This document shows positions 1 through 45,166 of a DNA stretch of 45,166 bases, one piece after another (the stretch's first letter is position 1; the number at the start of each line of letters is the position of its first letter). This DNA comes from Actinomycetota bacterium. GTDB taxonomy: Bacteria > Actinomycetota > Acidimicrobiia > Acidimicrobiales > CADCSY01. The notes under the pieces were generated by a model. The model saw only the letters and a program-made list of their open reading frames with translations, was not told where the DNA came from and did no database searches. Made by a program: the position numbers and the translations under genes. The stretch covers positions 1 through 45,166 of the forward strand of contig JAHWKL010000005.1 of the NCBI GenBank assembly GCA_019347915.1, written 5' to 3'.

Positions 1-423
1 GGGCCCGAGCCCATACCCGCCAGCTGGATCGCGGCGGGCACGGGGTTCGCCGTCGGAATGATCTCGACCTCTTCTGGGCCGGCTCCGCCCTTCGCCGCCA
101 CGTGGGACTTCATGGAGGTCACCACGTCGGACACCACGACCACAACCACGACCACGACCACGACCACCTTGCCCCAGGGGATCGAGCTGAACGTCAAGCC
201 GTACAAGGTGAAGGGTGTCCACCACGTCGACCTGAGATGGAGCGGAGCGACGACGGAGACCGTCGACGTCTTCCGCGACGGCGTCGTCATCGCTGCAGCG
301 ACTCCGAACGACGGTGCCCACACCGACGTGACCGGCAACAAGGGCAAGGGGGAGTACCTCTATCAGGTGTGCGAGGCAGCCAGCTCGACGTGCTCCGCGG
401 AAGTGAGGGCCACATTCGGGTAG
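1..423 (+). CDS. C-terminal part of a probable secreted/surface protein: lectin-like end (...FAATWDFMEVT), poly-Thr linker, Fn3-like C-terminal domain (5' truncated by window)
   Basis: Frame open from base 1; DTTTTTTTTTTTTLP linker followed by beta-sandwich-like sequence; stop at 421-423. Confidence 0.6.
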   Translation, partial: GPEPIPASWIAAGTGFAVGMISTSSGPAPPFAATWDFMEVTTSDTTTTTTTTTTTTLPQGIELNVKPYKVKGVHHVDLRWSGATTETVDVFRDGVVIAAATPNDGAHTDVTGNKGKGEYLYQVCEAASSTCSAEVRATFG

Positions 424-510
424 GCGCGAGCAGCGCCTCCCGATGGACGATCTCAAGGCCGAGCCAACGGGTCCTCTCACCGGTTGGTTGGTTCGCTAGC
501 TTCGGCCGAG

Positions 511-1518
511 ATGGCGGTGGCGGGCGCATCCACGGCACCCGCCACTCCGTCCCCGGCGCTGGCCGCCCTGGCCCGACGCCCCGCCCTCTCGGCCGTCGCC
601 GGCGCGCTGTGCATCGGCACCTCGGGTGTGCTGGTGCGGCTGGCCGACGTGGCGCCGGCCACCGCTGCGGTGTTCCGCTTCGCCTACGCCGCCCCCGTCC
701 TGGGTGTGCTGGCGCTGCTCGAGCGCCGCCGGCGCTCGGGCACGGCCGGCGGTGCCCGAACGGGCGCGGCCAGGCCGGCAGCAGCAGCAGCAGCCCGCCG
801 GCACCGGTACCACCTCGTCGCCGGCGCCCTGTTCGCCCTCGACCTGGTCCTGTGGCACCACGCCATCGCCGCTGTGGGCGCCGGCCTGGCCACCGTGCTC
901 GGGAACCTGCAGGTGCTGGTGGTGGGTCTGGCGGCGTGGGCCTTCCTCTCCGAGCGCCCCGACCGCCGGCTGCTGGGCGCCACCCCGGTGGTGCTGGTCG
1001 GGGTGGTGCTCATCTCCGGTGCCGTCGGGCAGGGCGCCTACGGCGACGACCCCGCCCTGGGCGTGATCTTCGGCGCCGCCACCTCGGTGGTCTACGCCGG
1101 CTTCATCCTCGTCCACCGCCAAGCCACCCGCGACGGCCGCCTGGCCGGCACCCTGTTCGAGGTCACCGCCGTCGCCGCCGTCGTGGCCGCCGTGCTGGCC
1201 GCGGTGACCGGGGAGCTGGAGGTGTCGCCGTCCTGGCCCGCCCACGGGTGGTTGGCGCTGCTGGCCCTCACCGCCCAGGTGTCGGGGTGGTTGTTCATCT
1301 CCGTGTCGCTGCCCCGCCTGCCGGCGGCGGTCACGTCGATGCTCCTGCTCCTCCAGCCCGGGGCCGCCCTCATCCTGGCCGGAGTGGTGCTCGGCGAGGC
1401 ACCCTCGGCGGCCCAGCTGGTCGGCGCCGGCCTGGTCCTGGCCGGAGTGGTGCTGGGCACCGCCCGCCGAAGGGCGGCGCCGGCCACTCCCCCGCCCCCC
1501 GGATCGCTTCCCGCCTGA
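511..1518 (+). CDS. EamA/DMT-family transporter
   Basis: About 10 hydrophobic segments, duplicated EamA-like pattern (GTSGVLVRLADVAPATAAVFRFAYAAPVL; LLLLQPGAALILAGVVLGE). Start set at ATG 511 (TAGCTT -10-like motif 8 nt upstream); ORF track starts at 484. Confidence 0.85.
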   Translation: MAVAGASTAPATPSPALAALARRPALSAVAGALCIGTSGVLVRLADVAPATAAVFRFAYAAPVLGVLALLERRRRSGTAGGARTGAARPAAAAAARRHRYHLVAGALFALDLVLWHHAIAAVGAGLATVLGNLQVLVVGLAAWAFLSERPDRRLLGATPVVLVGVVLISGAVGQGAYGDDPALGVIFGAATSVVYAGFILVHRQATRDGRLAGTLFEVTAVAAVVAAVLAAVTGELEVSPSWPAHGWLALLALTAQVSGWLFISVSLPRLPAAVTSMLLLLQPGAALILAGVVLGEAPSAAQLVGAGLVLAGVVLGTARRRAAPATPPPPGSLPA

Positions 1519-1622
1519 GGCAGCGCCGGTGTCTCTCCAGCCCTCCCCGCAGCTGCCGTTGGAAGCTTCGGCGCATCGACGCGGCGAGCCGTGCGTCGGC
1601 GCCGTGGCCGTGCGACGCTTTG

Positions 1623-2969
1623 GTGGTGCAAGGCACGAGGGTGCTGGCGGCGGCGGTGTTGGCGGCCGTGCTGCTGGTGTTCGGCGACCTGGCGGGGGCG
1701 GACCGCCACGCCCGACGTGGCCATGGCGTAGCACTCGCCGCCCCCCAACCACGGCAGCTCTCGGGCGTCGAGGATCGAGTGCGACCGCGGGCGCCCCACG
1801 AACCGATCCAGCTCCAATTGCCTCGACCAGAGGTGGTGTCAGGCGCTCCGGTGGCCGCCACGGCGAGGTCGGGAACCACCTCGCCGGTGGCGATCACGCC
1901 AGGCGACGGCGACGTCGAACCCGTCACCACGAAACGGCTCCGGCGCCTGACGCTGGCGGCGGTGGGCGACATCCTGGTGCACCGTCCGGTGATCGCCAGC
2001 GCCCAGGCCTACGCCGGGGGCGGAGGGTACGTCTTCGACCCCATGTTCGACGAGGTCCGGGAGGCGATCTCGGCCGCCGACCTGGCCATCTGCCATCAAG
2101 AGACACCCATCTCCGCCGACGACAGCGACCTCAGCCGGTCGGGCACCCTGAGTTTCAATGCCCCCCGCCAGATCGCCTCGGCCCTGCGCAACGCTGGCTT
2201 CCGGGCCTGCGACACGGCCTCGAATCACACCTGGGACCGGGGACTCGCAGGGGTGGAGCAGACCCTGGACGTGCTCGACCAGGCCGGCATCGGCCACAAG
2301 GGAAGCGCCCGCAACGCCGACGAAGCGGCGCATCCACCCATCTATGAGGTCAACGGCGTGAAGATCGGCCATCTCGCCTTCAGCTACACGATCTACAACG
2401 AGGCGGGACCCAACACCAAGGCGCCGCCGGAAGCACCGTGGCTGGCCTCCATGCTGTGGCCCCTTCAAGGCGCCCAGGGCATCCTCGCCCAGGCTCACTC
2501 CGTGAAGGAGCGGGGCGCCGAGTTCGTGGTCATCAGCATGCACTGGGGCAGCGAGTACGTGCACGAGCCGAGCGCCGAGCAGCGGCAGCTGGCGAGGGAC
2601 CTGCTGGCGTCCCCCGATGTCGACCTCATCCTCGGTCACCACGCCCACGTGGTGCAGCCCTGCGAGAAGATCGGCAACGAGTACGTGAGCTACGGGATGG
2701 GCAATTTCCTCTCGAACCAGTCGCCCACCCAGGAGCCGACCCTCAGGGTGGACACCCAGGACGGCTCCATCGTGACCTACACCATCGAAGAGGTGGCACC
2801 GGGTCGGCTGGAGACGACGCAGATGACCTACGTGCCCACCTGGGTGGTCATCCCCGGGCACAAGGTCGTCCAGGCGACACCCGACCGCCACGCCGACTCC
2901 TACAACCGCACGGTCACCAACATGAACCGGCTGGGCGCCGACGCCTGCGACGCCCAGCCCGCCTTCTGA
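1623..2969 (+). CDS. CapA-family (PGA_cap) metallophosphatase-like protein, probably exported
   Basis: AAVGDILVH, ETPIS, SNHTWDRG, MHWGSEYVHEPS, GHHAHVVQP, YGMGNFLSNQ motifs of CapA proteins; start within the long ORF is uncertain (GTG 1623/1626). Confidence 0.85.
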   Translation: MVQGTRVLAAAVLAAVLLVFGDLAGADRHARRGHGVALAAPQPRQLSGVEDRVRPRAPHEPIQLQLPRPEVVSGAPVAATARSGTTSPVAITPGDGDVEPVTTKRLRRLTLAAVGDILVHRPVIASAQAYAGGGGYVFDPMFDEVREAISAADLAICHQETPISADDSDLSRSGTLSFNAPRQIASALRNAGFRACDTASNHTWDRGLAGVEQTLDVLDQAGIGHKGSARNADEAAHPPIYEVNGVKIGHLAFSYTIYNEAGPNTKAPPEAPWLASMLWPLQGAQGILAQAHSVKERGAEFVVISMHWGSEYVHEPSAEQRQLARDLLASPDVDLILGHHAHVVQPCEKIGNEYVSYGMGNFLSNQSPTQEPTLRVDTQDGSIVTYTIEEVAPGRLETTQMTYVPTWVVIPGHKVVQATPDRHADSYNRTVTNMNRLGADACDAQPAF

Positions 2970-3033
2970 GGGCAGCGAAACCAACGCCGTGCGACAGCAG
3001 TCTTGGCGCCAGGCCAGCCTGGTAACCAGCGGC

Positions 3034-4105
3034 TCAGCGCCCGAGCATTCGCCCGAGCGCGAGGGCATCACGACGTTGCCGTTCCGTATCGAATCGCAGG
3101 TCGACCGAGCGGTCGTCACCGTCCTGCCCCAGGCCGGCGGGTAGGAACGGTGCCGGTGCCGGCTCGGGTTCCCCGAAGACGTCGGCCAGCCAGTGCGTGC
3201 GCTCGCTGAACCAGTAGCGGAGCATGGTGACGTCACCTTCGTCCAGGTCGGTGATGCAGCCTTCCGCCGTGATGAACCCGGCCCAGGAGAGGTGTACGCC
3301 GTCGTAGCGCTCAGCGACCGAGCGCCAGTCGGGAACGAGATGACGTCGCATGGTCGTGCGAGTGGCTCGCTGGTTCGGTACGGCGGTCAGCGCCGAGAGC
3401 TCCGATCGCCGTTGGTTGCGTCCGGGAAGCTCCCATGACTCCTGATGCGACGCGGCTTGGCGTGGGTGCTCCATCACCAGTCGTGCCCAGTCAGAGGGCC
3501 GATGCACTTCCAGCACCCGCGCTTCTGGAAGCACGGGAAGGCGCCAACGACTGATGGGGCTGCCCTCGAGTTCCCAGGCATCGACCAGTTGGCCATGGGC
3601 CACGTCCGGCGGATCGGTCACCGTCCACAACCCCGCCCAGGAGAACTGGCCTGCGCCATACACCTGCTCGTAGTCCCGGAAGAGCGGCGCCAGCCGATCG
3701 ACCCGAAGGTCCTCCGTCGTCCACCACTGCTGGCCCTGGCGGGCCATCGGCTCGTGGAGCGCGGTGGCGAAGCGGTCGTTGAGGGCCTCGGCGATGGGAG
3801 CACGCCCGTGGGCATGGCGGTACCCGGCTGCTGCGGTCTCTGCGGCGTGTGAGACCCAAGGACCGACATCGAGCATGCCCACCAGCACCGCGAGCTCGAC
3901 CAGCTCACCCAAGGACATGCGCTCAACAGCCTCGACCGCTGGAGCCACCGAGCCCGGAGCGCTGTCGAGGACCAAGCGCCGCCCCTCCGGATGCAGGGCA
4001 CGCGTCTCGAGCCTCGCCAGGAGGGTCACGCCGACAGGAGATGCCAAGAGTGCATCGACGAAGCCGTCGGTCACCGCCACGACAGAACCGTAGAGACGGG
4101 CATGC
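3034..4105 (-). CDS. hypothetical protein (orphan by eye)
   Basis: Long ORF (track 3034..4221); likely start near [12 protein letters not shown]; no family recognised. Confidence 0.6.
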
Positions 4106-4231
4106 ACACGTGCATCACCATTTGCCGGCGAACGGCACACGCCTTCACGCCGGCGCCCCGCCTCGTGCTTTCCCCAGCCCGCGGGTAGGTTCGCCGCTGG
4201 AGGCAGGGCGTTCCCGACCACCCCTCACCAC

Positions 4232-5647
4232 GTGGCCACTTCCGAAAGCTTCGACCTCATCGTCATCGGCAGCGGGCCCGGCGGCCAGAAGGCCGCCATC
4301 GCCGCCGCCAAGCTGGGCCGGCGCGCCGCGGTGGTGGAGCGCTCGCCCACCGTCGGGGGCGTGTGCCTGCACACCGGCACCATCCCGTCGAAGACCATGC
4401 GTGAGGCGGTGGTGCACCTGACCGGGCTCATGCAGCGGGAGATGTACGGGCAGAGCTACCGGGTCAAGGAGGAGATCACCGTCCAGGACCTCATCGCCCG
4501 CACCACCCACGTCGTCGAGCGGGAGGCCCACGTCGTGCGCGACCAGCTCGTGCGCAACCGGGTGGCGGTGCTGAACGGGACCGGCCGCTTCGTCGACCCC
4601 CACACCGTGGCCGTCCGTCGCCGAGAGGGCGACGAGCGGCTGCTGCGTGCTGAGCGCATCGTCATCGCCACCGGCACCCGCCCTGCCCGCCCGGCCTCGG
4701 TGGAGTTCGACGGCCGCACCGTCATCGACTCCGACAGCGTCATCAACCTCGAGCAGATCCCCTCCTCGCTGGTGGTCGTCGGCGCCGGCGTGGTGGGCAT
4801 GGAGTACGCCTCGATGTTCGCCGCCCTGGGCACCAAGGTGACCGTGGTCGAGCGGCGCGACCGCATGCTGGAGTTCTGCGACGCCGAGATCGTCGACGCC
4901 CTCCGCTTCTCCCTCCGCGATGTGGGGACGGTGTTCCGCTTCCGCGAGCACGTCACCTCGGTCGAGCGCCGCGGGGGGCAGGCCATCGCCACGCTGGCCA
5001 GCGGCAAGCGCATCCTCGCCGACGTCGTGCTCTACTCGGCCGGCCGCCAGGGCGTCACCGACGCCCTCGATCTTCCCGCCGCCGGGCTGGCCGCCGACGA
5101 GCGGGGGCGCATCGCCGTGAACGATCACTTCCAGACCGAGGTCGCCCACATCTACGCCGTGGGCGACGTGGTCGGGTTCCCCGCCCTGGCCTCCACCTCC
5201 ATGGAGCAGGGCCGCCTGGCCGTGCTCCACGCCTTCGGCCAGCCCGCTCCGCCGCTGAGTGACCTGGTCCCCATCGGCATCTACACCATCCCCGAGATCA
5301 GCTACGTGGGACGCACCGAGGACGAGCTCACGGCCGCCGCCGTGCCCTACGAGGTGGGCGTGGCCCGCTACCGCGAGCTGGCCTCGGGGCAGATCATCGG
5401 CGACTCGCACGGGCTGTTGAAGCTCCTCGTCTCCCCGGACGACCACACGCTCCTCGGCGTCCACATCCTCGGCGCCGGCGCCACCGAGCTGGTGCACATC
5501 GGCCAGGCGCTCATGGCCAACGGCGGTGGCGTCGACTACCTGGTGAACGCCGTGTTCAACTACCCCACGCTGGCCGAGGCCTACAAGGTCGCCGGCCTCG
5601 ACGCCGCCAACAAGATCCGGGCCCTCGCCTCGGTCACCGAGGCCTGA
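4232..5647 (+). CDS. sthA: Si-specific (soluble) NAD(P)+ transhydrogenase
   Basis: [42 protein letters not shown] (single-Cys SthA-type site), [17 protein letters not shown]. Confidence 0.9.
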
Positions 5648-5677
5648 GCGCCGCCCCCGCCATCGCCCCCAGCCTCG

Positions 5678-5744
5678 GTTCTGGCAGCGAGAACGGCGCG
5701 AATTCCGACCTGTCGCGAATTCCGACCACTGCTGCTGCCAGAAC
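5678..5744. repeat. Inverted repeat GTTCTGGCAGC ... GCTGCCAGAAC with nested direct repeat CGCGAATTCCGACC x2; putative bidirectional terminator
   Basis: Arms 5678-5688 and 5734-5744 perfectly complementary (11 bp); loop holds a 14-nt direct repeat at 5697-5710 and 5714-5727; lies between convergent sthA and treZ. Confidence 0.8.
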
Positions 5745-5746
5745 GG

Positions 5747-7495
5747 CTACTGGGCCACCGAGGCGGGCCCGGTGATGACCACCGTGTCGGGCGGCAGGGT
5801 GGCGAAGCGGTCGTCGACCGAGACGGCATCGTCCGACGCCAGCAGCAGGACGGTGCCGGCGCCCTTCCCGAGGTCGAGCTTCTGGTCGGTGTCCCCCAGA
5901 TTGGCCGCCACCCGCAGCTCTCCGCGCTCGACGACCAACCACCGGGCCTGCTCGTCGTAGCGCACCCGCACCCCGTCCCGACGCCCGTCGCTGAACCCCG
6001 GCGTGCGCCGGCGCAGGGCGATGAGCGAGCGGTACCACTCGAGGACCTCGGCGTGCGGGGATCGCTCCAGCTCGTTCCAATCGAGTCTCGACCGCTCGAA
6101 GGTGGAGCGCTCCTGGGGGTCGGGCACCTCCTCGGCCGACCACCCGAAGGCGGCGAACTCCGAGCGCCGGCCCTGGCGGACGAGACGGCCCAGCTCGCGG
6201 TCCTCGTGGCTGGTGAAGTACTGGAAGGGAGTGGCGCTGGCCCACTCCTCCCCCTGGAAGACCATGGGGACGAAGGGCGCCGTCAGGTACAGCGCCGCTC
6301 CCACCTTCAACCTCCCCGTGGACAGGCTGGCTCCGATGCGGTCGCCCAGGGCCCGGTTGCCCACCTGGTCGTGGTTCTGCAGGTAGCCGAGGAAGGCCCA
6401 CCCGGGGAGCCCGGTCGGGGGGCGGCCGTGGGTGCGGCCCCGGGACGGCGCCCACCGCCCGGCATAGACCCACACGTCGGCCAGGGCGGTGGCCAGGTTG
6501 GCCAGGGCGCCGAAGTCGGCGTAGTAGCCCTCGTGCTCGCCGGTGAGGACGGTGTGCAGGGCGTGGTGGAAGTCGTCGCTCCACTGCGCGTCCATCCCGT
6601 AGCCGCCGACCGCCGGCGGGCGCACCACCCGGGGATCGTTGAGGTCCGATTCGGCGATGAGCCACAGCGGGCGGTTCTCGGTGGCGGCCAGGCCGGCCAC
6701 CTCGGTGGCGAGCTGCTCGAGGATGTGGACGGCCGAGGTGTCGACGATGGCGTGGACGGCGTCGATCCGTAGGGCGTCGACGTGGTAGTCGCGCAGCCAT
6801 CCCAGGGCGTTGTCGATCACGAACCGGCGAACCTCGTCGCTGCCCCGCTGGTCGAAGTTGACCGCCTGGCCCCACGGCGTGGAGTAGAAGGAGGTGAAGT
6901 AGGGGCCGAACCGCTCCAGGTAGTTCCCCTCGGGACCGAGGTGGTTGTAGACCACGTCGAGGACCACGCCGAGGCCCCGGGCGTGGCAGGCGTCGACCAG
7001 TCGCTTGAGCCCGTCAGGGCCGCCGTAGTCGCGGTGCGGGGCGTACAGGTCGACGCCGTCGTACCCCCAGTTGCGGCTGCCGGAGAACTCGGCCACCGGG
7101 AGGACCTCCACGGCGGTGACGCCCAGGTCGACCAGGTGGTCGAGGCGGTCGATGACGCCGTCGAAGGTCCCTTCCGGGGTGAAGGTGCCGACATGGAGCT
7201 CGTAGAGCAGGGCCGAGGGCAGGTGAAAACCACGCCAGCCCTGGTCGCCCCAGGCGAAGGCGTCGTGGTCGACGACCCGCGAGGGGCCGTGCACTCCCGA
7301 GGGCTGGAACGGCGAGCGGGGATCGGGCAGCGGCTCGGAGCCGTCGAGGCGGAAGGCGTAGTCGGTGCCGGGGCCGGCCTCGGGCACGTCGATCTCCCAC
7401 CAGCCCTGATCGGTCTCGCGCATCGGCACCGGTCGGTCGCCGCAGTCCAGCTCCACGCTGTCCGCACGGGGCGCCCACACCCGGAACGTGGTCAT
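5747..7495 (-). CDS. treZ: malto-oligosyltrehalose trehalohydrolase
   Basis: TTFRVWAPRADSVELDCG; DVVYNHLGPEGNYLERFGPYFT; ALRIDAVHAI; start 7495 or 7504. Confidence 0.92.
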   Translation of the reverse strand: MTTFRVWAPRADSVELDCGDRPVPMRETDQGWWEIDVPEAGPGTDYAFRLDGSEPLPDPRSPFQPSGVHGPSRVVDHDAFAWGDQGWRGFHLPSALLYELHVGTFTPEGTFDGVIDRLDHLVDLGVTAVEVLPVAEFSGSRNWGYDGVDLYAPHRDYGGPDGLKRLVDACHARGLGVVLDVVYNHLGPEGNYLERFGPYFTSFYSTPWGQAVNFDQRGSDEVRRFVIDNALGWLRDYHVDALRIDAVHAIVDTSAVHILEQLATEVAGLAATENRPLWLIAESDLNDPRVVRPPAVGGYGMDAQWSDDFHHALHTVLTGEHEGYYADFGALANLATALADVWVYAGRWAPSRGRTHGRPPTGLPGWAFLGYLQNHDQVGNRALGDRIGASLSTGRLKVGAALYLTAPFVPMVFQGEEWASATPFQYFTSHEDRELGRLVRQGRRSEFAAFGWSAEEVPDPQERSTFERSRLDWNELERSPHAEVLEWYRSLIALRRRTPGFSDGRRDGVRVRYDEQARWLVVERGELRVAANLGDTDQKLDLGKGAGTVLLLASDDAVSVDDRFATLPPDTVVITGPASVAQ

Positions 7496-7570
7496 GGCTG
7501 CCATCTTTGTCGATCGGGCCACCACCACGGTCGTGGCGGCGACGAGGGACAATGGTGAGTCAACGAAGCC

Positions 7571-10294
7571 CTACCTCCCCAGGCGCAGCAGAGCGACGGG
7601 GAAGGTGCCCAGCAGCGAGGCCAGCGACACCGCGCCGCCCTCGACGGCTGCTCCGGTGAGCTCGTCGCGCCAGGCGCCGGCGGGAAGCTCCACGGTGGTG
7701 TCGCCCCATCCGCCCCGCCGGGCCAAGCCGAGCACCAGGCGGGGCACCACGGTGACGACGCCCTCGCCCCGGGCGAAGGCCACGGCGTGGTCGGCGGCCT
7801 GGCCCTGGGCGACCAGCGGTCGGTAGGCGCCGGCCGCACCTGCCCCGAAGGCCTCGGGCACCTGGCGGCGCAGGTGCAGGGCGGCGCGGGTGACGTGGAG
7901 CTTGGGCAGGCCCTCGTCGCTCCGCCGGCACACCTCGGCCACGTCCATGCCCGCCACCTGTGCCAGCAAGTCGGACCGGAGGGCGAAGTCGACCGGGCGG
8001 CGGTTGTCGGGATCGACGAGGCTGAGGTCCCACAGCTCGGTGCCCTGGTACAGGTCGGGCACGCCCGGCGCCGTGCACTTCACCAGCTGGGCAGCCAGGC
8101 TGTTCACCCGGCCGGGCTCGACCAGCGGGGCCACGAACTCCTCCAGGTCGGCCAGGAAGTCGTCGTCGGCCAGGGCCGCCTCCACGAAGCGCCGCACTGC
8201 CTCGTCGTACTCGGGATCGGGGTCGATCCAGCTGGTGTGGACCTTGGCCTCCCGGGTGGCCTTCTCGACGTAGGCCAGCGCCCGCTCGACCGGCAGCGGC
8301 CAGGCCCCGACCAGCGTCTGGTAGAGCAGCCACTCGACGTTGCGGTCGGGAAGATCGGCTCCGCCGGGGGTCGACGTGCGGTGGCGCCGGTTGCGGTCCG
8401 CCCACCGCAGCACCGCCCGCCCGTAGTCGCCAGGGATCTCCGAGAGCAGCGAGATGCGGGCCCTGACGTCCTCACTGCGCTTGGTGTCGTGGGTCGAGGA
8501 CGCCAGCATGGCGCGGGGCCAGGCGCGGTGGGTGGCGGCCATGGCGTCGTGGAAGGCGACGGGGTCGGTGCCGAACACGCTGGGATCACCGCCCACCTCG
8601 TTCAGCGACACCAGCCGGTTGTAGGTGTAGAAGGCGGTGTCCTCCACCGCCTTGGCCATGACCGGCCCGCTGACCTGCTGGAACCGCAGGGACAGCTCCG
8701 TGCCCTCTCGCCCTCCCAGCCGCCCCCGCAGCACCGCTCCCAGCAGGTCGAACAGCTCGGGGTCCAGATCGGGTCGCCGCGCCGCGGCCTCGGCCAGGGC
8801 ACCGGCGAGGCGAGCCTCGTCGGCCTCGCTGACCTTGCCCTCGGCATCCACGTAGGTCCGGTACACCGGGAAGCAGGCGAGGACCTCCTGCAGGGCCTCC
8901 TGGAGCTCGTGCCGGGTGAAGTCCCGGTACCGGCGGGACGCCTCGCACACCGACACGAACCGGTGGGTGAGGCGGCTGACGTCGGCGGCCAGCACGTCCC
9001 GCATGACCAGGTGCTTCTTCTCGTGGGCCACCTCGTCCCAGTCAGTGGTCTCGCCGGTGAACTCGGCGTAGGCGCCCGTGAGGGGCGCTTCACCGGCCGG
9101 GTCCACGAACAGCCCTCCCACCCGGTTGGCGAAGTCGTAGCCGGTGGTGCCGTCGACCGGCCACGCCGAAGGCAGGTCCTCACCGTGCTCCAGGATCTTC
9201 TCGACCACCACCCAGGCCGCCGGCGCCGCCGTGCGCAGGCGGCGGAAGTAGGCCTCGGGATCGCGCAGACCGTCGGGATGGTCGATCCGCAGCCCGTCGA
9301 GCACGCCCTCGGCCAGCCACTGCAGCACCAGGGCGTGGGTGTCGTCGAAGACCTGGGCGTCCTCCATGCGCAGGGCCGCCAGCGTGGTGATGTCGAAGAA
9401 GCGCCGGTAGTCGAGCTCACGGCCCGCCGTGCGCCAGTAGGCCAGGCGGAAGTTCTGGCGATCGAGCAGGGCGTCGAGCAGGTCGACGTCGCCATTGATC
9501 CGCTCCACGGCGGCGTCGACGGCGGCGACCACCGAGGGCTCCTCCTCGCACAGGCGGGCCAGCTGGCGCTTGAGGACCTCCTTGTCCCGGTGGCGGTGGC
9601 GCACGTTGACGGCGTCGACGGCCGTGGCCGGCGGGAGCGAGGCGAAGGCGGCGGCGAGGAACTCGACGTCGTCGGCGAAGGCCTGGCCGGCCGAGCGCAG
9701 GGCGGCGCCGGCCAGGGCGAGGGGCAGATCGAACGAGCGGGGGGCGACGGGGAAGCGATGCTCGAAGTAGCTCACCAGGAAGGCCCCGCGCTGGCGCTCG
9801 AGCATCAGCTCCCCCGCCTCCAGGGCCCGCCCGTAGTGGTCGCCCAGCACCGGCATCAGCACGGTGTTGCGCAGCTTCGACTCCGGGCCCTCCCAGTCGA
9901 CGTCGAAGTAGGCCGCCCAGCGGCTGGAGGGCCCGTTCTCGAGCACGTCCTGCCACCAGGCGTTGTCGGCGGTGATGGCCATGTGATTGGGGACGATGTC
10001 GAGGACCTGGCCCAGGCGGGCAGCACCGAGGGCCTGGGTCAACCGGGCGAAGGCGGGCGCCCCGCCGAGCTCGTCGTTGACCCGCGAGTGGTCGACCACG
10101 TCGTAGCCGTGGGTGCTGCCTGCTGCCGCCTGCAGCGCCGGCGAGCTGTAGAGGTGGGAGACACCGAGGGCAGCCAGGTACGGCGCCACCTCGGCGGCGT
10201 CGTCGAAACCGAACTCCGGCCGGAGCTGCAGCCGGTAGGTGGCGAGCGGCGCCCGCCGGTGATCGCCCTCGTGGCCCGCGGTTGCCGCGGTCAC
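7571..10294 (-). CDS. treY: malto-oligosyltrehalose synthase
   Basis: [61 protein letters not shown] start overlaps treX stop (GTGA 10291-10294). Confidence 0.93.
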
Positions 10295-12405
10295 TCCAGC
10301 TTCCGCAGCAGCACCACGGAGCGGGGGCCCACGGTCACCGGCTCACCCGCCTTGTAGAGCGGTGCCTCCACGTCGGGGACGAGCTCGGGCGGCAGGGCGG
10401 TGGTGGTGTCGAGCATGAGCTCCCAGCGGTCGCCCAGCGCCTTGGGCAGCTGGAAGTCGAGCGCCTCGAAGTGGGCGCTGAGCAGCACGATGAAGCTGTC
10501 GTCGACCACGTGCTCGCCCCGGGCGTCGGGGGTGACGATGGCCAGGCCGTTGAGGAACATCCCCAAGGCGGTGGCCGAGCCGTTCCAGTCGTCGTCGTCC
10601 AGCTCCTCGCCGTCCGGGCGGAACCAGGCGATGTCGGCCATGCCCCGCGCCTGGATGACCCGGCCGTCGAACCAGCGGCGGCGGCGGAACACCGGGTGCT
10701 GGCGCCGGAAGTTGATCAGCCAGCGGGTGTACTCGAGCAGGATCTCGTCGGCGTGCAACCAGTCGAACCAGGAGACTTCGTTGTCCTGGCAGTACCCGTT
10801 GTTGTTGCCCCCCTGCGAACGGCCGAGCTCGTCGCCTCCGAGCAGCATGGGCACGCCCTGGGAGAGCATGAGCGTGGCCAGGAAGTTGCGGCGCTGGCGG
10901 GCCCGCAGCTGGAGGATGTCGTCGTCGTCGGTGACGCCCTCGACGCCGCAGTTCCACGACCGGTTGTGGCTCTCGCCGTCGCGGTTTCCCTCCCCGTTGG
11001 CCTCGTTGTGCTTCTCGTTGAACGAGACCAGGTCGGTAAGGGGGAAGCCGTCGTGGGCGGTGACGAAGTTGATGCTGGCGCTGGGCCGGCGCCCGTTGGC
11101 GGCGTAGAGGTCGGGGCTGCCGGTGAGGCGGTAGGCGACCTCACCCAGGTGGGTGTGCTCACCGCGCCAGTAGTCGCGCATGGTGTCGCGGTACTTGCCG
11201 TTCCACTCCGACCACAGGGGCGGGAAGTTGCCGACCTGGTACCCGCCCTCGCCCACGTCCCACGGCTCGGCGATGAGCTTGACCTGACTGACCACAGGGT
11301 CCTGCTGGATGAGGTCGAAGAACGCCGACAGCCGGTCGACGTCGTGCAGCTCCCGGGCCAGGGCGGAGGCCAGGTCGAAGCGGAACCCGTCGACGTGCAT
11401 CTCGGTGACCCAGTAGCGCAAGCTGTCCATGATGAGCTGCAGCACGTGCGGGTGGCGCATGTTCATGGTGTTGCCCGTGCCGGTGTAGTCCATGTAGAAG
11501 CGACGGTCGTCGGGCACGAGGCGGTAGTAGGCGTTGTTGTCGATGCCCTTGAACGACAGCAGGGGACCGAGGTGGTTGCCCTCGGCGGTGTGGTTGTACA
11601 CCACGTCGAGGATGACCTCGATGCCGGCCTCGTGGAGGCGCATCACCATGGCCTTGAACTCCTGGACCTGCTGGCCGCGCATGCCCGCCGACGAGTACTC
11701 GTTGTGGGGCGCGAGGAAGCCGATCGAGTTGTAGCCCCAGTAGTTGCGCAGGCCGCGGTCGATCAGATGGGCGTCATGGACGAACTGGTGCACCGGCAGG
11801 AGCTCGACCGCAGTGATGCCGAGGCCCTGGAAGTGCTCGATGGCCTCGTTGGTGGCCAGGCCGGCGTAGGTGCCCCGCAGCTCCTCGGCGGTGTCGGGGT
11901 GGGTGATGGTGAAGCCCTTGACGTGCACCTCGTAGACCACGGTCTCGTGCCACGGCGTCCGCGGGGGTCGATCGTTGCCCCAGTCGAACCACGGGTTGAC
12001 CACCACCGCCCTGCCCACGAACGGAGCACTGTCGAGCTCGTTGGCCTCGCCCTCCGGATCGCCGAAGTGGTAGCCGAAGGCGGCTTCGTCGAACTGCGTC
12101 ACCCCGTCGACCGCCTTGGCGTAGGGGTCGAGCAGCAGCTTGTGGGGGTTGCAGCGGTGCCCGGCCCAGATGTCGCGCGGCCCGTGCACCCGGTAGCCGT
12201 AGCGCTGCCCCGGCCCGACGTTGGGCAGGTAGCCGTGCCAACAAAAGGCGGTCACCTCCGGTAGGGGAACGCGGGTCTCCTGGCCGGCGTCGTCGAACAG
12301 GCACAGCTCGACCTTCTCGGCGACCTCGGAGAACAGCGAGAAGTTGGTCCCCATGCCGTCGAAGGTCGCCCCGAGGGGGTACGGCTCACCGGGCCAGATC
12401 CTCAT
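10291..12405 (-). CDS. treX: glycogen debranching enzyme GlgX/TreX
   Basis: [50 protein letters not shown]; start 12405 supported by TAGCGT-N7-ATG upstream. Confidence 0.93.
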
Positions 12406-12533
12406 CGGGGCGACGCTAGCCGTCTCCGCCCGGCACGCCACCGCCCGCCCGACCGCCAGCGGAGGACCCAGCCGAAAACATCCAGAGCCCCTCGGGCGAG
12501 CCCGCACCTTGACCCCGTGGATACGCTGTGGCC

Positions 12534-13211
12534 ATGCCCGTGCAAGAGTCGCGTACGGCCTTCGCGGAGTACTGCGAGGCCATCTTCGAGCTGCAAGAGG
12601 ACGATCTCGACGTCATCCAGGCCCGCATCGCCGACCGCCTCGACATCTCCCGGCCGGCCGTGTCCGAGATGATCCGGCGCATGGCCGCCGAGGGACTGGT
12701 CACCGTCGACGGTGGCATCCACCTCACCGACGAGGGCGTGGTGCTGGCCGAGCAGGTGGTGCGCCGCCACCGTCTGGCCGAGCGCTTCCTCACCGACGTG
12801 CTCGGTCTCAACTGGGCCGAGGCGCACCACGAAGCCGGCCGGTGGGAGCACGTGCTCAACGACAAGGTGGAGAAGGCCATGAACCGCCTGCTCGGTGGCC
12901 CCACCACCTGTCCTCACGGCAACCCCATCCCCGGCTCCGACTACACCGAGCCCGAGGTGGTCCCGTTGGCCGAGCTCGAGGTCGGGACGGTGTTCGCCGT
13001 GACCCGCATCCCCGAGGAGCTGGAGTTCACCCCGGGCGTGCTCGAGTTCCTCGAGGAGAATCTGGTGAAGCCGGGCATGTCGGGGACCCTCACCGCCGCC
13101 TCGCCCGACGGGACGGTCACCGTCAGCATCGAAGGGCGTCACGTGGGGATCGGGCCCTTCGCCGCCAGCCGGATCCTCGTGTCGCTCCCTGCCGGCGTGC
13201 CGGTGTCCTGA
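12534..13211 (+). CDS. DtxR/IdeR-family metal-dependent transcriptional regulator (with SH3-like/FeoA-type C-terminal domain)
   Basis: N-terminal wHTH ([31 protein letters not shown]), dimerisation helices with metal-site-like HxxxE residues ([24 protein letters not shown]), C-terminal beta domain. Confidence 0.9.
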
Positions 13212-13246
13212 CGCGGTCCTTCACCGTCCGCCCCCGGCCCGCCGCG

Positions 13247-13276
13247 TTGACGAAGGTCGGGCGAGCGTCCTAAGTT
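13247..13276 (+). promoter_or_regulatory. Putative promoter TTGACG-N18-TAAGTT for the Fe3+ transporter
   Basis: -35 at 13247-13252, -10 at 13271-13276, 18-nt spacer. Confidence 0.5.
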
Positions 13277-13288
13277 AGGCCGCCCTAA
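13270..13288. promoter_or_regulatory. Putative DtxR/IdeR-type operator CTAAGTTAGGCCGCCCTAA
   Basis: 14/19 match to TTAGGTTAGGCTAACCTAA; contains perfect GTTAGG-N4-CCTAAC; overlaps the -10 of the promoter. Confidence 0.6.
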
Positions 13289-13335
13289 CCGCCTCTGCCG
13301 GCGCTCGCCGGCGCCCGGCCCGACCCGGAGGTCCC

Positions 13336-14367
13336 ATGACCCGACGCCCCCTGGTCTCTCTGCTCGTGACGGTCACCGTGCTGCTCGCCGCCTGCGGCGG
13401 TTCCGGCGGCGACGGCGGGGGTGACGCCGCCAGCGAAGCTGCTCCCACCCTGACGGTCTACTCCGGCCGCAGCGAGGAGCTCGTGCGCCCGGTCATCGAG
13501 CAGTTCGAGGGCGAGACCGGCGTCCCGGTCCAGGTGCGCTACGGCGCCACTGCCGAGATGGCGGGGGCCATTCTCGAGGAAGGCGACAACTCACCGGCCG
13601 ACGTGTTCTTCGCCCAGGACGCCGGGGCGCTCGGGGCCCTGTCGTCGGAGGGCCGCTTCGCCCAGCTCGACGCCGGCACGCTCGAGCAGGTCGACCCGCA
13701 GTTCCGCTCGGTGAACGGCGACTGGGTGGGCGTGTCCGGGCGGGCGCGGGTGGCCGTCTACAACACGGCGCTGCTGAACGAGGGCGCCCTTCCCGATTCC
13801 ATCCTCGACTTCACCGATCCCAGCTGGAAGGGCCGGCTCGGTTGGGCGCCCACCAACGGCTCCTTCCAGGCCTTTGTGACGGCGCTGCGCGTCATCGAGG
13901 GCGAAACGAGAGCCCGCGAGTGGCTCGAAGGTATCCAGGCCAACGAGCCTAAGGTCTACGGTGGGAACACCGCCATCGTCCAGGCCGTGGCCGCGGGTGA
14001 GATCGACGCCGGATTCGTCAACCACTACTACCTGCACCGGGTGAAGGCCGAGAACCCAGACTTCCCCGCCGCCAACCACCTCTTCCCCGACGGCGACGTG
14101 GGGTCGCTGGTGAACGTGGCCGGGGTGGGCATCCTCGAAGGCTCCGACCAGCCGGACGAGGCCCGCCAGCTGGTGGAGTTCCTGCTCAGCGAGCCGGCGC
14201 AGCAGTACTTCTCGGCCGAGACGTTCGAGATCCCCCTCGTCGACGGGGTGGCGGCCGACCCCTCCCTTCCCCCGCTGGAGACGCTGCAGCAGCCGGACCT
14301 CGACCTGGCCCAGCTCTCGGACCTCGAGGGGACCCTCCGCCTGCTGACCGAGGTGGGCGTCATCTGA
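13336..14367 (+). CDS. Fe3+ ABC transporter substrate-binding lipoprotein (FbpA-like)
   Basis: Lipobox LLAAC; TLTVYSGRSEELVRPVIEQFEGETGVPVQVRYG; DVFFAQDAGALGAL. Confidence 0.9.
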   Translation: MTRRPLVSLLVTVTVLLAACGGSGGDGGGDAASEAAPTLTVYSGRSEELVRPVIEQFEGETGVPVQVRYGATAEMAGAILEEGDNSPADVFFAQDAGALGALSSEGRFAQLDAGTLEQVDPQFRSVNGDWVGVSGRARVAVYNTALLNEGALPDSILDFTDPSWKGRLGWAPTNGSFQAFVTALRVIEGETRAREWLEGIQANEPKVYGGNTAIVQAVAAGEIDAGFVNHYYLHRVKAENPDFPAANHLFPDGDVGSLVNVAGVGILEGSDQPDEARQLVEFLLSEPAQQYFSAETFEIPLVDGVAADPSLPPLETLQQPDLDLAQLSDLEGTLRLLTEVGVI

Positions 14368-14429
14368 GGTCTCGAGGCGGGTCGGCGCCGAGCCGTGCCC
14401 TCGCCGCCGCCGGCCTGGCCGTCGCCCTG

Positions 14430-16043
14430 GTGGCGCTGCTGCCGGCCGGCTACCTCGCCGTGCGGGCGGCCGACGGCGGCCTCGACCGACTCCTCGCCAC
14501 CGTCGCCTCCGCTCGGACCCTCGAGCTGCTCGTGCGCACCGCCGGCCTGGCCGTGGCGGTGACGGTGACGTCGGTGGTCCTGGCCGTCCCCCTGGCGTGG
14601 CTGACGGTGCGCACCGACCTGCCCGGCCGCCGGGTGTGGGCCGTGCTCAGCGCCCTGCCCCTGGCCATCCCCACCTACATCGGCGCCTTCGCCTTCGTGG
14701 CCGCGCTGGGGCCGCGGGGCATGGTCCGCGACTGGCTGGCGCCGCTGGGCGTCGAGGAGCTGCCCTCCATCTACGGCTTTCCCGGCGCCTGGCTGGCGCT
14801 GACGCTGTTCAGCTACCCCTACGTGCTCCTCACCGTCCGCGCCGCGCTGCGCCGCCTCGACCCCAGCCTGGAGGAAGCCAGCCGCACGCTGGGCCGGGGG
14901 ACACGGGCCACGTTCTGGCACGTCACCCTGCCCCAGCTGCGCCCCTCGATCACTGCCGGCGCCCTGCTGGTCGCCCTCTACACCCTCAGCGACTTCGGGG
15001 CGGTGTCCCTGCTGCGGTTCGACTCGTTCACCCGGGTCATCTACGTGCAGTACCAGGCGTCACTCGACCGCTCGGCCGCCGCCAGCCTCGGCCTGGTGCT
15101 GGTGGCGTTGACCGTGGTGGTGCTGGCGGTCGAGACCCGGAGCCGGGGACGGGCGGCCTACCACCGCCTGCACGCCGGCGGCGGGCGGACGCCGCCGGTG
15201 AGCGCCCTCGGGCGATGGCGGTGGCCGGCGGCGCTGGCCTGCGGCGCCCTGGTGGGCGTCGCCCTGGTGATCCCCCTCGGCGTGGTCACCTACTGGCTGG
15301 TGCGCGGACTGGCCGCCGGCGAACCGCTCCGGCTCACCGCCACCCTGGTCGGCCACAGCCTCAGCGCCTCGGCCCTCGGCGCGGTGGCGTCGGTGGCCGC
15401 CGCCTGGCCCGTGGCCGTGCTCGCCGCCCGTCACCCGGGCCGGCTGTCCCGCCTGGTCGAGGGAGCGTCCTACGCCGGCTACGCCCTTCCCGGCGTGGTC
15501 GTCGCCCTGTCGCTGGTGTTCTTCGGCGCTCGGGTCGCCCCGGCGATCTACCAGACCCGGACCATGCTGGTGCTGGCCTACGTCGTGCTGTTCCTGCCCC
15601 AGGCAGTGGGGGCCATCCGCGCCTCGCTGCTCCAGGTCAACCCCTCCCTGGAAGAGGCCTCCCGCCTTCTGGGACGCTCGAAGGTGGCGACCACCTGGTC
15701 GGTGGTGCTGCCCCTGGTCCGTCCTGGCGCCCTGGCCGGGTCGGCGCTGGTCTTCCTCACCTGCATGAAGGAGCTGCCGGCCACGCTGCTGCTGGCCCCC
15801 ACCGGGTACCAGACCCTCGCCACCCAGGTGTGGAACGCCACCAGCGAGGCGTTCTTCGGCCGGGCGGCGGCGCCGGCGCTGGCCCTGGTGCTCCTGTCGG
15901 CACTGCCCATGGCCGTGCTCGTGCTGCGGGAGTCGGAGCGGGAGCCGGCGGCGCCGGCGACCGGAACCACGGGCTCGGGGCCACCGGAGCCGGACGAGGA
16001 GGCGCTGGCCGTCAGTGGTTGGAGGCCGGCACCGGCGTCGTGA
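14430..16043 (+). CDS. Fe3+ ABC transporter permease (FbpB-like, two fused permease halves)
   Basis: Two EAA-loop motifs (LEEASRTLGRGTRATFWHVTLPQLRPS; LEEASRLLGRSKVATTWSVVLPLVRPG); start uncertain, coding resemblance extends upstream of 14430. Confidence 0.88.
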   Translation: MALLPAGYLAVRAADGGLDRLLATVASARTLELLVRTAGLAVAVTVTSVVLAVPLAWLTVRTDLPGRRVWAVLSALPLAIPTYIGAFAFVAALGPRGMVRDWLAPLGVEELPSIYGFPGAWLALTLFSYPYVLLTVRAALRRLDPSLEEASRTLGRGTRATFWHVTLPQLRPSITAGALLVALYTLSDFGAVSLLRFDSFTRVIYVQYQASLDRSAAASLGLVLVALTVVVLAVETRSRGRAAYHRLHAGGGRTPPVSALGRWRWPAALACGALVGVALVIPLGVVTYWLVRGLAAGEPLRLTATLVGHSLSASALGAVASVAAAWPVAVLAARHPGRLSRLVEGASYAGYALPGVVVALSLVFFGARVAPAIYQTRTMLVLAYVVLFLPQAVGAIRASLLQVNPSLEEASRLLGRSKVATTWSVVLPLVRPGALAGSALVFLTCMKELPATLLLAPTGYQTLATQVWNATSEAFFGRAAAPALALVLLSALPMAVLVLRESEREPAAPATGTTGSGPPEPDEEALAVSGWRPAPAS

Positions 16044-17094
16044 CCGTCGCCGACGAGTGCGGCGCCGGCCACGTCGCCGTCGGCGGCCCCACGTAGGACA
16101 CGCCGACCCGCTGGCCCCGCCCCACACCCGGCGCTCCCGCCACCCGGGCACGCAGGTGGAGACCACTGTCGAGGGCGATCTCGTAGACGCTGTCGTGGCC
16201 GTAGAACTCGACCACCTCCACCGCTCCCCCGTCGCCGGGACCGACCCGCAGCGACTCGGGCCGGACCAGCACCTGCACGGGGCCGGCGGCCTCGGCTGTC
16301 AAGGGCACGGCGCCGACCGCCGTGCGGGCCCAGGCGCCGTCGGCCTCTCCGGCCATGAGGTTGGCGTCGCCCACGAACGCCGCCACCCAGGCGGAGGCGG
16401 GCGAGGCGTAGAGCTCGGACGGTGCGCCCTGTTGCTCGACGGCGCCGTCCCGCAGGACCACCACCTCGTCGCCCAGGACGAACGCCTCCTCCTGATCGTG
16501 GGTGACGAACACCGTGGTGATCTCCAGCTCGGCGAGGAGGCGGTGCACCTCGGCCCGCACCTGCACGCGCAGCGAGGTGTCGAGGTTGGAGAACGGCTCG
16601 TCGAGCAGCAGCACCGACGGCCGGGGCGCCAGGGCCCGGGCCAGGGCGACGCGCTGCTGCTGGCCCCCCGAGAGCGTGCCCGGCGGTCGGCCGGCCAGGC
16701 CGGTCAGGCCCACCAGGGCCAGGGCTTCCTCGACCCGGCCCGACCGTCGCTCGGCCCGGGACAGGCCGTAACCGACGTTGGCCCCCACGTCGAGGTGGGG
16801 GAACAGGGCCCAGTCCTGGAAGACCATGCCGACCTGGCGCTGCTCCGGCGGCACCGACCCGCGGTCGGAGGTGAGGAGGCGCCCGCCCACCACGATCTCG
16901 CCGGCGTCGGGCGCCTCCAGGCCGGCGATGCTGCGCAGCAGCGTCGTCTTGCCGCACCCGCTCGGACCGAGCAGGGCGAGCACGCTCCCTGGCGCGGCCC
17001 GCAGCGAGACGTCACGCAGGGCGGCCACCGAGCCGAAGGTCTTGCTCAGCCCCCGAACCTCGACCTCGCCGCCGTTCGCCACACCGAACAGCAT
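16012..17094 (-). CDS. ABC transporter ATP-binding protein (FbpC-like)
   Basis: Walker A GPSGCGKTT, LSGGQQQRVALARAL, LLLDEPFSNLD, TVFVTHDQEEA; ATG at 17094. Confidence 0.92.
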   Translation of the reverse strand: MLFGVANGGEVEVRGLSKTFGSVAALRDVSLRAAPGSVLALLGPSGCGKTTLLRSIAGLEAPDAGEIVVGGRLLTSDRGSVPPEQRQVGMVFQDWALFPHLDVGANVGYGLSRAERRSGRVEEALALVGLTGLAGRPPGTLSGGQQQRVALARALAPRPSVLLLDEPFSNLDTSLRVQVRAEVHRLLAELEITTVFVTHDQEEAFVLGDEVVVLRDGAVEQQGAPSELYASPASAWVAAFVGDANLMAGEADGAWARTAVGAVPLTAEAAGPVQVLVRPESLRVGPGDGGAVEVVEFYGHDSVYEIALDSGLHLRARVAGAPGVGRGQRVGVSYVGPPTATWPAPHSSATVTTPVPASNH

Positions 17095-17140
17095 ATGGCG
17101 GGTCCCCGAACGGGATGAGGGCGGAGCTCCGACCATGGCC

Positions 17141-17167
17141 GGGGCCGGGGTCGGGGCCGGGGCGGGG
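17141..17167 (+). promoter_or_regulatory. G-quadruplex-type motif: five GGGG tracts with 1-2 nt loops
   Basis: GGGGccGGGGtcGGGGccGGGGcGGGG between divergent fbpC-like and bioY. Confidence 0.6.
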
Positions 17168-17211
17168 CCACCTACGGTAACGAGCGTGCCACCATCCCGG
17201 TCACACCGGTC

Positions 17212-17832
17212 ATGACCACCACGAACCCCACCCTGGCCTGGGGCGGCGGCGCCTCCACCCTCGCCGACCTCCTTCCCCGGACCCGGGCCCGGACGGTGGC
17301 CCTGGTCGTGGACTTCGCCCTGCTGACCGCCGCCGCCGCCCAGGTCACCATCCCGCTGCCGTGGACCCCGGTCCCGGTGACGGGCCAGACCTTTGCCGTG
17401 CTGCTGGCCGGTGCCACGCTGGGCTGGCGGGCCGGCGGGGCCAGCCAACTGCTCTACGTGGCCCTCGGGGCCGTGGGCCTGCCCTTCTACGCCGACGGGA
17501 CCAGCGGCTGGCAGGTCGCCACCGGCGCCACCGGGGGCTACCTGGTGGGCTTCGTCGTGGCCGCCGCCCTGGTGGGGCTGCTGGCCGAGCACCGCCAGGA
17601 CCGCACCGTGTTGACCTCCATCCCGGCCATGCTGGCGGGCACCGCGGTGATCTACCTGCTCGGGGTCACCTGGCTGGCCTTCGTGCTCGACGCCGACGCC
17701 ACCACCGCCCTGACCAAGGGCCTGCTCCCGTTCGTCATCGGCGACGCGGTGAAGCTCGTCGCCGCCGGCCTCCTGCTCCCCGCCGCCTGGCGTCTGGCCG
17801 GCCGGTCGCAGGGGGACGGCCCCACCGACTAA
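17212..17832 (+). CDS. bioY: biotin transporter BioY
   Basis: QVTIPLPWTPVPVTGQTFAVLLAGATLGWRAG..., LGAVGLPFYADGTSG, GYLVGF: BioY signature. Confidence 0.92.
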   Translation: MTTTNPTLAWGGGASTLADLLPRTRARTVALVVDFALLTAAAAQVTIPLPWTPVPVTGQTFAVLLAGATLGWRAGGASQLLYVALGAVGLPFYADGTSGWQVATGATGGYLVGFVVAAALVGLLAEHRQDRTVLTSIPAMLAGTAVIYLLGVTWLAFVLDADATTALTKGLLPFVIGDAVKLVAAGLLLPAAWRLAGRSQGDGPTD

Positions 17833-17896
17833 AGGCGCTTCGGGGCCCCTGCAGGGGGGTGCCGTCCGGGCGGGCGCGCACCATCGCCAGAAGTGA

Positions 17897-17926
17897 TTGT
17901 GAAAACTCTCACGATCCCTCTAACAT
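17897..17926 (+). promoter_or_regulatory. Putative promoter TTGTGA-N18-TAACAT with CRP/FNR-like palindrome TGTGA-AAACTC-TCACG (17898-17913) over the -35
   Basis: 9/10 match to TGTGA-N6-TCACA; about 70-nt 5'UTR to ATG 18001. Confidence 0.5.
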
Positions 17927-18000
17927 GGACCAGGTCGGATACGACGTCCTCCGGACGCGGTCCGTCGCCCCCCGCCCGAACGCACCCCGGAGAAACCCCC

Positions 18001-18546
18001 ATGCCAGTCGATGTACCGACGCGCGCCCAGCGACGACGACCGGTCCCGTGGTCGCGCCGACGCGAGCCGCGCCGCCCCGCCGCCGCTCAGGCCGTCCCTC
18101 GCCGTCCCGGCGTCTCCTTCGAGAGCCCCGACCCCGCCGCCCTGGTGGCCGACCTCGAGGCCAGCGACCGCTTCTGCCGCGACACCACCATGGGCCGGCT
18201 GTACCACCCCAACCGGGTCTCCTACCGTGAGATCTCCTCCCACGACAGCCTGCACGTGAGCGTGGGCGAGGGGAACCAGGTGTCGGCCCACGTCGACCGT
18301 CACTCGCCGTTGGCCACCACCAGGTGCAGCGGACCGGAGTGCCGCTACTCGCTGCTGCGCATCGCCGCCCACAACGTCTCGGGGATGGCCGCCGACATGT
18401 GGCGGGTCATCCGCGGGCGCCCCGACGAGGAGCGCGCCGAGGGCGGCGCCGACGAGCTCCCCGTGGACCAGCACGCCCTCCTCCGGGCCGCCGCCCCACC
18501 GGATGAGGTGGTGACCGGCGACCCCGCCGCCGGGCCCCGGGCCTAG
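18001..18546 (+). CDS. hypothetical protein
   Basis: ORF with strong GC3 bias; ATG 18001 preceded by purine-rich GGAGAAA; no family recognised. Confidence 0.65.
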   Translation: MPVDVPTRAQRRRPVPWSRRREPRRPAAAQAVPRRPGVSFESPDPAALVADLEASDRFCRDTTMGRLYHPNRVSYREISSHDSLHVSVGEGNQVSAHVDRHSPLATTRCSGPECRYSLLRIAAHNVSGMAADMWRVIRGRPDEERAEGGADELPVDQHALLRAAAPPDEVVTGDPAAGPRA

Positions 18547-18602
18547 CCGAGGCCGGACGGTGGCAACCTGGGCCACGGCCGTGCCGGCCGTAGGCTGGGA
18601 AG

Positions 18603-18803
18603 ATGACCACGTACTCCGTGCCCGGCATCAGTTGTGACCACTGCAAGCGCGCCATCGAGGGCGAGGTCGGCCAGGTCGAGGGCGTCGACCGCGTGGAGGT
18701 CGACGTGGCGGCCAAGACGGTGGAGGTCGCCGGCGAGGCGTCCGACGCCGCCGTGCGGGCCGCCATCGACGAGGCCGGCTACGAGGTCGCCGGCGTCAGC
18801 TGA
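18603..18803 (+). CDS. heavy-metal-associated (HMA) domain protein, copper chaperone type
   Basis: YSVPGISCDHCKRAIEGEVGQVEGV...; CxxC HMA motif; 66 aa. Confidence 0.9.
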   Translation: MTTYSVPGISCDHCKRAIEGEVGQVEGVDRVEVDVAAKTVEVAGEASDAAVRAAIDEAGYEVAGVS

Positions 18804-18815
18804 CGCCGACCCTCC

Positions 18816-18865
18816 GTTCTGGCCCCAGCAGCGGGACGTTTTCCCGGCGTTTCTGGGGCCAGAAC
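18816..18865. repeat. Inverted repeat GTTCTGGCCCCAG ... CTGGGGCCAGAAC; putative bidirectional terminator
   Basis: 13-bp perfect arms (18816-18828, 18853-18865); between convergent HMA and CDGSH genes. Confidence 0.8.
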
Positions 18866-18869
18866 GCGG

Positions 18870-19109
18870 TCACAACGCCTGCTGACGGGCGCAGGTGCCG
18901 TCAAAGCCGCCACGATGGGCCCCGTCGCAGAAGGGCTTGTCGGCCGAGCGGCCGCACCGGCACAGGACGAGGTCGTCGCCCCGGATCTCGAACGGCCGGC
19001 CCTCGTGGTCGACCAGGGTGACCGGCCCGGTGACCTTCAGCGGCCCGTTGGCCCGGACCTTGATGGTGACCTGGCTCACGCCGGCCTGGCCCACACCGGG
19101 GTGGCTCAT
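18870..19109 (-). CDS. CDGSH iron-sulfur domain protein
   Basis: CRCGRSADKPFCDGAH motif. Confidence 0.92.
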   Translation of the reverse strand: MSHPGVGQAGVSQVTIKVRANGPLKVTGPVTLVDHEGRPFEIRGDDLVLCRCGRSADKPFCDGAHRGGFDGTCARQQAL

Positions 19110-21187
19110 GCCGGGGACGGTCGGCGCTCGACGAGCACCTCGGGCAGCGGCTCGGAGTGGACCACGGTGAGCCGGCGGGTGGCACGGGTCAAGGCGACGT
19201 AGAGCGAGCGCAGGCCCTGGGGCTCCTCGGCGACGATGCGGGCCGGTTCGACCACGAGCACGGAGTCGAGCTCGAGCCCCTTGACCAGGCGCACGGCGAG
19301 CACGCTGACCTGGACGTCGAGGCGCTCGCCACCGGACCGACCGTGGTCCTCGCCGGCGGCGTCGAGGGCGGCGCTCACGTGATCGACCAGTGAGTCGGGG
19401 ACCACGACGGCCATGTTGCCCTCACCCACGGCGACGCGTTCGGCGCCGACCAGCGCCGCCACCTCGGCACCCAGCCGTCCGGGGGCGGCCCGGACCACCT
19501 GCGGCGGGTCGCCGCCCTCCCGCACCGACCGGGACGAGTGCAGCCCGGGCACGGCCGCCGGCAACACGCGCTCGGCCAGGGACAGCACCGCCGCCGGCGT
19601 GCGGTAGGCGATGGTGAGCTCGTGCACCCGCGGGGCCCGGCGGCCCGGAAGGTGGTCGAGCACGTCGTTCCACCCGCCCGGCGCCCACGAACCCGTGGCC
19701 TGGGCGATGTCGCCGACCACGGTCATGGATCCGCCCAGTGACCGCCGGGACAGCATCCGCAGCGCCATGGGCGAGAGGTCCTGGGCCTCGTCCACCACCA
19801 GGTGGCCGTAGGACCGGGGCTCCTCGTCCCCCTTCCCCGGGCGGGGGCCGAGCAGGGCCCGGGCCTCGTCGAGGAGCGGCACGTCGGCATCGGTCCACTC
19901 CCGCCGGTCGAACGGCTCGCCACGCGGCCGCTCGAGGGACGCCTGCTCCCCGGCGTCGAGCGTGCTCCCGGCCGCCAGGCGGATGAGGGCACGGGAGCCG
20001 AACAGGTCGTGCAGCAGCTCGTCCGGTGTCAGCTGCGGCCACATCCACTCCAGGACGGTGCGGATCTCGTCGTGGCGACGGAGGCGCTCCCGCACGAGGG
20101 CCGGCTCGACCTCCTCGCGGGCGCTGCGGGCCAGCGCCTCCCACAGGCCCTGCTCGACCAGCCGGCGCCCGGCGTTGTGTGTGCGGGCCCGGCGGCGGGC
20201 GGCGGCGACGATGCGCCGGCTGGTCTCCACGTCGCACCGCAGTGACATCAGGCCGAAGCCCACCACCAGGTCGCGGCGCAGCGGTCGCTGGCGGTCACGC
20301 ACGGCCTTGGCCAGCACGGTCACCATGCGCACGTCGCCCTTGACCCGGGCGGCGGCGGGGCCCTCCCGGCGGTCGCCGACCGCCTCGGGGACCAGGTCGG
20401 CGGGCACGGCCAGCTCCACGCCGGCCTCGCCGAGCGAGGGCAGGACCCGTTCGACGTAGCGCAGGAACACGCGGTTGGGCCCGACCACCAGCACCCCTTG
20501 GTCCTCCAGCGGGAAGCGGTGGGTGTAGAGCAGGTAGGCGGCCCGGTGCAGGGCCACGACGGTCTTGCCCGTCCCCGGGCCACCCTGGACCACGACCACG
20601 CCGCCGAGCTCGGAACGGATGATCTCGTCCTGCTCGGCCTGGATGGTGCCGACGATGTCGCCGAGACGCCCGGAACGGGGCTGGGCCAGGTTGGCGAGGA
20701 GCACCTCCCTGCCGGCGAGGCCGGCGCCGGCGCCGGCGTCCCCACGCTCGCCGGCGCCGAACACCTCGTCCTCCACGGCCAGGAGGCGACGCCCCCGGGT
20801 GGCGAAGTGGCGCCGGCGGGCCAGGCCCATGGGGTGGCGGCCGGTCGCCCGGTAGAAGGGCTCGGCGATCGGCGCCCGCCAGTCGACCACCACCGGCTCC
20901 TGGTGCTCGTCGGCGACGGCGACCCGGCCGATGTAGAACCGCTCCGGCGTGCCCTCGGGGTCGATGCGGCCGAACACGAGGGCGGCGTCGCCCACGTCGA
21001 GTTGGGCCAGGCGGTTGCGGATCGTCCCCTCGACGACCTCACCCTCCACCCGGGTCTGGTGAGTGCCGCCCCGGCCCACGGTGGTGAGGCTCCGGAGCCG
21101 GAGCACCCGGCGGCGCGCCTCGTCCAGGCACCGGTGGGCCCAGTCGAGGTAGGCCTGCTCGTACTCGAGTTCGGAAGACCCGGCCAT
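19106..21187 (-). CDS. HelD-like UvrD/Rep-family helicase (RNA polymerase-associated ATPase type)
   Basis: GGPGTGKTVVALHRAAYLLY, VDEAQDLSPMALRML, VVGDIAQATG, LYVALTRATRRL; long N-terminal coiled region; 4-bp overlap with CDGSH gene. Confidence 0.88.
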   Translation of the reverse strand: MAGSSELEYEQAYLDWAHRCLDEARRRVLRLRSLTTVGRGGTHQTRVEGEVVEGTIRNRLAQLDVGDAALVFGRIDPEGTPERFYIGRVAVADEHQEPVVVDWRAPIAEPFYRATGRHPMGLARRRHFATRGRRLLAVEDEVFGAGERGDAGAGAGLAGREVLLANLAQPRSGRLGDIVGTIQAEQDEIIRSELGGVVVVQGGPGTGKTVVALHRAAYLLYTHRFPLEDQGVLVVGPNRVFLRYVERVLPSLGEAGVELAVPADLVPEAVGDRREGPAAARVKGDVRMVTVLAKAVRDRQRPLRRDLVVGFGLMSLRCDVETSRRIVAAARRRARTHNAGRRLVEQGLWEALARSAREEVEPALVRERLRRHDEIRTVLEWMWPQLTPDELLHDLFGSRALIRLAAGSTLDAGEQASLERPRGEPFDRREWTDADVPLLDEARALLGPRPGKGDEEPRSYGHLVVDEAQDLSPMALRMLSRRSLGGSMTVVGDIAQATGSWAPGGWNDVLDHLPGRRAPRVHELTIAYRTPAAVLSLAERVLPAAVPGLHSSRSVREGGDPPQVVRAAPGRLGAEVAALVGAERVAVGEGNMAVVVPDSLVDHVSAALDAAGEDHGRSGGERLDVQVSVLAVRLVKGLELDSVLVVEPARIVAEEPQGLRSLYVALTRATRRLTVVHSEPLPEVLVERRPSPA

Positions 21188-21297
21188 GGCCCTCGTCGGC
21201 TCGTCGAATGGGGACCGGCCATGCTACGGCGCCGTGGGCGTGGCCGGCACCGGGGTGACGCCCCCACGGAGCGACCGGCGCTCGTACCCTCGGGCCG

Positions 21298-22254
21298 GTG
21301 GGAGGGATCGGCCTGGTGCTGGGTGGCGGAGGGCTGGTGGGCCACGCCTGGCACCTGGGGGTGGGTGCCGCACTGTCCGACGCCACCGGGTGGGACGCCC
21401 GGCGGGCGGCCGTGGTGGTGGGGACCTCGGCGGGAGCGGTGGCCGGCGCCGAGCTGCGCGCCGGGTTCCATCCCGTCGACCTCCTGCGCCCTGGCGTGGG
21501 GGCCGCGCCGCTCGACACGCCCCGGCCCGTCGTCGGGCCGGTCTCCCGCCGCCCGGCGTGCCTCTCGCTGGCCGTCCGGGCGCTGGCGCCGTGGCGGCTG
21601 CGCCCCGGACTGGTGGCGGCGGGCCTGCTTCCCCCCGGCCGCCGCGACCCCGCCATCATCCGCGATGCGGTCGCCGGCCTGTCCGGCCGGCGATGGCCCG
21701 AGGAGCCTCTGTGGGTGTGCGCCGTCCGGCTGCACGACGGCCGGCGGGTGGTGTTCGGGCGCGATCCGGGAGCTGAGGTCGACGTGGGGACCGCCGTCGC
21801 CGCGTCGTGCGCCATGGCCGGGTTCTTCACCCCGGTCCGGGTCGGCGGGCACGACCACGTCGACGGCGGGGCCTACTCCGCCACCAACGCCGACGTCCTG
21901 GCCGGTGCCGGCCTGGACCTGGTGGTGGTGTCGGCGCCGCTGTCCCTGCGCACGGGTGCCGGCCCTCGCCGGGCGCGGCGCCGGCTCCCCGGCCCGGCCC
22001 GGGCCCAGCGCCTGGCCCACGGCGCCCGGCTGCGGCGCGAGGTGCAGGCGCTGCGCCGGCAGGGGACGCCCGTGCTCGTGCTCGAGCCCGAGCCCGAGGA
22101 CCTCGCCGTGATGGGAGGCATCGCCGCGTCGATGGACTTCGACCGCCGGGCGGCGGTGGCCGAGCAGGCGCGGGGTGGGGTGCTGCGGCGACTGCAGCGA
22201 CCGGACCTGGAGGCGGCGCGGTCGGCGTTGGCGGCGGCGGCCCAGCGCGGGTGA
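21298..22254 (+). CDS. patatin-like phospholipase
   Basis: [22 protein letters not shown] nucleophile elbow, DHVDGGAYS Asp motif. Confidence 0.88.
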
Positions 22255-22289
22255 GAGCCCGGGCACGGCTCGCCGGTACGGTGGCCGAG

Positions 22290-23393
22290 GTGTCCGACGC
22301 CCTCCCTGCCGCACCGCCCTCGCCGGCGCCGGTCCTGCTCGACGCCTGCCGGGGCCGGCCCACGTCGACGGTGCCGGTGTGGTTCATGCGCCAGGCCGGG
22401 CGCTCGCTGCCCGAGTACCGGGAGCTGCGGGCCCGGTACGGGTTCTCCGAGATCGTGCGCCAGCCGGAGCTGGCCGCCGAGGTGACCCTGCAACCGGTGC
22501 GCCGGCTGGGCGTCGACGCCGCCATCTTGTTCAGCGACATCGTCACTCCGCTGGAGGCGGTGCTGTCGGGCATCGCCATCTCCCCCGACCGCGGACCGGT
22601 CGTCGACCAGCCGTTCCGCTCCGCCGCCGACCTCGACCGCCTCCGGCCCCTCGAGCCGGCGACCGACCTGCCCTACGTGGCCGAGACCATCCGCCTGGTG
22701 CGCCGGGAGCTGCCGGCCGGCGTGGCCCTCATCGGCTTCGCCGGCGCCCCCTTCACGCTGGCCAGCTACCTGGTCGAAGGGGGCAAGTCCAACGACTACC
22801 GCCGCACCAAGGCCCTGATGTACGGCGAGCCGGCGCTGTGGGCCCGCCTGGTCGAGCGCCTGGCCGACATCACCCTGGCCGCCCTCGACGCCCAGGTCGC
22901 CGCCGGCGCCCAAGCCGTCCAGCTGTTCGACTCGTGGGCCGGGGCCCTGTCCGAGGCCGACTACCGCCGCTACGCGCAGCCGGCGTCGGCGCGGGTGCTC
23001 CACGGTCTCGCCGGCCACGGGGTGCCCCGCATCCACTTCGCGGTGGGGGCGGGCCACCTCCTGGAGGCCGTGGGCGAGGCGGGGGCCGACGTGGTGGGCG
23101 TCGACTGGCGGACACCGCTCGACGCCGCCCGCCGGCGCCTGGGGGCGCTGGCGGTGCAGGGGAACCTCGACCCCACCGCCCTGTTCGCTCCGCCCGAGGC
23201 GCTCGACGCCAAGGTGCGGGAGGTGCTGGCCGCCAACGGCGGGCGGCCGGGCCACGTGTTCAACCTGGGCTGGGGCGTGCTGCCCGACACCGACCCGGAA
23301 GCCCTGCGGCGGGTGGTCGAGCTGGTCCACGCCGAGGGCGCCGGCGCCGGCGCCGGCAGGAGCTCGGCCGGGCCGGCGGCGGGACCCGGGTGA
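22290..23393 (+). CDS. hemE: uroporphyrinogen decarboxylase
   Basis: [53 protein letters not shown] 22290 supported by TACGGT-N7-GTG. Confidence 0.95.
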
Positions 23394-24313
23394 GCGACGC
23401 CGGCCCCGTGGGCGTGGTGGTCATGGCCTACGGGACGCCGCGTCGCCCCGAGGACGTCGACGCCTACTACACCCACGTCCGGCGGGGTCGGCCGCCGTCG
23501 GCCGAGCTGCTGGACGACCTCGCCCGCCGTTACGCCGCCATCGGCGGGGGGTCGCCGCTGGCCCGGCTCACCGAGGCCCAGGCGGCGGCGGTGGCCGGCG
23601 CCCTCGAGGTGCGGGCCCCGGGGCGCTTCCGGGTGGAGGTGGGCTACAAGCACGCCCCGCCGTTCGTGGAGGACGCCGTCGAGCGCCTGCTCGCCGCCGG
23701 CGCCGGCCGCCTGGTCGGGCTGGTGCTCGCCCCCCACTACAGCGCCGCCTCGGTGGGCGAGTACCTGGGCCGGCTGCGGGCCCGGGCCGGCGAGCTGGGA
23801 GGCGGCGCCCCGGTGGCCGCCGTCGAGGGCTGGCACCTCGAGCCCACCTACCTCGCCTTCCTGGCCCACCAGGTCCGCCGGGGACTGGAGGGCCTGCCCG
23901 CCGCCACCACGGTGCTGTTCACCGCCCACTCGCTGCCCCGGCGGGTGGTCGCCGCCGGCGACGGCTACGCCGACCGGGTGCGGGAGACGGCGGCGGCGGT
24001 GGCCGCCGAGGTGGGGCTGGCGCGCTGGGCCGTCGCCTGGCAGAGCGCCGGCCGCACCCCCGAGCCGTGGCTCGGGCCCGACCTGCTGACCGTGCTCGCC
24101 GACCTGGCCGGCACGGGCGGGGTCGAGGGCGTGCTCGTGTGCCCGTGCGGGTTCGTCTCCGACCACTTGGAGGTGCTCTACGACCTCGACATCGAGGCCC
24201 GGGCCCGGGCCGACGAGCTGGGGCTGGCGTTCGCCCGCACGGCCGTGCCCAACGACGACACCCGCGTGCTGGGCGCCCTGGCCGACCGGCTGGTGGCCCT
24301 GGCCGGCGACTGA
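23390..24313 (+). CDS. hemH: ferrochelatase (probably coproporphyrin ferrochelatase in this lineage)
   Basis: [45 protein letters not shown] overlap with hemE. Confidence 0.92.
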
Positions 24314-24330
24314 CTCCCGGCGACAGCGAG

Positions 24331-25725
24331 GTGGCGCCGGCGAGGGTTGTAGTGGTGGGCGGGGGGATCGCCGGCCTGGCCGCCGCCCACGAGCTGGCGG
24401 GTGAGCCCGGCGTGAGGGTCGTGCTGTGCGAGGCCGGCGAGCGGCTGGGCGGAAAGATCCGCACCGAGGCCTTCGCCGGGGTCGACCTCGACCTCGGGCC
24501 CGACGCCTTCCTGGCCCGCCGGCCGGAGGCGCTCACGCTGTGCCGGGAGCTGGGGATCGAGGACGAGCTGGTGGCGCCGGCGGCGACCAGCGCCTCGGTG
24601 TGGGTGGGCCGGCGGCTGCGCCGGTTCCCTCCCGGCGTGGTCCTCGGCGTCCCCACCCGGCTCGGCCCACTGGCCCGGTCCCGCGTGTTGTCGCCCGCCG
24701 GCCTGGCCCGGGCCGCCGTCGAGCCCCTGCTTCCGGGCCGGGCGCTGTCGGGCGACGCCGCCCTGGGGACGGTGGTCCGGCGCCGGCTCGGCGCCGAGGC
24801 CCACCGGCGCCTGGTCGACCCGCTGGTGGGCGGCATCAACGCCGGCCCCACCGACCGCTTGAGCATGGAGGTGTGCGCCCCCCCGCTGGCTGCCGCCGCC
24901 CGCCGCTCGCCCAGCCTGGTGCGGGGGGCGCGGGAGGTGACCGCCGGCGCCGGCGCCGGCGACGGCCCCCTGTTCCTCACCGTGCCCGGGGGCCTGGGCC
25001 GGCTGGTCGAGGCCCTGGCCCGCCGGCTGGACGGCGCCGGCGTCGAGGTGCGCACCGGTGAGCCGGTGCGGGCGCTGCAGCCCGCCGGGGACGGCTCCTA
25101 CCTGGTGGCCGGCGCCTCGGGCCCCGTCGTGGCCGACGCCGTGGTGGTGGCGCTTCCCGCCCCCGCCGCCAGCCGGTTGCTGGCGCCCCACGCTCCCGGC
25201 GCCGGCGCCACGCTCACCGCCATCGAGCACGCCTCGGTCACCCTGGTCGCCCTGGCCTACCCGAGCGCCGCCGTGCCCCGGGCCCTCGACGGGAGCGGCT
25301 TCGTGGTCGCCGCCGGCCAGGGGCGGCTCATGACCGCCTGCTCGTGGGCCTCCAGCAAGTGGGCCCACCTGGACCGGCCCGGGCAGGTGCTCCTGCGGGT
25401 GTCGGCCGGGCGGGCGGGCGACGAGCGGGCCTCGGCCCTCGACGACGACGCCGTGGTCGCCCGCCTGCGCCTGGAGCTGGGCGAGGCCCTGGGCGTCACC
25501 GGCCCACCGGCCGAGGTGCGGGTCGCCCGCTGGCCCGGCGCCTTCCCCCAGTACGCGCCCGGCCACCTCGCCCGCATGGCCACCGCCGAGGAGGAGCTGG
25601 CCCGCCGCCTCCCCGGCGTCACCCTGGCCGGCGCCCTCCTCGCCGGCGTCGGACTCCCCGCCTGCATCGGCTCGGGACGGGCGGCCGCCCGTCGAGCGCT
25701 GGAGGCGGCGGTCCCCCCTGCCTGA
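24331..25725 (+). CDS. hemY: oxygen-dependent protoporphyrinogen/coproporphyrinogen oxidase (HemY/CgoX type)
   Basis: VVVVGGGIAGLAAAHEL, EAGERLGGKIRTE, LVDPLVGGINAGPTDRLSM, PGGLGRLVEAL; GTG 24331. Confidence 0.9.
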   Translation: MAPARVVVVGGGIAGLAAAHELAGEPGVRVVLCEAGERLGGKIRTEAFAGVDLDLGPDAFLARRPEALTLCRELGIEDELVAPAATSASVWVGRRLRRFPPGVVLGVPTRLGPLARSRVLSPAGLARAAVEPLLPGRALSGDAALGTVVRRRLGAEAHRRLVDPLVGGINAGPTDRLSMEVCAPPLAAAARRSPSLVRGAREVTAGAGAGDGPLFLTVPGGLGRLVEALARRLDGAGVEVRTGEPVRALQPAGDGSYLVAGASGPVVADAVVVALPAPAASRLLAPHAPGAGATLTAIEHASVTLVALAYPSAAVPRALDGSGFVVAAGQGRLMTACSWASSKWAHLDRPGQVLLRVSAGRAGDERASALDDDAVVARLRLELGEALGVTGPPAEVRVARWPGAFPQYAPGHLARMATAEEELARRLPGVTLAGALLAGVGLPACIGSGRAAARRALEAAVPPA

Positions 25726-25737
25726 CGCCCCTCCTAC

Positions 25738-25793
25738 GCCGTTCTGGCAGCAAGAACGGTGCGAAAAGCGCCCATTCGTGGGGCCAGAACGGC
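25738..25793. repeat. Inverted repeat GCCGTTCTGGC ... GCCAGAACGGC; member of the GTTCTGGC family
   Basis: 11-bp perfect arms (25738-25748, 25783-25793); left part 23/25 identical to the 5678 element; between convergent hemY and nasA-like. Confidence 0.8.
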
Positions 25794-25812
25794 TGGGAGG
25801 GTCGGCCGTCAC

Positions 25813-27927
25813 CTACTCCCAGTGCCGGCGGGGGCGGATGGCGACGGCGCAGTGCTTGTAGGACGGCTGGCGGGAGGAGGGGTCGAAGCTGGGGAAGGTC
25901 AGGGCGTTGACCTGGGGGTCGTGCATGGGCGCGAAGAGCTGCCCGGGGCGCACGGTGGGGGTGACCACCGCCCGGGCCTGCATCGACCCCCGCGCCGAAG
26001 TGACCACCACCTCCTGGCCGGCCACCACCCCGAAGCGGTCGGCGTCGGCCGGGCTGATCTCCACGTAGGGCCCGGCCGGGTGCAGCGTGCGCAGCACCGC
26101 CGACTTGGCCGTGCGGGTCTCGGTGTGCCACTGGCTGGAGCTGCCCCGGCCGGTCAGCAGGACCAGGGGGTAGCGCCGGCTGGTCGCCTCCCGCACCGGC
26201 CGGGGGTCGCCGAAGCAGAACCGGGCCCGCCCGTCGGGATGGAAGAAGCGCCCGTCCTCGAACAGGCGGCGCTCCTCGCCGAACCGGGCCACCGATCCCT
26301 CCGGGAAGGGCCACTGGATGCCCCCCACCTCGTCGAGCATCCGGTAGCCGTCGATGCCGGTGACGTCGCACGGCCGCCCGGCCGAGAGCCGGCGCAGGAC
26401 GGCGAAGACGGCCTCGGGCGACGACCACTCGTCGAACAGGCGCCCGCACCCCCACGCCTCGGCCACCAGCTTGAAGATGGCGAAGTCGGCCAGGGCCAGC
26501 CCGGGCGCCCGGGCCACCCGCTTGACCAGGCCGAGCCGGCGCTCGGAGTTGACGAACGTCCCCTCCTTCTCACCCCAGCCGCCGGCGGGCAGGACCAAGT
26601 CGGCGCGCTGGGCGGTCTCGGTGGTGGTGTAGAGGTCCTGGACCACGAGCATGTCCAGGCGCCCCAGCAGGTCGTGCAGCTCCGAGGAGTTGATCCACGA
26701 GTGGGCCGAGTTGGTGGCCACGACCCACAGGCCCCGGATGTCGCCGGAGGCGATGCCCTCGACGATCTGGTCATAGGCCCAGCTGGGCCGGTCGGGGACG
26801 AGGCCGGGGTCGATGCCCAACAACGCCGCCACCTCGGCACGGTCCCCCTCGTCGGCGAAGTCGCGACCGGCGAAGAGGCTGGTGGTGTTGGAGAACAGCC
26901 GCGAGCCCATGGCGTTGCACTGGCCGGTGATGGAGTTGGCGCCGGTGCCGGGCCGCCCGACGTTGCCGGTGAGCAGGGCCAGGTTGATGATGGCCTGGGC
27001 CACCAGCACCCCTTCGTGGCTCTGGTTGACGCCCATGGTCCACCAGAACGAGACGCGCCGGCCGCCGGCGATGGTGGCGGCCAGGCGCTCGAGCGCCTCG
27101 GGCGCCACCCCGGTGGCGGCGGTGACCCGCTCGGGCCCGAAGGCGTCGACGTGCGCGGCGAAGGCGTCGAAGCCGGACGTGGAGGCGTCGACGAAGCCCC
27201 GGTCGACCGCCCCCCGCTCGATGAGGAGCCGGGCCAGTCCGTAGAGCAGGGTGAGGTCGGACTTGGGCGCCGGCGCCAGGTGCTGGGTGGCGGCCGCCGC
27301 CGTCTCGGTGGTGCGGGGGTCGATCACCACGATCTCGGGGCGGTGGGGGTTGGCGCACACCCGCTCCCAGAGCACCGGGTGGGCGATGCACAGGTTGGAC
27401 CCGACCAGCACGATGACGTCGGACTGCTCGAGGTCGGCGTAGGTGTAGGGCGGGGCGTCGAAGCCGAAGGCCTGCTTGTAGGCCACCACCGCGGTGGCCA
27501 TGCACTGGCGGGTGTTGCCGTCGCCGTGGACCATCCCCATGCCGAACTTGGCCACCGCCCCGAGCAGGGCCATCTCCTCGGTGGGGATCTGCCCCGTGCT
27601 CAGGAAGGCCACCGAGTCGGGCCCGTGCTCGGCCTGCACCGCCTTGAAGCCGCCGGCGAAGGCGTCCAGCGCCGTCCGCCAGTCGACGGGCGCCAGGTTG
27701 CCCTTGCCGTCGCGCAGCAGCGGCGTGGTCGCCCGGTCGGGCGCCCGCAGGGGGGCGAGCGCCTCCCACCCCTTGGGGCAGGCCATCCCCCGGTTCACCG
27801 GGTACGACTGGTTGGGCGACAGGTCGACGGCCCGGCCGTCCCGGAGGCGGACGTCGAGCGAGCAGCCCACCGAGCAGAAGCCGCACACCATGGCAGTGGC
27901 CTGCCCGCCCCCGAGCGCGGTGTTCAT
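25813..27927 (-). CDS. Molybdopterin oxidoreductase, NasA/NarB-type assimilatory nitrate reductase catalytic subunit
   Basis: [12 protein letters not shown]...ACPKGWE 4Fe-4S motif, [39 protein letters not shown] 27927; no Tat signal seen. Confidence 0.85.
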
Positions 27928-29588
27928 GCCGGCTGGCCGGGCATGCGGGCCGGGGCCACGGCGGTGAAGAACTGGCTGCGCTCGAGCAGTTGCCCGGCCA
28001 GCAGCAGGGCGGTGGCGGCCACGGCCACGGCCAGGCCGGTGCCGGCGGTGGCGGCGGAGGCGGTGGCCGGGGCCACCGCCACCAACGCCAGGAGGCTCAG
28101 GCCACCGGTGGCGAACCGCCACTGGGTCGTGGTCCGCAGCTCCCGGGTGAGCAGGACGGCGGTGCGGCGCAGCTCGTCGGGGGAACCGGGGCGCAGGTGG
28201 CGCAGGACGGCCGCCTCCCAGAGGAGCTGGGCGCCGGTCGCCAGCGCGGCCAGGAGCGCCAACGGTGCGACGGGAATCGTCGCCACCGCACCGGCGCCCG
28301 TGGTCCCCGCGGCCAGTGACGAGCCCAGGGCCACCACCAGGGCGGTGGCGCAGCCGGAGGCGACGGCGGTCAGGGTGAACTTCGCCCCGGTGGTGGGCAC
28401 CGCCCACCACGCCCGGGCCGTCACCGCGTAGACCAGCACCGAGCAGGCCACCCCGGTGACGCCCGCCAGCGCCGCCAGGGCGCCGAGGAGGTTCTCCAGC
28501 GGAGAGCCCACGCCGGCGAGCACAGATCCGGCGTGGGCGGCGGCCAGGGCGGCGAAGGCGCCGAAGGCCACGATCTCCCGGCTGAGCCACGACCGCCGGA
28601 TGCCGAGCACGGCTCGAAAGGCCCGTTCGGGCCGGCCGAGGTGGAGCACGCTGGCGGCCAGGGCCACCAGGCCCACGGCCAGCGCCACCACGGCGTTGGT
28701 CGTCCGGGAGGGCCCGGCCACGCTGTCACCGCCGAGGGCGGCCACGGCCAGGCCGACCACCGACGTGCCCACCGCCAGCTGGGTGAGCACCAGCATCACC
28801 GCCAGGGGCGGGTGCGCCTGCCCCGGTCCGGCGGGGGCGCCGGCGGGCTGTGGTGGTGCCGGCGTGCGGGCACTGCGGTAGGTCGTGGCGGGCACGGTGA
28901 TCGGCGACGGCGGCGCCCCGGCGACGAGCGGCCCGTCCGAGGCGGCTCGGGCAGCGGCCACCTCGACCACGTCGACGGAGATGGCGCCGCTGGGGCAGGC
29001 CTGCACGCACGCCGGCGCCTCGCCCGCCTCCAGGCGGTCGGTGCACAGGTCGCACTTGCGCACGATCCCCCGGGCGGGGTTGTAGCGGGGCACCTCGTAC
29101 GGGCAGGTCATGGTGCAGTAGCGGCATCCGATGCAACTCTCGTCGAGGTGCGCCACCACGCCGGTGACGGGGTCCTTCTCGTAGGCCTTGGCCGGGCAGC
29201 CCTTGAGGCAGGCCGGGTCCACGCAATGGTGGCACGAGGCCGTCACCGTCTGCTGGTAGGGCCGTTCGGCACCGCCGGCCCGGACCACGCCCACCGAGCG
29301 GAACGACTCGCCGTCGTCCAGCCCGTTCATGACGTGGCAGGCGGTGACGCAAGCCTTGCACCCGGTGCAGGCGTCGAGGTCGACCACGAAGCCGTACTGC
29401 TGGCCCGGCCCCGGCCGGGTCAGCGGGACGAGCTCACGGTGGTAGCGGGCCTGGGACGGCAGGGTCTCGCTCGCCGGGCGCCGGATGAAGCGCTCCACCG
29501 GGCTCAGGTCGGCCTGCTGCGCCAGGTAGTGGTCGATCGGCGTCAGCTCGTCGGCGCCGGCCTGGTCGAGGCCACCGGCGACCGTCAC
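27924..29588 (-). CDS. Fused DmsB-like four-[4Fe-4S] ferredoxin and DmsC-like membrane anchor
   Basis: 16 Cys in four clusters ([44 protein letters not shown]) then DmsC motif ([27 protein letters not shown]) and about 8 TM helices. Confidence 0.9.
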
Positions 29589-30283
29589 CAGGCCGGCGCC
29601 GGCGCCGGCGCCGGCGCCTCGAGGGCGGTCGCACCCGGCGAGTCCCAGCTCAGCACGAACGCCCTCGACAGCCGCTCGAGGTCGGTGCGGTCACCGCCGT
29701 GGGCGACGGCCCGCCGGCCGGGCTCGAGCAGACCATCCCGCCAGGCGGCGTAGTCGTAGCGGTACCGGCCCTGGCGGCGCAGCTCGGCCCGGGCCTCGGC
29801 GGCCACCGTCACCAGGTCGCCGAGGGTGGCCGGGAGCACGGCGTCGAGCTCCTCCCGCAGGAAGCGGGAGGCGGCCGGGCTGTGGCCGTCGGTCGTGACG
29901 GCCACCGTGACCGGCCCCCGGCGCACGACGGCAGGGACGGTGACGTCACAGTTGGCGGGGTCGTCGACCGCGTTGAGCAGGGCCCCGGCCCGGTGGGCGT
30001 GGCGGCGCAGCCGGCCGTTGAGGCGCCCGTCCCCGGTGGCGGCGAACACCAGCGAGGCCCCCCGCAGGTCGCCCCGGCGGTAGCGGCGGGGACGCCACTG
30101 GAGGCGTCCCCCGGCCACGAGCTCCCCCAGCCGGGCGGTGATCCGGGGGCTGACCACCACCAGGCGGGCACCGGTGGGCAGCAGCGTCTCGACCTTCGCC
30201 TCGGCGGCGGCGCCGCCGCCGACGACGACGACGGTGGCGCCCGACAGGCGCCACGACACCACGTACCCACGGGTTGCGTGCAC
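29585..30283 (-). CDS. precorrin-2 dehydrogenase/sirohydrochlorin ferrochelatase (siroheme synthase, CysG N-terminal/Met8-like)
   Basis: ATVVVVGGGAAAEAKVETLLPTGARLVVVSP; NAVDDPANCDVTVPAVVRRGPVTVAVTTDGHSPA; GTGA overlap with downstream gene. Confidence 0.92.
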   Translation of the reverse strand: MHATRGYVVSWRLSGATVVVVGGGAAAEAKVETLLPTGARLVVVSPRITARLGELVAGGRLQWRPRRYRRGDLRGASLVFAATGDGRLNGRLRRHAHRAGALLNAVDDPANCDVTVPAVVRRGPVTVAVTTDGHSPAASRFLREELDAVLPATLGDLVTVAAEARAELRRQGRYRYDYAAWRDGLLEPGRRAVAHGGDRTDLERLSRAFVLSWDSPGATALEAPAPAPAPAW

Positions 30284-30444
30284 GGGTACGACGGTACGGA
30301 CGAGCGGTTTCCCCGCCGTTGTCCGCCCGTCACGGGCGTGTGAACGGGTCCTCTCAGGTCGGCAAGAGGGCGTGCGCGTCTTGTCGCCAGGTGGAAACCG
30401 AGGGGGACAACGCCGGCAACACCCCCTCCGTACCGTCCATCTTC

Positions 30445-32397
30445 ATGGCCGCCCCCGACATCCCCGCCGCCAAGCGCGCCGGCCTGCCCGTCGACCTGGA
30501 CCGGCTGGCCGCCGAGGGCGATGGCTGGCTGAGCGCCGAGGACCGGTACTCGCTCAAGACCTGGGGCGTGTGCACCCAGGACCAGGACCACGTGTTCATG
30601 GTGCGGGTCCGCACCCCGGGCGGGGCGCTGCCGAGCGCGCAGGCCCGAGGCCTGGCCCGCATCTCCCGTTCGTTCGGGCCGGACTGGCTCCACCTGACCA
30701 CCCGCCAGAACGTCGAGCTCCACTGGGTGCCCGACCGGCGGGTGGCCGCCCTGCTCGACGCCGTGGCCGAGATCGGCATGACGACCCGGTCGGGCTGCGG
30801 CCACACCCTGCGCAACGTGATGTGCTCGGAGGAGGCCGGCCTCAGCCTCGACGAGCCCTTCGACTGCCTCCCCGACGCCCGGGCGGTCAGCGACGCCGTC
30901 GTGGCCCGCTCCGCCGAGCTGAACACCGTCCTGCCCAGTCGCGTCAACGTCGCCTTCGGCGGCTCCCCCCGGTGCCGGGCCGACGCCCGCCTCAACGACG
31001 CCGGCTTCGTGTCGGTGCTGCGGGACGGCGAGCCGGGCTACCAGCTGTGGGGCGGCGGCAGCCTGGGCAAGGCCCCGTTCCTGGCCGTGGAGCTCGCCGA
31101 CTTCGTGCCCCGGGCCCACGTCGTCGCCGCCGCCGAGGCCCTGATCGAGGTGTTCGTCGAGCACGGTGACCTCGACAAGCCGGCCAAGGGCCGCATGAAG
31201 TTCGTGGTCGAGCGCCTGGGCGAGGACGGCTTCCGGGCGGCCTGGGACCAGGCCTTCGCCGCCGCCCGGCGCCGGCCCCACCCTGAGCCCTCGCCCATCG
31301 AGGTCCTGCCCGAGGTCGACCGGGTGGCCGTGCTCACCCACGTCCCCCCCGGGGGGTGGTCGGCCGGCGTGCGCCCCCAGCGGGTGCCCGGGCTGGCCAC
31401 CCTCACCGTCGACATCCCCCTGGGTGACACCAACGGCTCCGAGCTGGAGGTGCTGTGCGACCTGGCCGACCAGCACGGCGACGGTGCCGTGAACCTCAGC
31501 CGTGACCAGAACGTGGTGCTGCGCAACGTGCCCGTCGCCGCCGTGACCGCGGTGCGGGACGCGCTGCGCACCCGGGGGCTGTACCTGGCCGGCGAGGCCC
31601 GCACCGCCTCGGTCCGGGCCTGCACCGGCTCGGCGGTGTGCGCCCTCGGCATCACCACCGCCCCCGACGCCGGCAAGGCTCTGCTGACCAGCGCCGGGCT
31701 GGGCCGGAACTCGTCGCTGCGGGTGCACGTGTCGGGTTGCCCCAACTCCTGCGCCCAGCACCAGGCCGGTGACATCGGCCTGTCCGGCTCGAAGGTGCGG
31801 GTCGGCGGCCGGGCCCGGGACGGCTACCACGTGTACCTGGGCGCCGACCTCGACGCCGGCCGGGTGGGCGAGGTGGTGGGCCGGGTGGCGACCGAGGACG
31901 TGCCGGCGGCGGTGGAGACGGTGGTGGGCGCCTGGGAGTCGCTGCGCCACGACGGCGAGCGGCTGGGCACCACCGTGCACCGCATCGGCCACGACGCCTT
32001 CGCCCGCCACCTGGAAGCGGTCATGGACGAGCGCTGGGCCAGCGGGGCCGAGCCCGAGGTCGAGGTGGTCGCCGCCGGCGCTGGCGCTCCAGCAGCGACC
32101 GCCGACCTGGGAACGCTGCCGCCGGGCTCGGTGACGACTGTCGAGGTCCAGGGCACGGCCCTGGCCGTGGCCAACGTCGACGGCACGTTCTGCGCCGTGG
32201 CCGACGAGTGCCCCCACGCCGGAGCCTCCCTGGGCGAGGGCACCCTCGAGGGCTCCTCCCTGCGCTGCCCTCTCCACGGCGCCACCTTCGACGTCCGCAC
32301 CGGCGAGGTGCTCTCCGGCCCCGCCGTCGAGCCCGTGCGCTGCCACCCGGTCGAGGTGGTCGACGGCGTGATCCGCGTGCCGTCGCCCACGGCGTAG
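30445..32397 (+). CDS. siroheme nitrite (or sulfite) reductase NirA-like with C-terminal Rieske [2Fe-2S] domain
   Basis: TTRQNVELHWV, SGCGHTLRNV, CTGSAVCALGITTAP and CPNSCAQHQAGDIGLSG siroheme/4Fe-4S motifs; C-term CPHAGASLGEGTLEGSSLRCPLHGATFD Rieske motif. Confidence 0.9.
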   Translation: MAAPDIPAAKRAGLPVDLDRLAAEGDGWLSAEDRYSLKTWGVCTQDQDHVFMVRVRTPGGALPSAQARGLARISRSFGPDWLHLTTRQNVELHWVPDRRVAALLDAVAEIGMTTRSGCGHTLRNVMCSEEAGLSLDEPFDCLPDARAVSDAVVARSAELNTVLPSRVNVAFGGSPRCRADARLNDAGFVSVLRDGEPGYQLWGGGSLGKAPFLAVELADFVPRAHVVAAAEALIEVFVEHGDLDKPAKGRMKFVVERLGEDGFRAAWDQAFAAARRRPHPEPSPIEVLPEVDRVAVLTHVPPGGWSAGVRPQRVPGLATLTVDIPLGDTNGSELEVLCDLADQHGDGAVNLSRDQNVVLRNVPVAAVTAVRDALRTRGLYLAGEARTASVRACTGSAVCALGITTAPDAGKALLTSAGLGRNSSLRVHVSGCPNSCAQHQAGDIGLSGSKVRVGGRARDGYHVYLGADLDAGRVGEVVGRVATEDVPAAVETVVGAWESLRHDGERLGTTVHRIGHDAFARHLEAVMDERWASGAEPEVEVVAAGAGAPAATADLGTLPPGSVTTVEVQGTALAVANVDGTFCAVADECPHAGASLGEGTLEGSSLRCPLHGATFDVRTGEVLSGPAVEPVRCHPVEVVDGVIRVPSPTA

Positions 32398-32401
32398 GCG
32401 A

Positions 32402-33763
32402 ATGTCGCGCTCGGCCTGGATCGACCGCTGGGAGCCGGACGACGAGGCGTTCTGGGCCTCGACCGGCCGCCGGATCGCCCGGCGCAACCTGACCTTCTCC
32501 ATCTTCGCCGAGTTCCTGGGCTTCTCGGTGTGGCTGCTGTGGAGCGTCGTCGCCACCCGGTTGAACGACGCCGGTTTCGACCTGTCCTCCAGCCAGCTCT
32601 TCACCCTGGTGGCGGTGCCCGCCCTGGTCGGGGCCACGCTGCGCTTCCCCTACACCTTCGCCGTGCCCCGCTTCGGCGGGCGCAACTGGACGGTGATCAG
32701 CGCCCTGCTCCTGCTGGTGCCGACCGTGCTGCTGGCCGTGCTGGTGGGCAACCCCTCCACCCCGTACTGGGCCCTGCTCGCCGGCGCCGCCACCGCCGGC
32801 CTGGGGGGCGGCAACTTCGCCTCGAGCATGGCCAACATCTCCTTCTTCTTCCCGGAGCGGGAGAAGGGCTGGGCCCTCGGGCTCAACGCCGCCGGGGGAA
32901 ACCTCGGCGTGGCCGTGCTCCAACTGGTGGCGCCGATGGTGGTCACCATCGGCGCCGGGCTGCACCTGGCCCGGGCCGGCCTCGTGTGGGTTCCCCTGAT
33001 CCTCGCCGCCGCCGTCTGCGCCTGGCGGTACATGGACAACCTCACCACCGCCCGCTCCCCGCTGGGTGACCAGCTCGCCGTCGCCCGGCGCCGTCACACC
33101 TGGATCGTGGCCTGGCTCTACGTCGGCACCTTCGGGTCGTTCATCGGCTTCTCCGCCGGGCTGCCCCTGCTGATCAGCCAGGAGTTCGCCGATCCCAACG
33201 CCGTGGGCTACGCCTTCCTCGGCCCCCTCGTGGGTTCGCTGGCCCGGCCCCTCGGGGGCCGGCTGGCCGACCGCTTCGGTGGCGCCCGGGTCACCATGGC
33301 CAGCTTCGTGGTCATGGCCGGTGTCGTGCTCGGCGTGGTGGCCGTGCTCGCCGCCAGGGATCACCGGTATGCCTTCGCCGGCTTCCTCGGCCTCTTCCTC
33401 GTCCTGTTCATGGCCTCGGGCGTGGGCAACGGCTCGACCTTCCGCATGGTGCCGGTGATCTTCCGGGCCCACCACCTGGCTGGGACCGGCGGCGAAGGGG
33501 AGGCGGCGCACCAGCAGGCTCTCGTCACCAGCCGGCGGGAGACGGCGGCGGTGCTGGGACTCACCTCGGCCGTCGGCGCCTACGGCGGCTTCCTCGTGCC
33601 CCAGGCGTTCGGGCTGTCGGCGGGCGCCACCGGCGGCCTCCATGCCGCCCTCATGGCCTTCGTCGCCTTCTACGTCTCGTGCATGGCCCTCGTCTGGTGG
33701 TGCTACCTGCGCCGCAGCTTCGCCCTCCGCCGGGCTCCCAATCTGGCCTGGGCCCGCCCCTGA
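32402..33763 (+). CDS. narK: NarK/NasA-type nitrate/nitrite MFS transporter
   Basis: FAEFLGFSVWLLWS, RFPYTFAVPRFGGRNWT, GGGNFASSMANISFFFPEREKGWALGLNAAGGNLG signatures. Confidence 0.92.
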   Translation: MSRSAWIDRWEPDDEAFWASTGRRIARRNLTFSIFAEFLGFSVWLLWSVVATRLNDAGFDLSSSQLFTLVAVPALVGATLRFPYTFAVPRFGGRNWTVISALLLLVPTVLLAVLVGNPSTPYWALLAGAATAGLGGGNFASSMANISFFFPEREKGWALGLNAAGGNLGVAVLQLVAPMVVTIGAGLHLARAGLVWVPLILAAAVCAWRYMDNLTTARSPLGDQLAVARRRHTWIVAWLYVGTFGSFIGFSAGLPLLISQEFADPNAVGYAFLGPLVGSLARPLGGRLADRFGGARVTMASFVVMAGVVLGVVAVLAARDHRYAFAGFLGLFLVLFMASGVGNGSTFRMVPVIFRAHHLAGTGGEGEAAHQQALVTSRRETAAVLGLTSAVGAYGGFLVPQAFGLSAGATGGLHAALMAFVAFYVSCMALVWWCYLRRSFALRRAPNLAWARP

Positions 33764-33794
33764 GGGCCCTGACGCCGGAATGGCCCGCGAGAAA

Positions 33795-33825
33795 GGGACA
33801 CTTGTCCCTGGACGGCGGGACAAGT
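33795..33825. promoter_or_regulatory. Palindrome GGGACACTTGTCCC (DosR-like GGGAC-N4-GTCCC) overlapping a 9-bp hairpin ACTTGTCCC-N8-GGGACAAGT
   Basis: 33795-33808 dyad; 33800-33808/33817-33825 perfect arms; between narK and 59-aa ORF. Confidence 0.55.
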
Positions 33826-33874
33826 CGCCCCGCATGCTGGCCCTGTCGCACCGATCCGAGCACAGGGGACCGAG

Positions 33875-34054
33875 ATGATCCAGACCTACCTCCAGCCGCT
33901 CGACGAAGCCACGAGGCTCCAGTTCGCCGGCACGTGGGAGGGCGGGGCTCACGACGTCGGCTCCCCGTGGAGCGTGGGCCTCGGGTCGCCACTGCTGATC
34001 CCCGAGGAGCCCTGGCAGCGGGCCGAGCGGGAGCAGCACGCCATCTACGGATAG
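33875..34054 (+). CDS. Small 59-aa hypothetical protein MIQTYLQPLDEATRLQFAGTWEGGAHDVGSPWSVGLGSPLLIPEEPWQRAEREQHAIYG (not in ORF track)
   Basis: ATG to TAG read directly; about 93% G/C at third codon positions; AGGGGACCGAG upstream of ATG. Confidence 0.6.
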   Translation: MIQTYLQPLDEATRLQFAGTWEGGAHDVGSPWSVGLGSPLLIPEEPWQRAEREQHAIYG

Positions 34055-34097
34055 CTAGGAGGCTGGTGCAGGCGACGCCGCCCTCCTGGGTGCAGGG

Positions 34098-34868
34098 TCA
34101 ACCGCCGGTGAGGCGGTAGCCCCGGCGGGCCACGGTCTCCAGCCCGCCGGCCGCCGGCCCCAGCCGGCGTCGGAGGCGGCCCACGGCGACCTCCACGGCG
34201 TGGGGGTCGACACCCTCGGCGCCCCAGACCGCCCGAAGCAACTCCTCCTTGCCCACCACCGTCCCCGGTCGCCGGGCCAGCACGGCCAACAGCGCCTGCT
34301 CCCGGCCGGTGAGCCACACCTCCTCGCCGCCCACCACGGCCAGCGCCCCCTGGAGCACCACGTCTCGTCCATCCAGGCGCAAGCGGACCGTGGCCTGGTC
34401 GAGGCGCTCGACCAGAGCACCGACGAGGGCGCCGAGCCGCAGCCGCTCCGAGCGCACGACGCCGGTCATGCCCGCCCTGGCCGCCGCCTCGGCGCAGCCG
34501 GCGCCCAGGCACGCCGGCACCACGTCACCGGCCAGGGCGGCCAGCGCCTCGTCGCCACGGTGATCGTCCGTCGCCCGGGCCACGAGCTCCCGTACGGCGG
34601 TGGTGGTGGTGAAGGTGACGGCGTCCACGTGGCGGCGGGCCAGGACGTCGAGCAGGCACAGCTCGGGCACGGCGCTGGTGGGCGGTCCGGTGGGGCGTCC
34701 GGTGGAGGGCGGAAGGTCCTCAGCGGCGCCGGCGAAGACCACGCCGGCGCCCGCCCGCCGCAGGAGCCGGGCCTGCTCCTCCCGGCGCCGCCGGGCGGTG
34801 ACCGCCACCCGCCAGCCGGCCAGGGGCGCGGGGGCGGCGGTGACCGAGCCGTCCTCCATGGAAACCAT
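34098..34868 (-). CDS. HemD-like (uroporphyrinogen-III synthase-like, shortened) protein fused to OmpR/PhoB-type winged helix; likely regulator
   Basis: GWRVAVTARRRREEQARLLRRAGA; VDAVTFTTTTAVRELV; C-term VWLTGREQALLAVLARRPGTVVGKEELLRAVWG...VGRLRRRLG...ETVARRGYRLTGG. Confidence 0.82.
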   Translation of the reverse strand: MVSMEDGSVTAAPAPLAGWRVAVTARRRREEQARLLRRAGAGVVFAGAAEDLPPSTGRPTGPPTSAVPELCLLDVLARRHVDAVTFTTTTAVRELVARATDDHRGDEALAALAGDVVPACLGAGCAEAAARAGMTGVVRSERLRLGALVGALVERLDQATVRLRLDGRDVVLQGALAVVGGEEVWLTGREQALLAVLARRPGTVVGKEELLRAVWGAEGVDPHAVEVAVGRLRRRLGPAAGGLETVARRGYRLTGG

Positions 34869-34969
34869 GGCGCCAGTGTCCCCGGCCGGCGTTTCGCCGG
34901 CGTTGCCGCCACCTTTACGCAACGTGTGCGGGACGACGGGAGCTTCACGTTTGTGCCTACTATGACGGT

Positions 34970-35626
34970 ATGGTGCGAATCATTGCCCGATCCAACCGGG
35001 TGGTGATCGCACTGGCGGGCGTGTTCCTGGCCGCCATCGCCGTGCTCTCCACCGGCGTCGCCGAGCGGAACAGCTCGGCACCGGCCTCCGAGCAGGTGAC
35101 GAGCCTGTCCCTGTCCGGCCCGTTCACCCTCGACGAGTTCCGGCGGCCGCAGCCGGCCGTGCTCCCCGCCCCGTCGACCGAGCCGGCGCTGCCCACTCCG
35201 GTGATGCCGCCGGCCGATCCCTACGCCCCCGAGGCCGTCTCGGTCATCGGCACCATCGAGATCCCCGCCCTGGGCCTAGCCGCCCCCCTCCACCAGGGCG
35301 TGACGCTGAACGCCATCGACCGGGGCCCGAGCCACTGGCCCGGCACCGCCCGGCCCGGCGAGCTCGGCAACGTCGTGGTGGCCGGCCACCGGGTCACCCG
35401 TGGCGGTCCCTTCCGCCACATCGACAAGCTCGTCCCCGGCGACCAGGTCATCTTCACCGTCGACGGCCGCCGGTCGGTCTACCGGGTCACCGGCCACGAG
35501 GTGGTGACGCCCGACGCCATGCGGATCGTCGATCAGACGCCGGCGTACACCGGCACCCTCTTCGCCTGCCACCCGCCCGGCTCGGAGGCCTACCGCTACG
35601 TGGTGCGGCTGGCCCTGGAGGGGTGA
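34970..35626 (+). CDS. class E-like sortase
   Basis: N-terminal TM; IEIPALGLAAPLHQGV; VVAGHRVTRGGPF; GTLFACHPPGSEAYRYVVR (catalytic Cys/Arg). Confidence 0.85.
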   Translation: MVRIIARSNRVVIALAGVFLAAIAVLSTGVAERNSSAPASEQVTSLSLSGPFTLDEFRRPQPAVLPAPSTEPALPTPVMPPADPYAPEAVSVIGTIEIPALGLAAPLHQGVTLNAIDRGPSHWPGTARPGELGNVVVAGHRVTRGGPFRHIDKLVPGDQVIFTVDGRRSVYRVTGHEVVTPDAMRIVDQTPAYTGTLFACHPPGSEAYRYVVRLALEG

Positions 35627-35658
35627 CCGGCACCACGCTTCCCGGCGCCTGACCGGCG

Positions 35659-37161
35659 GTGAGCCCCGCCCGGGCCCAGCCGGCCGGTCGCGGGCCGGCA
35701 GCCGCCGCCGCCCTCGGTGCCGGCCTGCTGCTCACCGCCGGGCTCCCCCCCTTCGGCTGGTGGCCCCTGGCGCTGGCCGGCGCCGGCATCCTGGCCGCGG
35801 TGCTGCGTTGCCAGACGCCGGCCGGGCGGCTGGCCGTCGGCGCCGCCGCCGGCGTGGGGTTCCTCGGCCCCGGCCTGCTGTGGATGACCGAGTTCCACCT
35901 GGCCGGCTTCGTGCTGGCGGTGGTGCTCCAGGTGGCGCTGTTCGCCCTGGGGCCGGCGGCGGTGCCCGGCAACCGGGGCCAGGCCCTGGCCCTGCCCGCC
36001 GCCCTCGTGCTCGTCGAGGCCTTCCGCAGCGTGTGGCCCTTCGGGGGGGTGCCCATCGCCACCCTCGCCCAGACCCAGGTCGGCGGGCCGCTGGCCTTCG
36101 CCTCCCGCCTGGGCGGCGGTCTGCTGGTGGCCGCCCTGGTGGCGGTGGCCGGCGTCGGCCTGGCCGCCCTGGGCCGGCGGGCGTGGGCGGCCGGCAGCGC
36201 CGGCGCCGCCGTGGTGGTGGCGCTGGTCGTGGCCGGGCTGGTGGCGCCCTCGGGCCGGGACGTGGGGGCCATCGACGTCGTGGTGGTCCAGGGCGGCGGG
36301 CCCCGGGGGCTGCGGGCGGTCGACAACCCGTCGGCCCGGGGCCTGCAAGCCGCCCTGGAGGCCACCGAGCAGCTCCCGCCCGGAGCCGACCTGGTGGTGT
36401 GGCCGGAGAACGCCGTCACCGTCGAGGGGGAGGTGGCCGCCTCCCCCCAGGACGAGACCGTGGGCGCCGCCGCCCGCCGCCTGGGGACGACGCTGGTGGC
36501 CGGCGTGGTCGAGCGGGAGGGTGATCGCTTCCGCAACCTGGCGGTGGCGTGGGGCCCCGACGGCCGGCTCATCGACCGCTACGAGAAGAACCAGCGGGTC
36601 CCCTTCGGCGAGTACGTGCCCTGGCGCTCGCTCGTCGGGCGCTTCGCCGACCTTCGGGTCGTCCCCCGAGACGCTCGGATCGGCGAGGGCCCGGGGCTGC
36701 TGGCCACGCCGGCCGGCGACCTCGGCGTGGTCATCTCCTACGAGGTGTTCTTCCCCCGGCGGGCCCGGGCCGCCGTCGAAGCCGGTGGCGAGGTCCTGCT
36801 GGTGCCGACCAACGCCTCGTCGTACCCGACCACGCAGATGCCGGCCCTGGAGCTGGCCGCCGCCCGGCTGCGGGCCCTGGAGACGGGGCGGGTGGTGGTG
36901 CAGGCCGCCCCCACCGGGTTCTCCGCCTTCGTGGGGCCCGACGGTGAGGTGCGCCGGCAGAGCGACCTGGGGGCGCCCGCCGTGCTCACCGCCCGGGTGG
37001 AGCGCCGCACCGGCACCACCCCGTACACGCGGGCCGGCGACATCCCCTTCGTGGCCGTGGCCGGCGCCACCCTCGCCGGCGCCTGGGCCCTCAGCCGGCG
37101 CCCACCGCCCTCAGCCCGTTCTTTGTCGGCTCACCCCCGCTCACCGAGGGCGAGCCGATAA
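35659..37161 (+). CDS. lnt: apolipoprotein N-acyltransferase
   Basis: GLPPFGWWPLALAGAG; WPENAVT; EKNQRVPFGEYVPWR; ISYEVFFPRRARAAVEAGGEVLLVPTNASSY. Confidence 0.92.
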   Translation: MSPARAQPAGRGPAAAAALGAGLLLTAGLPPFGWWPLALAGAGILAAVLRCQTPAGRLAVGAAAGVGFLGPGLLWMTEFHLAGFVLAVVLQVALFALGPAAVPGNRGQALALPAALVLVEAFRSVWPFGGVPIATLAQTQVGGPLAFASRLGGGLLVAALVAVAGVGLAALGRRAWAAGSAGAAVVVALVVAGLVAPSGRDVGAIDVVVVQGGGPRGLRAVDNPSARGLQAALEATEQLPPGADLVVWPENAVTVEGEVAASPQDETVGAAARRLGTTLVAGVVEREGDRFRNLAVAWGPDGRLIDRYEKNQRVPFGEYVPWRSLVGRFADLRVVPRDARIGEGPGLLATPAGDLGVVISYEVFFPRRARAAVEAGGEVLLVPTNASSYPTTQMPALELAAARLRALETGRVVVQAAPTGFSAFVGPDGEVRRQSDLGAPAVLTARVERRTGTTPYTRAGDIPFVAVAGATLAGAWALSRRPPPSARSLSAHPRSPRASR

Positions 37162-37166
37162 AGAAC
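37118..37166. repeat. Hairpin GTTCTTTGTCGGCTC ... GAGCCGATAAAGAAC
   Basis: 15-bp arms with one G-T wobble (37118-37132, 37152-37166); includes lnt stop codon (37159-37161). Confidence 0.75.
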
Positions 37167-37203
37167 CAGGAAGGGAGGGGGTGGAAGTTGACCGCCGGGG
37201 ACA

Positions 37204-38514
37204 GTGAGGACAACGTTGCCGGCCATGCCCCCGCCCGCCGACGGTCCCCTTCGGATCGCCGTGCTGACGTACCGGGGCAATCCCCACTGCGGGGGCCAGG
37301 GGGTCTACGTCCGCCACCTGACCCGGGCCCTGGCCGACCTCGGCCACCACGTGGAGGTGCTGAGCGGCCCGCCCTACCCCGAGCTCGACCAGCGGGTCCG
37401 GCTCCAGCGCCTGCCCAGCCTGGACCTCTACCGCCAACCCGACCCGTTCCGGGTGCCGCGGCTCCGGGAGCTCCGTGACCGGATCGACGTGGCCGAGCTC
37501 GCCCTCATGTGCACCGCCGGCTTCCCCGAACCGCTGACCTTCAGCCTGCGGGCGCGGCGGGCGCTGGCCGCCCGCCGCCACGACTTCGACGTCGTCCACG
37601 ACAACCAGTCCCTGGGCACGGGGCTGCTCGGCATCCAGGCGCCCCCGCCCAAGGGCCTGGGCCTGCCGGTGGTGGCCACCGTCCACCATCCCATCACCGT
37701 CGACCGCCGGGTCGAGGTGGCCCATGCCCCCGACCTCCGGAGGGCGCTCAGCCTGCGGCGGTTCTACGGGTTCGGCCGGATGCAGGGGAGGGTGGCCCGG
37801 CGACTCCCCCGCATCCTCACCGTGTCCGAGTCCTCGCGGCGCGACATCGTGGCCGACCACGGCGTCGATCCGTCCGTCGTCCGGGTCGTGCCCGTCGGGG
37901 TGGACGCCGAGCGCTGGCGACCGGTCCCGTCCCGGCCCCGGGTACCGGGACGGGTGATGACCACCGCCTCGGCCGACATGTCCCTGAAGGGCCTGGCCCA
38001 TCTGCTGGAGGCCCTGGCCAAGGTGCGCACCGAGCGTCCCGACACCCATCTGGTCGTGGTGGCGACGCCGAGGCCGGCCAGCCCCGTCCTCGGCCAGGTC
38101 GAGCGACTGGGCCTCACCGACGCCGTGCACTTCGTCGGCGGCATCAGCGACGAGGAGGTCGTCGGGCGCTACGCCGAGGCCGAGGTGGCGGTGGTGCCCT
38201 CCCTCTACGAGGGGTTCTCGCTGCCGGCGGTGGAAGCCATGGCCTGCGGGGTCCCACTGGTGGTGACCACCGGCGGCGCCCTGCCCGAGGTGGTGGGGGC
38301 CGGCGGCCACACCGCCGTCCTGGTGCCGCCCGGGGACGCCGGCGCCCTGGCCGCCGCCATGCTCGGCCTGCTCGCCGATGCTCCGCTGCGGGCCCGCCTC
38401 GGTGCCGGCGGGCGCCGGCGGGCGGTCGAGCGCTTCAGCTGGCGGGCCACCGCCGAGGCCACCGCCGGCCACTACCGCGAGGTGATGGCCCTGGCCGCGG
38501 CACCCCCGTGCTGA
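37204..38514 (+). CDS. glycosyltransferase family 4
   Basis: RIAVLTYRGNPHCGGQGVYVRHLTRAL; PSLYEGFSLPAVEAMACGVPLVVTTGGALPEV; start 37204 or 37225. Confidence 0.9.
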   Translation: MRTTLPAMPPPADGPLRIAVLTYRGNPHCGGQGVYVRHLTRALADLGHHVEVLSGPPYPELDQRVRLQRLPSLDLYRQPDPFRVPRLRELRDRIDVAELALMCTAGFPEPLTFSLRARRALAARRHDFDVVHDNQSLGTGLLGIQAPPPKGLGLPVVATVHHPITVDRRVEVAHAPDLRRALSLRRFYGFGRMQGRVARRLPRILTVSESSRRDIVADHGVDPSVVRVVPVGVDAERWRPVPSRPRVPGRVMTTASADMSLKGLAHLLEALAKVRTERPDTHLVVVATPRPASPVLGQVERLGLTDAVHFVGGISDEEVVGRYAEAEVAVVPSLYEGFSLPAVEAMACGVPLVVTTGGALPEVVGAGGHTAVLVPPGDAGALAAAMLGLLADAPLRARLGAGGRRRAVERFSWRATAEATAGHYREVMALAAAPPC

Positions 38515-39242
38515 CCGTTCGCTACGACCGCCTGGAGCTGGCGGCCGGCGACCGGCTGCTCGACCTCGGTTGCGGTGGCGGGCGCCACGCCTTCGAGGCG
38601 GCCCGCCGGGGGGCCAGGGTGGTGGCGCTCGACACCGACCTGGGGGACCTGGCCGACGTACGGGCCCTCTTCGCCGCCATGGCCGCGGAGGGCCCCCTCA
38701 CCGCGGCGACCACCGGCGGCGACGCCCTGCGCCTCCCCTTCCCCGACGGCGCCTTCGACCGGGTGGTGGCCGCCGAGGTGCTCGAGCACATCGAGCCCGA
38801 CGGTGACGCCCTCACCGAGCTGGCCCGGGTGCTGCGGCCGGGGGGCACCATCGCCGTGACCGTCCCCGCCTGGCTGTCGGAGCGGGTGTGCTGGGCCCTG
38901 TCCGACGACTACCACGCCCCCGCCGTCGAGGGCGGCCACGTGCGGGTGTACTCGGCCCGGGTGCTCCGGCGCCGGCTGCGGGCCGCCGGGCTCGTGCCCT
39001 CGGCCAGCCACCGCGCCCACGCCCTGCACACCCCCTACTGGTGGCTGCGGTGCCTGGTCGGGCCCGCTGACGACCGTCACCCGCTCGTGCGCGCCTACCA
39101 CCGCTTCCTGGTGTGGGACATCACCGCCCGGCCCCTCGCCGTTCGGATGGCCGACGCCCTCCTGCGCCCCCTGCTGGGCAAGAGCCTGGTGGTCTACGCC
39201 CGCAAGGACCCGCCGGGCCCTAAGGACGAACCGCGCCGGTGA
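38508..39242 (+). CDS. class I SAM-dependent methyltransferase
   Basis: LLDLGCGGGRHAFEAARRGARVVALD; GDALRLPFPDGAFDRVVAAEVLEHI; GTG 38508. Confidence 0.9.
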   Translation: MLTVRYDRLELAAGDRLLDLGCGGGRHAFEAARRGARVVALDTDLGDLADVRALFAAMAAEGPLTAATTGGDALRLPFPDGAFDRVVAAEVLEHIEPDGDALTELARVLRPGGTIAVTVPAWLSERVCWALSDDYHAPAVEGGHVRVYSARVLRRRLRAAGLVPSASHRAHALHTPYWWLRCLVGPADDRHPLVRAYHRFLVWDITARPLAVRMADALLRPLLGKSLVVYARKDPPGPKDEPRR

Positions 39243-40279
39243 CGGCTCTGCCCGAGGTGGCCGGCGTGCTCAGCGCCGGCCAGGTCGCCGAGACGGTCGC
39301 TTCCATCGCCGCCGTGCAGCTGCGGTCGGGGATGATCCCGTGGTTCCCGGGCGGCCACGCCGATCCGTGGAACCACGTGGAGGCGGCCATGGCGCTGGCC
39401 GTGGGGGGGCTCCGGCACGAGGCCGAGGCGGCGTACGCCTGGCTGGCCCGGGAGCAGCGGCCCGACGGCGCCTGGCACCAGTACTACGTGGCCGGCGGGG
39501 TCGAGCAGGCCAAGCTCGACGCCAACGTCTGCGCCTACGTGGCCACCGGCGTGTGGCACCACTTCTGCCTCACCGGCGACCGCGGCTTCCTGGAGACGAT
39601 GTGGCCGGTGGTCGAAGGCGCCGTCGGGTTCGTGCTCGGGCTGCAGACCCGGCGGGGCGAGGTCCTCTGGGCCCGCCATGCCGACGGCCGGCCCTGGCCC
39701 TTCGCCCTGCTCACGGGGTCGGCGTCCATGTGCCACAGCCTGGGCCGGGCGCTGGCCGTCGCCCGCCACCTGGGCCACGAGCGCCCGCGGTGGGAGCACG
39801 CCCGCGCTCGGCTGGCCCACGTCGTCGCCCACGTGCCCCAGGCGTTCCTGCCCAAGGACCGCTGGGCCATGGACTGGTACTACCCGGTGCTGGCCGGCGT
39901 CGTCACCGGCGAGGCCGGCCGGGCCCGGCTGGCCGCCGGGTGGGACCGCTTCGTGATCGCCGGCGAGGGCACCCGCTGCGTCCACGACCGACCCTGGGTC
40001 ACGGCGGCGGAGACCAGCGAGTGCGCCATCGCCCACCTGGCGGCTGGCCACGACGCCCGGGCCCTGGCGCTGTTCCGCTCGGCCCAGGGGCTCCGCAGCG
40101 ACGACGGCGACTACTTCACCGGTCTGGTGCTGCCCGAGCGGGTGCACTTCCCGGGCGGCGAGCGATCGACCTACAGCGCCGCGGCGGTGGTCCTCGCCGC
40201 CGACGCCCTGTCCGGGGCCACGCCGGCGGCGGGCCTGTTCGTGGGCCGCCCGCTGCTGCCGGCGACCCTCAGCGGCTGA
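39239..40279 (+). CDS. (alpha/alpha) toroid protein; glycoside-hydrolase-like or prenyltransferase/terpene-cyclase-like
   Basis: Repeated helical hairpins with HADPWNHVEAAMAL, REQRPDGAWHQYY, LDANVCAYVATGVWHHFCLTGDRGFLETMWPVVEGAVGFVLGLQ; GTG overlaps upstream stop. Confidence 0.7.
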   Translation: MTALPEVAGVLSAGQVAETVASIAAVQLRSGMIPWFPGGHADPWNHVEAAMALAVGGLRHEAEAAYAWLAREQRPDGAWHQYYVAGGVEQAKLDANVCAYVATGVWHHFCLTGDRGFLETMWPVVEGAVGFVLGLQTRRGEVLWARHADGRPWPFALLTGSASMCHSLGRALAVARHLGHERPRWEHARARLAHVVAHVPQAFLPKDRWAMDWYYPVLAGVVTGEAGRARLAAGWDRFVIAGEGTRCVHDRPWVTAAETSECAIAHLAAGHDARALALFRSAQGLRSDDGDYFTGLVLPERVHFPGGERSTYSAAAVVLAADALSGATPAAGLFVGRPLLPATLSG

Positions 40280-40355
40280 AAAGAAACTGCCTGGGCATCT
40301 TCACGGCCGCACTCAACTGCGGTTCTCCACTCCAAGTTGCCCAGGTAGTTTCTTT
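40280..40355. repeat. Long inverted repeat AAAGAAACTGCCTGGGCA ... TGCCCAGGTAGTTTCTTT, followed by palindrome GGCCGCTCAGCGGCC (40358-40372)
   Basis: 18-bp arms with one G-T wobble (40280-40297, 40338-40355); nested CCGCA/TGCGG in loop; fills a convergent junction. Confidence 0.8.
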
Positions 40356-40372
40356 CCGGCCGCTCAGCGGCC

Positions 40373-41017
40373 TCAGTCTCTGACCGGGGAGTCCGGAGGC
40401 CGGCGCAGCACCCGCAGCGAACCGCACGCCCCCACCTCGGCGAAGCCGTCGTCGAGTGCCCGCAGGTACACCTCGTAGGGCGGGCGCCCTCCGTCGGCCG
40501 GATCGGGGAAGACGTCGTGGACGACAAGGAGGCCGCCCGGCGCGACCAGCCCCGACCACTCGTCGTAATCGGCGTGGGCCTGGTCGTGGCCGTGGCCGCC
40601 GTCGACGAAGACCAAGGCGCACGGCGTGGACCAGTGGCGGGCCACCGTCGTCGAGTCGCCCACCACCGCCACCACGGTTGCCTCCAGGCCCGCCGACCAG
40701 ATGGTGCGGCGGAAGGCGGGGAGGGTGTCGAGGGTGCCGGTGGTGGGGTCGACGAGGGATGGGTCGTGCCACTCCCAACCGGGCTGCTGCTCCTCGGACC
40801 CGCGGTGGTGGTCGACGGCGAACACCACCGTGTGGTGCTCGGCGGCGGCGGCGGCGAGGTAGAGGGTGGACTTGCCGCACCACGAGCCGATCTCCACCAG
40901 GGGGGCGCCGGGCACGGCACGGGCGCCGTCAGTGGCGGCCCGGTACAGCGCCAGCCCCTCGTCGACGGGCATGAAACCGGGCGCCGCCTCGGCCAGCGCC
41001 CGCAGCGTGGGGTTCAG
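40373..41017 (-). CDS. class I SAM-dependent methyltransferase (cephalosporin-hydroxylase/MT24-like)
   Basis: PLVEIGSWCGKSTLYLAAAA; ALVFVDGGHGHDQAHADYDEWSGLVAPGGLLVVHD; start uncertain (ORF track to 41095). Confidence 0.82.
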   Translation of the reverse strand: MNPTLRALAEAAPGFMPVDEGLALYRAATDGARAVPGAPLVEIGSWCGKSTLYLAAAAAEHHTVVFAVDHHRGSEEQQPGWEWHDPSLVDPTTGTLDTLPAFRRTIWSAGLEATVVAVVGDSTTVARHWSTPCALVFVDGGHGHDQAHADYDEWSGLVAPGGLLVVHDVFPDPADGGRPPYEVYLRALDDGFAEVGACGSLRVLRRPPDSPVRD

Positions 41018-41466
41018 GGCGTGACCAGCTCCGAGTCTTCGCCGGGCACGTTGCTGAACAGCAGCGCGTCGAGGAAGAAGAACTTGGCCACCCACAGGAC
41101 GCCGAAGGCGGCGAGGTTGGCGCCGTTCACGACCAGGACGGCATCACTCCACTGAGCGGCGAAGTAGACGAGCAGCGTGGAGAAGGCGAGACCGAGGAAG
41201 GCAAAGGCCCAGAAGGGCACGACCTCGCGCCACACGTCGTTGCGCCCCCGCTTGCCCCACACCCAGGCGCGGTTGAGGGCGTAGGAGGGTATGGAGCCGA
41301 TGGCCACCGCCGTCACGTTGGACGGGACCGGTGCCCAGTCCAGCACACCGTTGCAGATGAACAACACGAGCTGCGACACCACCACGGCCACCGCCGACAC
41401 CAGCGAGTAGCGGACCGCCTTGCGGTCCAGCTGGGCGCGAGCAGTGGCACCCGGGGACGCACGCAT
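41014..41466 (-). CDS. GtrA-family membrane protein
   Basis: Four TM helices; VRYSLVSAVAVVVSQLVLFI; ALNRAWVWG motif. Confidence 0.9.
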   Translation of the reverse strand: MRASPGATARAQLDRKAVRYSLVSAVAVVVSQLVLFICNGVLDWAPVPSNVTAVAIGSIPSYALNRAWVWGKRGRNDVWREVVPFWAFAFLGLAFSTLLVYFAAQWSDAVLVVNGANLAAFGVLWVAKFFFLDALLFSNVPGEDSELVTP

Positions 41467-41511
41467 TCCCCGAGGTTACCGCCACCAGGCGTGCCTCCAT
41501 CCAGCGGGAGC

Positions 41512-41544
41512 GGGGGCGGGGCGGGGGCGGGCGGGGCGGGCGGG
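41512..41544 (+). promoter_or_regulatory. G-quadruplex-type motif: seven G-tracts (3-5 G) with single-C loops
   Basis: GGGGGcGGGGcGGGGGcGGGcGGGGcGGGcGGG between divergent gtrA-like and sugar dehydrogenase genes. Confidence 0.65.
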
Positions 41545-41567
41545 CCATGGCGTGGGACCATCACCGG

Positions 41568-42806
41568 GTGAGCACGAGGTGGACGGTCGCCGCTGTGGTC
41601 GTCGCTCTCCTGGGTGGGGCGTGCGCCGGCGGGGACGAGCGCTCGACTGCAACCAGCCCGGAGCCGACGGGAACGGTGGCCCCCTCGCCGCCGGCGTCCC
41701 CTCCCTCCACCCCTGCGCCGGAGGGCCCGCCGGCGGACCAGGCGACGCTCGCCGAGCTCGCCGGCGTGCGCGTCCGCCTCACCGAGGTGGCCACCGTCGA
41801 CCGGCCGGTCGCCATGGCCGTGCGCCCGGGCCACGACCCGTTGTTCGTGGCCGAGCGGGGCGGCCGGGTGATGGTGATCGACGGCGGCGAGGTCCGCCCC
41901 GAGCCGCTGCTCGAGGTGGAGACCACGACCGACGGCGAGCGGGGCCTGCTGGGCCTGGCTTTCTCGCCCGGCGGCGACCGTCTCTACGTCAGCTACACCG
42001 ACGCCGAGGGCGACAGCCGGGTCGAGGAGTACCAGATGGGCGAGGGCGCCGCCGAGATGGTGCCGGGCGAGCCCCGCACCCTGCTGCACGTCGCCCAGCC
42101 CTTCTCCAACCACAACGGAGGCCACGTCGCCGTCGGCCCCGACGGCCTGCTCTACGTCGGCCTCGGTGACGGCGGTGGCGCCGGCGATCCCCGGGGCAAC
42201 GCCCAGGAAACCGAGACGCTGCTGGGCTCCATCCTGCGCATCGACCCCCTGGCGCAGCAGGGCGACGCGCCCTACGGCATCCCCGGGGACAATCCCTTCG
42301 CCGATGGCGGCGGCCGGGGTGAGATCTACGTCTACGGGCTCCGCAACCCGTGGCGGTTCTCCTTCGACCCGGCCACCGACGACCTTTGGATCGCCGACGT
42401 CGGCCAGAACGCCGTCGAGGAGGTGAACCGGCTCCCCGCCGCTTCGGCCGCCGGCGCCAACATGGGCTGGCCCGCCCTCGAGGGATCCCGCCCGTTCGAG
42501 GGCGACCCGCCACCGGACGCCGTCCCGCCCGTGTACGAGTACAACCACGACGAGGGGTTCTCGGTCACCGGAGGCTTCGTCTACCGGGGCGAGCGCATCC
42601 CCGGCCTGCGCGGCGCCTACGTCTTCGGCGACCTCGGGACCGCCCGCCTGTGGGCGCTCGGCACCGATGAGAACGGCGGCCTCGGCCGCCACGACCTCGG
42701 CGTGGGCGTCGAGGAGGGGACGCTGGCGTCGTTCGGCGAGGACGCCGACGGGGAGCTGTACGTGCTGTCGCTGGCCGGGTCGGTGCTGCGCCTGGACCCG
42801 GCGTAG
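41568..42806 (+). CDS. PQQ-dependent sugar dehydrogenase (soluble aldose sugar dehydrogenase type), lipoprotein
   Basis: Lipobox LLGGAC; RPVAMAVRPGHDPLFVAERGGRV; NHNGGHVAVGPDGLLYVGLGDGG; YGLRNPWRFSFDP. Confidence 0.9.
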   Translation: MSTRWTVAAVVVALLGGACAGGDERSTATSPEPTGTVAPSPPASPPSTPAPEGPPADQATLAELAGVRVRLTEVATVDRPVAMAVRPGHDPLFVAERGGRVMVIDGGEVRPEPLLEVETTTDGERGLLGLAFSPGGDRLYVSYTDAEGDSRVEEYQMGEGAAEMVPGEPRTLLHVAQPFSNHNGGHVAVGPDGLLYVGLGDGGGAGDPRGNAQETETLLGSILRIDPLAQQGDAPYGIPGDNPFADGGGRGEIYVYGLRNPWRFSFDPATDDLWIADVGQNAVEEVNRLPAASAAGANMGWPALEGSRPFEGDPPPDAVPPVYEYNHDEGFSVTGGFVYRGERIPGLRGAYVFGDLGTARLWALGTDENGGLGRHDLGVGVEEGTLASFGEDADGELYVLSLAGSVLRLDPA

Positions 42807-43000
42807 GACCCACAGACCTCGGGTCAGCATCGCCTGGACCCCGCTCTCGGTGCGGGAGCGCTGGCGGGTGGTGGCCGCCACGCCGGCATGGGGCTCCTCG
42901 CCGTGGTGACCCTCTCCCGGCGGGAGGTGGCACTGGCCGCCTGAACCGCCGCCGGATCGGCGCGGAGGCCCGGGCCGGTCGGCCCGGTAGGGTCGATTCC

Positions 43001-43837
43001 GTGCCCACGGCGACCCTGCAAGGCACCACCGTGCACTACCTCGACCAGGGCTCCGGCCGGCCCGCCGTCGTCCTGCTGCACGCCTTCCCGCTCAGCGCCC
43101 GCATGTGGCAGCCGCAGGTCGACGCCCTGGCCGGCCGGGTGCGGGTGGTGGCACCCGACCTGATGGGCTTCGGCGGGTCCGACGCACCCGACGACCCGTC
43201 GGCCTACTCGGTCGACGGCTGGGCCGACGACGTGGCCCGGCTCCTCGACCACCTCGGGCTCGACCGGGTGGTGGTGGGTGGCCAGTCGATGGGCGCCTAC
43301 GTCGCCTTCGCCTTCCTGCGCCGGCACCGGTCCCGGCTCGCCGGCCTGGTGCTCGCCGACACCCGCCCCACCGCCGACTCGCCCGAGGCCACCGAGCGGC
43401 GGACGCGCCAACAGGAGCAGATCTCGACCGGCGGCGAGGCCGGCAAGGCCGAGGTCGTGGATGGCCTTCTGCAGACGCTGCTGTGCGCCGACACCCACGA
43501 GCACCGTCCCGACGTGGTGGAGACCGCTCGGCGGCTCATGGACAACCCGTCCGCCGGCTTCGTGGGGGCGCTGGAGGCGATGAAGCGCCGGCCCGACTCG
43601 GTCGCCGACCTGGCGACGGTCGACGTGCCCACGCTGGTCCTCGTCGGCGACCAGGACGTGCCGTCGCCGCCGGACGTGGCCGAGACCATGCAGCAGGGGA
43701 TCCCCGGGTCCGAGCTGGTCGTGGTGCCGGGGGCGGGACACCTCTCCGGACTGGAAGCGCCCGACGCCTTCAACGCCGCCGTGCTGGACTTCGTCTCCCG
43801 GCTGCAGGACCACGAGCCTTCGTCGGTGGCTCGTTGA
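43001..43837 (+). CDS. alpha/beta hydrolase
   Basis: VVLLHAFPLSARMW; GGQSMGAYVAF nucleophile; TLVLVGDQDVPSPP; PGAGHLSGLEAP. Confidence 0.9.
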   Translation: MPTATLQGTTVHYLDQGSGRPAVVLLHAFPLSARMWQPQVDALAGRVRVVAPDLMGFGGSDAPDDPSAYSVDGWADDVARLLDHLGLDRVVVGGQSMGAYVAFAFLRRHRSRLAGLVLADTRPTADSPEATERRTRQQEQISTGGEAGKAEVVDGLLQTLLCADTHEHRPDVVETARRLMDNPSAGFVGALEAMKRRPDSVADLATVDVPTLVLVGDQDVPSPPDVAETMQQGIPGSELVVVPGAGHLSGLEAPDAFNAAVLDFVSRLQDHEPSSVAR

Positions 43838-44856
43838 GGGGCGGAAGCCGGCGCCTCCTCGGCCTCGTCCTCGCCGCCGGCCTGGTCGGCGGGTGCGCCG
43901 GCAGCCGCTCCGGCGACCAGGCCAGCCCGGCGCTGCATCGGTTCATCGGGGAGCGGCCGGCGTCGTCACCGGCGGCGCCGGGATCCGGGGTGGCGCCTGC
44001 CGGCCGGGGGCCCCTGGCGGCGCCGGCGCCGGCAGTGCAGGCGCCCACCCCGGTGGACGAAGCGGCCCGTGCCGGCGTCGACCTCGACGCCGTGCCCCGG
44101 GCGGCGAGCGATCCCGCCGGCCTGGCCGAGCAGATCCGCACGGCCGAGCAGGCCATCCGCAACCCGGCCACCACGGCTCCCGAGATGGCCTACTACGGCC
44201 ACCTCCAGCAGGTGGCCTACCGGGCCCTGGCGGTGCGCCCCGACTGGGACGGCGCGGTGGCTGCCGCCCTGCCCGAAGAGCTGCGCCCGGTGATGGCCGC
44301 CAACGTCATGGCCGGGCGGGAGCTGCGCCGGCCCCACCGCAAGCCGCAGACCAAGCTGCCGGCGTGGCGCATCGTCGAGCCGCCGCCCCCTGAGGAGCTG
44401 CGCCGGTACTACGAGGAGGGCCAGGCCATCTACGGCGTGCCGTGGCAGTACCTGGCCGCGGTCAACCTGACCGAGACCCGCATGGGACGCATCCGCGGCA
44501 CCAGCTCGGCCGGGGCGCAGGGGCCGATGCAGTTCATCCCCAGCACGTGGGCCACCTACGGCGAGGGCGACATCAACGATCACCGCGACGCCATCCTCGC
44601 CGCCGCCCGCTACCTCGCCGCCAACGGCGGCGGCAGCGGCAACCTCCCCAACGCCCTGTACCGCTACAACCCGGCGCAGTGGTACGTGAAGGCGGTGACC
44701 GCCTACGCCGAGCAGATGGTGGCCGACGAGCGGGCCTACCTCGGCTACCACGCCTGGCAGGTGTACTACCTCACCACCCTGGGCGACGTCCTGCTGCCGG
44801 TGGGCTACGAGGCCACCGCGCCCCGGCCCGTCACCCCCGCCGACGTGGCCGGCTGA
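43834..44856 (+). CDS. lytic transglycosylase (SLT-like) lipoprotein
   Basis: LVGGCAG lipobox; YGVPWQYLAAVNLTETRMGRIRGTSSAGAQGPMQFIPSTWATYG; TTG start overlapping hydrolase stop. Confidence 0.85.
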   Translation: MRGGSRRLLGLVLAAGLVGGCAGSRSGDQASPALHRFIGERPASSPAAPGSGVAPAGRGPLAAPAPAVQAPTPVDEAARAGVDLDAVPRAASDPAGLAEQIRTAEQAIRNPATTAPEMAYYGHLQQVAYRALAVRPDWDGAVAAALPEELRPVMAANVMAGRELRRPHRKPQTKLPAWRIVEPPPPEELRRYYEEGQAIYGVPWQYLAAVNLTETRMGRIRGTSSAGAQGPMQFIPSTWATYGEGDINDHRDAILAAARYLAANGGGSGNLPNALYRYNPAQWYVKAVTAYAEQMVADERAYLGYHAWQVYYLTTLGDVLLPVGYEATAPRPVTPADVAG

Positions 44857-44915
44857 CCCCGGTCCGACGCCGGTCCGACGAGGAGGGCGCCGGCGGCGCC
44901 CGTACCGTTGGTGTC

Positions 44916-45166
44916 GTGGCTCGCATCGATCAGCGCCACCGCCGCAACGCCGACGGCCCGTGGTTCGTCGACACCCGTTGCATCGACTGCGGCACCTGCC
45001 GGGAGCTGGCGCCGTCGCTGTTCGCCGAGGCCGGCGACCAGTCGGTCGTGGCCGTGCAGCCCGCCGGCCCGGACGACGAGCACCGGGCCTGGCTGACCGC
45101 CGAGGCGTGCCCCACGCAGTCCATCGGGCGCAACCCCCGCACCCCCCGGCCGGGCGGGTTGTTCCC
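44916..45166 (+). CDS. ferredoxin-domain protein (N-terminus; perhaps ferredoxin plus MBL-fold hydrolase), truncated by window end
   Basis: GPWFVDTRCIDCGTCRELAPSLFAEAGDQSVVA...TAEACPTQSIG; frame open to the end. Confidence 0.7.
   Translation, partial: MARIDQRHRRNADGPWFVDTRCIDCGTCRELAPSLFAEAGDQSVVAVQPAGPDDEHRAWLTAEACPTQSIGRNPRTPRPGGLF

Follow-up and report, generated by a model that had tools for sequence, protein, structure and literature searches.

The analyzed window, i.e., the whole 45,166-nt stretch of DNA, holds three palindromic elements in all, the first of which fills the junction between the convergent genes sthA and treZ:

4232..5647, + strand, sthA, Si-specific NAD(P)+ transhydrogenase, left neighbour of copy 1, outside the element (NF003585, E 6e-199)
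5678..5744, no strand assigned, palindrome copy 1, long form, 67 bp, consisting of a 50-bp element plus a 17-bp central duplication (model R1, 43.3 bits, E 8e-5)
5697..5727, no strand assigned, duplicated centre of copy 1: CGCGAATTCCGACC (5697-5710), TGT, CGCGAATTCCGACC (5714-5727)
5747..7552, - strand, treZ, malto-oligosyltrehalose trehalohydrolase, right neighbour of copy 1, outside the element (TIGR02402, E 2e-232)
18816..18865, no strand assigned, palindrome copy 2, 50 bp, GTTCTGGCCCC...GGGGCCAGAAC (E 4e-8), at the convergent junction of a copZ-like gene and a small ORF beside a HelD/HelR-like gene
25741..25790, no strand assigned, palindrome copy 3, 50 bp, at the convergent junction of hemG and a molybdopterin oxidoreductase gene

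An earlier note on this DNA had described 11-bp arms enclosing a 14-nt direct repeat between convergent sthA and treZ, and so it is: the arms are GTTCTGGCAGC (5678-5688) and GCTGCCAGAAC (5734-5744), and the family matches bear out both genes. The 25-mer that it had seen recurring at 25741 is present there with two mismatches (chance expectation 0.00), and the alternative local stem drawn within the left arm is real, half-palindromes being enriched family-wide (26% vs. 3% in shuffles). Copy 2, which was missed in that finding, has to be added, and copy 1 was not recognized as a 50-bp element lengthened by 17 bp: the 17 bp duplicated in its centre (CGCGAATTCCGACC-TGT) bring it to 67 bp, and taking away one 14-nt repeat and TGT leaves 50. 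Duplicated centres are likewise seen in two other long copies of the same genome (65 and 66 bp, L340 and L346). In the G001 assembly, ~100 consecutive N stand precisely at the place of the sthA/treZ hairpin (L371/L377, G001:C144:16200-16300), a kind of gap that strong palindromes often cause. The octamer GTTCTGGC has 10 matches vs. 1.45 expected; an uptake sequence was considered and dropped, as single octamers outside pairs number only 4 against about 1.5 expected.

The earlier note's description of a dispersed, non-coding, structured element is upheld by a covariance model search, which recovers at least 40 distinct copies, copy 1 among them, across the 2.7-Mb genome that the window comes from (“own genome” hereafter), by a covarying stem and by extragenic placement. 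The exact pattern GTTCTGGC-N15-45-GCCAGAAC occurs at 13 places of the own genome (0 for the reversed-pattern control), every one of them 50 or 51 bp long though 31-61 bp were allowed, and is present in 16 of the 59 genomes of the same order, mostly at 49-51 bp and with a lineage-specific, self-complementary interior (the single or odd-length matches in G006, G048 and G052 may be due to chance). The palindromes begin and end as (C/G)TTCTGGC...GCCAGAA(C/G), and these conserved ends are not solely an artefact of the search, because a search of one genome based on the interior (~30 copies, 18 distinct ones read with flanks) also recovers GTTCTGGC or one-base variants thereof in nearly all of the 18 that were read. 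In an alignment of 48 sequences, 84.5% of the cells of the 22-bp stem are paired (72% when shuffled, 31-45% when slid), and all 14 of the 14 variable stem pairs show compensatory changes (144 cells vs. 67 shuffled and 38-73 slid), while the 8 terminal pairs are invariant because the search pattern selected them. The predicted hairpins are strong, from -24 to -48 kcal/mol for most copies. A known RNA family was considered and dropped, no Rfam family matching in the window. The flanks of the palindromes are asymmetric in composition, with 46% C and 28% G on the left and 48% G and 26% C on the right (87 copies; loci of G000, G001, G002, G005, G011 and G021).

With genes called by a home-made codon-usage gene caller, the exact-arm copies lie at 24 convergent, 31 co-directional and 8 divergent junctions, with 5 at contig edges and 6 “inside” genes, at least one of which is a caller error (in G003, a nuclease gene on the opposite strand adjoins the element). 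Convergent junctions thus make up 24 of 63, compared with about 19% among all junctions, whereas 20 further own-genome copies found by the model, a less biased set, are mixed (8 co-directional, 6 divergent, 4 convergent, 2 intragenic). Among the classifiable own-genome copies, 31 of 33 (about 94%) are extragenic, the window itself being 93% coding. Convergent junctions are mildly favored, no more, and of the bidirectional terminator that the earlier note had offered for such junctions only a weakly supported version survives: the exact-arm counts lean its way, the model-found set does not, and the strict convergent-junction form had to be abandoned, contexts being too mixed. Copy 1 has no U-tract of a terminator; termination may be a side effect of the palindromes.

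The other half of that proposal, a mobile palindromic unit, fared better, being supported by empty orthologous sites and by copies bracketing a nuclease gene. At the ispG-proS junction, a cassette is present in G000, in G001 (86% identical) and, with its gene broken, in G009, and the junction is empty in G006 and G010 by sequence and in G008 by alignment coordinates alone; in G010, a half-palindrome-like trace remains. The G011 junction orthologous to that of hemG (copy 3) has no palindrome. Such absence can mean either loss or that the element was never gained. There is no excess of 4-9-bp direct repeats, i.e., of target-site duplications, around 87 copies, and a Y1/RAYT transposase (PF01797) was found in 0 of 10 genomes, the own one included, control genomes being positive, and RAYT was set aside. 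Insertion into pre-existing terminator hairpins, an idea arising from copy 3, was also rejected: the complementarity of the flanks is no better than in shuffled pairs.

The palindrome family finds its explanation in a partner nuclease gene, which the earlier note missed. One own-genome pair of palindromes about 1 kb apart (C144:14561/15587) flanks a gene for a 302-aa protein, a pair in G005 (C70:42323/43393) flanks the gene of a protein 49% identical to it, and another own-genome pair, on C180, encloses a remnant of the nuclease gene (score 201 vs. a baseline of at most 69). The N-terminal region of the protein is an AbiEi-like winged-helix region (PADLOC AbiEi, E 1e-25), followed by a nuclease domain of Vsr/DUF559 type assigned to MTES_1575 and DUF559 in 28 and 25 of 39 homologues, respectively, with conserved E, D, ExD, H, D and R residues. 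An AlphaFold model of the same-genus homologue L248 (pLDDT 91) matches the folds of AbiEi (6y8q, E 5.5e-6) and of the homing endonuclease I-Bth0305I (3r3p, target TM 0.75), and a profile search independently reaches 3r3p (E 9e-5), Vsr and PvuRts1I. Several Toxoplasma mitochondrial ribosome proteins also match the model weakly (TM 0.2; ranks 3-11), perhaps via PD-(D/E)XK-like RAP domains. The cassettes, at ~1.05-1.2 kb, have space for the nuclease gene alone; no AbiEii (DUF1814) toxin gene lies beside it, the neighbours at L103, L114 and L115 being ordinary host genes as judged by eye. The own genome has another AbiEi-nuclease gene, L146 (G000:C243:7588-8490), with a palindrome of different sequence, CCCGTTCTTTGTCGG...CCGACAAAGAAC, on either side.

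The gene is bracketed by palindromes, and gene and palindrome are cognate. Of the 59 genomes of the order, 38 have the gene family, as have 50 of 150 genomes drawn evenly from the phylum, with up to 15 copies per genome. A matching ~50-bp repeat lies on both sides of 60 of the 81 genes from 25 genomes of the order (58 at a stricter threshold), as opposed to 12 of 1528 mismatched cross-genome pairings (2 at the stricter threshold), 4 of 254 other genes of the same genome and 1 of 65 neighbouring and window genes. The matched segments are not all strong palindromes: by gapped self-alignment score, the 99th percentile of random windows is surpassed on at least one side in 27 of the 60 and on both sides in 13 of the 60, and about a quarter of the nuclease genes in the order have no recognisable palindrome pair. 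Phylum-wide, flanks match at 19 of 29 loci (null 1/812), these loci coming from distinct genomes nearly all outside the order, with the exception of G017 and same-order loci in G145, G167 and G186. Named organisms contribute 39 loci, including Microbacterium, Mycolicibacterium, Bifidobacterium, Tessaracoccus and Gulosibacter, their null (17/1020) being inflated by near-identical strains. The arms differ between nuclease genes within one genome, each gene having its own palindrome. Palindromes diverge faster than the proteins, so that co-evolution can be seen only where the proteins are more than about 50% identical; an overall correlation of palindrome similarity with protein identity was rejected (Spearman 0.02).

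In the complete genome G013, one gene sits among tandem palindromes spaced 62 bp apart, and a few weaker copies occur at other places. Regularly spaced tandem palindromes, reminiscent of REPIN clusters, bracket some of the nuclease genes (L166-L172, L141, L156, L244), and Bifidobacterium (L309, L312) and Microbacterium (L295-L304) show the same combination of gene and repeats, the repeats there being long and multi-unit (TTTGGGGCGTCAACTTCCCG; CCGAGTGCACGG). G002 has an abundant palindrome family (L025-L038; GTTCTGGCAGGG; GTTCTGGCAGGGAAAACCGGAC...) with no cognate nuclease gene among its genes with readable flanks; this is either an orphan family or one whose gene lies in an assembly gap.

The palindromes probably serve, in our judgment, as the scattered binding/end sites of a selfish system with two parts, one of which would be the AbiEi-nuclease and the other its own ~49-51-bp palindrome, with inverted half-sites of ~22-23 bp around a short centre. 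The known target of AbiEi is a pair of 23-bp inverted repeats with 3 bp between them, a double site of 49 bp, which agrees with the fixed 49-51-bp length of the palindromes; in the pairs bound by its homologue Rv2827c, the distance is 13 bp (PMC7319586 for both proteins). Two protein molecules would accordingly occupy the two half-sites, the long forms of the palindrome being putative wider-spaced double sites, and the fused nuclease might cut at or near the palindrome. The nuclease would thereby drive the spread, with the palindrome-gene-palindrome cassette or, more often, lone palindromes reaching intergenic DNA by copying or recombination, in the way that REPs do with RAYTs; transposition-like copying and homing are the two leading forms that this spread might take. 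Against this, the upstream palindrome could also be simply an autoregulatory operator. The whole is best read as a selfish system that resembles REP/RAYT but relies on an unrelated nuclease, apparently an undescribed kind of genetic element. With somewhat less assurance, we favor the view of a mobile element found throughout the phylum Actinomycetota, in which a ~50-bp operator of the AbiEi type has come to serve an AbiEi-Vsr nuclease as its site for transposition or homing, the dispersed palindromes and the many orphan “DUF559” proteins each supplying one half of a single selfish system with no homology to REP/RAYT.

Were the palindromes mainly bidirectional U-less terminators or hairpins at mRNA 3' ends, maintained by selection and alike through recombination, one could understand why 24 of the 63 exact copies are convergent, why many directly follow stop codons and why the hairpins are as strong as they mostly are (-24 to -48 kcal/mol). 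This is improbable, however, given the divergent and few intragenic copies, the length fixed at 49-51 bp with ends common to the copies and the missing U-tract, and it leaves the bracketing of one gene family by gene-specific sequences unexplained. Just as improbable, in our view, are operators of an AbiEi-type autorepressor, whose upstream copy would regulate the gene, with the dispersed copies as a regulon and the nuclease acting elsewhere, e.g., in phage defence: the 23+3+23 bp geometry of the AbiEi operator and the copy near the start codon upstream of most genes are in line with it, but a copy of equal quality is also found downstream of the gene, and many solo copies sit after stop codons or between convergent genes, where there is no promoter to act on. 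Palindromes that are REPs or MITEs of an unseen classical transposase, with the nuclease gene as a passenger, would also be dispersed, hairpin-forming and extragenic; with the Y1 transposase absent from 10 genomes, with no target duplications, and with an AbiEi-nuclease being the bracketed gene again and again across classes, each time with its own palindrome, this is the least credible of the alternatives.

Homing, which is a variant of the best explanation and does not exclude it, is possible, if rather unlikely as the account of the whole: the nuclease would cut solo palindromes, the cassette would be copied in by double-strand-break repair, and solo copies would result from cassette loss by recombination between palindromes. 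The nuclease fold is nearest to the homing endonuclease I-Bth0305I, the repeat pair is what recombination would need, and there is the remnant gene inside the C180 pair. Homing alone, however, is insufficient for the multiplication of the palindromes, because the solo copies (at least 40, against 1-2 genes in the own genome) far outnumber the genes and, except for C180, have no gene remnants near them.

No report of the association of gene and palindrome was found in the open literature searched, subscription papers and preprints being outside that scope, and none of the REP papers covered describes RAYT-linked repeats in Actinomycetota. If true, the proposed system would provide a function for a multi-copy nuclease family of “unknown function” (DUF559/MTES_1575) as well as for the palindromic repeats of Actinomycetota, and would represent REP-like biology built on an unrelated enzyme; Microbacterium, Bifidobacterium and Mycolicibacterium are culturable hosts in which it could be tested.

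Among known systems, the closest parallel is that of REP/REPIN repeats with RAYT (TnpA-REP) transposases (PMC3116915, PMC3733652, PMC8266576), which shares the dispersed extragenic palindromes in tens of copies, the bracketing of a nuclease gene with one repeat family per gene, the tandem or doublet arrangements and the alternative local hairpins. The nuclease here, however, is AbiEi plus Vsr/DUF559 (PD-(D/E)XK-like) and not an HUH/Y1 enzyme, the palindromes are 49-51 bp long and have no GTAG (20-40 bp with GTAG at the hairpin foot in REPs), and the system is found across Actinomycetota. The AbiE type IV toxin-antitoxin (AbiEi antitoxin, PDB 6y8q) provides the N-terminal fold and an operator of the same length as the site, but here there is no AbiEii toxin gene in the cassette, the AbiEi part is fused to a nuclease, and sites are also found downstream and genome-wide. 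The EDxHD/Vsr-type homing endonucleases (I-Bth0305I, PDB 3r3p) are alike in the fold and motif of the catalytic domain; in contrast to those residing in introns or inteins, the gene here is free-standing, intergenic and bracketed by palindromes. Alleles both with and without the cassette exist (ispG-proS junction). MITEs are likewise short and non-coding with terminal inverted repeats, but the present elements are near-perfect hairpins of fixed length with no target duplication and no link to a DDE transposase found, and they differ from intrinsic terminators in that no U-tract follows the hairpin. The system would thus work in a REP/RAYT-like manner and yet not be a member, because RAYT is absent (10 genomes), GTAG is lacking and the enzyme is unrelated. 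Were kinds defined by anatomy alone, it could fall under REP/RAYT; we set it as a kind of its own, since none of its components has a homologue in REP/RAYT and its full set of parts is not seen in any known family.
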